From Bryobacteraceae bacterium (lineage in GTDB: Bacteria; Acidobacteriota; Terriglobia; Bryobacterales; Bryobacteraceae), in NCBI GenBank assembly GCA_025980435.1, contig JAICXK010000008.1, positions 1 to 46,288 of the forward strand: 46,288 bases of DNA, read 5' to 3'. Made by a program: the position numbers and the translations under genes. The notes under the pieces are model-generated. The model was given only the letters and a program-made list of their open reading frames with translations, was not told the origin of the DNA and did no database searches. Positions 1-46,288 of the stretch are shown one piece after another; position 1 is the first letter of the stretch, and each line of letters opens with the position of its first letter.

Positions 1-425
1 CGGCTTACGAGGACCGTCGCTTCCGATCCGCAGTGCGGGCAGGCAATTGTTTGCGCCTGCCGGGTGGCGGGTTGGATGCCGTTCGCCGGAATGAAAGGCT
101 GTGGCGGCGCGATCCCGTATTCGCGGAGACGCTCCTGGGCATCGCCAGAGAGCCAATCCGTGGTCCAGGCTGGCGACAATTTCGTTTCGAGCTGCAGCTT
201 CTCGACTCCATGAGCTTTCAAGCTGGAACGAATCTCGCCTGCGATCATCTCCATAGCCGGGCAGGCGGAGTACGTCGGGGTGATCGTGATGGTAATTTCC
301 TCTGCCTCAGCGCGCACGTCGCGAACGATTCCGAGATCGACAATCGAGAGCACGGTGAGCTCAGGGTCGGCGATTTCGCGCAGCCAGCCCCAGACTTCAT
401 CCGTGGAAGGCAGCGCGGCTACCAT
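1..425 (-). CDS. paaD: PaaD, phenylacetyl-CoA epoxidase assembly protein (3' end outside window)
   Basis: The protein runs off the left edge of the window with about 141 residues visible. It has the MIP18/DUF59 fold sequence typical of PaaD: an N-terminal DPELTVLSIVDLG segment, a T-P-T-Y-S-A-C-P motif near residue 50-57, and the start of a C-terminal zinc-ribbon-like CPHC segment. PaaD is needed for maturation of the PaaABC(E) ring epoxidase, probably in iron or iron-sulfur handling. Its ATG overlaps the end of paaC by 7 bp, so the two are probably translationally coupled. PaaE, the reductase, is not seen and may lie further downstream outside the window. Confidence 0.9.
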   Translation of the reverse strand, partial: MVAALPSTDEVWGWLREIADPELTVLSIVDLGIVRDVRAEAEEITITITPTYSACPAMEMIAGEIRSSLKAHGVEKLQLETKLSPAWTTDWLSGDAQERLREYGIAPPQPFIPANGIQPATRQAQTIACPHCGSEATVLVS

Positions 426-1171
426 TGCGCACCTGGATAGGCTCGCTGCAGAAACTGCATTTCAGCCAGAATGTACCCGAGATTTTCGGTGTGAACGCCT
501 TGCTTGCCGCCGCGCTGCATCCAGGTCTCGCCCGGCACGGAGAGGGTCGCTTCGCTCAACGTTTTCGTTACGTGCTGCAGCCACGGTTCGCGCAAATGTT
601 CCAGATTGGGGCCGGTACCGCGGTCGCGCAATTCGGTATCGGGCGCATCCATTTGAAACAGCTCTCCGGTGTACATCCAGAGATCGTCGAGAGCGCGCTG
701 CATGCGCTCATGACTCTCCGGAGTGCCATCTCCCAACCGGATCACCCAATCCGTACTTCGTTGGAGATGATAATCGACTTCTTTCGCGGCTTTTTCGGCG
801 ATCGCGGCGATCCGCTCATCGCGCGAGGTCCGAAGCTCGCGGAGCAGGAGGGAATACCAGAGGTCGAAATAGAACTGCCGCGCCATGGTAACGCCGAAAT
901 CGCCGTTGGGCTGTTCGACCAGAAGAACATTTTGAAACTCGCCGGCATCACGGAGATAGGCGAGCTGATCTTCGTCGCGGCCGCTGCCTTCCACTTCCGC
1001 CGCATAGCTGAGCCACAGCCGCGCATGTCCCAGCAGATCCAGCGCGACGTTCGTCAGCGCGATATCTTCTTCGAGCGCCGGACCGTGCCCGCACCATTCC
1101 GCGAGCCGCTGGCTTAGGATGAGGCAGTTGTCACCCAACCGCACGAGATAAGTAAACAGCGCTTGATTCAT
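419..1171 (-). CDS. paaC: PaaC, structural subunit of phenylacetyl-CoA 1,2-epoxidase
   Basis: A 250-residue ferritin-like protein of the PaaC family. Recognisable segments are LVRLGDNCLILSQRLAEWCG at the N-terminus, DIALTNVALDLLGHARLW around residues 36-53 and the YHLQRSTDWVIRLGDGTPESH block near residue 134-154. In known systems PaaC pairs with PaaA as the non-catalytic partner and stabilises the di-iron epoxidase acting on phenylacetyl-CoA. It starts 10 bp after paaB stops and overlaps paaD, in the canonical A-B-C-D order. Length matches the family. Confidence 0.95.
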   Translation of the reverse strand: MNQALFTYLVRLGDNCLILSQRLAEWCGHGPALEEDIALTNVALDLLGHARLWLSYAAEVEGSGRDEDQLAYLRDAGEFQNVLLVEQPNGDFGVTMARQFYFDLWYSLLLRELRTSRDERIAAIAEKAAKEVDYHLQRSTDWVIRLGDGTPESHERMQRALDDLWMYTGELFQMDAPDTELRDRGTGPNLEHLREPWLQHVTKTLSEATLSVPGETWMQRGGKQGVHTENLGYILAEMQFLQRAYPGAQW

Positions 1172-1181
1172 GGAGCAGGAT

Positions 1182-1517
1182 TCAAAGGTTCTTCACCTCG
1201 TCGGGCACCGGATAGAAACCGGGATACCGGTACACTTTGTTGTTTGCCGGCTCAAACAGGATTTCTTTCTCGCCGGGGCTGCTTGCCGTGATATCGGAAG
1301 ATCGTACGACCCAGATGCTCACGCCTTCATTCCGGCGGGTATAGACGTCGCGCGCGTTCTTCAATGCCATTTCGGCGTCGGGCGCGTGCAGGCTGCCGGC
1401 GTGCTTATGCGCCAGGCCGTTCTGGCTGCGGATGAAAATCTCCCAAAGCGGCCAATCGGTGGCGTGCCGGTCTTCCAGGCTGTCAGGCTGCTTCTCGAAT
1501 GGCTCGTTTTCGGGCAT
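1182..1517 (-). CDS. paaB: PaaB, small subunit of phenylacetyl-CoA 1,2-epoxidase
   Basis: About 111 residues from the chosen ATG at 1517. The core [29 protein letters not shown] and [13 protein letters not shown] strings are classic PaaB. A GTG at 1529 is a possible alternative start, but a GGAAGG-like ribosome site fits the ATG at 1517 better. The gene has about 15 extra N-terminal residues compared with the enterobacterial protein. The reading frame begins inside paaA, an overlap of 35 bp, which suggests coupled translation. PaaB bridges PaaAC dimers and is required for activity in known systems. Confidence 0.93.
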
Positions 1518-2415
1518 ACGCCGCCGCACCTTCCCTCACCCAGGCGCCCGCTTCGTGCGCTTCCTTGCGCGTGCGCAAACGGTCACGGTTGCAAGGGCCG
1601 TTTCCTCGGATGACATTGTGAAATTCGTCCCAGTCGATCGCGCCGAAGTCGTAGTGGCCGCGCTCCGGATTCCATTTCAACTCGGGATCGGGAATCGTCA
1701 GGCCCAGATATTCAGCCTGAGGAGCGATTTGATCGATAAATTTCTGCCGCAGTTCGTCGTTCGAGAACAGTTTGATCTTCCACTGCAGCGATTGTGCGGA
1801 ATGCTTCGATTCCGCATCCGACGGCCCATGCATCATCACAGCCGGCCACCACCAGCGGTTCAGCGCGTCCTGCGCCATTGCCTTCTGCTCGGGCGTGCCG
1901 CGCGTGAGCGTGAACATAATGTCGAAGCCTTGCCGCTGATGGAAGTTCTCTTCTTTGCAGATGCGAATCATGCCGCGAGCATACGGTCCGTAGGAACAGC
2001 GGCAGAGCGGAATCTGATTAATGATCGCCGCGCCATCGACCAGCCAGCCGATCGCGCCCATATCGGCCCAGGTCAGAGTCGGGTAGTTGAAGACACTTGA
2101 ATACTTCGCTTTTCCGGCAAGCAGGTCTTCGATCATCTGGTCTCGCCTGATGCCCAGCGTCTCCGCCGCGCCGTAGAGATAAAGCCCATGCCCGGCCTCG
2201 TCCTGTACTTTGGCGAGTAAGATTGCTTTTCGCTTCAGCGTAGGAGCGCGCGTGATCCAGTTCCCTTCCGGCAACTGTCCGACGATCTCCGAATGCGCGT
2301 GCTGCGAGATCTGGCGAATGAGCGTTTTCCGGTATGCCTCGGGCATCCAGTCCTTCGGCTCGACCTTGATGCCCGCGTCGATCTTCTGTTGGAACTCGCG
2401 CTCTTCGGGAGTCAT
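1483..2415 (-). CDS. paaA: PaaA, catalytic di-iron subunit of phenylacetyl-CoA 1,2-epoxidase
   Basis: A 310-residue ferritin-like oxygenase subunit. Visible metal-ligand motifs are the Glu in [17 protein letters not shown] (about residue 43), the ExxH in [12 protein letters not shown] (about residue 72-76), and the second ExxH in [10 protein letters not shown] (about residue 155-158). PaaA uses O2 to form the ring-1,2-epoxide of phenylacetyl-CoA, the committing step of aerobic phenylacetate breakdown. A TAGGAGCG ribosome site precedes the ATG. The gene follows the fused E1 dehydrogenase gene after 33 bp, so the two are likely co-transcribed. Confidence 0.96.
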
Positions 2416-2448
2416 CGCTACGCTCCTAACTTCATTATCGAGTCAAAC

Positions 2449-4515
2449 TCAGACCGCAAGCAGTTCCTCCATGCGCGCGGCAATCGTATCGACACCGGGA
2501 AGCACGGCGGAAAGTAGATGCACGCTATAAGGTAGCGGCACGTCGGGTACAGCGATGCGTTCCACCGGGGCGTCGAGATCGAAGAAGCACTCGCGTGCGA
2601 CCGTAGCTGCAATCTCCGCGCCGAATCCGCCGGTCAAAGTGTCTTCGTGGACAATCAGGCAGCGCCCAGTCTTGCGCACGGAGTTCAGCACGGCGTCCCG
2701 ATCCCACGGAACGATCGTTCGCAAGTCCATCACCTCGATGGAGGATTGAGCCTGCTTGCTCGCGAGAAGGCAGCGTTCCACCATCGCCGCCCAGGTCACA
2801 ACGGTCAGCTTGCCGCCTTCCTGTACGATTTTTGCTAGACCCAGCGGCAGAGTAAATTCGTCGCCGGGATAAGGCCGGCGCGCCCAGGATGCATCGAGCA
2901 GCGCACGGTGCTCAAAAAAGATGCTCGGGTTTGGGCTGCGCAATGCGGTGCGGAGCAAGCCTGCCGCGTCTTCCGCGTTGGAAGGCATGATCACTTGCCA
3001 GCCGGGCGCGTGCGCAAAACGGACTTCATTCGAAACGCTGTGCCAGGGATCGCCGCACTTGGAAAATCCGCCCGGCATACGAACCACAATGGGCGCGGAG
3101 AATTTGTTCGCCGTACGCCAGCGCATAGTGCCGCAATCGTTAAGCTGCTCGGTCGCGGGCTCAGCGTATTTCCGGAACTGAATTTCAGCAACGGGCCGCA
3201 GACCTGCGAGCGCTATCCCAACCGCATTGCCGATGATGCCCTCTTCCGAGAGGCTGGTATCGAATACGCGATCCTGGCCGAACTCTTTCTGCAGGCCGAG
3301 GGTTGCGGCATGGACGCCGCCCTTCGGGCCGACATCTTCGCCGAAGACCAGCGCCTTCGAGTTAATCCTCAGTTCATGCTGAAGCGTCCGGCGAATGGCG
3401 TCCAGCATGTTGATTCGCGCCGGCTCCGGCGTGAAGGTCCCGGCTTCGCCGCGGCATTCGGAAAACACATACTGCAGGGCTCGCGAGGAATCCGGTTGCG
3501 GACGCGCGAGTGCGGCTTCCAGAGCCGTTTGCACGTCTTCGCCGGCGGCGCGCTCGAGCGCCTGCCATTCGCTCTCAGAGAAGAACGCCGGTACCAGATA
3601 TCGCTGCAACGCGATCAGCGGATCGTTCGCGCGCTCGGCCGCAACCAGTTCGGCTGGTTTATACGCCTGGGTGTCCTGGCCGGAATGACCGCTCAGCCGC
3701 GGAACGGTCAACCGGAGCAGCGTGGGGCCATTTCCGGATCTGACAATTGCAACCGCTTCATACACTGCGCGCGCCGCATCGGCCGGATCGCAGCCGTCCG
3801 CCTCCAAGATCTGCAGGCTTTCGAACGAGCGCAGATTGGCGGCGATGTTTCCGCCGGGTGTCTGGAGAACGGATGGGACGGAGATGCTGTAGCCGTTGTC
3901 CTCGATGAAGAACAGCATCGGAAGGCGCAGAGTCGTCGCGGTATTCAGCGCCGACCAGAAGCCGTTCGTTGCGACCGATCCATCGCCGCCCATCACCACC
4001 GCAATCGATTCGCGATATGCTTCATCGCCGAGCGTGGCGCGATAGTACTGAATGGCGCGCGCCCATCCTGCTGTTACGGTGTACTGCGTTCCCACTCCGC
4101 CGGACATCGGCAACACGGTGGCGTTCTCCTTCCGCGGCAGGTTGAAGACGACTCCTATGTCACGACCGTCGCTGATGCCGCCGGCCCGGGCCATTCCGCT
4201 TGCCAGCGCATCTTCGGCGCTCAGGCCCAGCCTGAGCAGCAGCGGCCGTGAACGGTAATAGGCGCCGACACCATCGTGCGGGTTGGTCAGAAGGCAGCCG
4301 AGCAGAATCTGGCCCAGCTCATGACCGCGCGCCGAGAATTGATACAGGATCTCCCGCTCGGGAAACAGCTTGCTTTCTTCAAGCTGATCGAGCGCCCTCG
4401 ACAGGAGGAACACCTTTGCAACTTGCGGCCAGTCAAAATGCGAATCCAGCAGCGGAGCGGCAGCGCGCTCCAGGGCAAAATCAAGCGTCCCGGGTCTTCG
4501 GGCGAAAGAACTCAT
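2449..4515 (-). CDS. Fused E1 alpha/beta 2-oxoacid dehydrogenase (branched-chain or aryl-pyruvate type)
   Basis: A single 688-residue chain holds both halves of a thiamine-diphosphate dehydrogenase. Residues about 30-350 are the E1 alpha domain with the TPP motif GDGS at 177-180 and its closing Asn in F-I-E-D-N near residue 207. Residues about 367-688 are the E1 beta domain (INMLDAIRRTL, FGEDVG, SLSEEGIIGNAVG, RMPGG). Such enzymes decarboxylate 2-oxoacids and pass the acyl group to a lipoyl E2 that makes acyl-CoA. No E2 or E3 gene is in the window. Placement between an aminotransferase and paaABCD suggests phenylpyruvate to phenylacetyl-CoA; branched-chain oxoacids are the alternative. Fused E1 forms are known in other bacteria. 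Confidence 0.88.
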   Translation of the reverse strand: MSSFARRPGTLDFALERAAAPLLDSHFDWPQVAKVFLLSRALDQLEESKLFPEREILYQFSARGHELGQILLGCLLTNPHDGVGAYYRSRPLLLRLGLSAEDALASGMARAGGISDGRDIGVVFNLPRKENATVLPMSGGVGTQYTVTAGWARAIQYYRATLGDEAYRESIAVVMGGDGSVATNGFWSALNTATTLRLPMLFFIEDNGYSISVPSVLQTPGGNIAANLRSFESLQILEADGCDPADAARAVYEAVAIVRSGNGPTLLRLTVPRLSGHSGQDTQAYKPAELVAAERANDPLIALQRYLVPAFFSESEWQALERAAGEDVQTALEAALARPQPDSSRALQYVFSECRGEAGTFTPEPARINMLDAIRRTLQHELRINSKALVFGEDVGPKGGVHAATLGLQKEFGQDRVFDTSLSEEGIIGNAVGIALAGLRPVAEIQFRKYAEPATEQLNDCGTMRWRTANKFSAPIVVRMPGGFSKCGDPWHSVSNEVRFAHAPGWQVIMPSNAEDAAGLLRTALRSPNPSIFFEHRALLDASWARRPYPGDEFTLPLGLAKIVQEGGKLTVVTWAAMVERCLLASKQAQSSIEVMDLRTIVPWDRDAVLNSVRKTGRCLIVHEDTLTGGFGAEIAATVARECFFDLDAPVERIAVPDVPLPYSVHLLSAVLPGVDTIAARMEELLAV

Positions 4516-4537
4516 GCGCGATAACCAACGAGTAAGT

Positions 4538-5503
4538 TTAGGCAGTCTTCTCGATTATGGCGCTGCCGTAAACCGGCCATAGCCACTCTTTATATCCCGG
4601 CATCCGTCCGTGAGTCGCATCCGCATACAAGCGGTCAATCTTATCGGTAATGGGTCCGATCTCCCCTTTTCCGACGGGCCGATGATCGATCTCGACGATG
4701 GGAGCAACTTCGGCCGCCGTGCCGGTAAAGAAGACCTCATCGCAGCCGTAGAGTTCGCTCCGATCAATGGAACGCTCGACAACCTCCAGATGCAGTTCCT
4801 TGCCGGCAAGCTCCATCACGGTCGCGCGCGTGATGCCTTCGAGGATGTTGTCGGTAACCGGCGGGGTAATCAGCTTATGATTCCGAACCATAAAGAGGTT
4901 GCAGGTCGCGCCCTCGGCGACATGGCCGGATTCGGTGAGGAAGATAGCTTCGTCGTGGCCGTTCCGGTGTGCTTCGTCCGTGGCGAGAACGCTGTTGACG
5001 TAAGCGCCGCATATCTTCGCGCGGCCGGGAATGGCGTTATCCTCTACGCGACGCCAGGAAACGACGCCGGCCTTTAGTCCCCGCTTCTCGCTGAAGTAAT
5101 GCCCGAAGGGCAGCACGATGATGGCGTGGGCGTCGTTATCGTCCGCGTGAACGCCGATGCGCTCGGAGGATTTATACGCAATCGGCCGTGCGTACACATC
5201 CGAATGAAAACCGTTCTTGCGGCACAGGTCCGCCGTGATGTCGCACAGTTCGGACGGAGACGCCGGGACGTGAATGCGAAGAATGCCGCAGTTCTGCTTC
5301 CAGCGTTCGTAATGATCGAGAGCGCGGACCAGAAACAGTTCCCGCTGCTTGTCTTCGTAATAGCCGCGAATGCCCTCAAAAACGCCCGTGCCGTAGTGCA
5401 GAGCGTGGGTGAGGATGTTGACGTTCGCCTCCGCCAGGCGAACAAACCTGTTCTGGAACCAAACGATGATGTTTGGGTCAGGCATTGTTGAAGCTCGTGC
5501 CAT
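4538..5503 (-). CDS. ilvE: Branched-chain amino acid aminotransferase (IlvE-type, PLP fold class IV)
   Basis: A 321-residue class IV aminotransferase. The PLP lysine is Lys163 in PGRAKICGAYVNS, and the HALHYGTGVFEGIRGY block (about 33-48) and EGATCNLF block are typical of BCAT. It swaps amino groups between 2-oxoglutarate and Leu/Ile/Val, and many members also accept Phe. The start at 5503 is well supported by an AGGAGG site five bases upstream; an internal Met7 is possible but unneeded. It leads the probable operon ilvE, E1, paaABCD, with only 22 bp to the next gene, so a role in aromatic or branched-chain amino acid catabolism is as likely as biosynthesis. Confidence 0.93.
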   Translation of the reverse strand: MARASTMPDPNIIVWFQNRFVRLAEANVNILTHALHYGTGVFEGIRGYYEDKQRELFLVRALDHYERWKQNCGILRIHVPASPSELCDITADLCRKNGFHSDVYARPIAYKSSERIGVHADDNDAHAIIVLPFGHYFSEKRGLKAGVVSWRRVEDNAIPGRAKICGAYVNSVLATDEAHRNGHDEAIFLTESGHVAEGATCNLFMVRNHKLITPPVTDNILEGITRATVMELAGKELHLEVVERSIDRSELYGCDEVFFTGTAAEVAPIVEIDHRPVGKGEIGPITDKIDRLYADATHGRMPGYKEWLWPVYGSAIIEKTA

Positions 5504-5532
5504 TCCTGCCTCCTATTTGATTGTACTTCTTT

Positions 5533-5556
5533 TAGCACCACCATTACGTGGTGCTA
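5533..5556. promoter_or_regulatory. Perfect 24-bp inverted repeat between divergent genes
   Basis: TAGCACCAC, six bases, GTGGTGCTA: nine-base arms with no mismatch. It lies 30-53 bases upstream of the ilvE start, in the 106-bp gap shared with the divergent glycosidase/FGE-like gene. It could be an operator for a dimeric repressor of the ilvE-E1-paa operon, or an RNA hairpin in the ilvE leader. There is no clear U-tract typical of a terminator. The repeat is seen; the role is inferred. Confidence 0.6.
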
Positions 5557-5583
5557 TCTGGCATGGGCGTATTCTTCCCGGTG

Positions 5584-5602
5584 CTGTGATATATGTTCAC
5601 AG
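5584..5602. promoter_or_regulatory. CRP/FNR-like palindrome, CTGTGA-N7-TCACAG
   Basis: Six-base perfect arms CTGTGA and TCACAG are separated by seven bases, ending 7 bases before the ATG at 5610. The half-sites equal the CRP consensus, but CRP sites use a six-base spacer, so this is either a different regulator or chance. Its position over the 5' leader of the plus-strand gene would suit repression. Confidence 0.3.
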
Positions 5603-5609
5603 GAACAAA

Positions 5610-7787
5610 ATGATCTGCTTAGGGCCCCGCGTTCTGCTTACCGTAGTGGCCGCGTCCTCGCTCGCCTTCTCACAAGACACACACTACCCGCCGAAGAATC
5701 AATTGATCCCCGGTCCGGATTGCCTGGCGCTTCAGGGTTTATCGCACGGCGGCTATACACCATGCACTCCAGCCGAACATCAGGCATGGCTGCAGGACGT
5801 AACGCACTGGCGCTTTGAGCGGAAGATCCGCATCGGCTATAACGGCTGGCGATACGCGCAGCCCGCCTTTAAGTGGACCGAAAGCAGCTTCATCCAACCG
5901 CAGATGATGGTTCAGGATCGCTACTTCTACGATCCGGTAACGCGTAAATACACCGTAGATCGCTACCTGGACGACCTGGCGAAACGCTACGGAGGAATCG
6001 ACGCGGTTCTGATCTGGCCGACCTACCCGAACATGGGGATCGATAACCGCAATCAACACGACATGATTCGCGCGATGCCGGGCGGCATTCAGGGTGTCAA
6101 GCAGATGATCGCGGATTTTCACCGCCGCGGTGTACGGGTGCTCTTTCCGATGATGATGTGGGATCTGGGCACGCGCGATCCTGGCCAGCCCTGGCCGCAG
6201 GCGATCGCCGAACTCATGAAAGAGATTGGGGCCGATGGAATCAACGGCGATACGCAGGATGGTGTGCCGCTGGCGTTCTCGGAAGCCGCCGAGAAGATCG
6301 GGCATCCGCTGGCGTTCGAGCCCGAAGGCAGTCCCTCCGATGAGGCGCTTGCATGGAACGTCATGACCTGGGGTCAATATGGCGGGCAATTTCACTTTGT
6401 GCCCGGCGTGGACCGGTTCCGGTGGCTGGAACCGCGCCACATGGTCAATATTTCGGACCGCTGGAATCGAAGCAAGACGGATGACCTGCAATACGCGTTC
6501 TTCAACGGAGAAGGCTGGGAGAGCTGGGAGAACATCTGGGGCATTTGGAACGGCATCACGCCACGAGATGGCGAGGCAACCCGAAGGATGGCGGCGCTCG
6601 AACGCGGGATTGCGCGATTCCTTATCAGTAAAGACTGGGAGCCCTTTTATCCGATGAGCCGGTATGGCGTCTACGCGAGCCGCTGGCCCGAGGGAGATCA
6701 GACGGTGTGGACCATCGTGAATCGAAATGAATTCGACGTCGATGGCCGGCAAATGTCCGTTCCTTTCGCGAACGGGCTCCGCTATTTCGATCTCTATCAC
6801 GGAACCGAGCTGAAGCCGGAGATCGAGGGCAATGGAGCCGTACTCTCGTTTGCTTTGGAAGCGCACGCCTTCGGCGCGATTCTTGCTACACATGGCGAAC
6901 CGGATTCGGATATGCAGAAGCTTATGACCGCGATGCGAGACATGACAGCTTCGCCGCTTGCAAGTTACTCGAACGATTGGAAGACTCTGCCGCAGAAGAT
7001 CGTTGTGATTCAGCCGAGTAAGTCCGCGCACTCCGCTCCGAAAGGCATGGTACGAATCCCAGGCGGGGATTACGTCTTCAAAGTAGAGGGAATTGAGATC
7101 GAAGGGTTCGACGATATCGGCGTCGATGTGCAATATCCCTGGGAAAACATGCCGCGCCGCTTTCACGAACATCGGATGCAAGTCAAGCCGTTTTATATGG
7201 ACAGGTATCCGGTTACCAACGCGGAATTCAAAAAGTTTCTGGACGCGTCCCGCTATCGCCCCGCCGACGATCTCAATTTCCTGCGTGATTGGAAGAACGG
7301 AATCTATCCGAATGGGTGGGCAAACAAGCCGGTGACGTGGGTGTCGCTCGACGATGCGCGCGCCTATGCACAATGGGCTGGAAAGCGGCTTCCGCACGAG
7401 TGGGAATGGCAGCTTGCCGCGCAAGGGCTGGATGGCCGCGCGTACCCCTGGGGCAACGATTGGCGGGGCTCCGCGGTTCCTGCACCCGACCGCGGACGAA
7501 CCCTGCGCGCACCCGATGATGTGATGGCGCATCCTGAAGGCGCTAGCCCCTTCGGCGTGATGGACATGATAGGCAACGTGTGGCAATGGACCGACGAATA
7601 CGTGGATGAACACACCCGCGCCGGGATTCTTCGCGGCGGAAGTTATTACCAGCCGCAAGGCTCTATCTGGTATTTCCCGCAAGCGTACCGGAATAACCAG
7701 CACGGCAAGCTGCTGCTGATGGCGCCGAGTTACGATCGCGCGGGCACGCTGGGATTCCGCTGCGTGGTGGATGCCGCACTACCGTGA
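5610..7787 (+). CDS. Secreted TIM-barrel glycosidase-like protein fused to an FGE/SUMF-like domain
   Basis: 725 residues from the ATG at 5610, chosen because a Sec signal peptide (ICLGPRVLLTVVAASSLAFSQ) follows at once and AGGAAC lies just upstream. Residues about 60-400 look like a glycoside-hydrolase TIM barrel (YLDDLAKRYGGIDAVLIWPT, RRGVRVLFPMMMWD, GADGINGDTQDG, AFEPEG), with Asp and Glu at barrel-strand ends as candidate acids. Residues about 480-720 form a formylglycine-generating-enzyme-like fold (GMVRIPGGDYVF, PVTNAEFKKF, RLPHEWEWQLAAQG, GNVWQWTDEY, LRGGSYY, LGFRC). The catalytic cysteine pair of true FGE, normally soon after GGSY, is absent, so this part probably binds sugar or plays a structural role. 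The stop overlaps the convergent phosphoesterase gene by 9 bp. Substrate unknown. Confidence 0.8.
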   Translation: MICLGPRVLLTVVAASSLAFSQDTHYPPKNQLIPGPDCLALQGLSHGGYTPCTPAEHQAWLQDVTHWRFERKIRIGYNGWRYAQPAFKWTESSFIQPQMMVQDRYFYDPVTRKYTVDRYLDDLAKRYGGIDAVLIWPTYPNMGIDNRNQHDMIRAMPGGIQGVKQMIADFHRRGVRVLFPMMMWDLGTRDPGQPWPQAIAELMKEIGADGINGDTQDGVPLAFSEAAEKIGHPLAFEPEGSPSDEALAWNVMTWGQYGGQFHFVPGVDRFRWLEPRHMVNISDRWNRSKTDDLQYAFFNGEGWESWENIWGIWNGITPRDGEATRRMAALERGIARFLISKDWEPFYPMSRYGVYASRWPEGDQTVWTIVNRNEFDVDGRQMSVPFANGLRYFDLYHGTELKPEIEGNGAVLSFALEAHAFGAILATHGEPDSDMQKLMTAMRDMTASPLASYSNDWKTLPQKIVVIQPSKSAHSAPKGMVRIPGGDYVFKVEGIEIEGFDDIGVDVQYPWENMPRRFHEHRMQVKPFYMDRYPVTNAEFKKFLDASRYRPADDLNFLRDWKNGIYPNGWANKPVTWVSLDDARAYAQWAGKRLPHEWEWQLAAQGLDGRAYPWGNDWRGSAVPAPDRGRTLRAPDDVMAHPEGASPFGVMDMIGNVWQWTDEYVDEHTRAGILRGGSYYQPQGSIWYFPQAYRNNQHGKLLLMAPSYDRAGTLGFRCVVDAALP

Positions 7788-10283
7788 AAAGGCGCTGCTT
7801 ACCGGGGGCGGCAGGTCGGTGCCCTTGATGGCGCGCCATAGGACTTCATTCAACTCGTTATCGTCGATCAGGTCGGCATCCGAGAAATCCATCGCGGCCG
7901 ATTCCGCCGCCATGGGCGCGTCCTTGGGGTTGCGGTCGGTCAACGAAACTTTGGGCGGAATCGCGGTGAACGGCTGCGTATTCGCCTGCCTGGAAAAGCT
8001 GCCAAACATGGGTCGCGCGCCGGCATCGAAGTGCGTCATCGGGCGCAATCCCAGGATCAGTTCCATAGTCCGCAGCACGCTGGTCTGGTTGTACATCGTA
8101 GAATCGACTGTGCCGCGATGCGTAAAAGGTGATATGACCCAGACCGGCGCGCGGTGCGAATCGACGTGATCCGGCCCGTTCTGTGCATCGTCTTCAATCG
8201 CGAAGATCGCAGTCGTCGGCCATAGCTTACTGTGTGTAACTGCATCCACGACCATGCCGATGGCGTAATCGTTGTCGGCCACGTAGGAGAACGGCGTTAA
8301 CTCGCCTGCCCTGGTCCCCATGGTGTGATCGGTACCAAGGCGCAGGATGATCAATTGCGGCGCTTGCCCCTTCGCGTCGAACTCCTTCCACTCCCGGATG
8401 AACTCTTTGGCGCGATTCACGTCCGGGTACTCCAGATCGAAACCGCGAAAATTCATATCTGTATATGGCGCCAGAACCGGATCGTTCACGGCCTTCACCT
8501 GCCGCTCGCCGGTAACTTCTTTCAGAGGAATGTCGGTGATCCACTCGCCATAATCGCGTATCGTCACCCCGGCCTGCAGCGCGTTGTCCCAGATGTAACC
8601 AGCCGGGGGCGTGTTGGCCGGTTCGCCTCCTTCGTAGCGGTACTTCTTGCTGCGGCTCGCGTACACGTTCGGCCAGGTCTTCACGGTGAAATCCGGCGCG
8701 ATTGCCGCGGAAAGCCAGTTATGCCCCTCCGCGCTGACGTCGGCGTTTTCGTAGAAATTGTCGTAGAGGACGAATTCATTCGCGAGCGCATGCAGGTTCG
8801 GAGTGATCTTTTCGCCGAAGAGGTTCAGCGCCTTGTCGCCGTTGCCCTTGTCCATATCGCCGAGCACCTGGTCATACGTGCGGTTCTCCTTGATGATGTA
8901 GATGACGTGCTGTATGGGGGACCCGTGCTCCTGTATATGCGAGAAGAATGCAACCTGCTGGTCGGTGATGGGACCATAGAGCATCTCATCGCGATAAGGC
9001 GAGTTTGCCATCACGGTGCGCGAGTAAGTCTCAAGCTGCGATTCGTCCGGAACGCGCAGCAAGCCCACGGTGCCGGTTTGGATGTGTGCCACGTACTCTA
9101 CTGCCGGCGGAGCAGCGGATCCTTCGCCGACTCGCGCCGGGCGCACGGTCGGATTCGGCCCATGCGGATTCGGTTTGCTGCCCAGGCCCTTGCCGTTCAC
9201 GATCGCCAGTTCGCCCTGGCCCACCAGGCGGACGCCGGTGGGATACCATCCGGTTGGAATAAAGCCGAGCACCTTGCTGCGCGCCGCGGCGATATCTGCG
9301 ACGGCTACTGCATTTGCGTCCGAACACACCACGTAAAGGCGCGCGCCGCGCGAATCGGTAGCCAGCGCGGAGGGTGTCATGCCGAGCGGATGCATCGGTG
9401 TCAGGGACAGATTGATGGATTCCAGCATCGTCACTTGTCCGTCCCGGGTGATGCCCAGGGAGTACACGTTGTTCGTATTGCCCGCCGTAACAAACAGCCG
9501 CGCCGTGTAGTTGGATTCTCCCTTTTCGCTGGGTACCGGCCGGTTGATCAAAAGCATATCGGTGGGGTGCGGCCCGATCCGCGTTTTGCCAACTTCCGTT
9601 CCGTTGCTTATCTCGTGCTGATAGAGCGCGCCGTCGGCCCACGAACTGACCAGCAACTGGCGGCCACCCGGCATGACTACAATTCGATACGGGCGGCGGC
9701 CGGTCCTCCAGCGGTCGGTCAGCGCTCCAGTCTGCAGGTTAATTACGGCGATGCTGTCGCCGTACAGGTCGGCGGCGTACAGTTGGCGGGCATCGGGCGA
9801 CAGTTCGACATCGCCGATGAGCGTTTCGCCCTTATGGTTCAGGTCCTTGACGGCCGCGAACTCGCGGGTGCGCGTCAGCTCGCCGGTTGCGGAATTGAGC
9901 GACAGCTCAAATACTTTTCCAGTGGACCCGCCGCCGACGTATACGAGGTCCTTACTCGGCGCAACGGTCAACCCGAGCCAGGCGTCCGGCAAGCGGGTCC
10001 GGCCGACTTCCTTCTTCTGCGCGAGATCGATCACGCTAATGGAGGGCGGATTATAGCCGCCGTTCAGCACCAGGAGATACTTTCCGTTATCCGACAGAGC
10101 AGTGCTCATCGGAAATGTATCGACGGGAATCTGATCGCCCGCCGGCCGGATGATCCAGCCGCTATCCAGCAGAAATCCCCCGCCCGGCAGAGGCCCCACT
10201 TTCTGTTTCGGCGTGAGCGAATGGGCATCTCGAACGGTGAGAACCACGCCAAGGGCGAGTATCAGAAGATTGAATTTGTTCAT
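7779..10283 (-). CDS. Secreted beta-propeller (YncE-like) phosphoesterase, phospholipase C/acid phosphatase superfamily
   Basis: 834 residues with an N-terminal signal peptide (NLLILALGVVLTVRDAHS). Residues about 40-430 are propeller blades of the YncE/surface-layer type (SISVIDLAQKKEVGRTRLP, IAVINLQTGALTDRWRTG, DANAVAVADIAAA). Residues about 455-760 match the PF04185-type phosphoesterase: VIYIIKENRTYDQVLGD with the metal-binding Glu-Asn-Arg-Thr-Tyr-Asp, then SAEGHNWLSA, LRLGTDHTMG, and AIEDDAQNGPDHVDSHR. It probably hydrolyses a phosphomonoester or diester outside the cytoplasm; the substrate is not readable. Its ATG overlaps the nadE stop as ATGA, so it is translated with nadE. Confidence 0.87.
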   Translation of the reverse strand: MNKFNLLILALGVVLTVRDAHSLTPKQKVGPLPGGGFLLDSGWIIRPAGDQIPVDTFPMSTALSDNGKYLLVLNGGYNPPSISVIDLAQKKEVGRTRLPDAWLGLTVAPSKDLVYVGGGSTGKVFELSLNSATGELTRTREFAAVKDLNHKGETLIGDVELSPDARQLYAADLYGDSIAVINLQTGALTDRWRTGRRPYRIVVMPGGRQLLVSSWADGALYQHEISNGTEVGKTRIGPHPTDMLLINRPVPSEKGESNYTARLFVTAGNTNNVYSLGITRDGQVTMLESINLSLTPMHPLGMTPSALATDSRGARLYVVCSDANAVAVADIAAARSKVLGFIPTGWYPTGVRLVGQGELAIVNGKGLGSKPNPHGPNPTVRPARVGEGSAAPPAVEYVAHIQTGTVGLLRVPDESQLETYSRTVMANSPYRDEMLYGPITDQQVAFFSHIQEHGSPIQHVIYIIKENRTYDQVLGDMDKGNGDKALNLFGEKITPNLHALANEFVLYDNFYENADVSAEGHNWLSAAIAPDFTVKTWPNVYASRSKKYRYEGGEPANTPPAGYIWDNALQAGVTIRDYGEWITDIPLKEVTGERQVKAVNDPVLAPYTDMNFRGFDLEYPDVNRAKEFIREWKEFDAKGQAPQLIILRLGTDHTMGTRAGELTPFSYVADNDYAIGMVVDAVTHSKLWPTTAIFAIEDDAQNGPDHVDSHRAPVWVISPFTHRGTVDSTMYNQTSVLRTMELILGLRPMTHFDAGARPMFGSFSRQANTQPFTAIPPKVSLTDRNPKDAPMAAESAAMDFSDADLIDDNELNEVLWRAIKGTDLPPPVSSAFSR

Positions 10284-11944
10284 TCGGTAAACCTGTGTGC
10301 GATGGGAAAGCGGCGCCCCACTCCGAAAGCCTTCGGCGTAATGCGCAGGCCGGGGGCTGCCTGCTGCCGCTTATATTCATTGCGATCGACTTTGCGGACG
10401 ATGTCGCGGACCAATTCCTCGGAAATGCCCACCTTGGCGGCAATTTCCGGCACAGACTCGTAGCGTTCGATGTACGCGGCCAGAATCGCATCCAGCACAT
10501 CGTATTCAGGCAGGCTATCGGTATCCTTCTGGTCCGGACGAAGCTCCGCCGAGGGTGGTTTCGTGAAGGTGTTTTCCGGGATGGGTGCCGTGGCGCCACT
10601 ACGCTGGAATCGGCAGTTCGCAACCCGCGCCAGCCGGTACACCATGGTCTTCGGCACATCGCTAATGACGGCGAGCCCGCCGCACATGTCGCCATACAGC
10701 GTGCAATAACCCACGGCAATCTCGCTCTTGTTCCCGGTGGTCAGCACCAGCGAACCGTACTTGTTCGAGAGCGCCATCAACACCATTCCGCGGAGGCGCG
10801 ATTGCAGATTTTCTTCCGTCGTATCGGGGCTGTATGCGGCGAACAGCGGCTGTAGCGTATCGAGCATAGCTTGGTTGCCGCGGTTGATGGGCACCACCTC
10901 AAAGCGGATGCTAAGATGTTCGGCGAGCGACCGTGCGTCGCCGAGGCTGTGTTCGGACGAATACGGGCCCGGCATGCCCACGCCCGTAACATTCTCTTTG
11001 CCTACTGCTTCCACCGCGATGGAAGCGACCAGCGCGGAATCGATGCCGCCGCTCAATCCAACCAGCACGCTGCGAAAACCGCATTTCCGGATGTAATCGC
11101 GCGTCCCCAGCACGAGCGCTTCAAAAGCGGCCTCGTCGCCCACCAGGTGATTGGCGTGATCGTCGCCAGTGCCCGCATAGCTATCGAACAGGATGAGATC
11201 TTCCGCGAACGATTTGGCGCGCGCCCGCAGTTCTCCGCAGGCGGTCATGGCGAAACTGGAGCCGTCGAACACCAGTTGATCGTTGCCGCCCACCATGTGG
11301 ATGTAGGCAACGGGCAGTTGGAAGCGCCGCGCGGTGGCCCGGAAGATATCCTCTCTCAATTTGCGCTTGCCAATATTCCAGGGCGACGCGTTGATGGAGA
11401 TAATTACCTCCGCGCCGCGCTGCGCCAATTCTTCAATGGGATCGCGAGAATAGCGTCGGCGCTCCCAGAACTGCTTGTCGTTCCAGGAATCTTCGCAGAT
11501 GGAAATCGCGAGCTTCGTTCCGCGAATGGTGCAGAGATCCTGCGATTCGGCGGCCTGGAAGTAGCGGGCCTCGTCGAAAACATCGTAGGTCGGCAGCAGC
11601 ATCTTGCACTGGCGAAACACGATGCGGCCTTTCTCGATCACGGCCGCGGCGTTCTGGGCGTGAATCCCTGCGCGTTCGGGCGAGCGTGCTACGTAGCCGA
11701 CAACTAGGCCAAGATCCAGGCCCGCTGATTCGCGCGCAATGCCTTCGAGCGCCTGGGCGGTGCGATCGAGAAAGGAATGCTTTTCCACCAGGTCGCGCGG
11801 CGGATAGCCGGTAAGCGCCAGTTCGGGGAAGGCAACCAGTTCGGCTCCAGCGCGTTCGGCCCGGCGTGAAAAATCGAGGATCTTGGCCGCGTTCGCTTCC
11901 AGATCGCCCACGGTATTGTTGATCTGTGCCAGAGCGATCCGCAT
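10280..11944 (-). CDS. nadE: Glutamine-dependent NAD+ synthetase
   Basis: About 554 residues from the ATG at 11944 (an ATG at 11956 would add MGIL). An N-terminal nitrilase-like glutaminase domain shows Glu41 (AFPELALTGYPPRDL), Lys114 (QCKMLLPTY) and Cys150 (ISICEDSW). The C-terminal ATP pyrophosphatase domain carries SGGIDSALVA from residue 298 and TGNKSEIAVGYCTLYGDMCGG. It amidates nicotinic acid adenine dinucleotide to NAD+ using Gln and ATP. The open frame extends upstream without family similarity, so the longer start at 12067 is unlikely. It is followed with a 4-bp overlap by the propeller phosphoesterase. Confidence 0.95.
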   Translation of the reverse strand: MRIALAQINNTVGDLEANAAKILDFSRRAERAGAELVAFPELALTGYPPRDLVEKHSFLDRTAQALEGIARESAGLDLGLVVGYVARSPERAGIHAQNAAAVIEKGRIVFRQCKMLLPTYDVFDEARYFQAAESQDLCTIRGTKLAISICEDSWNDKQFWERRRYSRDPIEELAQRGAEVIISINASPWNIGKRKLREDIFRATARRFQLPVAYIHMVGGNDQLVFDGSSFAMTACGELRARAKSFAEDLILFDSYAGTGDDHANHLVGDEAAFEALVLGTRDYIRKCGFRSVLVGLSGGIDSALVASIAVEAVGKENVTGVGMPGPYSSEHSLGDARSLAEHLSIRFEVVPINRGNQAMLDTLQPLFAAYSPDTTEENLQSRLRGMVLMALSNKYGSLVLTTGNKSEIAVGYCTLYGDMCGGLAVISDVPKTMVYRLARVANCRFQRSGATAPIPENTFTKPPSAELRPDQKDTDSLPEYDVLDAILAAYIERYESVPEIAAKVGISEELVRDIVRKVDRNEYKRQQAAPGLRITPKAFGVGRRFPIAHRFTE

Positions 11945-12051
11945 TAGAATTCCCATTGTATTCGCCACAACCGCCCGCAACCGGTGCGCGGAAGAGACGC
12001 ATCTAACAGGCAGGTGAAATAGCGATACTCTTGAAAGTAGAGGCCCGATCC

Positions 12052-12813
12052 ATGCGGTTTTTGGCACAAGCAGTCGCGATCCTCGCCGGAGTTGGCATTA
12101 TCGGTGTAATGCCGATGGCGGCTCAACGCGGGCACGCGGGTGGAACGCAATTCGGAGGACAACACTTCTCCAAGCCCGTAGCGCACGGCACGCAGCCATT
12201 GGGAGGTGGCCGCCCGTTTCCGGTACGAACCTTTGGCCCGCCACCGCTGGGGCTGCGCGCCCCCGCTGCAGGGTTCACCGGCATTGATCCCGGCGCGCTG
12301 CGGTCACAACCGCGTTCTTTCGGGCACGGGCATGGCCGGAATCGCGCTCCCCAGGCTTTTTTCGCACCTTATTATTACCCTTTCCTCGGTTATGACACCA
12401 GTGGGTACGATGCCTATCCGCCTTATGAAACAGCCCAGGATCCGGCTGCTCAGACTGCGGCGGTCACTGGGAACCTGCTCGGCCAACAGATAGAAGATCT
12501 AAGCGCGCAGGTCGAGGAGCTTCGCAACGAACAGGAGGCCGCGCGCGCCCAGCAGACGATGCCGGCTCCTCCACTGCAAAGCGCTGCCCCGGCTGCGGAG
12601 ACACAACTTCCTCAGGCGCCCCCGGTCAAGCTGGTCCTCCGCAGCGGGCAGCAGGTACAAATCCAGAATTATGCTGTGGTGGACGGAACCTTATGGGATT
12701 TCACCAGCCAGCCCACGCGTCGGATTCCGGTTGCCAACATCGATATTCCCGCCTCGCAAAAAGCCACCGAAGAGAGCGGCGGCGAATTTCCGCGGTTATC
12801 GGGGAAGCAGTAG
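12052..12813 (+). CDS. Secreted hypothetical protein with central coiled coil
   Basis: 253 residues from the ATG at 12052; a TTG seven codons earlier is possible. A signal peptide (FLAQAVAILAGVGIIGVMPMAAQ) is followed by a Gly/Pro/Phe-rich, low-complexity region to about residue 115, a coiled coil (QIEDLSAQVEELRNEQEAAR) near 143-165, a Pro/Ala-rich linker, and a small C-terminal domain (VKLVLRSGQQVQIQNYAVVDGTLWDF, then RRIPVANIDIPASQKA). The C-terminal block resembles a short beta-rich domain that recurs in secreted acidobacterial proteins, by recollection. Function unknown. It is divergent from nadE. Confidence 0.7.
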   Translation: MRFLAQAVAILAGVGIIGVMPMAAQRGHAGGTQFGGQHFSKPVAHGTQPLGGGRPFPVRTFGPPPLGLRAPAAGFTGIDPGALRSQPRSFGHGHGRNRAPQAFFAPYYYPFLGYDTSGYDAYPPYETAQDPAAQTAAVTGNLLGQQIEDLSAQVEELRNEQEAARAQQTMPAPPLQSAAPAAETQLPQAPPVKLVLRSGQQVQIQNYAVVDGTLWDFTSQPTRRIPVANIDIPASQKATEESGGEFPRLSGKQ

Positions 12814-12814
12814 G

Positions 12815-12863
12815 GCCGGACGGACCCAGAGGGTACCCCGTCCGGCGCAGACCAGGGGTCTGC
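12815..12863. repeat. Two abutting hairpins after the 12052 gene (REP-like or terminator-like)
   Basis: Stem 1 pairs GCCGGACGG (12815-12823) with CCGTCCGGC (12838-12846), with an inner ACCC/GGGT pair in the loop. Stem 2 follows with no gap: GCAGACC (12847-12853), AGG, GGTCTGC (12857-12863). Both stems are perfect. The unit begins two bases after the stop codon. No U-tract follows, so it is better read as a REP-like intergenic element or an mRNA 3' stabiliser than as an intrinsic terminator. Confidence 0.6.
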
Positions 12864-12947
12864 CCCGCATGAACCGGTCGAGAATTGGGAATTCCTTTGG
12901 TTCGAGTCCTGTTGGTGAACCGCATATACAATCGTGTACACAAACCC

Positions 12948-15509
12948 ATGCTCTGTCGTGCTGTTGCTATTTTCAGCATCTTGGTTGCTCCTGCGCTTTG
13001 GGCGCAAGGAACGATTGGCGATTATCAACGGGCCGAAGGGCTGCGGGCGAAGGCTCGGGGCAAGGTGATCAATCTACCGGGCGGAATCAACTGGATCGGC
13101 GGCTCCGACCACTTCTGGTACCCGCGCTCGGTGAAAGGCGGGACGGAGTTCGTGCTGGTCGATGCCGAGCACCAAACGAAGAAGCTGGCCTTCGATCAGA
13201 ACAGAATGGCTGCCGCGATCTCCGCCGTAACGGGGAAGAAATACACTGCGCTCGAGTTACCGTTTGCTCCGCATGAGCCTAGCCGAACGGGCTACCGGCC
13301 TCCGCCGTTCAGCACAGCGCCGCTGAGATTCGTGGACCAGGAAAAAGCAATTCAGTTCGGTTTGGATGGTTGGCTTTACAAGTGCTCGCTGAGTGCATAT
13401 ACCTGCTCGAAACAGGGGCCGATTCCTCACGTCAGCCCGGGAGAAGAGGAACCGAGTCCGGCAGATGTGACGCAGATCAATCCGCACGAAACCGGCGGCG
13501 ATCCGGTTGACGGGCTGGAATATCAAGCTCCAGCCTCCCAAGACGGTGATGAGGGCGAATGGGGCCACGCGCCCCACGGTTGCGCGCCGAAGCATCAGCA
13601 GGAACGGAGTCAGAATGGCGAGGGCCGGCCTGAACGCCCGGACGTTGGTTCGCAGATTGGCGGACAGCTTCCTCCACAAAAACCCGAGGTGTGCGCGTCG
13701 TTCGACGGCAAATGGGAAGCATTCATCCAAGATTTCAACGTGTTTCTGAAGTCCGCCGGAGATCATCCAGCGTTTCCGCTGAGTTTCGATGGCTCGGACG
13801 GGAATTACTATACCTTGCGCACGATTGCGTGGTCGCCGGATTCGAAAAGGCTGGTCGCGTATCGCACACGGCCGGGATACAACCGCGAAATCATGTACAT
13901 CGAATCCTCGCCGCGCGGCCAAATCCAACCGAAGCACGTGACCATTCACTATTTGAAACCGGGCGACACGCTGGATATCGCCCGGCCCGTGTTATTCGAC
14001 GTGGCGGCAAGGAAAGGAATCGAGATTGATAATTCTCTATTTCCGAATCCGTACTCACTCAGTCCGCCGAGGTGGTGGAAAGATAGCCGGGGTTTCACGT
14101 TCGAAGATAACCAGCGTGGCCACCAGGTTTACAGAATTATCGAAGTTGATGCGCGGACCGCCAAGGCGCGGCCTCTGATCACCGAAACGTCGAAAACGTT
14201 TATCTACTACAACCGGCTGGGCCCCGGACTTTCTGCCGGGAGGCGATATCGGCATGACGTCGACGATGGCAACGAGATTATCTGGGCCTCCGAGCGCGAC
14301 GGGTGGGAGCATCTTTATCTCTACAATGGCGTCACCGGCGAGGTAAAAAACCAGATCACGAAGGGCAACTGGCTGGTGCGAAATGTCGATTGGGTGGACG
14401 ACAAAAAGCGCCAAATCTGGTTCGATGCCGGCAGCAGCGTCCCAGGCCAAGATCCTTACTTCACCCAGGCTTACCGTATCAATTTTGACGGTACCGGGCT
14501 AACAAGAGTCACGTTCTCCGAGGCCACGCACAGCATCAACTTCTCGCACGATCACAAGTACTTTGTCGATACCTGGCAACGCGTGGATCTTCCAGCGGTC
14601 GCTCAGTTGCATCGAACGGGGGATCTGAAGATGATCCTCGATCTCGATCGCGGAGATGCGTCCGCCTGGCTGGCGGCAGGCTTTCGATATCCGGACGTCT
14701 TCGTGGCAAAGGGGCGTGACGGCAAAACCGATATTTGGGGCATTATCATCAAACCCGCTAATTTCGATGCGTCGAAGAAATATCCGGTCATCGAAAATAT
14801 CTATGCCGGTCCGCAGGGATCGTTCGTTCCCAAAGGGTTCGTCCCGTATTCGCAAGATCAGTCGCTGGCGGATTTAGGCTTCATCGTCGTGCATATCGAT
14901 GGCATGGGAACCAGTAATCGTTCCAAACCATTTCACGACGTCTGCTACAAGAATCTCGCTGATGCGGGCTTTCCGGATCGCATTCTTTGGCACAAAGCGG
15001 CTGCGGCGAAGTATCCGTGGTACGACATCTCGCGAGTCGGCATCTTCGGAACTTCCGCAGGCGGGCAAAGTTCGCTTGGCGGAGTTTTATTTCATCCCGA
15101 GTTCTACAAAGTGGTTGTCACGAATAGCGGATGCCACGATAATCGCATGGACAAGCTGTGGTGGAACGAGCAATGGATGGGCTGGCCGATTGGGCCACAA
15201 TACGCGGCATCATCGAATGTCGATAACGCCTACCGCTTGCAAGGCAAGGCGCTCATTATCGCCGGCGAACTAGATACGAACGTCGACCCAGCTTCGTCCC
15301 TGCAAGTCGTGAACGCGTTAGTAAAGGCTCATAAGCATTTTGAAATGCTCTACATTCCGGACCAGAACCATGGCGTCCCCATTTTGAACTCCGAGCATTA
15401 CCGCGACGATTTCTTTGTTCACAACCTGCTCGGCGTGGAACCGCCGGATTGGAACAGCGTCTCCGTGCCGGAGGAGCACGAGGCGAATTCCTCCGAGGAT
15501 GGGCACTGA
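12948..15509 (+). CDS. Secreted S9-family (prolyl oligopeptidase / DPP IV-like) peptidase
   Basis: 853 residues from the ATG at 12948, chosen for the signal peptide that follows ([19 protein letters not shown]). The N-terminal two thirds is a DPP IV-type beta-propeller ([53 protein letters not shown]). The C-terminal alpha/beta hydrolase has the nucleophile Ser703 in GTSAGGQSS, Asp776 in AGELDTNVD and His808 in DQNHGVP. It probably trims proline-containing peptides outside the cytoplasm. A segment at about residues 165-245 is hydrophilic and low in similarity to the fold. No good ribosome site is visible. Confidence 0.88.
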
Positions 15510-15598
15510 ACCCTTCATAAGCAGTATTCGTTGGAAGCTACTGGATCCGGCTCTCTTCCAAGGGCGCTATCGTCACATTGACGGACCTGGCGCATGAA

Positions 15599-15618
15599 CG
15601 CCCGGACCGGGCGCTTTT
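15599..15618 (+). terminator. Short GC hairpin with TTTT, possible intrinsic terminator
   Basis: CGCCCG, GAC, CGGGCG (15599-15613) is followed after one base by TTTT. It lies about 90 bases after the S9 peptidase stop and upstream of ctpA. The stem is short and the T-run is only four bases, so the call is tentative. Confidence 0.35.
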
Positions 15619-15643
15619 AGCGTCTATACTGGAGACAGACCCT

Positions 15644-15656
15644 GGAGGTTTATTTG
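15644..15656 (+). promoter_or_regulatory. Ribosome binding site setting a TTG start for ctpA
   Basis: GGAGG at 15644-15648 lies five bases before TTG at 15654-15656. No ATG or GTG near the signal peptide has a comparable site, so TTG is the likely start. Confidence 0.7.
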
Positions 15657-17288
15657 TCGTCCCAGCGGCGTTATTTTCTGTTTATTCCCCTCTTTCTGGC
15701 TTCCTGCGCGTTAGTGGGTGGCTGGTTTGGACCTGGCGCACAAGCTGTCTCGGCGGCGTCGCAAGGGTCGCAGCACAATGTGAGCGTCACATCGGACGAG
15801 GATGTGAAGGCGAGCATCGAGTCTTTCACAAAGATTTACGACATCGTCGATCAGAACTACGCCGACAAGCTCTCGCCGGACAAGGCCATCTATAAAGGCG
15901 CGATACCGGGGATGCTGCGGACGCTGGATCCGCATTCCAACTTCTTCGATCCGAAAGAGTTCGCCGGATTGCGTGAAGAGCAGCACGGGATGTATTACGG
16001 CATCGGCATGCTGATCGGCGCTCAACCGCGTACGGGAAAGCCTATGGTGATCCACCCGTTCGGCGGGACCCCGGCTTACAAAGCGGGCATTCGCCCGGGC
16101 GATCTGCTGATGGAAGTGAACGACAAGCGGGTAGACAACCTGAACACGACCGAAGTGGCGGATATGTTGAAGGGTCCGAAAGGCACCAAGGTTCAGGTGG
16201 TTGTGAACCGGGAGGGCTCTTCCAAGCCGATCACGTTTAACCTGGTGCGGGATGAGATTCCCCGCAATAGCGTGGATACGGCTTTCTGGGTGAAGCCCGG
16301 GATCGCCTACATGCGAATCCAGTCATTCACGGAAACAACCAGCAAGGAAGTAGAAGACAACCTCAAGGCGCTTGGCGAGCCCAATATAAAGGGTCTGATT
16401 CTGGATCTGCGCGAGAATCCCGGAGGTCTGCTGCAGGAAGGAGTGGCGACGGCTGGGCGATGGCTGGATCGCGGGCAGGTGGTTGTCTCGCACAAAGGAC
16501 GCGCTTATTCGGAGAAGCCGTACCTGGCGCATGGAAGCCAGTATGGAGAGAGCTATCCGATCGTCGTTTTGGTCAACCGGTACTCGGCCTCGGCCGCCGA
16601 GATTGTGGCGGGCGCGCTGCAGGACCACGACCGGGCCTGGATACTGGGTGATACAACGTTCGGCAAAGGCCTGGTTCAAACCGTTTATCCCTTGAGCGAT
16701 AACACGGGCCTCGCGCTGACGACGCAACATTATTACACGCCCAGCGGACGCCTGATTCAGCGGAACTATTCAAACATCTCCTTCCTGGATTACTACTACG
16801 GAAAGCGAACGGCCTCTAAAGACCCGCAGGATGTGAAGCAGACCGACCTGGGACGGATTGTCTATGGCGGCGGCGGCATCACTCCGGACGAGAAGTTCGA
16901 CGCGCCAAAACTGGATGCGTTTGAGCTGAACGTAGCCCGCAAGAACGCGTTTTTCAATTTCTCCGCGTTCTATTTCAGCGATCATCCGACGAAACTGCCG
17001 AAGGGCTGGACGCCGGATGAGACGGTTCTCGAAAGCTTTCACGACTGGCTGTTAAAGCAGCTCAGAATACAATTTTCCGAGGCGGATTGGACGCGCGATC
17101 ATGATTGGATTCGCGATCAGCTCCGCGCCGAGATGTACATCACGGCGTTTAGCTACGAAGACTCGCAGCGGATTGCTGTGGAGCAGGATCCGGAGATTCA
17201 AAAAGCGATTGAAGCCATGCCGAAGGCGGCGAATCTGCTGGCGCAATCGAAGGCCCGGTTTGAAAAGCAGCGGGCAAGTTTACATTAG
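15654..17288 (+). CDS. ctpA: C-terminal processing protease (S41 family, CtpA-like)
   Basis: 544 residues starting at TTG. A signal peptide or membrane anchor (YFLFIPLFLASCALVGGWF) leads into an N-terminal helical region, a PDZ domain at about 108-200 (KAGIRPGDLLMEVNDK) and the S41 catalytic core. The Ser-Lys dyad is Ser313 in NRYSASAAEIVAGALQDH and Lys338 in TTFGKGLVQT, with the usual 25-residue spacing. It acts on periplasmic or envelope proteins by cutting near their C-termini. The roughly 150-residue C-terminal extension past the core is of unclear role. Confidence 0.92.
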   Translation: MSSQRRYFLFIPLFLASCALVGGWFGPGAQAVSAASQGSQHNVSVTSDEDVKASIESFTKIYDIVDQNYADKLSPDKAIYKGAIPGMLRTLDPHSNFFDPKEFAGLREEQHGMYYGIGMLIGAQPRTGKPMVIHPFGGTPAYKAGIRPGDLLMEVNDKRVDNLNTTEVADMLKGPKGTKVQVVVNREGSSKPITFNLVRDEIPRNSVDTAFWVKPGIAYMRIQSFTETTSKEVEDNLKALGEPNIKGLILDLRENPGGLLQEGVATAGRWLDRGQVVVSHKGRAYSEKPYLAHGSQYGESYPIVVLVNRYSASAAEIVAGALQDHDRAWILGDTTFGKGLVQTVYPLSDNTGLALTTQHYYTPSGRLIQRNYSNISFLDYYYGKRTASKDPQDVKQTDLGRIVYGGGGITPDEKFDAPKLDAFELNVARKNAFFNFSAFYFSDHPTKLPKGWTPDETVLESFHDWLLKQLRIQFSEADWTRDHDWIRDQLRAEMYITAFSYEDSQRIAVEQDPEIQKAIEAMPKAANLLAQSKARFEKQRASLH

Positions 17289-17354
17289 TGTGCTGCCGCA
17301 ACTTCGTCAGTGCACTGAACGAACTGCTTGCTAGCGCGCGCGGCTCAGTTTCCA

Positions 17355-19121
17355 ATGGGTGATTTGCAAGCGCAGATCACAGTGCTCGATACGGGCGGCC
17401 AATATACGCACCTGATCGCGCGACGCGTGCGGGAACTGGGCGTCTATGCAGACGTGCAGCCGAGCGATACCCCCGTCTCCGCGCTGCTTGGCCGGAAGGG
17501 CATTATCATTTCCGGCGGACCGGCGAGCGTGCTGGAAACCGGCAGTCCGGATGTCGATCCCGATCTGTTCCGGTCAGAAATACCCATACTTGGCATCTGC
17601 TACGGCCATCAATTAATGGCGCGGCATCTCGGCGGCGAAGTTCAGAAGGGATTGCGCGGAGAATACGGACTCGCGCACCTGCGTGTGAGCTGCGAAGACG
17701 CGCTCTGGAAGGGAGTTCCAGATTCCCAGATCTGGATGAGCCATTTCGATATTGTGGCGGCGGTTCCGGCGGGCTTTCGCATAACGGGCTGCAGCGAGGT
17801 TTCGGGAGTGGCAGCGATGTCCCATCCAGAGCGCAAGCTGTTCGGGATTCAATTTCATCCCGAAGTGGTCCATACGCAGGCTGGCCGGCACGTTCTGGAA
17901 AACTTCGTGTTTTCGATCTGCGGGGCGGTTAAGGATTGGAACATTTCGCAGCGCGTACCGATGGTTGAAGAGCAGATTCGCCGGACCGCGGGCGACCAAA
18001 ACGTGTTCTTTTTCGTCAGCGGGGGAGTTGATTCCACGGTTGCCTATACGCTGTGCCTGCGGTCGCTCGGCCCGGAACGCGTTTTTGGAATCTACGTCGA
18101 TACGGGACTGATGCGCAAAGGCGAGACCGAGTTCGTCCGCGGGGTTTTCGCAGAACTGGGCGCGCGAAATTTCCTGGCGGAGCATGCGGCGGAGGAGTTC
18201 CTGGCGGCACTGGAAGGCATTTACGATCCGGAAGAAAAACGCCGCGCCATCGGCGAGCAGTTTGTGAAGGTGCAGGAGCGCATCCTGGCCGGCGAGCATT
18301 TTCTCGATGGGCGCTGGATCCTGGGACAGGGCACAATCTATCCGGATACGATCGAATCCGGCGGCACGGCGAAGGCGGACCTGATCAAAACACATCACAA
18401 CCGGGTAGCCGGGATTCAGGCGCTGATCGACTCCGGGCAGATTGTGGAGCCGCTCACTTCCTTTTACAAAGATGAGGTGCGCGAGATCGGGCGTGAGCTA
18501 GGCGTGCCGGATCGATTTCTGTCGCGGCACCCGTTTCCCGGCCCGGGGCTGGCGATTCGCTGCTTGTGTTCGGAGCGCGAGGGAACGGTTGCGAAAACTG
18601 CGGATGGTTTTCTGCTGCCGGTCCGCTCCGTGGGCGTGCAGGGCGACGCGCGGAGTTACCGGAACGTGCTGGCGTTAGCCCACAAGCCCGCACTCATGGA
18701 TGTGGAGACAACTTCGCCGGCGCTGACCAACAGCCGCCCGGATATTAACCGCGTAGTGGGACTGTGCGGGGCCAAAGCAGCCCTCGGCTCACTGAGGATG
18801 TTCAAAGCGGGGATTACGAAGCACAGGCTGGACATTCTGCGGGAAGCGGATGCAATTGTTCGCGAGTTCTGCTTGAAAACCGGCTTCGAAGAACTCGTCT
18901 GGCAATTTCCGGTGGTACTGCTCCCGGTGGGAACGGGCGACGCGCGGGAATCGGTTGTGCTGCGCCCCATCAACTCCGTCGATGGGATGACGGCGGATGC
19001 GGTACTGATGCCCGAAGAGCTGATGGATCAAGTAACGAGGCAGATTCTTGCGATTCCGCAAGTCGCCGCGGTCTTTTACGATCTGACCCACAAACCGCCG
19101 GGAACGATTGAGTGGGAATGA
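17355..19121 (+). CDS. guaA: GMP synthase (glutamine-hydrolysing), long form
   Basis: 588 residues from the ATG at 17355; an upstream TTG is possible. The class I glutaminase domain shows the nucleophile Cys82 in LGICYGHQLMA and His/Glu in GIQFHPEVVHT. The ATP pyrophosphatase domain has SGGVDSTVAY, and the C-terminus ends in the family signature K-P-P-G-T-I-E-W-E. It aminates XMP to GMP. It is about 60 residues longer than the enterobacterial enzyme, with an insertion in the C-terminal dimerisation domain (before the LRPINSVDGMTAD stretch), like the longer GMP synthases seen in eukaryotes and some bacteria. It converges on purA with 14 bp between. Confidence 0.96.
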   Translation: MGDLQAQITVLDTGGQYTHLIARRVRELGVYADVQPSDTPVSALLGRKGIIISGGPASVLETGSPDVDPDLFRSEIPILGICYGHQLMARHLGGEVQKGLRGEYGLAHLRVSCEDALWKGVPDSQIWMSHFDIVAAVPAGFRITGCSEVSGVAAMSHPERKLFGIQFHPEVVHTQAGRHVLENFVFSICGAVKDWNISQRVPMVEEQIRRTAGDQNVFFFVSGGVDSTVAYTLCLRSLGPERVFGIYVDTGLMRKGETEFVRGVFAELGARNFLAEHAAEEFLAALEGIYDPEEKRRAIGEQFVKVQERILAGEHFLDGRWILGQGTIYPDTIESGGTAKADLIKTHHNRVAGIQALIDSGQIVEPLTSFYKDEVREIGRELGVPDRFLSRHPFPGPGLAIRCLCSEREGTVAKTADGFLLPVRSVGVQGDARSYRNVLALAHKPALMDVETTSPALTNSRPDINRVVGLCGAKAALGSLRMFKAGITKHRLDILREADAIVREFCLKTGFEELVWQFPVVLLPVGTGDARESVVLRPINSVDGMTADAVLMPEELMDQVTRQILAIPQVAAVFYDLTHKPPGTIEWE

Positions 19122-19135
19122 GGGTGGGGCCCCGG

Positions 19136-20440
<1,305 letters not shown>

Positions 20441-20561
20441 TTAGGCGGCCCTGCCGCAACCTCCCGATTGTAGCGCAGAGCGACTAAGAACCTTAAAAAT
20501 CATGGACTTGAGATGCATCCACGCCCTGGCTTTCCGGACCCATTATGCTACTCTTTTCACA

Positions 20562-21023
20562 ATGCAGATGTGCGGCGTATTCCTGGCGCTCGGTCCGGAT
20601 GTTTTTCACGAACTGGTGCGCGGGATCTCCATCGGCAAATTGAAAACCTACCAGATCTACGAGCGTTTCAAACTCCGCGCCCGCCTCATCAAGCTGAATT
20701 CCGAGACGCTTCGCAAGGCCGAGCCGAAATTGTGGGCGCGGATCGAGGCCGGCGAGGAAGAATTCGCCACCGATCTGTCCCAGGTTTTGCTGCTTTCTCA
20801 CCTGGAGATGATCATCGCGATCCTCAATTTCCTTGGAATCCCGAACGATCAGGGCTTTTTCGACAAGGATCTGAAACCCGAACAGTACCTTACCGAGGGC
20901 TGGCAGGCGCGCGTCTTTGAGCAATTCTCGGGCAAGTACTCTCGTGAAATTCTGCTTTTCTATATCAACCACCTCGATTGGGAACTCAACAAGACGGATC
21001 AGATCTTCATTCCGGCGGCATGA
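20562..21023 (+). CDS. Unknown protein, about 153 residues
   Basis: I do not recognise a named family. The start at 20562 is provisional; ATGs lie at 20502 and 20568 and none has a good ribosome site. The protein is soluble and mostly helical by appearance: an FHELVRGISIGKLKTYQIYERFKLRARLIKLN block followed by TDLSQVLLLSHLEMIIAILNFLGI, and a C-terminal IN-H-L-D-W-E-L-N-K-T-D-Q. It overlaps the ankyrin gene by ATGA and sits upstream of pheST, so it is probably co-transcribed with them. Codon use looks like that of its neighbours. Confidence 0.6.
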   Translation: MQMCGVFLALGPDVFHELVRGISIGKLKTYQIYERFKLRARLIKLNSETLRKAEPKLWARIEAGEEEFATDLSQVLLLSHLEMIIAILNFLGIPNDQGFFDKDLKPEQYLTEGWQARVFEQFSGKYSREILLFYINHLDWELNKTDQIFIPAA

Positions 21024-21697
21024 CGATGTCAGATGTAAATGCATTTCAGGAACAGGTGAAGAAGGGCGACCTGGCCGGTGTTCAAGCGGCGCTGGCTGAA
21101 GATCCGGGTTTACTGAACGCAACGAACGAAGCGGGACAAAGCGCTTTGCTGCTGGCCAAGTACTACCGCCAGGAGAAGATCGCCGGATATCTGTTGAGCC
21201 TGGGGCCGGCTCTGGATGTGTTCAACGCCTCGGCGGCGGGCCAAACCGGCGCCGCTCTGCAGCAGATTGAGCGCGATCCCGCATTGCTCGAATCGCACAG
21301 CGGAGATGGCTGGACGCCGCTTCATCTGGCTGCGTTCTTCGGTCATCGCGATCTGGCGAACGCCCTGCTAGACCGCGGCGCGGACATTAATTCCCGCTCT
21401 ACAAACGCGATGAAGAACACACCGCTGCATGCGGCCGCGGCGGGAGGCCACACACCGCTGGTCGAATTTCTGCTGAAACAGGGCGCGGATCCCAATGCCA
21501 CCCAGGAGGGCGGGTGGACGGCTCTGCATTCCGCGGCGCAAGCCGGAAATCGCGAGATGGTGGAAACGCTGGTGGCGCATGGCGCGAATCTGAACGCCCG
21601 CGCCGCGAATGAGCAGGCTCCGCTCGATTTGGCGCTTATGCAGGGCCGGCAAGATGTCGCCGAGCTGCTGGAAGAGCTGGGGGCAAAGCTTCACTAG
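21020..21697 (+). CDS. Ankyrin-repeat protein
   Basis: 225 residues from the ATG that overlaps the preceding stop (ATGA). After a helical N-terminus it carries about five ankyrin repeats, seen in GDGWTPLHLAAFFGHRDLANALLDRGADIN, then KNTPLHAAAAGGHTPLVEFLLKQGADPN and WTALHSAAQAGNREMVETLVAHGANLN blocks. No signal peptide or enzymatic domain is visible, so it is likely a cytosolic protein-interaction scaffold. It ends three bases before pheS, which suggests one transcript; the partner is unknown. Confidence 0.85.
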   Translation: MTMSDVNAFQEQVKKGDLAGVQAALAEDPGLLNATNEAGQSALLLAKYYRQEKIAGYLLSLGPALDVFNASAAGQTGAALQQIERDPALLESHSGDGWTPLHLAAFFGHRDLANALLDRGADINSRSTNAMKNTPLHAAAAGGHTPLVEFLLKQGADPNATQEGGWTALHSAAQAGNREMVETLVAHGANLNARAANEQAPLDLALMQGRQDVAELLEELGAKLH

Positions 21698-21700
21698 CCG

Positions 21701-22723
21701 ATGCTCGATTCGCGACTCGAAGAACTTCGCCGGGCCACGCTGGCCGCATTCGCTTCGGCCTCTTCCGGACAGGACCTGGAAGCAGCGCGTGTCGAGGCGC
21801 TGGGCCGCAAAGGAACGCTGGCGCAGATCAGCAAAGAATTCGGCAAGCTTGCGCCCGAAGAGCGCGCACGTTTCGGGAAGCTCCTCAACTCCGTCAAGCA
21901 GGACCTGGAAAGCGAATACGAAAAGAAGAACCGCTGGTTTGAAGAGGCCCAGCTTGCCGAACGGCTGGCCAACGAATGGATAGACGTTACGCTGCCGGCG
22001 CCCGGAGTGCGGCCCGGCAGCCTCCACCCGATCACCCAGCTTCAGGATGAGATCGAGGATCTGTTCACCTCGCTCGGATTCGCCGTTTTGGACGGCCCCG
22101 AGGTGGAGACCGAAGAGCACAACTTCGACGCGCTGAACATTCCACCCACGCATCCGGCGCGCGACATGCAGGATACCTTCTGGCTGTCAAATGGTCATCT
22201 GTTGCGCACACACACTTCGCCGGTTCAGGTGCGCGGGATGCGAAAACTGGGCCCGCCGCTCCGCATGATTGCTCCGGGACGCGTGTTCCGCAACGAAGAA
22301 GTGGACGCCTCGCACGAGCACACGTTTTACCAGCTTGAAGGCATGATGATCGATCGCGATGTATCTGTCGCGAATCTTATCTATTTCATGAAAACCCTGC
22401 TGAGCAGCATCTTCAAGCGCGATGTTACGGTGCGCCTCCGGCCGGGTTACTTCCCTTTCGTCGAACCTGGTTTCGAACTCGATATTCAGTGCCTTATCTG
22501 CAGCGGAGCGGGCTGTCCGGTTTGCAAGCAAAGCGGGTGGGTGGAGCTGCTGCCCTGCGGTCTGGTGCATCCGAATGTGCTGCGGATGAGCGGCATCGAT
22601 CCGGACGAGTGGGGCGGGTTTGCATTCGGGCTCGGATTGACTAGGCTCGCCATGATGCGCTATGGAATCGACGATATCCGCCAGCTTCAGAGCGGCGATT
22701 TGCGCTTTCTGAATCAGTTTTGA
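21701..22723 (+). CDS. pheS: Phenylalanyl-tRNA synthetase alpha subunit
   Basis: 340 residues, the usual bacterial length. An N-terminal coiled coil precedes the class II core: HPITQLQDEIEDLFTSLGF, motif 2 (RVFRNEEVDASHEHTFYQLEG) and motif 3 (GFAFGLGLTRLAMMRYGI). A cluster C-L-I-C, G-C-P-V-C near residues 265-275 is found in many PheS proteins. It pairs with PheT to charge tRNA-Phe. The pheT gene follows after 27 bp. Confidence 0.97.
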   Translation: MLDSRLEELRRATLAAFASASSGQDLEAARVEALGRKGTLAQISKEFGKLAPEERARFGKLLNSVKQDLESEYEKKNRWFEEAQLAERLANEWIDVTLPAPGVRPGSLHPITQLQDEIEDLFTSLGFAVLDGPEVETEEHNFDALNIPPTHPARDMQDTFWLSNGHLLRTHTSPVQVRGMRKLGPPLRMIAPGRVFRNEEVDASHEHTFYQLEGMMIDRDVSVANLIYFMKTLLSSIFKRDVTVRLRPGYFPFVEPGFELDIQCLICSGAGCPVCKQSGWVELLPCGLVHPNVLRMSGIDPDEWGGFAFGLGLTRLAMMRYGIDDIRQLQSGDLRFLNQF

Positions 22724-22750
22724 GCTGGACGGGTTGAAAAGGAATCTAAG

Positions 22751-24784
22751 TTGAAGTTCTCCTATCAATGGCTTTCCGATCTGACGCCTGGCTTATCGGC
22801 TGTCCCGGCCGAGCTGGAGCGCCTGATCACCATGAAGACCGCCGAGTGCGAAGGGGTCGAGGCCGTAGAAGGCGATTGGATTATCGAGATCGACAACAAA
22901 AGCCTGACGCACCGCCCCGACCTGTGGGGCCACTATGGGATGGCTCGCGAAGTTGCCGCGATCACAGGCGGTCGGCTGCGGGATCCGGTCGATCTCGCGT
23001 TGTTGCCGGAGGGCGCCCCCGCCGTTCGGGCCGAAATTGCGGATCATGTGCTCTGTCCGCGTTACAGCGCTCTCGTATTCGAAAGCGTACGCGTCGGCCT
23101 ATCACCAGCCTGGCTGCAAACGCGGCTGGAACACATAGGCCTCAATCCTATCAACAATATTGTCGATGTGACGAACTTCGTTCTCGCTGAGCTGCCGCAG
23201 CCCATGCATGCCTTCGATGCCGATAAGCTAACGGGCAACACGATTTTCGTCCGCACGGCGCACGCAGGCGAACGCCTGGCCGCTTTAAACGGCGAAACAT
23301 ATACGCTTTCGACGTCCGATCTTGTTATTGCAGATGGCGCGGGCGCAATCGCGCTTGCCGGGGTAATCGGCGGGGCGCAGAGCGCAATTTCCGAAAGCAC
23401 CAAGCGAATTGTCCTCGAAAGCGCAAACTTTCAGGCCGCAAGCGTTCGTCTGACCTCCGCGCGCCACAAGCTTCGCACGGATGCGTCCATGCGGTTCGAA
23501 AAATCGCTCGATCCGGAAAATACGGTTCGCGGGATCGCCCGGGCAATCGAGCTCTTCCGCCAAGTGTGTGCCGGAATTCGCACCGTGGGCGCCGTGACGG
23601 ATAATCGCGCTGTATTTCCTGCCGCTAGCGGCATTGTTTTGCCGGTCGATTTCGCAAGCCGGAAGCTCGGCAAGGAAGTTAGCCAAGAGGAGATCGTGCG
23701 TATTCTGGCGGCGCTGGGCTTCGGTGTCGAGCAGTCCTCGGGCGGTCCCCTCAAGGTGACGGTCCCGACCTGGCGCGCCACAAAAGACATCTCGGCAAAG
23801 GCAGACCTGGTAGAGGAGATCGGGCGCATGATTGGATACGCGGAAATCACCCCCAAGCCTCCCTTCGTTGCCTCTATTGTGCCGCCGGCAAACCCCATGC
23901 GGGCCTATCTACGCCGCGTGCGCGCGCAGCTTGCCGCGCAGGGCTTTACCGAAGTTCACAATTACTCGTTTCTGAATGAAGCGGAGCTTCGACGCTTTGG
24001 CTTCGATGTAGCGGAGCATCTGGGGGTCAGGAATCCCATCGCGGCTGAATTAACCCATCTGCGACGCTCGCTGCTGCCCGGTATTTTCAAGAACATCGCC
24101 GGCAATCTTCGTAACTTTTCCGAGTTCCGGCTGTTTGAAATCGGCAATGAAATCCACCCGGGCCATGACGGCGAATTGCCCGACGAGAGAACGCACGCCG
24201 TGACAGCCATTTACGGCGCGCATGCCGATGAGCAGGACTTTTTCGAGCTGAAGCGCGTTGTAGAGTGTGTGTTCCCGTCCGCGCGCCTCTCGGCAACAAC
24301 GGCGCTCGCGTATGAACATCCCACCCGAACGGCCGCGATACTCTGGCACGGCGCCGCCATTGGGCGCCTGTTCGCGCTGCACCCCCGCCTGCTTCAACAG
24401 GAAGGGATCGAAGGCCGTGCGGTGCTTTTGGATGTCGATCTAAAAATAGCGCAAGAACTGGCTGCAAGCCATGGTGTCACCTATCAGCCGTTGCGGAAAT
24501 ACCCCACCAGCGGATTCGACCTCTCCGCGGTTGCGGGTCTGCGAACTCCGGTGAGCGACATTCAGGACGAAGTAACTCGCCTGGCGGGCTCCGATCTTGC
24601 GAGTGTCGAGTTTGTTCGCCAGTACGTGGGTCCGCCGTTGTCCTCGGGCCAGAAGAGTGTTTCCTATCACCTGGAAGTGGGCGCGCTCGACCGGACGTTA
24701 ACTGCAGAGGAAGTGGCAAGCATACGTAACGGGATTGTGCAAGGTATGCGCGAAGCGGGCTTTGAGATCAGGGGGGTGGAATAA
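22751..24784 (+). CDS. pheT: Phenylalanyl-tRNA synthetase beta subunit, compact form lacking the OB tRNA-binding domain
   Basis: 677 residues from TTG at 22751, with AAGGAA six bases upstream. The order is a short N-terminal B1 start ([21 protein letters not shown]), B3/B4 ([42 protein letters not shown]), B5 ([15 protein letters not shown]-like), the catalytic-like core and a C-terminal FDX-ACB anticodon domain ([16 protein letters not shown] to the end). Typical bacterial PheT is near 790-800 residues. The difference is explained by loss of the EMAPII-like OB domain: sequence passes from [10 protein letters not shown] (about residue 34-43) directly into [14 protein letters not shown]. Editing and anticodon-binding parts remain. 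Confidence 0.94.
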
Positions 24785-24838
24785 GATTCGTTTCGGCGCA
24801 GATTCCATCGTGAGGCTATCTCCTCTCCAAATCTCATC

Positions 24839-24976
24839 TTGAGACACGATCGCTGGACCGACCCAGTTAAACAAAAGCTTCGCTTCAAAGCAAACATTTG
24901 CCGATACTGCAATGAACCGCTCAAAGGTCATTCGCTGGCATATCACGTCCCGGGCTGGTGGACGGGAGGACAGTGA
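24839..24976 (+). pseudogene. Possible HNH-like fragment or tiny zinc-motif ORF after pheT
   Basis: The pheT frame stays open after its stop (TAA at 24782-24784) until TGA at 24976, about 63 codons; a TTG at 24839 would give 45 residues. It reads VKQKLRFKANICRYCNEPL, then HSLAYHVPGW, i.e. a CxxC followed by a His-Val-Pro that recalls the start of an HNH nuclease motif. No ribosome site is visible. It may be a decayed fragment, a very small gene, or chance. The rest of 24785-25037 shows nothing else I can support. Confidence 0.25.
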
Positions 24977-25037
24977 GCTTCAGTGGCTGTGATATTGGCG
25001 CTAAGCCGTATTTCTAAACTATGGGATACTGCCAGAT

Positions 25038-25289
25038 ATGCAGGCGATGTTTGATCTGCCGGACAGAGTCATACGCGAGTTGGAGACGTTGGCGATCGAA
25101 GAAGGAACTACGCCCGGCCAACTCATCCAGGACTTAGTAACTGAGCATCTCAAACAACATGGCCGCTTGAGGACCAAGGAGCAGGAAGTGCGGTTACCCC
25201 TGATCCCGATCGCAGAAACTGGGCCCATTCGGACGCTCAGGGGATCCGACCTGGACGAGATTCTCGCGCGTGAAGATCTCGCTTCCTGA
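25038..25289 (+). CDS. Antitoxin of a VapBC-like pair
   Basis: 83 residues. The N-terminal half (FDLPDRVIRELETLAIEEGTTPGQLIQDLVTEHLKQH) looks like a ribbon-helix-helix DNA-binding domain of toxin-antitoxin antitoxins, and the C-terminal half is variable and charged, as expected for the toxin-binding tail. It overlaps the start of the PIN-domain gene by 20 bp, the usual arrangement. Such antitoxins repress their own promoter, but no operator was clear. Met4 is an alternative start. Confidence 0.75.
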   Translation: MQAMFDLPDRVIRELETLAIEEGTTPGQLIQDLVTEHLKQHGRLRTKEQEVRLPLIPIAETGPIRTLRGSDLDEILAREDLAS

Positions 25290-25703
25290 CCTCAACGTGC
25301 TCCTGGCGTTAGTAGCAGAAGGGCACGTTCATCACAAGGCGGCGCGATCGTGGTTTTGGGAGCGGGCAGTTGATTCAGTAGCCATTTGTCGTGTGACTCA
25401 GATGGGCTTTTGCGCCTCCTCACGAATTCGAAAGTGCTTGGTGGCGGAGTTCGGAACATCCGGCAAGCATGGGAGATCCAATATGCCTTGGAAGCGGACC
25501 CTCGCGTAATATTTGCGAACGAGCCCCAGGGAATTCAGCCCTTTTGGGCAGAACTCATGAATCGCCCTGGATTGGGTGCTTCGTCGTGGACTGACGCGTA
25601 TCTGGCGGCATTTGTGACGAAACATGAATTCGAACTTGTCACCTTGGACCGAGGCTTCAGTCGCTGGCGCGACCTGGAAATATCCATTCTGGCGGGAATA
25701 TAA
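25270..25703 (+). pseudogene. VapC-like PIN-domain RNase toxin, disrupted by a one-base frameshift
   Basis: A GTG start gives KISLPDLNVLLALVAEGHVHHKAARSWF, the N-terminal PIN motif with the metal-binding Asp. This frame reads sense as far as CRVTQMG (about 25405) and then becomes unlike the family. The -1 frame continues with LLRLLTNSKVLGG and the C-terminal PIN block SSWTDAYLAAFVTKHEFELVTLDRGF, which holds the remaining acidic residues. One missing base around 25405 explains it. Either the toxin is inactive or the base call is wrong. The TAA abuts the convergent FG-GAP gene. Confidence 0.8.
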
Positions 25704-26837
25704 TCAACGATCAACGCCCAGATTACGCCACAACTTCAAATTATGAGTCGCCTGGCCGATGCAGATAATATCGGGACGGCCATTCCCCTCCAGGTCCGCA
25801 ATGCCGCAGCCGGCGGCAGAAATCGTACCCTGGTCTAATATCTCGCGGCCCCATTTCCCGGCGTTCCAGCGATAGATGTAGACGCCGTATGGCTTGCCGC
25901 GAAAGCCGGCCACAATTTCATCGACGCCATCTCCGTCCAGATCGATGCATTCGACGTTGTGCGCATCCAGCAGGGTGTCGTCGATCACCTCGCGATTCCA
26001 TAAGCCGCCGCGGTTGCGATATACGACAACTTCGTTTCCGTGCCACGGCTCGATGGCAGCGAGAAAACGGTCGCCGCCGGTGTGCCCGACGGCGACATCG
26101 CTGGTTCCGCTCTTAGGCCAAGGCTTGGGACTGCCCTTTGCAATCTCCGTACGCGACCACTTGCCGTCTCTGCCGAACTTGTAGAGGTGAATACCCAAAA
26201 AACTGCCGATCAGAACTTCATCACGCCCATCATGGTCCCAGTCCGTCACAAAGATTCCGTGAACGACGCCCTGCTCGGCCTCACCGATCAGCCGCCGTTT
26301 CCATTCGCCCGGGGCGTAATAAACCAGCGGCACATGACCGCGATAATCGGGGCCATACGCATCGGCGCCGGCTAGAGGCGCGTTAATTACTACTTTGTTT
26401 CCGCTGCCGTCGATATCGGCCCAGCGCAAGCGGTGCGAGGCCGGCAAGCGGTCGAACTCCGTCACGCTCCACGGTTGCCGCGCATCGCCTTGCGGCGTGA
26501 GCCGGGCGATAATCCCGGCGCTCTCGCGCGGGTTCATCGAGAATCCGTACGTAAGCACGATTTCGGGAATCGAATGCGGCGTTTTGTTCCAGCAAGCGAG
26601 ATTAATCATGGCGTGGAGATTTCGAGCCAGGATGTGGCGGTCCCAGCCGGGATTCTCAAACCAGACCAAATCAGGCATATCGCTGGCAAGCGCGATGAGA
26701 TCCAGCTTGCCGTCGCCGTTCACATCGCACGCTACAACCTGATATCCGCCGGTCAGATCGGTTGCAAGAGTACGCTCCTGGAATTGCACGGTGCGATTGC
26801 TGGCCAGGATCGTGATCATCGCAGCGAGCAGCAACAT
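25704..26837 (-). CDS. FG-GAP/VCBS-repeat beta-propeller protein
   Basis: 377 residues with a short hydrophobic N-terminus (LLLAAMITILAS) that may serve as a signal. It has about five calcium-loop repeats, DVNGDGKLD, DIDGSG, DWDHDGRDE, DLDGDGVDE and DLEGNGRPD, the hallmark of integrin-alpha-like propellers. Likely exported and involved in ligand or sugar binding; no catalytic motif is seen. It is the last gene of a four-gene minus-strand cluster, four bases after the HAD gene, and its stop codon touches the convergent toxin's stop. Confidence 0.82.
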   Translation of the reverse strand: MLLLAAMITILASNRTVQFQERTLATDLTGGYQVVACDVNGDGKLDLIALASDMPDLVWFENPGWDRHILARNLHAMINLACWNKTPHSIPEIVLTYGFSMNPRESAGIIARLTPQGDARQPWSVTEFDRLPASHRLRWADIDGSGNKVVINAPLAGADAYGPDYRGHVPLVYYAPGEWKRRLIGEAEQGVVHGIFVTDWDHDGRDEVLIGSFLGIHLYKFGRDGKWSRTEIAKGSPKPWPKSGTSDVAVGHTGGDRFLAAIEPWHGNEVVVYRNRGGLWNREVIDDTLLDAHNVECIDLDGDGVDEIVAGFRGKPYGVYIYRWNAGKWGREILDQGTISAAGCGIADLEGNGRPDIICIGQATHNLKLWRNLGVDR

Positions 26838-26841
26838 CCCG

Positions 26842-27378
26842 TCATCTACTTAAAAAAATCGCGCGGACATCGCTCCAGTCGTTCACGCGCCGGAATCGGG
26901 TCTCATGGATATTGTGCGGCGCCGTGTAGACAATTCCCTCGCCGCTGAAGTTTCGAAAATGCTTCGGATCGTCGTCGATCATAAAGTCCGCCGAGATGAT
27001 GCCCTTGTCTCCGCAAAAGACAATGCGCTTCGGCGAGATAAACGGAAAGTACCGCTTGAGCCATTGGAATTTGGCCGAGAACGAACACGGCACATCCATT
27101 GCGGCGGTCGTAATAAAGACTTCATAGCGTTCATTCAGCTCGCGAACGACTTCCTGGCTGCCGGGCATGACTGCAATTTCCGCAAAAAAGTCTTCACGCT
27201 CAAAATACGTCCTGGCCCGCGCTACGTGAGCGCTATCGATCACTTCCATCATGCGCCTCCCGTGGAAGTGCTGGGGCGTGAGGCTGAGGCCGAAATCCGC
27301 GTTGTAAATATCCAGATAGCGGGCCATGGTATCGGCGACGACTTCGTCCATGTCGATGGCAATGCGCTGCACCGGCAT
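26842..27378 (-). CDS. 5'(3')-deoxyribonucleotidase-like HAD phosphatase
   Basis: 178 residues of the NT5C family. Motif I is Asp9-Met-Asp11 (AIDMDEVVADT), with a Thr-Thr-Ala motif II-like site (FITTAAMD, about 88-95) and the motif IV acidic cluster F-M-I-D-D-D-P-K-H-F (near 132-141). Members remove 5'-phosphate from (deoxy)nucleoside monophosphates in the cytosol; exact substrate cannot be read. It lies 4 bp after the FAD oxidase and 4 bp before the FG-GAP gene, so all are likely on one mRNA, although no shared pathway is evident. Confidence 0.85.
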   Translation of the reverse strand: MPVQRIAIDMDEVVADTMARYLDIYNADFGLSLTPQHFHGRRMMEVIDSAHVARARTYFEREDFFAEIAVMPGSQEVVRELNERYEVFITTAAMDVPCSFSAKFQWLKRYFPFISPKRIVFCGDKGIISADFMIDDDPKHFRNFSGEGIVYTAPHNIHETRFRRVNDWSDVRAIFLSR

Positions 27379-27382
27379 GCCG

Positions 27383-28807
27383 CTAAACCTCCACTTCCGG
27401 CCGCTGGCGGATCTCCAGGCAGCCCTTACCGGTCGGGAGCACCTTACCAGGATTCAACGCGCATTGGGGATCAAACAGCGCTTTAAAGCGCTTCATCAAC
27501 TCCAGCGTCTCGTCCGGAAACAGGTGCTGCATCAGCTCCATTTTTTCCATGCCGACACCGTGCTCGCCGGTTATCGAGCCTCCGACAGAGATGCAGAAAT
27601 CGAGTATTTCCTCACCCGCTTTCTGCGCCCGCTCCAGGTCGCCGGGCTTGCGCGGATCGAAGGGAAGGATGGGGTGCATGTTGCCGTCACCCGCGTGAAA
27701 GACGTTGCTGATGGCGATATCGTGTTTGTTCCCGATTTCGCCGATGGCCCGCAGCGTTCGGGCAATTTGAGTCCTGGGAACCACGCCATCCTGCACGTAG
27801 TATGTGGGGCTGACGCGGCCGATTGCCCCGAAGGCATTCTTGCGGCCTTTCCACAGCAACTCACGTTCCTCGGCGGATCGGGCCGCCTTCACCTCGCGCG
27901 CCCCGCAGGCGCGGCACACTGTCCCGATCGCGTCCACCTGCTCCTCCACTTCTTCGATGAGGCCCTCCACTTCGATCAGCAGTACCGCAGCCGCATCCAG
28001 CGGATAACCGGCGTGAGTGGCGGCTTCCACCATTCGCAGCATCGGACCGTCCAGCATTTCGAGCGCAACGGGAACAATTCCGCGAGCGGTGAGCTCTCCA
28101 ACCGTGTTGCCCGCTTCATCGGTGGAATTGTAAATCGCCAGCAGTGTCTTGATAGCTTCCGGACGGCGCATCAGCCTGACGCCGATCTTTGTTACCAGAG
28201 CCATGGTTCCTTCGGATCCTGTCAGAAGGCCCACCATGTCATACCCGGCGAGATCGGGTTCCCGGCCGCCGCACTCCATAACCGTCCCGTCGGGAAGCAC
28301 CGCTTCCAGGCTGACAACATGGTTGGTCGTTACGCCATGAGCGAGAGTGTGCGGACCGCCCGCGTTTTCGGCCACGTTTCCGCCTATAGTGCATGCTTTC
28401 TGGCTGGATGGGTCCGGCGCATAGAAGTAGCCGAACGGCTGAACGGCGAGCGAGATATCCAGGTTCACCACGCCGGGTTGAACCACCGCGCGCTCATTGG
28501 GGATATCGATTTCGAGAATCCGGTTCATCCTGGCGAACGAAATCATCATTCCGCCCGCCCGTGCGATGGCGCCGCCGCTGAGACCCGTGCCAGCGCCCCG
28601 GCCCACAATGGGCAGGTTATATTTCCGCGCCAGTTTGACCAGAGCGACTACATCCTCCGTGGCGCGCGGAAACACGACCAGCTCCGGCTGGGATTTATCC
28701 ACGCCGCCGTCGTATTCGTAAAGCTTGAGATCGGGCGCCAGCGAGAGCACGGCCCGCGCTCCCAGTTGCGACTCCACCGCCGCCAGCACCGCCGGGTCAA
28801 TCGCCAT
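27383..28807 (-). CDS. FAD-linked 2-hydroxyacid oxidase/dehydrogenase (GlcD-like)
   Basis: 474 residues of the vanillyl-alcohol-oxidase fold. FAD-binding signatures are PIVGRGAGTGLSGGAI (about 65-80) and the ACTIGGNVAENAGGPHTLAHG block (about 137-157); the C-terminal FAD-oxidase domain has FHAGDGNMHP and GGSITGEHGVG. It is related to glycolate oxidase GlcD and D-lactate dehydrogenases, oxidising a 2-hydroxyacid to a 2-oxoacid. No GlcE or GlcF neighbour is seen, so it may act alone or with distant partners. Naming it glcD would overstate what the context shows. Confidence 0.88.
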   Translation of the reverse strand: MAIDPAVLAAVESQLGARAVLSLAPDLKLYEYDGGVDKSQPELVVFPRATEDVVALVKLARKYNLPIVGRGAGTGLSGGAIARAGGMMISFARMNRILEIDIPNERAVVQPGVVNLDISLAVQPFGYFYAPDPSSQKACTIGGNVAENAGGPHTLAHGVTTNHVVSLEAVLPDGTVMECGGREPDLAGYDMVGLLTGSEGTMALVTKIGVRLMRRPEAIKTLLAIYNSTDEAGNTVGELTARGIVPVALEMLDGPMLRMVEAATHAGYPLDAAAVLLIEVEGLIEEVEEQVDAIGTVCRACGAREVKAARSAEERELLWKGRKNAFGAIGRVSPTYYVQDGVVPRTQIARTLRAIGEIGNKHDIAISNVFHAGDGNMHPILPFDPRKPGDLERAQKAGEEILDFCISVGGSITGEHGVGMEKMELMQHLFPDETLELMKRFKALFDPQCALNPGKVLPTGKGCLEIRQRPEVEV

Positions 28808-28816
28808 CTTGAACTT

Positions 28817-29326
28817 TTACAACAGGCTTTGTACGTATTGCGTCATGTCGTCGCTGACCCAGTCCTCGGCTTCAGCGAACTTCCGCATAACCCGGCCATT
28901 TTTGATGATGTAGGTCTCCGGGTACTGAAAGGTCCCGTATTTTGCGCTGATATCGGCTTTCGGATCGCGAGCAGTGTCAAAGGAGACATGGATCCGGTCT
29001 AAAAAAGCCCGATACTTCTGGGGATTTTTATCAATGCTGACCGCGACTACCACTACGCCGGATTTAGCAAACCGTTTCTGGAACTGATTGAGAGATGGAA
29101 TTTCCTGCACGCACGGAGAGCACCAGGTAGCCCAAAAGTTGAGCACCAGCACCTTGCCGCCGAACGAATCCGGCGTCACTTGCTGGCCCTGATCCGTAGT
29201 AATTGAAAACTCGGGCGCACGCCCTCCCTCCTTCGCCGAGGTGTCTCGCAAGCTAAACACGATCAAACCGACGAAAACCACAGTGAGCGCGCCCAGAAGC
29301 GCCCGTAAGCTATTATTAATGTTCAC
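28817..29326 (-). CDS. Membrane-anchored thioredoxin-like protein (TlpA/ResA family)
   Basis: About 169 residues from GTG at 29326, chosen because the N-terminal helix (SLRALLGALTVVFVGLIVFSL) then begins near the start and does not collide with the divergent queD-like gene. The thioredoxin fold shows LNFWATWCSPC (Cys69, Cys72) and the cis-Pro region YPETYIIKNGRV. TlpA/ResA proteins reduce disulfides outside the cytoplasm, often for cytochrome c or oxidase assembly. It is the first gene of the operon running to 25704, 9 bp before the oxidase gene. Confidence 0.87.
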   Translation of the reverse strand: MNINNSLRALLGALTVVFVGLIVFSLRDTSAKEGGRAPEFSITTDQGQQVTPDSFGGKVLVLNFWATWCSPCVQEIPSLNQFQKRFAKSGVVVVAVSIDKNPQKYRAFLDRIHVSFDTARDPKADISAKYGTFQYPETYIIKNGRVMRKFAEAEDWVSDDMTQYVQSLL

Positions 29327-29389
29327 TTCCGATACTGCCTGTAAATACCAGTATCCAACGACTACACCCGAGCATCCAATGATTTGGCG

Positions 29390-29812
29390 ATGCTTGTGAC
29401 CCGCAAGGCCGAATTCTCGGCATCTCACGTCTGCCGCCTGCCCTCATTGAGCGATGCAGAGAACCGGGAGATTTTTGGCGACGAGGCGAACCCCAACGGT
29501 CATGGGCACAATTACGTTCTGGAAGTGACGGTGGAGGGCGATCCAGACCCGGTGACCGGCATGGTCGTGGACCTGAAGCTTCTGAAGAAGATTCTCGAAC
29601 AGCATGTGATCGAGCCGATGGATCATCGTTTTTTGAACTACGAAGTTCCTCCGTTTGAGAAAGTGGTTCCGACCGCGGCCAATCTCGCCCACGAAATCTG
29701 GCGGCGTCTGGAACCGCAGGTGACCTCTTCCGCCACGCGTTTGGCGCGAGTGCGGCTTTTTGAAACGGAAGATCTTTACGTGGATGTCACGGCCGGGGAC
29801 CTGGCTGCATGA
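29390..29812 (+). CDS. 6-pyruvoyl-tetrahydropterin synthase/QueD family protein A (catalytic Cys replaced by Glu)
   Basis: 140 residues from the ATG at 29390. Zinc ligands are His13 (FSASH) and His38/His40 in G-H-G-H. At the site of the catalytic Cys stands Glu32 (GDEANPNGHGH). The catalytic Asp-His pair is present as Asp78-His79 (PMDHRFLN), and the pterin-anchor Glu125 (FETED) is present. The usual T-E-N of the conserved TTEN/TSEN segment is replaced by T-A-A-N at 95-98. Glu at this position is known in PTPS-III enzymes that replace FolB in folate synthesis. The ATG of paralogue B overlaps its stop. Divergent from the TlpA-like gene. Confidence 0.88.
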   Translation: MLVTRKAEFSASHVCRLPSLSDAENREIFGDEANPNGHGHNYVLEVTVEGDPDPVTGMVVDLKLLKKILEQHVIEPMDHRFLNYEVPPFEKVVPTAANLAHEIWRRLEPQVTSSATRLARVRLFETEDLYVDVTAGDLAA

Positions 29813-30291
29813 TCTCGCTTACGCGCCGATACCGGTTTTCTGCTTCGCACCGTTTGCACTCGCCTGCGCTGAGCGAAGCCGAGAACGCGCGCGTGTACGG
29901 GAAATGCAACAATCCGTTCGGCCATGGCCATGATTACGTGCTGGAAATCGCGGTTGCCGGTCCCGTGGATGCCCGGACGGGCCTGATTATTTCCGTTCCG
30001 GCGCTCGACCAATTCATTCATCGTCACGTTCTGCAGCTTTTCGCCAGCCGGAATATCAATGCCGACGTACCGCAGTTTGGGCAACTCGCCGCAACTACCG
30101 AGAATGTTGCGCTGGTAATAGCCGGGATTGTTCAGCAGAACTGGCATGATTCGTTCAGCGATCTTCCTGCGCGAGCGACAAGCATCCGGATTCAGGAGAC
30201 CGCCCGGAATGGATTTGAAGTTTTGTTGGGCGCGTCCACCAGTAGTATGCGGCCACGCACCGAGATGGAAAGGGTATTAGTCCATGGCTAA
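29809..30291 (+). CDS. 6-pyruvoyl-tetrahydropterin synthase/QueD family protein B (Asp-His pair lost)
   Basis: 160 residues. His14 (FSASH) and His39/His41 (GHGH) keep the zinc site, and the catalytic Cys33 is present in [12 protein letters not shown], as in PTPS of animals. At the place of the Asp-His pair it has Ala79-Ser80 (LFASRNIN), so two of three triad residues are missing; it does keep T-E-N (97-99) and the Glu of RIQETA. Its losses are the mirror image of paralogue A. It overlaps A by ATGA and overlaps folE by 8 bp, so the three are almost surely made together for a pterin pathway starting at GTP. Confidence 0.85.
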
Positions 30292-30910
30292 AGCTCCGTT
30301 TAAGAAGCAGGGCTCGCTTATTGAGCTCCAGCGCAAGGCCGGCGATCTCTCGATTGCCGCGCACATGAAGGAAGTAATCCGCGAGCTGGGGGAAGATCCC
30401 GGCCGCGATGGTTTGATCCGGACGCCGGAACGTGTGGAGAAAGCTCTGCGCTATTTGACCAGCGGCTATTCGGTCGATGTGAACCAGATTGTGAACGACG
30501 CGCTGTTCGATGTCGAGTACGACGAGATGGTTATCGTTCGCGACATTGAATTCTTCAGCATGTGCGAGCATCACATGCTGCCTTTCTTCGGAAAGATGCA
30601 CGTCGCCTATTTGCCCGACGCCAAGGTGATCGGGCTCAGCAAGATCCCGCGCATCGTAGATGCCTTTGCACGGCGGCTCCAGATCCAGGAACGGCTGACG
30701 CAGCAGGTGGCCGAAACCATTCAGAATCTGATTCATCCGCGAGGAGTCGCGGTGATCTGTGAAGCGCGGCATTTCTGCATGATGATGCGGGGCGTGGAGA
30801 AGCAGCACTCGGGCGCAATTACCAGCGCAATGCTGGGCGCTTTTCGCGACAACAAAGAAACCCGCAACGAGCTTCTATCGCTCATTGGCCAGCGCGCCAG
30901 AGCGATTTAG
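30284..30910 (+). CDS. folE: GTP cyclohydrolase I
   Basis: 208 residues, normal for the family. Zinc ligands Cys94 and His97 ([10 protein letters not shown]) and Cys165 ([12 protein letters not shown]) are present, with the [13 protein letters not shown] start block and the [20 protein letters not shown] block. It converts GTP to 7,8-dihydroneopterin triphosphate, which is the substrate of PTPS-family enzymes, so its overlap with the two PTPS-like genes makes biochemical sense. Products may feed folate, tetrahydrobiopterin-like or deazapurine pathways; the rest of queuosine synthesis is not in the window. Confidence 0.96.
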
Positions 30911-30986
30911 CGCCTGGGAAGGCGGCGGCAGCCTAGATTAGCTGGCCCCGCCACGGCACGAGGCCTGGGAGTGTTAGCATCGGGTC

Positions 30987-31364
30987 ATGAGTGACCAGAG
31001 CCGCTCTTTCCAGGCAGGCCCGGATCCGTTTGGACGCGTATGGAATGTGCAGTTCCGCTGGCTTCAGACGGGCATTTCCATCCGCCACGCAGATACGGTG
31101 GATGTGAAGTTTTTTGTTTCGCCCGAGGGCGGAGAGCCGGAAGAAAAGGTCATCGCGCTTCCGCATCCCGCTCTGCTCCAACTCACCGCAAGCCGGGGGC
31201 GCAAGCTCTCGGATTCTTACTGTTTACGCTTGGCCGCAGCCCATCTCCGTCGGATGATTGAGACTTCCGAGGATATGGAAAAGACCCTGGTAACTCTAAC
31301 ACCAGAGGAATTAGCAGCTTACGATGAGCAATCGGCAGGTGTAACAGTTCCGCAGCCCGCATAA
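30987..31364 (+). CDS. Unknown small cytosolic protein
   Basis: 125 residues, no signal peptide or membrane segment, no family I can name. It has a beta-rich first half (WNVQFRWLQTGISIRHADTVDVKFFV) and a helical second half (SYCLRLAAAHLRRMIETSEDMEK, then TLTPEELAAYDE). Coding look is supported by length, an ATG start and lack of a better frame. It sits 76 bp after folE and about 100 bp before the LysW-like gene, so operon membership is uncertain. Confidence 0.65.
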   Translation: MSDQSRSFQAGPDPFGRVWNVQFRWLQTGISIRHADTVDVKFFVSPEGGEPEEKVIALPHPALLQLTASRGRKLSDSYCLRLAAAHLRRMIETSEDMEKTLVTLTPEELAAYDEQSAGVTVPQPA

Positions 31365-31465
31365 TCCATTCGGTCGTGATGGCTGCACCGGCGCGTGTTA
31401 GAAATGGGTTGTCTGCGCAATTGGCGCTCCAATCGACACTCCCTGACTCGGACAAGGATCTACTT

Positions 31466-31699
31466 ATGGTTAGTTGCCCAAAATGTGACGCTCCTATCGA
31501 CGTGGAAGAAGACGAACTCGATGAAGGCGACGTGCTCTCCTGCGACGAATGCGGAGCTTCCCTGACTGTCGCCAGCGTCAATCCCGTTGAACTCGAATCT
31601 GAGAGCGAGGATGACGACGAGGATGAAGATTTCGATTACGACGAGGATGAAGAGGACGAGGACGAAGACGAGGAAGAAGAGGAAGAAGACTGGCATTAG
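31466..31699 (+). CDS. LysW-like amino-group carrier protein with long acidic tail
   Basis: 77 residues from the ATG at 31466, with AAGGA seven bases upstream; a longer frame from 31376 is unlikely. The first 40 residues match LysW-type carriers: zinc ribbon Cys4/Cys7 and Cys26/Cys29, followed by ASLTVASVNPVELES, which parallels the LysW E-L-E-V-V-S-x-D-P segment. Residues about 44-74 are almost wholly Asp and Glu. It ends E-E-D-W-H, where LysW ends E-D-W-G-E and uses the last Glu to carry 2-aminoadipate or glutamate. The terminal Glu is missing, so carrier chemistry is doubtful. No lysX, lysY, lysZ, lysJ or lysK homologue is nearby. Confidence 0.72.
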   Translation: MVSCPKCDAPIDVEEDELDEGDVLSCDECGASLTVASVNPVELESESEDDDEDEDFDYDEDEEDEDEDEEEEEEDWH

Positions 31700-31709
31700 C
31701 GGGGCGCCT

Positions 31710-32096
31710 ATGCTGCTTCGCGTTGCCGCAATCCCGATTACGGCCGGGATACTTTTGTTTTGCGCTCCCCTTTGCTTCGCTCAGGTTCAGGCTCCGGTTG
31801 TCGGCCAGGGCGGAAACACGGCGCGATCCATTATCGGCACGGTCCTCAACGAATCGGGCGCTCCCATTCCGGGCGCGCACGTCCTTTTAAAAAACGGGAA
31901 ATCCCTGCAGGTTCGTTCATTTATCGCTCAGCAGGATGGAAAATATCATTTCTATGGCCTGAGTTCCGACGTGAACTATGAGGTCCGGGCCCAGGCGAAT
32001 GGGAAGACCAGCAAGACCAAGAACATCAGTGTGTTCGATAGCCACAAAGTGATTCAAGTCGATCTCACCGTCAACAAGAAGAAAGCCGAAAGCTGA
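31710..32096 (+). CDS. Secreted carboxypeptidase-regulatory-like (Ig-fold) protein
   Basis: 128 residues from the ATG at 31710, giving a clean signal peptide (LLRVAAIPITAGILLFCAPLCFAQ). The mature part is one CarboxypepD_reg-like beta-sandwich: IIGTVLNESGAPIPGAHVLLKNG, then DGKYHFYGLSSDVNYEVRAQANG. Such domains occur alone or at the N-terminus of TonB-dependent receptors in Acidobacteriota; here it stands alone. It starts 10 bp after the LysW-like gene and ends two bases before the eda GTG, so the three may share a transcript. Role unknown. Confidence 0.78.
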   Translation: MLLRVAAIPITAGILLFCAPLCFAQVQAPVVGQGGNTARSIIGTVLNESGAPIPGAHVLLKNGKSLQVRSFIAQQDGKYHFYGLSSDVNYEVRAQANGKTSKTKNISVFDSHKVIQVDLTVNKKKAES

Positions 32097-32098
32097 GC

Positions 32099-32770
32099 GT
32101 GTCACGAACCGAAATCCTGTCTCGCATCAAAGAACTGGCCGTAGTCCCCATCGTGCGAACGCCAACGGCCGAAACAGCCGTCGCGGCGGTCGAAGCAGTG
32201 CTTGCCGGCGGCATTGAGTGCGTCGAGATCACCTTTACCGTGCAGAACGCGCTGAAGGCGATCGAATCGGTTGCGAATCGCTACGGCGATCGCGTATTGC
32301 TGGGGGCGGGAACCGTCCTCGACCCGGAAACAGCCCGCGCCTGTATGCTCGCAGGAGCTCAGTTTATCGTGACTCCCAGCCTGAACGTTCGGACCGTGGA
32401 AATGGCCCGGCGTTACAGCAAGCCGATTTTTCCCGGCGGCCTCACGCCCACCGAAGTACTGACAGGATGGGAGGCCGGAGCGGATGGCATTAAAGTATTT
32501 CCGTGTAGCGCGGTCGGCGGCGCGAAATATATCAAAGCCCTGAAGGCCCCGTTTCCGCAAATCGAGCTAATTCCCACCGGCGGTGTGAACCTGGACACGA
32601 TCGGAGATTTTCTGAAGGCCGGTTGCGCCGCGGTTGGGGTCGGCAGCGAACTGATCGATGCGAAGACCGTTCTGGCTGGGGATTACGCAACCATCACGGC
32701 CCGGGCACGACGGTTCCGTGAGGCAGTCTCGGCCGCACGCCAATTGGCGGAAGTAGAAGCGCGGGCATAA
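32099..32770 (+). CDS. eda: KDPG/KHG aldolase (Entner-Doudoroff)
   Basis: 223 residues, GTG start two bases after the preceding stop. A class I aldolase barrel with VVPIVRTPTAETA, the catalytic Glu in CVEITFT, and the Schiff-base Lys in GADGIKVFPCSAVGGAKYIK. GGVNLDTIGDFLKAG and AVGVGSEL fit the phosphate-binding end. It splits 2-keto-3-deoxy-6-phosphogluconate into pyruvate and glyceraldehyde-3-phosphate, or acts on the related KHG. Some family members act on KDPGal. No edd neighbour is seen, while a secreted glycosidase-like gene follows downstream. Confidence 0.92.
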   Translation: MSRTEILSRIKELAVVPIVRTPTAETAVAAVEAVLAGGIECVEITFTVQNALKAIESVANRYGDRVLLGAGTVLDPETARACMLAGAQFIVTPSLNVRTVEMARRYSKPIFPGGLTPTEVLTGWEAGADGIKVFPCSAVGGAKYIKALKAPFPQIELIPTGGVNLDTIGDFLKAGCAAVGVGSELIDAKTVLAGDYATITARARRFREAVSAARQLAEVEARA

Positions 32771-32777
32771 CCCGGCC

Positions 32778-32793
32778 GCGAATATTCATTCGC
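32778..32793. terminator. Hairpin after eda
   Basis: GCGAAT, ATTC, ATTCGC forms a perfect six-base stem eight bases after the eda stop. No T-run follows, so termination by this element is not certain; it may only mark the transcript end. Confidence 0.3.
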
Positions 32794-32907
32794 CGGCTCA
32801 GGCCCCTCAAATCAACGGCCGGACGCTCGTATTCAACTTCTGTCCGATTTGCTGAACTTCTCTCACATGCGTGCGCCAGTGCTGTTTCACGGCGTCGAGG
32901 CGGCCTC

Positions 32908-32913
32908 TATAAT
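32908..32913 (+). promoter_or_regulatory. Consensus -10 box TATAAT very close to the start codon
   Basis: TATAAT ends nine bases before the ATG at 32923. A start of transcription about seven bases after it would leave only a few bases of leader. The sequence at the expected -35 site (TTTCAC at 32885-32890, 17-bp spacer) is a poor match. Confidence 0.4.
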
Positions 32914-32922
32914 CCGTTCTTA

Positions 32923-35736
32923 ATGCGCACGCCGAAAGTATTTCGTGCCCTGGGGGTCACTGCGGCGGTCGCCGCTCTCACTTTGCCGGTTTATGCAACG
33001 GCGCCCCAAACGATCAAAATACGGATGACATGGGGCGACGGTGCAAAAGCGCGCGCGCCGTACTACGTGAAACTGATTCCTTCAGCAGGGGCATCGTTGG
33101 CAAACGCCGCGGGCGTTTCGCTCGAACCGGGCGAGGGGTTAAAGAATGGCGCGTGGGTCACGCAAGCAGGCGCCGGCGACGCCGATGGAATGGAATTCAC
33201 GCTCACGGCGGTTGAACCCGAGCATGACCAATTACAAGACGTCCAGGTAATGTGGTCCGACCTGATGGCCGCGGCGGATGCCGACACCGCGCTGCGGTTA
33301 TCGCGCGATGCCGCGATGCATCCGGCCTCACCGCGACTGACGATACAGATGAACGAACAGGGCACGCGCGGCTTTACCGTGACCGCACGGCAACTGCGGG
33401 CGGAAAAGTCTCTGTGGATACCTGCATATCACGTGTTCATCAGCACCGGCGCGCAGCCGCTTCCATTTTCGACGTACCAGGAGCAGTTGGGCCGGTGGCG
33501 GGGCCGGCGCGTTCTGGACCGGGTTCGGCATCAGGCCGAAGCGAGCTACGCACAGTACGCTTCGCTGTGGGAGGACATGGGAAACCCCGCGTATAAAAAT
33601 CCGCAGCAGGAAGGCCCTGGGCAGGTGGCCGGGCTCACCTGGGATAGCGCTATTCCGAAGTTCGGGATCGATCGCGGCGCGGGTGTGTGGAACGATTACG
33701 GCAACCCCGATCATTTTCAGTTCTGGTTCGATTTTGGAGATCTGAGTAAAGGCATCGCCTCCACGTGGAAGTCGCAGCGGCTGCAGGACGGTCTGCCCGT
33801 CATCACGACACTATTCGAAAAAGACGGGGCGCGCTACGAAGTGGAGCAGTTTGCCTATCCATTGAACGGGCCTCCGCGCGAACGGCGTGGCGATATCTCG
33901 ATGGTGCTGCTGGAGCGGCTGCGGGTGACCGACTTAACGGGCCGCGACCGCATCATCCCGATTGCGTTCACCGAGCGAAGAGAGCTTTCCGCGAACACGG
34001 AAAGGCCTTTCGCGATGGATCGAAGCCGTGACACGCTGTTGTTCCGCGCGACGGAAAACGGTAGCGCACTGCTGGCGGTAAGCGGCGTTCGGGACGATTT
34101 TGCTTGGGATGGCACGCACGATTACCAGCACAAGATGAAGCGGCTCGACGGCCGTTTATTTGCCCGCGTAACAGGGAGCGGGACACGCGAGTTCGTGTTT
34201 AAGCTGCCCTCGCCGGCGGTTCCATCCGGCGATTCGCGAACGCTGCAGGCCATCGATTACGATCAGGCCAAGCAGCAAACCATTCGATTTTGGAAAGACT
34301 ACATCGGCCGCGGCGCGCGGTTCCACGTTCCGGAACAGACGGTAAACGAGCTGTTCAATGCGACGCTATGGCACGCGCTGCGGCTGCCGCGACGGCATGG
34401 CGGTGCAGGCCCGGACGTCAAGATCGATCTGCCCTATTCGAATTTCGCATACAGCCAGACCGGCACACCCTGGCCGGTTAATCAGTCGGTTTACGTCGAT
34501 TACATGCTATATGGCCTGCGAGGATACCACGGCATCGCGACGGAAGAACTGGCGGCGCAATACCGGAATAACCAGCAGGCGGACGGCCGCGTCGGTGGAT
34601 TCGCAAACTGGGCTGTCTACACGCCGGGAATGCTTTACGCGGTGGCGCAGAATTTCCTGCTCTCGCGCGATCGCGCCGAGCTCGATCGCGTTTTGCCGGC
34701 TAGCCTGAAGGCGCTTGACTGGTGTCTGGGGCAGGCACGCGCGGCCCAGAACACGGCCGGCCCGGCGCGAGGCTTAATCCAAGGCCCGCTGAACGACCTG
34801 ACGGGAACCGGGGCGTGGGCGTTCAATCAGGCGTACATGTATGCCGGTCTGGAACTATTCGGGCGTGTTCTTGAAGCCATCGGCAATCCGAGAGGGGCCG
34901 AATGCAAGCGAGCCGCCGCGGAATTGCATGAATCCGTGGGACGCGCTTTCGAAGCGGCTGCGATGCTATCGCCGGTAGTTCAATTGCGCGATCACACCTG
35001 GCAGCCATACGTGCCCAGTGAAGCGCACACGCACCATCGCATTCTCGACCAATGGTATCCGGCGGATGTGGATACCGGCGCGATTCACATGATTCGATTA
35101 GCAGTCATTGCGCCTGATAGCGACCTGTCCGGCTGGCTTCTGAACGATCACGAAGACAACCTGTATTACAAAGGGCTCGGCATGGCGAACGAACCGGTAT
35201 ACAACCAGCAGGCGACTGCGTATGTGCTCCGCGACGATGCCAAGGCGATCATTCGCGCCTTCTACAGCTACATGGCGTGCGCGTTCAGCCACACCATCTT
35301 TGAGCCGGTGGAGCATCGCTGGACGCACGGGCAGTACTTCGGACCGCCTTCGACGGATGGCGCATGGTTCGAACTGTACCGCAACATGCTGATCCACGAA
35401 CGCAGCGATGGCGACCTGGTGCTCGGCCTGGCAACCCCGCGTGCGTGGCTGGCGCGCGGAAAGCGCATCGAAGTGGAACGCGCTCCGACCTATTTCGGCG
35501 ATCTCTCGATGACAATCGATAGCAGCGCGGCGCCGGAACGTATTACGGCCGTGGTCGAAATGCCGGCGCGACGTGAACCTCGCGAGCTGCTGGTCCGTCT
35601 ACGGCATCCGGACGCCAAACGCATGCGCAGCGTCACCGTGAATGGGCGCAACTGGGCGGACTTCAATACAGAGAAGGAGTGGGTCCGTATTCCGCATCCC
35701 GCTGCGGGCCGCTATACGATCGAAGCGGACTATTAG
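32923..35736 (+). CDS. Large secreted six-hairpin glycosidase-like protein
   Basis: 937 residues with a signal peptide (VFRALGVTAAVAALTLPVYA). The first 450 residues are beta-rich; residues about 450-830 look like an (alpha/alpha)6 barrel of glucoamylase or debranching-type enzymes (NELFNATLWHALRLP, SVYVDYMLYGLRGYHGIATEELAAQYRNNQ, AVAQNFLLSRDRAELDRVLPASLKALDWC, MANEPVYNQQATAYVLRDD). A C-terminal beta domain resembles glycoside hydrolase tails (VTVNGRNWADFNTEKEWVRIP). The exact GH family and catalytic acids are not clear to me. The upstream ATG is preceded by a TATAAT box rather than an obvious ribosome site. Confidence 0.75.
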   Translation: MRTPKVFRALGVTAAVAALTLPVYATAPQTIKIRMTWGDGAKARAPYYVKLIPSAGASLANAAGVSLEPGEGLKNGAWVTQAGAGDADGMEFTLTAVEPEHDQLQDVQVMWSDLMAAADADTALRLSRDAAMHPASPRLTIQMNEQGTRGFTVTARQLRAEKSLWIPAYHVFISTGAQPLPFSTYQEQLGRWRGRRVLDRVRHQAEASYAQYASLWEDMGNPAYKNPQQEGPGQVAGLTWDSAIPKFGIDRGAGVWNDYGNPDHFQFWFDFGDLSKGIASTWKSQRLQDGLPVITTLFEKDGARYEVEQFAYPLNGPPRERRGDISMVLLERLRVTDLTGRDRIIPIAFTERRELSANTERPFAMDRSRDTLLFRATENGSALLAVSGVRDDFAWDGTHDYQHKMKRLDGRLFARVTGSGTREFVFKLPSPAVPSGDSRTLQAIDYDQAKQQTIRFWKDYIGRGARFHVPEQTVNELFNATLWHALRLPRRHGGAGPDVKIDLPYSNFAYSQTGTPWPVNQSVYVDYMLYGLRGYHGIATEELAAQYRNNQQADGRVGGFANWAVYTPGMLYAVAQNFLLSRDRAELDRVLPASLKALDWCLGQARAAQNTAGPARGLIQGPLNDLTGTGAWAFNQAYMYAGLELFGRVLEAIGNPRGAECKRAAAELHESVGRAFEAAAMLSPVVQLRDHTWQPYVPSEAHTHHRILDQWYPADVDTGAIHMIRLAVIAPDSDLSGWLLNDHEDNLYYKGLGMANEPVYNQQATAYVLRDDAKAIIRAFYSYMACAFSHTIFEPVEHRWTHGQYFGPPSTDGAWFELYRNMLIHERSDGDLVLGLATPRAWLARGKRIEVERAPTYFGDLSMTIDSSAAPERITAVVEMPARREPRELLVRLRHPDAKRMRSVTVNGRNWADFNTEKEWVRIPHPAAGRYTIEADY

Positions 35737-35781
35737 GGAAGGGCAGTACCTGTTCTCCTTCTCCACAAGAATTTTTTCACT

Positions 35782-35817
35782 TTGACCAGCAACTTGCGAA
35801 ACATTCTGTTACAGAAT
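35782..35817 (+). promoter_or_regulatory. Candidate promoter and 15-bp palindromic operator for the act operon
   Basis: TTGACC at 35782-35787 resembles a -35 box. Fifteen bases further lies the perfect palindrome ATTCTGT-T-ACAGAAT (35803-35817), which covers the place expected for the -10 element. The layout suits a repressor or a LysR/FNR-like regulator controlling the respiratory operon. The repeat is seen; promoter and binding are inferred. Confidence 0.5.
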
Positions 35818-35895
35818 TAGTCCCCTTAGTCGCACGTAAGGAGTTCCTCATTTGGGTTGTGATAGATTTTCAGCCCAGTAGGGAGCGTCAGTCCG

Positions 35896-36546
35896 ATGCC
35901 TCAATACTTTTCGCGCAGCGCGAACACATTTTCGAGGATGACCATTCTCGCACTTGTCTTAGCGCTCTGCGGAGTTTGCTGGTACGGCTACCTGATCGTG
36001 CGGTCGCCGTACGAAATGATGCAGAATGTTCCGCGGGAACAGCCTGTGCCTTTCAGCCACGAGCACCATGTTGGCGGCCTGGGCATCGATTGTCGCTACT
36101 GCCACACCACAGTCGAAGATTCCTCTTTCGCCAACATTCCGGCAACCAAGATCTGCATGAACTGCCACTCGCAGATGTGGGCCACCAGTCCGATGCTGGA
36201 ACCGGTGCGTGAGAGTTACCGCACCGGCAAGTCGATCGAGTGGACGCGCGTAAACGACCTGCCGGAGTTCGTTTACTTCGACCACAGCATTCATGTACAC
36301 CACGGAATCGGCTGCTCAACATGCCATGGGCGCGTGGACCAGATGCCGCTAACGTGGCAAGCGGCGCCACTCACGATGGAGTGGTGCCTAAACTGCCATC
36401 GCCATCCCGAGCGGTACGTACGGCCGGAGAGTCAGGTGTTTTCAATGGCGTACACGCCGCCCGCGAATCAAACCGCGCTCGGGAATCGCCTGGTTCGCGA
36501 ATATCACATCCAGAGCCTCACAAGCTGCTCAACCTGCCATCGATGA
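35896..36546 (+). CDS. actA: ActA, pentaheme cytochrome c of alternative complex III
   Basis: 216 residues: an N-terminal membrane helix (MTILALVLALCGVCWYGYLIV) and five CxxCH heme sites at Cys66, 87, 140, 164 and 211. This heme count and order match ActA. It takes electrons from the iron-sulfur and quinol part of the complex and passes them towards ActE and the oxidase on the periplasmic side. GGGAG lies ten bases before the ATG. The first gene of the operon; its stop overlaps the actB start as ATGA. Confidence 0.93.
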   Translation: MPQYFSRSANTFSRMTILALVLALCGVCWYGYLIVRSPYEMMQNVPREQPVPFSHEHHVGGLGIDCRYCHTTVEDSSFANIPATKICMNCHSQMWATSPMLEPVRESYRTGKSIEWTRVNDLPEFVYFDHSIHVHHGIGCSTCHGRVDQMPLTWQAAPLTMEWCLNCHRHPERYVRPESQVFSMAYTPPANQTALGNRLVREYHIQSLTSCSTCHR

Positions 36547-39494
36547 AAAATATGCCCAATCACGATCTCGTTCCGCTAGAAGCCCTCACGCAAAACCGGA
36601 AGCCGAGATTGTGGCGGACACCGGAGGAGTTCGCGGGGCATGCTGAAGAAATCGAGCAGGAAGAGATTGGCGAAGAAGGCATCGAGTTTTCGGGAGCCAG
36701 CAGGCGGCGTTTCCTTTCGCTGATGGCGGGTTCGATGGCTCTGGCCGGACTCACCGGATGCACACGGCAGCCGGAAGAGACCATCATGCCTTATGTCGAT
36801 CCGCCGGAGAACGTGATCCCAGGCAGGCCGAAATATTACGCAACCGCGGCGCCGGTAAACGGGATTGCCGAAGGGGTGATTGTCGAGAGCAACACCGGAC
36901 GCCCGACCAAAGTGGAGGGCAACCCGGACCATCCTGCCAACCTGGGGGCGACCAGCGTTCACTCGCAGGCCTGCCTGATGGATCTGTACGATCCTGACCG
37001 AGCCAGGGAGATTATTCATCTCGGGCTGCCGCGGGATTGGGATTCGTTTCAGCTCGCCTGGCAGGGAGCCATCGGGCCGGTTCAGGAGCGGCATGGCGCG
37101 GGATTCCGCATTCTGACCGAGACGATTGTATCGCCAACTCTGGGTGCGCAACTTCAGGCGGTGCTCAAAAAGTTTCCCGCCGCAAAATGGCACCAGTTCG
37201 ATCCGGCTGGGCCCCATTCGGCGCGTGCAGCGGCGCAGATGGTCTTCGGCAAGCCGGTGAATACCTACTTCAAGCTGGATACCGCCGATATCGTGGTCTC
37301 GCTGGATGCGGATTTTCTGGCGTGCGGCCGGGGATCCACCCGATGCGCGCACGATTTTGCAATCCGGCGGCGGCAAGGCGACCGGCTGGACATGAACCGG
37401 CTGTACGTAATCGAGAGCAGCATGACAGCTACGGGCGGTAAAGCCGATCACAGGCTGGCCTTGCCCTATGCCGAAATAGAAGAGTTTGCGCGCGAACTGG
37501 CAGCCGCGCTCGGCGCGGGCGGGACAGCCTCCGGCGCCGGCGCGTACCAATCCTGGGTGACGCACATGGCGCGCGATCTCCAGGCCCACAAAGGCGCTTG
37601 CGCGATCATCCCGGGCGAACATCAATCGCCGGCCGTGCATGCCCTGGCGCATGCGATGAATGCAGCGCTTGGCAATGCCGGGAAGACCGTAATCCATACG
37701 GACTCGCTGGAAGTGCAGCCGGTTGACCAGATCGAATCATTGCGCGAACTGTCGCGCGATATGAACGATGGAAAGGTCGATCTGCTGCTGATCATGGGAG
37801 GCAACCCGGTCTACAACGCTCCGGCGGATTTCAACTTCGCGGACGGGTTCGACAAAGTCAAGACATCGATTCACGCCGCCACTCAGTTCAATGAAACGTC
37901 ATTGAAGACAACCTGGCACATTCCGGAGCCGCATTTTCTGGAGGACTGGGGAGACGCGCGATCGCTCGACGGCACCGTCAGCATCATTCAGCCTCTGATT
38001 GCGCCGCTATATCCAGGTTCGCGTTCGCAGCTTCAAATTCTGGATGCCATGCTGCAGTTTCCGGGGCGTTCTTCTTATGAAATCGTGCGCGCTTACTGGT
38101 CCCGGCAGAGCGGAGCAAAAGATTTCGAAGCATGGTGGCGCAAATCCGTACACGACGGGCTGATTGCCGGGTCGGCGCTGCCCGCGATTACGGTAACGCC
38201 GAACCATAACTTCGGCACTCCGCGATCCGCGCCCTCCGGCGGCATGGAGATTGTGATGCGGCCGGATGTGTATATGTACGACGGCCGTTATGCGAACAAC
38301 CTGTGGCTGCAGGAACTGCCGCATCCCATGACCAAGCTGACGTGGGACAACGCCATCTTTCTAAGCCCCAAGACAGCCAGGCGGCTGCAGTTCGACAATC
38401 AACAGCACGTCGAGCTGAAGTATCGCGGCCGCAGCGTGTGGGGTTCGGTGTGGATTTTACCCGGTCAACCCGATGAATCCATCACCGTGGACCTCGGCTG
38501 GGGGCGCTGGCATTCCGGGCGGGCCGGGAACGGCGCCGGTTTTAACGTCTACGCGATACGCACTTCCGACGCGCTATGGACCGGAACCGGCGTGGAGCTT
38601 CGGAAGCTGGATGCACCGTATCCGCTGGCTACGACGCAGATGAATCAGTCCATGGAGCACCGCGACGTGGTGATTCGAAACACCGTGGAAGGATACAAGC
38701 AGAACCCGGATTTCGCCAAGCAGACCGAGCACGAGCCGCCCACGAATCTTACCCTCTATCCGCAATGGAATTACACCGGCTACGCATGGTCCATGTCCAT
38801 CGACCTGACGGCCTGCGTCAATTGCCAGGCCTGCGTGATCGCGTGCCAGGCGGAGAACAATATCGCGGTAGTCGGCAAAGAACAAGTATTGGCGCGCCGC
38901 GCCATGCACTGGCTCAGGATCGACGTCTACTATGAAGGCGATCTCAGTTATCCGACCGCCTATTACTGCCCGGTACCGTGCATGCAATGCGAAAACGCGC
39001 CTTGCGAGCTGGTCTGTCCGGTGCAGGCCACCAATCACAGCAGGGATGGTTTGAACGACATGGTTTACAACCGCTGCATCGGAACACGCTACTGCTCGAA
39101 TAACTGCCCGTGGAAAGTGCGCCGCTTCAATTTCATGCTGTTTCAGGACTGGAAAACGGAAACCTGGAAGATGCAGCGCAATCCGGACGTTAGCGTGCGC
39201 AGCCGCGGAGTGATGGAAAAATGTACGTATTGCGTGCAGCGCATCCGGGAAGCGGAAATCAAATCGGCCAACGAGAACCGTTTCATTCGCGATGGCGAGA
39301 TCCAAACGGCTTGTATGCAGGCTTGTCCGACGCAAGCTATCGTTTTTGGCGACAAGAACAACAAGGGCAACCGCGTAGCCAAGCTGAAGGCCGAAAAACT
39401 AGACTATGCCATGTATGCGGAGCTGAACACCCGTCCGCGAACTACGTATTTGGCCGAGCTTCGCAATCAGAATCCGGAGTTTCAAGGTGCCTGA
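36543..39494 (+). CDS. actB: ActB, iron-sulfur subunit of alternative complex III (fused MopB-like and ferredoxin domains)
   Basis: 983 residues from the ATG overlapping the actA stop. A twin-arginine motif S-R-R-R-F-L-S near residue 54-60 precedes a hydrophobic stretch and a lipobox-like L-T-G-C. Residues about 70-720 resemble a molybdopterin oxidoreductase fold thought not to bind Mo in this family. The C-terminal part has cysteine clusters CVNCQACVIAC, CMQCENAPCELVCP, CIGTRYCSNNCPW and CTYC with CMQACPTQA, i.e. 4Fe-4S and 3Fe-4S ferredoxin-type sites. It carries electrons from menaquinol oxidation to ActA. The 8-bp overlap with actC suggests coupled translation. Confidence 0.94.
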   Translation: MKNMPNHDLVPLEALTQNRKPRLWRTPEEFAGHAEEIEQEEIGEEGIEFSGASRRRFLSLMAGSMALAGLTGCTRQPEETIMPYVDPPENVIPGRPKYYATAAPVNGIAEGVIVESNTGRPTKVEGNPDHPANLGATSVHSQACLMDLYDPDRAREIIHLGLPRDWDSFQLAWQGAIGPVQERHGAGFRILTETIVSPTLGAQLQAVLKKFPAAKWHQFDPAGPHSARAAAQMVFGKPVNTYFKLDTADIVVSLDADFLACGRGSTRCAHDFAIRRRQGDRLDMNRLYVIESSMTATGGKADHRLALPYAEIEEFARELAAALGAGGTASGAGAYQSWVTHMARDLQAHKGACAIIPGEHQSPAVHALAHAMNAALGNAGKTVIHTDSLEVQPVDQIESLRELSRDMNDGKVDLLLIMGGNPVYNAPADFNFADGFDKVKTSIHAATQFNETSLKTTWHIPEPHFLEDWGDARSLDGTVSIIQPLIAPLYPGSRSQLQILDAMLQFPGRSSYEIVRAYWSRQSGAKDFEAWWRKSVHDGLIAGSALPAITVTPNHNFGTPRSAPSGGMEIVMRPDVYMYDGRYANNLWLQELPHPMTKLTWDNAIFLSPKTARRLQFDNQQHVELKYRGRSVWGSVWILPGQPDESITVDLGWGRWHSGRAGNGAGFNVYAIRTSDALWTGTGVELRKLDAPYPLATTQMNQSMEHRDVVIRNTVEGYKQNPDFAKQTEHEPPTNLTLYPQWNYTGYAWSMSIDLTACVNCQACVIACQAENNIAVVGKEQVLARRAMHWLRIDVYYEGDLSYPTAYYCPVPCMQCENAPCELVCPVQATNHSRDGLNDMVYNRCIGTRYCSNNCPWKVRRFNFMLFQDWKTETWKMQRNPDVSVRSRGVMEKCTYCVQRIREAEIKSANENRFIRDGEIQTACMQACPTQAIVFGDKNNKGNRVAKLKAEKLDYAMYAELNTRPRTTYLAELRNQNPEFQGA

Positions 39495-40902
39495 GCTAGT
39501 CGCGCTGGAGGAACGGCAACGTCAAACAGCAAGGCCGCTGGATCCCAATAATCCGCTGGCCGTCGTGGCGCCGGGAACGACTTTCGAGACCGTCAGCGAG
39601 CAGATCAGTTCGATTGTGCTCACCCGGAAAATCCCGCTGTTCTGGTGGTGCACCTTCGGATTCGGCGTTTTCCTGTTTGTCGTCTTCGGAGTCGCAATCA
39701 CATATCTGCTCGCCAAGGGGATCGGGATTTGGGGCGTCCAAATTCCCGTTGCATGGGCCTTTGCTATTACGAATTTCGTCTGGTGGATCGGAATCGGCCA
39801 TGCAGGCACGTTGATATCGGCGTTTTTGCTGCTGATGAATCAGAGCTGGCGCAGTTCCATCAACCGGTTCGCCGAAGCAATGACCATCTTCGCCGTGATG
39901 TGCGCGGGGATGTTCCCCTTGTTCCATCTGGGCCGGGCTTGGATCTTCTACTGGATTCTGCCCTACCCGAATACGATGACTGCGCAGCCGAATTTCCGCA
40001 GCCCCCTGGTTTGGGACGTATTCGCGGTCTCGACGTATTTTACGATCTCGGTCCTGTTTTGGTACATCGGGATGATTCCCGATCTCGGGACGCTGCGGGA
40101 TCGCGCAACGGGCGGATTCAAGAAGGGTTTCTATGGCGTGCTCTCTTTTGGCTGGCGGGGATCTTCTCATCATTGGAAGCTGCACAAAACGGCATGCCTG
40201 CTGCTTGCCGGTATCGCCACACCGCTGGTGCTGTCGGTACATACGGTAGTCAGTTTCGATTTCACAATCGCCATTCTGCCCGGCTGGCACTCGACGATTT
40301 TTCCGCCTTACTTCGTTGCCGGCGCGATCTATTCCGGGTTCGCGATGGTGCTGGTGCTGGGTATTCCGCTTCGCGCGGTCTACGGGCTGCATAACCTGAT
40401 CACGGTGCGGCATTTGAATAACTGCGGAAAGCTCATGCTGGTGACCGGCCTTTTTCTGGCTTACACCTACCTGATTGAACCGTTCACGGCATGGTACAGC
40501 GGCAACGATTTCGAAATGTACACGGTTCACAATCGCGCCGTGGGACCTCATTCGTGGAGCTATTGGCTTGTGATTCTGCTGAACGTGGTGATTCCGCAGG
40601 CCTTGTGGTTTTACAAGGTCCGCACCAGGGTGATCCCGCTGTTTACCGTGTCGATGGTGGTGCTGGTTGGGATGTGGGTGGAGCGTTTCATGATCATCGT
40701 CACCGCGCTCGACCGTGATTTTCTGCCTTCGTCCTGGTCGAATTTTATTGCGACCTTCTGGGATAACGCAATGTTCTGGGGCTCAATCGGCATGTTCATC
40801 GTCTTGTTCATGCTCTTCGTGCGCTTCCTTCCGATGATTCCGATGTCCGAGGTGCGCGAACTGCTGCCGTTCTCGCGTCCTGGCGGAGGGACCGAGAAAT
40901 GA
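39487..40902 (+). CDS. actC: ActC, NrfD-like quinol-interacting membrane subunit of alternative complex III
   Basis: 471 residues from GTG at 39487, preceded by GGAG. About ten hydrophobic segments are visible, with the first at residue 46-80, and NrfD-type phrases such as VWWIGIGHAGTLISAFLLL, WRSSINRFAEAMTIFAVMCAG, HLGRAWIFYWILPYPN and HTVVSFDFTIAILPGWHSTI. ActC and ActF are homologous membrane subunits; ActC is thought to form a quinol site near the iron-sulfur subunit. It overlaps actD as ATGA. Confidence 0.95.
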   Translation: MPELVALEERQRQTARPLDPNNPLAVVAPGTTFETVSEQISSIVLTRKIPLFWWCTFGFGVFLFVVFGVAITYLLAKGIGIWGVQIPVAWAFAITNFVWWIGIGHAGTLISAFLLLMNQSWRSSINRFAEAMTIFAVMCAGMFPLFHLGRAWIFYWILPYPNTMTAQPNFRSPLVWDVFAVSTYFTISVLFWYIGMIPDLGTLRDRATGGFKKGFYGVLSFGWRGSSHHWKLHKTACLLLAGIATPLVLSVHTVVSFDFTIAILPGWHSTIFPPYFVAGAIYSGFAMVLVLGIPLRAVYGLHNLITVRHLNNCGKLMLVTGLFLAYTYLIEPFTAWYSGNDFEMYTVHNRAVGPHSWSYWLVILLNVVIPQALWFYKVRTRVIPLFTVSMVVLVGMWVERFMIIVTALDRDFLPSSWSNFIATFWDNAMFWGSIGMFIVLFMLFVRFLPMIPMSEVRELLPFSRPGGGTEK

Positions 40903-41435
40903 ACGACTTCGGAACCTACGGCATGGTGGCCGAGTTCGATAACCCCACCGATCTCGTGGAAGCAGCGCACGAAATTAAAAGAAAAGGGTATCGAAGGTTC
41001 GAAGCCTACACGCCGTACGCAATCAGGGATCTGGAAGAGATTATTCCCGGCCGGAATCTGGTTCCTCCCATCGTCCTGATTGGCGGGCTCATAGGATCCG
41101 CAACAGCCTGGACGATGGAATATTACATTGCCGCGATCGACTACCCGATCAATGTGGGCGGCCGTCCGCTGTATAGCTGGCCGATGTTCATTCCCATCTT
41201 GTTTGAGTTGACGGTGCTGTTTGCGGGAACATTTGCGTTTGTCGGCACGCTGGCGCTATGCGGCCTTCCGCGGCCGCATTTCCCGTTATTCAATTTGCCC
41301 GAATTCAGCGGGGCCAGCAGCAGCCGCTTCTTCCTGTGCGTCGAGAAGCGCGACCCGATGTACGATTCCGAGGCGACCGCCGAGTCTTTCCGCGATCTCA
41401 ATTCGATAGGAGTCTGGGAAGTTGAAAACGTTTAG
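40899..41435 (+). CDS. actD: ActD, membrane subunit of alternative complex III (DUF3341)
   Basis: 178 residues. The N-terminal soluble part (YGMVAEFDNPTDLVEAAHEIKRKGYRRFEAYTPYAI) is the DUF3341 signature, followed by two membrane helices (about residues 54-80 and 98-125) and a cytosolic tail (KRDPMYDSEATAESFRDLNSIG). It is a structural subunit holding the membrane core together. It overlaps actC by 4 bp and actE by 14 bp. Confidence 0.93.
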   Translation: MNDFGTYGMVAEFDNPTDLVEAAHEIKRKGYRRFEAYTPYAIRDLEEIIPGRNLVPPIVLIGGLIGSATAWTMEYYIAAIDYPINVGGRPLYSWPMFIPILFELTVLFAGTFAFVGTLALCGLPRPHFPLFNLPEFSGASSSRFFLCVEKRDPMYDSEATAESFRDLNSIGVWEVENV

Positions 41436-42018
41436 GACCGTCGCGACATTACTGCTGCTGTTGCCGATGGCCGCGTGCCGGCAGGATATGCAGGATCAGC
41501 CGAAATACAAGCCGCTGGGGACGAGCCGCTTCTTCGCGGACGGACGTGAGGCGCGGCCTATTCCGGCTGGGACCATCGCTCGCGACGAGCTGAACAACAC
41601 CGATTCTTTTCATACCGGCGCCGCGAACGGCGCATTTCTCGACGCCATTCCGCTGAAAGTAGATTCGAAGCTGCTGCATCGCGGACAAGAGCGCTTCGAT
41701 ATCTACTGCAGCCCCTGCCACGGGCGTACCGGCGACGGCAACGGAATGGTTGCGCAACGCGGCTTGAAAATTCCGGCGGATCTCCATACCGACCGGCTGC
41801 GCTCCGTGCCGCCGGGCTACCTTTACCAGGTAATTAAGAACGGATACGGAGCAATGGGGGATTACGGGGATCAAATTCAAGTGAACGACCGCTGGGCGAT
41901 TGTCGCGTACGTGAGGGCTTTGCAGCTCAGCCGCGATGCTCGCCTGAACGATGTGCCGGCGGAGCAGCGGGGACAATTGAGCGCCGAAAATCAACCGCAA
42001 GCGGGGGCCGCACGATGA
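41422..42018 (+). CDS. actE: ActE, monoheme cytochrome c lipoprotein of alternative complex III
   Basis: 198 residues from TTG at 41422, supported by AGGAG nine bases upstream. The signal ends in a lipobox with Cys19 (LPMAAC). One heme site C-S-P-C-H at 96-100 sits in a typical class I cytochrome c (YCSPCHGRTGDGNGMVA) with Met in GYGAMGDYGDQI. It is the mobile-side heme of the complex that delivers electrons towards the oxidase, probably the CoxB-fused heme encoded downstream. It overlaps actD and actF. Confidence 0.92.
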   Translation: MKTFRTVATLLLLLPMAACRQDMQDQPKYKPLGTSRFFADGREARPIPAGTIARDELNNTDSFHTGAANGAFLDAIPLKVDSKLLHRGQERFDIYCSPCHGRTGDGNGMVAQRGLKIPADLHTDRLRSVPPGYLYQVIKNGYGAMGDYGDQIQVNDRWAIVAYVRALQLSRDARLNDVPAEQRGQLSAENQPQAGAAR

Positions 42019-43202
42019 CGACGAACTCCGTCTTCGATGTATCGCCCGAACTGGAGCGCGATCTGCGGCGCGTGTTCACGCCCGCGCTTGGCGCCGGAAT
42101 TCTTCTGGGCATCGCGGGCATTATCGGCGGCATCTACAGTCCCGGCGACTTCTTTCACTCATATCTGATGGGATACCTGTTCTGGCTGGGGCTGACGCTG
42201 GGGTGCATGGGTATCGTGATGCTGCAGTATTTGACCGCGGGCGCATGGGGAATTATGACGCGCCGAGCGCTGGAATCCGCCAGCCGGACTCTTCCCCTTT
42301 GCGCGGTTCTTTTCATCCCCATCGCGTTCGGAATGCCTTGGCTTTACGACTGGGCGCACTCAGACCTGGTGAAGAGCGAATACGTATTACGCCATCGCCA
42401 TATTTATATGAACCCGTCCATGTTCATCGGCCGGGCCATTGTTTACTTTATCGTTTGGGGAATTTTTATGTATTTCCTGAACAAGTGGTCTCTGGAACAG
42501 GATGAGAAGGGCGGACTGGAAAAGCGGCTTGCCCGGCTGAGCGCTCCGGGACTCCTGATTTACGTGTTCACGATCACGTTTGCCACCATCGACTGGGCGG
42601 AATCTCTGGAGAACAACTGGTTCTCGACGATTTGGGGATTCCTGTTTGTCGCTCGTGAAGGCTTGGCGTCTTTTGCCTTCATCATTATCGTGATGGCGCT
42701 GCTTTCGCGAAGGGAGCCGCTGGCCAGCAGATTTAAACCGGCGCACCTGCACGACCTGGGCAAATTGCTCCTAGTGTTCGTGATGTTGTGGGCCTATTTT
42801 GAATTTTCGCAGTTGGTCGTCATCTGGTCAGGTAATCTCACCGACGAGATTCCCTGGTATCTGCACAGGTTCGCGACATCCTGGGGCGTGCTTGGAGTAC
42901 TGCTAATCGTGCTCCAGTTCATCGTGCCGTTCCTGATGCTCCTCTCGCGCCCATTGAAGCGAAATGTAAAAGCGCTGTGCTGCGTGGTGGGCCTGATTAT
43001 TTTTATGCGGTGGGTCGATCTGATGTGGGTTGTGATGCCGCAGTATTACCAGGTGGGTTTCCGGCTCACCTGGATGAATTTCGTTGTACCGGCGTCTATC
43101 GGGTGCTTCTGGATAGCAGTGTTCGTGTGGCAGCTTCAGAAGCGTCCCCTGCTACCCTTGCAGGCGCCGAATCTGGAAAGGGCATTGCAGCATGGCGAGT
43201 AG
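42015..43202 (+). CDS. actF: ActF, second NrfD-like membrane subunit of alternative complex III
   Basis: 395 residues with about ten hydrophobic helices, the first near residue 24-44 (AGILLGIAGIIGGIYSPGDFF). Phrases such as FHSYLMGYLFWLGLTLGCM, RHRHIYMNPSMFIGRAIVYF and YFEFSQLVVIWSGNLTDEIPWY are typical of ActF. It stabilises the membrane part and may take part in proton transfer. Its ATG overlaps the actE stop (ATGA), and it overlaps the next gene by 11 bp. Confidence 0.94.
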   Translation: MTTNSVFDVSPELERDLRRVFTPALGAGILLGIAGIIGGIYSPGDFFHSYLMGYLFWLGLTLGCMGIVMLQYLTAGAWGIMTRRALESASRTLPLCAVLFIPIAFGMPWLYDWAHSDLVKSEYVLRHRHIYMNPSMFIGRAIVYFIVWGIFMYFLNKWSLEQDEKGGLEKRLARLSAPGLLIYVFTITFATIDWAESLENNWFSTIWGFLFVAREGLASFAFIIIVMALLSRREPLASRFKPAHLHDLGKLLLVFVMLWAYFEFSQLVVIWSGNLTDEIPWYLHRFATSWGVLGVLLIVLQFIVPFLMLLSRPLKRNVKALCCVVGLIIFMRWVDLMWVVMPQYYQVGFRLTWMNFVVPASIGCFWIAVFVWQLQKRPLLPLQAPNLERALQHGE

Positions 43203-43674
43203 CAACGTGCTTCAGGAACCAGAACCTCGAAACGACGATGTTCATTTCGAGCATACCGACATCGATATAAGGCATACGTTTATCACGGGCGTATCGGTGC
43301 TGATCGGGATCTGGGTCGTAATCCTGCTGCTCTATTTCCTGTTCGCATACCTGGCGCATGAGCGCGCCGTAAGCAGCCCGCCTCCGCTGCCTTACCACGC
43401 GCAGGGAAATCTGCCGCCCTATCCGAGACTGCAACCAGCGCCGCACAAGGACCTGGAGGCGCTGCGCGCGCGCAACAACTGGGAACTGAGTCATTACTAC
43501 TGGGTCGACAAAGCAAAGGGAACTGTTGCGATCCCGATCGAGCGAGCCATGGATATTCTTGCAGCGCGCGGAATTCCTCCGCAAAAGCAGCCGCCCAAGC
43601 TGGTGCTATCGCAGCCTGAGGCAGGAACGCGCCAAACGGGCTTCGAAGGAAAGGTGGCGCCGGAGCCGCGATGA
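43192..43674 (+). CDS. Small membrane protein of the act-cox operon, function unknown
   Basis: 160 residues. One membrane helix (about 32-56, FITGVSVLIGIWVVILLLYFLFAYL), then a Pro-rich linker (PPYPRLQPAPHKDLEALRARNNWELSHY) and a short conserved-looking stretch YWVDKAKGTVAIPIERAMDILAARGI. A similar IPIERAM motif recurs in small proteins of act operons, as I recall, so it is probably an accessory or assembly subunit of the respiratory complex. No heme or metal motif. It overlaps actF and, by ATGA, the SCO gene. Confidence 0.72.
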   Translation: MASSNVLQEPEPRNDDVHFEHTDIDIRHTFITGVSVLIGIWVVILLLYFLFAYLAHERAVSSPPPLPYHAQGNLPPYPRLQPAPHKDLEALRARNNWELSHYYWVDKAKGTVAIPIERAMDILAARGIPPQKQPPKLVLSQPEAGTRQTGFEGKVAPEPR

Positions 43675-44519
43675 AGGTCGTCGTGAGTATCGGGAAATGG
43701 ATGGCCTGCCTTCCGCTCGCGCTGGCGCTGGCTTCCGGCGGCGCACAAGCGGCAAGCACCCGATACCTGCCTCCTAACCTGAACGGTATCGGCATCGATC
43801 AGAATCTGAACGCGCAGATTCCGCTCGATACGGTGTTTCGCGATGAGAGCGGCGCTTCGGTTCCGCTGCGAACGTTCTTCGGCAGGAAACCGGTAGTGCT
43901 GGCGCCCGTTTACTACCGCTGCCCCATGCTGTGCAGCCAGATTCTGAGCGGCGTGGTCGCGGGGCTGAGACCCTTATCGCTGAAGCCTGGCCGCGATTTC
44001 GAGGTGGTTGCCATCAGCTTCAACCCGGCCGACACACCCGCCGAAGCCACGCTGAAGCGCAATCAGTATTCTCACAGCTATTCGAGCAGAGCGGGCACGA
44101 AAGGCTGGCATTTTCTGGTGGGCAGCCAGGCCGCCATCAACGCAGTGATGCAATCCATCGGATTTCATTACCGCTGGGATCCGGTCAACAAGATTTTTGT
44201 GCATGCCAGCGGAGTGATGGTCATTACGCCTGAAGGACGCGTCGCGCGCTACCTTTACGGCGTGGAATATGAGCCGAAGGACCTCGAACTCTCTTTGGTA
44301 GAGGCATCGCACAATCGCATCGGCTCGGCGGTGGACCGCATACTGCTGTTCTGCTATCACTACGATCCCAAAACGGGGAAGTATGGCGCCGTCGTCCTCA
44401 ACTCATTGAAGACCGGAGCAATCCTGATATTGATCTTGATGGCCGCCGGAATGTTCTTCCTGTGGCGGCACGATCTTCGAAAACATCGGAACGTCTTGAA
44501 AGAAGTTACTCGCCTATGA
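43671..44519 (+). CDS. SCO1/SenC-type copper chaperone for cytochrome oxidase
   Basis: 282 residues with a signal peptide (ACLPLALALASGGAQA). The thioredoxin-like domain has the copper site Cys84-P-M-L-Cys88 and the third ligand His in F-V-H-A-S-G. A C-terminal membrane helix (GAILILILMAAGMFFLWRH) is an addition to the usual N-terminally anchored form. It delivers copper to the CuA centre of CoxB, the next gene, whose ATG overlaps its stop. Confidence 0.9.
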   Translation: MKVVVSIGKWMACLPLALALASGGAQAASTRYLPPNLNGIGIDQNLNAQIPLDTVFRDESGASVPLRTFFGRKPVVLAPVYYRCPMLCSQILSGVVAGLRPLSLKPGRDFEVVAISFNPADTPAEATLKRNQYSHSYSSRAGTKGWHFLVGSQAAINAVMQSIGFHYRWDPVNKIFVHASGVMVITPEGRVARYLYGVEYEPKDLELSLVEASHNRIGSAVDRILLFCYHYDPKTGKYGAVVLNSLKTGAILILILMAAGMFFLWRHDLRKHRNVLKEVTRL

Positions 44520-45565
44520 TCACGAATTTCCGATTGTGGCCTGAAGCGGCATCTTCGATGTCGGGGCCGGTGGATCTATTCTTCGTGATAATGCTGATCC
44601 TCTGCACCGCAGTGTCTGTGGCCATCGCGGTGTTTTTGATCTACTGCGCAATCCATTATCACCGCAAACGTGAAAACGAGCTGGGAAGCCAGGAACGCTA
44701 CAACATTCCGGTTGAGGCGGCATGGACGATCATTCCGTTCATTCTCTTTATCGGCATGTTCATCTGGGGCGCCAAACTATACTTCGTAATCGAGAGGCCT
44801 CCGGATAACGCGATCAACATGTACGTTGTGGGCAAGCAATGGATGTGGAAGATACAGCATCCCGAAGGCCAGCGCGAAATCAACGAACTGCACATTCCGG
44901 TGGGCAGGCCGGTGAAGCTGACCATGACCTCAGAGGATGTGATTCACGATTTCTTTGTGCCCGCGTTCCGGACCAAACAGGATGTGCTGCCGGATCGCTA
45001 CACCACCACGTGGTTCGAAGCGACGAAACCGGGCAAATATCACTTGTTCTGCTCCCAGTATTGCGGAACGAAGCATTCAGGAATGATTGGCTGGGTGTAC
45101 GCGATGACTCCGGCGGATTATCAGAACTGGTTGACGCAAGGCGCGCCGGAGGGATCGCTTGCATCCACGGGTGGAAAGTACTTTCATCAATTCGGCTGCG
45201 CCAACTGCCATCATTTCAGCAGTCAGGGCCGCTGTCCGGATCTTCGCAACCTGTATATGCGTCCGGTTCTGCTGACAACCGGGGAGACGATTACCGCGGA
45301 CGATACGTATATTCGCAGAAAGTTACACGATCCCGACGCCCAGGTCCCCTGGGGATTTTCGACCGGCGTCATGCCGAATTTCACCGGGGTCGTATCGGAG
45401 GAGCAGATACTCGCTCTGATCTCGTTTATCAAGGCCCTGGGACCGCAGCCCGGCACGCAGGAGCCGGCCAGCTCCGGCGCTGCACCGACGGAATACGGAA
45501 CCCAAAAAGGAATAGGCGGGCCGGGCGCCACATCAAACGCCAACTCGCAGGTGGAGAAGCGCTGA
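44516..45565 (+). CDS. coxB: Cytochrome c oxidase subunit II with fused cytochrome c (caa3 type)
   Basis: 349 residues from the ATG overlapping the SCO stop. Two membrane helices (about 19-45 and 64-85) precede the CuA cupredoxin domain with ligands in DVIHDFFVPAF and FCSQYCGTKHSGM. A C-terminal cytochrome c follows, heme site C-A-N-C-H at Cys228, with the axial Met likely in GVMPNF. The fused heme lets the oxidase take electrons straight from a partner such as ActE, fitting an ACIII-caa3 supercomplex. The tail past residue 320 is Ser/Gly/Pro-rich and probably disordered. Confidence 0.95.
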   Translation: MITNFRLWPEAASSMSGPVDLFFVIMLILCTAVSVAIAVFLIYCAIHYHRKRENELGSQERYNIPVEAAWTIIPFILFIGMFIWGAKLYFVIERPPDNAINMYVVGKQWMWKIQHPEGQREINELHIPVGRPVKLTMTSEDVIHDFFVPAFRTKQDVLPDRYTTTWFEATKPGKYHLFCSQYCGTKHSGMIGWVYAMTPADYQNWLTQGAPEGSLASTGGKYFHQFGCANCHHFSSQGRCPDLRNLYMRPVLLTTGETITADDTYIRRKLHDPDAQVPWGFSTGVMPNFTGVVSEEQILALISFIKALGPQPGTQEPASSGAAPTEYGTQKGIGGPGATSNANSQVEKR

Positions 45566-45566
45566 C

Positions 45567-46288
45567 ATGATCGAAGCAGTTGCGGAAAAACTCGAAAAGA
45601 ACTACCTGAACGAAAAGCAAGGCCTGCTTTCCTGGCTGCTGACCACGGATCATAAGCGCATCGGCATTCTTTACACCTTTTCTATAACCTGCTTTTTCTT
45701 CCTGGGTGGATTTTTCGCTCTCCTGATGAGGCTGGAGCTGCTGTCACCGCGCAACTGGCTGGTCAGCGCCGGAACGTACAACAAGCTGTTCACCATGCAC
45801 GGGATCATCATGGTTTGGTTTTTCCTGATACCTTCGATCCCCGGCACCTTAGGCAACTTCCTGATTCCTATGATGGTGGGCGCTAAAGATGTGGCATTTC
45901 CGAAGCTGAACTTATTAAGCTGGTACATTTTTATGCTGGGCGGTACCGTAACGGTTTACGCTTTGGTCCGGGGCGGTGTTGATACCGGCTGGACATTTTA
46001 CACGCCCTTCAGCACCAGTTACTCCACAACCTATGTGGTTGCTGCAGCAATGGGCGTGTTTATCGCCGGATTCTCGACGATTCTGACGGCCCTGAACTTT
46101 ATTGTGACCGTCCATCGCATGCGCGCGCCCGGCCTGACCTGGTTCAAGCTGCCTGTTTTTATCTGGTCGATGTATGCGAACAGCCTGGTCCTCATTCTGA
46201 ATACGCCGGTACTCGCGATTACGCTTGTAATGATTGCGGTGGAACGCATCGCCAAGGTCGGAATCTTTGATCCCGCGCTGGGAGGCGA
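45567..46288 (+). CDS. coxA: Cytochrome c oxidase subunit I (3' end outside window)
   Basis: 240 residues are visible before the window ends. It starts one base after the coxB stop. The LLTTDHKRIGILY start, the heme a ligand His78 in FTMHGIIMVWFF, and LIPMMVGAKDVAFPKLNLLSWYIF are characteristic of subunit I. Heme a3/CuB ligands would lie beyond the edge. It reduces O2 to water and pumps protons as the catalytic subunit of the caa3 oxidase. Confidence 0.96.
   Translation, partial: MIEAVAEKLEKNYLNEKQGLLSWLLTTDHKRIGILYTFSITCFFFLGGFFALLMRLELLSPRNWLVSAGTYNKLFTMHGIIMVWFFLIPSIPGTLGNFLIPMMVGAKDVAFPKLNLLSWYIFMLGGTVTVYALVRGGVDTGWTFYTPFSTSYSTTYVVAAAMGVFIAGFSTILTALNFIVTVHRMRAPGLTWFKLPVFIWSMYANSLVLILNTPVLAITLVMIAVERIAKVGIFDPALGG

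Follow-up and report, generated by a model that had tools for sequence, protein, structure and literature searches.

An orphan LysW-like zinc-ribbon protein of Acidobacteriota with a long acidic tail, probably put to a different job from amino-group carriage

The 46,288-nucleotide window, by which we mean the whole stretch of DNA analyzed here, encodes a small protein to which sequence and model comparisons assign the zinc-ribbon fold of the amino-group carrier protein LysW. This protein belongs to an orphan lineage that is Acidobacteriota-wide and in which an extended acidic tail, predicted to be disordered, stands in place of the carrier terminus, EDWGE. Given that the end residue and the partner enzymes have been lost, that an acidic tail has been gained, and that strong selection is seen across Acidobacteriota, it is probably a LysW-descended protein that has been put to a different job. 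The LysW fold and family are already known. We found no description of an orphan lineage with these features in the open-access papers searched, and the lysW of PMC5584792 is an unrelated Na+/H+ antiporter.

Results

The lysW-like gene and its product

The positions of the gene, its parts, and its immediate neighbors are given in Table 1. Its translation reads MVSCPKCDAPIDVEEDELDEGDVLSCDECGASLTVASVNPVELE followed by SESEDDDEDEDFDYDEDEEDEDEDEEEEEEDWH up to the stop codon. The Pfam family Zn_ribbon_LysW (PF21344) matches residues 2-45 (40.9 bits; cut-off, 27), and the four cysteines, which form the CxxC pairs C4/C7 and C26/C29, are invariant in a 49-member alignment. The NCBIfam LysW equivalog model TIGR01206 gives the protein 33.7 bits, which is under the cut-off of 53.2 bits, while true acidobacterial LysW proteins score 74 and 76.7 bits. 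The only significant matches in a sequence comparison with the PDB are LysW entries (3wwl and 5k2m). An AlphaFold model built with 49 relatives was compared with known structures, and the top five matches were all LysW structures, with Z scores of 5.5-6.6, followed by a next match at 3.2. The pLDDT of this model is approximately 87-90 over ribbon residues 1-40 and approximately 54-58 over the last three blocks of the tail.

Table 1. Features at and beside the lysW-like gene of the window
Feature	Position	Strand	Basis
Conserved 125-aa protein, family unassigned	30987-31364	+	Upstream; cluster 3, 19 loci
Orphan LysW-like protein (77 aa with the acidic tail; stop codon TAG)	31466-31699	+	Translation; PF21344; PDB matches; AlphaFold comparison
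Zinc ribbon of the LysW type, with two CxxC motifs, plus NPVEL segment	31466-31600	+	Pfam match; pLDDT; dN/dS
Acidic tail, predicted to be disordered, end E-E-D-W-H	31601-31696	+	pLDDT; tail pattern in 55 family members
cpdB, secreted-type CarboxypepD_reg-domain protein	31710-32096	+	PF13620, 51.6 bits; 10 nt downstream of lysW-like gene

The tail is 33 residues long, 27 of which are Asp or Glu, and it ends in EEDWH, with neither EDWGE nor the terminal Glu acceptor. An initial annotation of this DNA had described a LysW-type ribbon with two CxxC motifs, a chain ending in E-E-D-W-H, and a run of about 30 acidic residues; the first two descriptions hold, and the third is right to within a few residues. 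It had also raised the possibility that a sequencing error conceals a normal EDWGE end. This we exclude, since independent assemblies of species of the same genus yield tails that end in EEEWH, EEDWR, and EEDWQ, also without EDWGE.

Homologs of the protein are present in 71 of 100 relatives examined, and 54 of the 60 family genomes sampled have the gene. The ribbon is under strong purifying selection: within the genus, dN/dS is approximately 0.04 (median dN 0.06, dS approximately 1.75), a ratio from which the roughly half of genus pairs with saturated dS are excluded. Together, these two results put the gene far from a chance open frame. The tails of 55 family members are variable in sequence, range from 19 to 44 residues (median 34), and are approximately 77% acidic, and the median net charge of the family's LysW-like proteins is approximately -38. 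Trp lies within the final three residues in 53 of these 55 proteins, and the final residue is Lys, Arg, or His in 43 and Glu in one, [DE]W[K/R/H] being the tail end in most relatives. Orphan tails that end in KDWK (L217, G159) and GAWHR (L160, G349) occur outside the window's family, and the Trp-plus-basic ending may therefore have more than one origin.

Carrier enzymes in the genome and across the phylum

LysW of T. thermophilus bears its amino acid on the last residue, Glu54, through the gamma-carboxyl group; the LysW ligase recognizes EDWGE; and an archaeal ArgW needs its Glu54, since an E54A substitution causes arginine auxotrophy (PMC10433800). The genome that contains the window is a 5.1 Mb draft of 416 contigs that is 93.5% complete. 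A search of this whole draft for LysX gave no match at E 1e-5, and its best TIGR02144 match, with E 1e-6, is far below the cut-off. The search for LysZ gave a single kinase, distant and ArgB-like, with 33% identity and 60.7 bits, compared with 375-523 bits for the kinases in true LysZ genomes. DapA (327.9 bits), LysA (482.6 bits), and ArgJ (391.6 bits) are all over cut-off, a gene content which suggests that lysine and arginine are made by non-carrier routes. There are no lysine or arginine carrier-pathway genes near the gene within the window, and no LysX-type ligase in a biosynthetic cluster is among the neighbors seen at the locus. High-scoring LysX is likewise absent from all 59 sampled family relatives; among the 100 relatives, it is found only in three class-level relatives (G085, G086, and G093), as is a second, LysZ-grade kinase, and the tails of these three end in EEEEDWGE.

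Across the phylum, the division is sharp. LysX scores over cut-off in 34 of 297 Acidobacteriota genomes, and all 34 hold a LysW ending in EDWGE or EDWGQ, which nearly always adjoins lysX. None of the acidic-tailed copies examined lies beside lysX, and no orphan locus without EDWG[E/Q] shows a link to LysX, LysY, or LysZ. Cultured bacteria with an orphan include Acidobacteriaceae bacterium KBS 96 and Bryobacterales bacterium F-183. In eight genomes (G138, G349, G228, G159, G160, G204, G264, and G309), an orphan coexists with a carrier LysW and LysX, indicating that the orphan is not merely a remnant of pathway loss. On whether the orphans have a single origin, a tree of the ribbon (152 sequences, 44 columns) requires four changes of tail state and is too poorly resolved to settle their order or to choose between one loss and several. 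Domain fusions were considered as functional clues, and the long open frames at L209 and L210 yielded nothing usable; the simplest reading of L210 is an acidic-tailed protein whose frame remains open far upstream.

Since both the terminal Glu acceptor and the loading and processing enzymes are absent, it is very likely that the window protein is not an amino-group carrier. The initial annotation had noted that no lysine or arginine carrier genes are nearby, which is true of the window, and had proposed looking elsewhere in the genome for LysX and LysZ homologs, neither of which was found in the 5.1 Mb draft. The comparison of last five residues and gene neighbors that it had also proposed gave varied non-Glu ends and no link to ATP-grasp ligases, the outcome that it had named as refuting its reading; this removes the carrier chemistry. 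Its suggestion of a repurposed carrier is well supported by the LysW fold, the failure to find LysX or LysZ, the presence of the DAP and ArgJ pathways, and the strict phylum-wide separation by tail end. Its suggestion of a carrier for another amine linked through an internal Glu finds no support, none of the more than 100 acidic-tailed members being linked to a LysX-type ATP-grasp ligase. Loss of carrier chemistry does not remove the interest of the protein, given that its repurposed lineage is found widely and is maintained by selection.

Genes linked to the orphans

Downstream of the orphan, loci of the window's class encode one or two CarboxypepD_reg proteins of the secreted type, cpdA and cpdB, whose median pI values are 10.4 and 9.7, respectively. 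A cpdB homolog lies downstream of the orphan at 54 loci of the family and class, while orphans outside the class mostly lack a directly adjacent cpd gene. Two of the class-level relatives that retain LysX, G085 and G086 (loci L071 and L069), have the order lysW-lysX-lysY-cpdA-cpdB-(other sequence)-lysZ, in which the LysX and LysZ families were confirmed and LysY is an ArgC-type reductase. G094, a genome of the family that includes G086, has neither lysX nor lysY in the interval that separates lysW from cpdA, and its tail reads EEEWEG. Since cpd genes sit inside these lysine carrier clusters, their linkage to the orphan may have come down from a carrier operon. The 125-residue protein encoded upstream of the window's lysW-like gene is common to the genus and a few other genera and has no Pfam or PHROG match.

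Also upstream, two 6-pyruvoyl-tetrahydropterin synthase/QueD-family genes and folE stand in tandem at 29384-30910 of the window, and in most of the genus folE and the second PTPS gene are again neighbors of the orphan. The region at 35896-40902 resembles, by eye only, an alternative complex III cluster, with what look like a multiheme cytochrome, an Fe-S/molybdopterin-like subunit, and an NrfD-like membrane subunit. Elsewhere in the family, one or two secreted thioredoxin-like proteins often come after cpdB (clusters 7 and 13; family assigned by eye); their genes lie approximately 0.7-2 kb downstream of the lysW-like gene at L018, L034, L047, L050, and other loci. The cpdB homolog in the lysine carrier operon of G085 (L071, 7176-8729) is one long frame that runs into a region that by eye is alpha/beta-hydrolase-like. 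In families f31, f70, and f80 (L137, L147, L156, L162, and L180), a gene that by eye is of the VWFA type adjoins the orphan on the opposite strand, and a cpdA homolog lies beyond it.

Outside the window's class, the gene for the nickel-pincer sulfur transferase LarE (TIGR00268) lies directly downstream of the orphan on the same strand at 19 loci in at least seven families (L157, L165, L168, L172, L176, L178, L194-L205, and L224), with a spacing of -19 to +62 nt. At L165, larE comes just after lysW (5015-5179), and the stop and start codons overlap through ATGA. Seventeen of the 19 tails end in Glu (DWEE, DWDE, or DEDE), and where the two genes overlap, the shared start codon could account for part of this. 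Of the 297 genomes, 97 have an orphan, and 90 of these encode LarE; of the 200 that have none, 121 encode it (Fisher p = 9e-10, ignoring phylogeny). The genome of the window encodes LarE (300.9 bits, on contig C18, the window being on C6) and LarC (213.6 bits); its larE is not adjacent to the orphan, nor is larE found beside the orphan elsewhere in the class. LarE as an obligatory partner was rejected, because six near-complete genomes (G170, G218, G238, G285, G323, and G379) hold an orphan and have no LarE over cut-off; none of the six is among the LarC matches listed. The operons nevertheless suggest a possible sulfur-transfer role for the orphan.

Discussion

In this phylum-wide lineage, the ribbon has been kept, the acceptor Glu and all carrier enzymes have been dropped, and the gene is linked to larE or to secreted CarboxypepD_reg genes, which suggests that the scaffold has been recruited for something else. 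Our best guess is a charged scaffold, one of the options in the initial annotation, and we consider it reasonably likely that the repurposed LysW serves as an adaptor or scaffold, made up of the zinc ribbon and an acidic tail that is disordered. As a small cytosolic protein, it would dock onto one partner through the ribbon, and the acidic tail, the near-terminal Trp, and, in the window's family, the usual basic last residue would make a second contact, both electrostatic and aromatic. Candidate clients are the products of the linked genes, namely the basic CarboxypepD_reg proteins in the window's class and LarE elsewhere. Because the adjoining genes vary by clade (a CarboxypepD_reg pair, LarE, a VWFA gene, or none), they do not point to one partner; nor would the two-point contact be universal, since tails in family f11 mostly lack the terminal aromatic residue.

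Continued amine carriage, with loading at an internal Glu or at the terminal carboxylate by a ligase other than LysX, would fit the intact ribbon fold and the DW of EDWGE that the window's family retains. It is nonetheless highly improbable given the separation of LysX, LysY, and LysZ from orphan loci without EDWG[E/Q], the other routes to lysine and arginine, and the fact that the end is here His, Lys, Arg, or Trp where ArgW cannot dispense with its Glu. That the gene is a functionless, decaying remnant of a lost lysine operon might be read from the contrast between L069 and L071, which retain lysW-lysX-lysY-cpdA-cpdB-lysZ, and L068, which lacks lysX and lysY between lysW and cpdA. We find this scarcely credible: a dN/dS of approximately 0.04 contradicts it, as do the retention of the gene in nearly all genomes of the family and the eight genomes in which a true carrier LysW stands alongside the orphan.

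Two further explanations take the linked genes as their starting point. The orphan might be a cytosolic acidic chaperone or regulator of the co-encoded basic CarboxypepD_reg proteins before their export, a reading favored by the tight linkage throughout the class, the 10 nt gap in the window, and the opposite charges of the two products. We think this unlikely, however, since the cpd genes also occur within intact carrier clusters, from which the linkage could have been inherited, since beyond the class most orphans have no directly adjacent cpd gene, and since a high pI is common in small secreted proteins. Equally unlikely, in our estimate, is that the orphan product serves LarE as a scaffold or as the carrier of its sulfur, as TtuB serves the PP-loop enzyme TtuA, the genes having become unlinked in the window's class. 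The 19 operons with their mostly Glu-ended tails, the co-occurrence across genomes, the LarE and LarC of the window's own genome, and the published comparison of LarE with TtuA/TtuB (PMC9283937) argue for it; the six genomes with an orphan and no LarE, the class without larE beside the orphan, the lack in the window protein of the terminal Glu of LarE-linked tails, and the lack of a GG-type sulfur-carrier end argue against it. The fuller version, in which the acidobacterial LysW is a LarE partner whose Glu-ended tail scaffolds LarE or carries activated sulfur and the window protein is a later, unlinked derivative, is slightly more doubtful still; if true, it would give the LysW scaffold a second chemistry, in nickel-pincer cofactor synthesis.

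Naming such genes "lysine biosynthesis protein LysW" from the Pfam match alone would be wrong, and the lysW-larE operons offer a direct way to ask if LarE has a dedicated protein partner in Acidobacteriota.

Comparison with known systems

SSB-type tails are acidic and end in an aromatic residue. By analogy only, the orphan shares with them a disordered acidic tail and a near-terminal aromatic residue as a possible docking element, although it lacks a DNA-binding domain. TtuB differs from LysW in fold. In the TtuA/TtuB sulfur relay, which has been compared with LarE (PMC9283937), a small partner works with a PP-loop sulfur transferase, and the lysW-larE operons of other Acidobacteriota might encode a similar pair. 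TtuB, the sulfur carrier of that relay, bears a thiocarboxylate at its C terminus; thiolation of the orphan would be hypothetical. The amino-group carrier proteins of secondary metabolism (the Vzb22 type and those of Family 3 encapsulin clusters, PMC8346489) are likewise LysW homologs outside lysine synthesis; their genes belong to biosynthetic clusters, and tethered intermediates are their presumed cargo, whereas the orphans have no adjacent ligase or biosynthetic cluster. Compared with the LysW and ArgW carriers themselves (T. thermophilus 3wwl and 3wwn; T. kodakarensis 5k2m), the window protein has a tail of approximately 33 residues rather than approximately 12, a longer ribbon loop, no EDWGE or terminal Glu, and no LysX or LysZ found in its genome, yet it shares with these carriers the zinc-ribbon fold with two CxxC motifs, the P-x-EL-type segment after the ribbon, an acidic C-terminal extension, and a near-terminal Trp.
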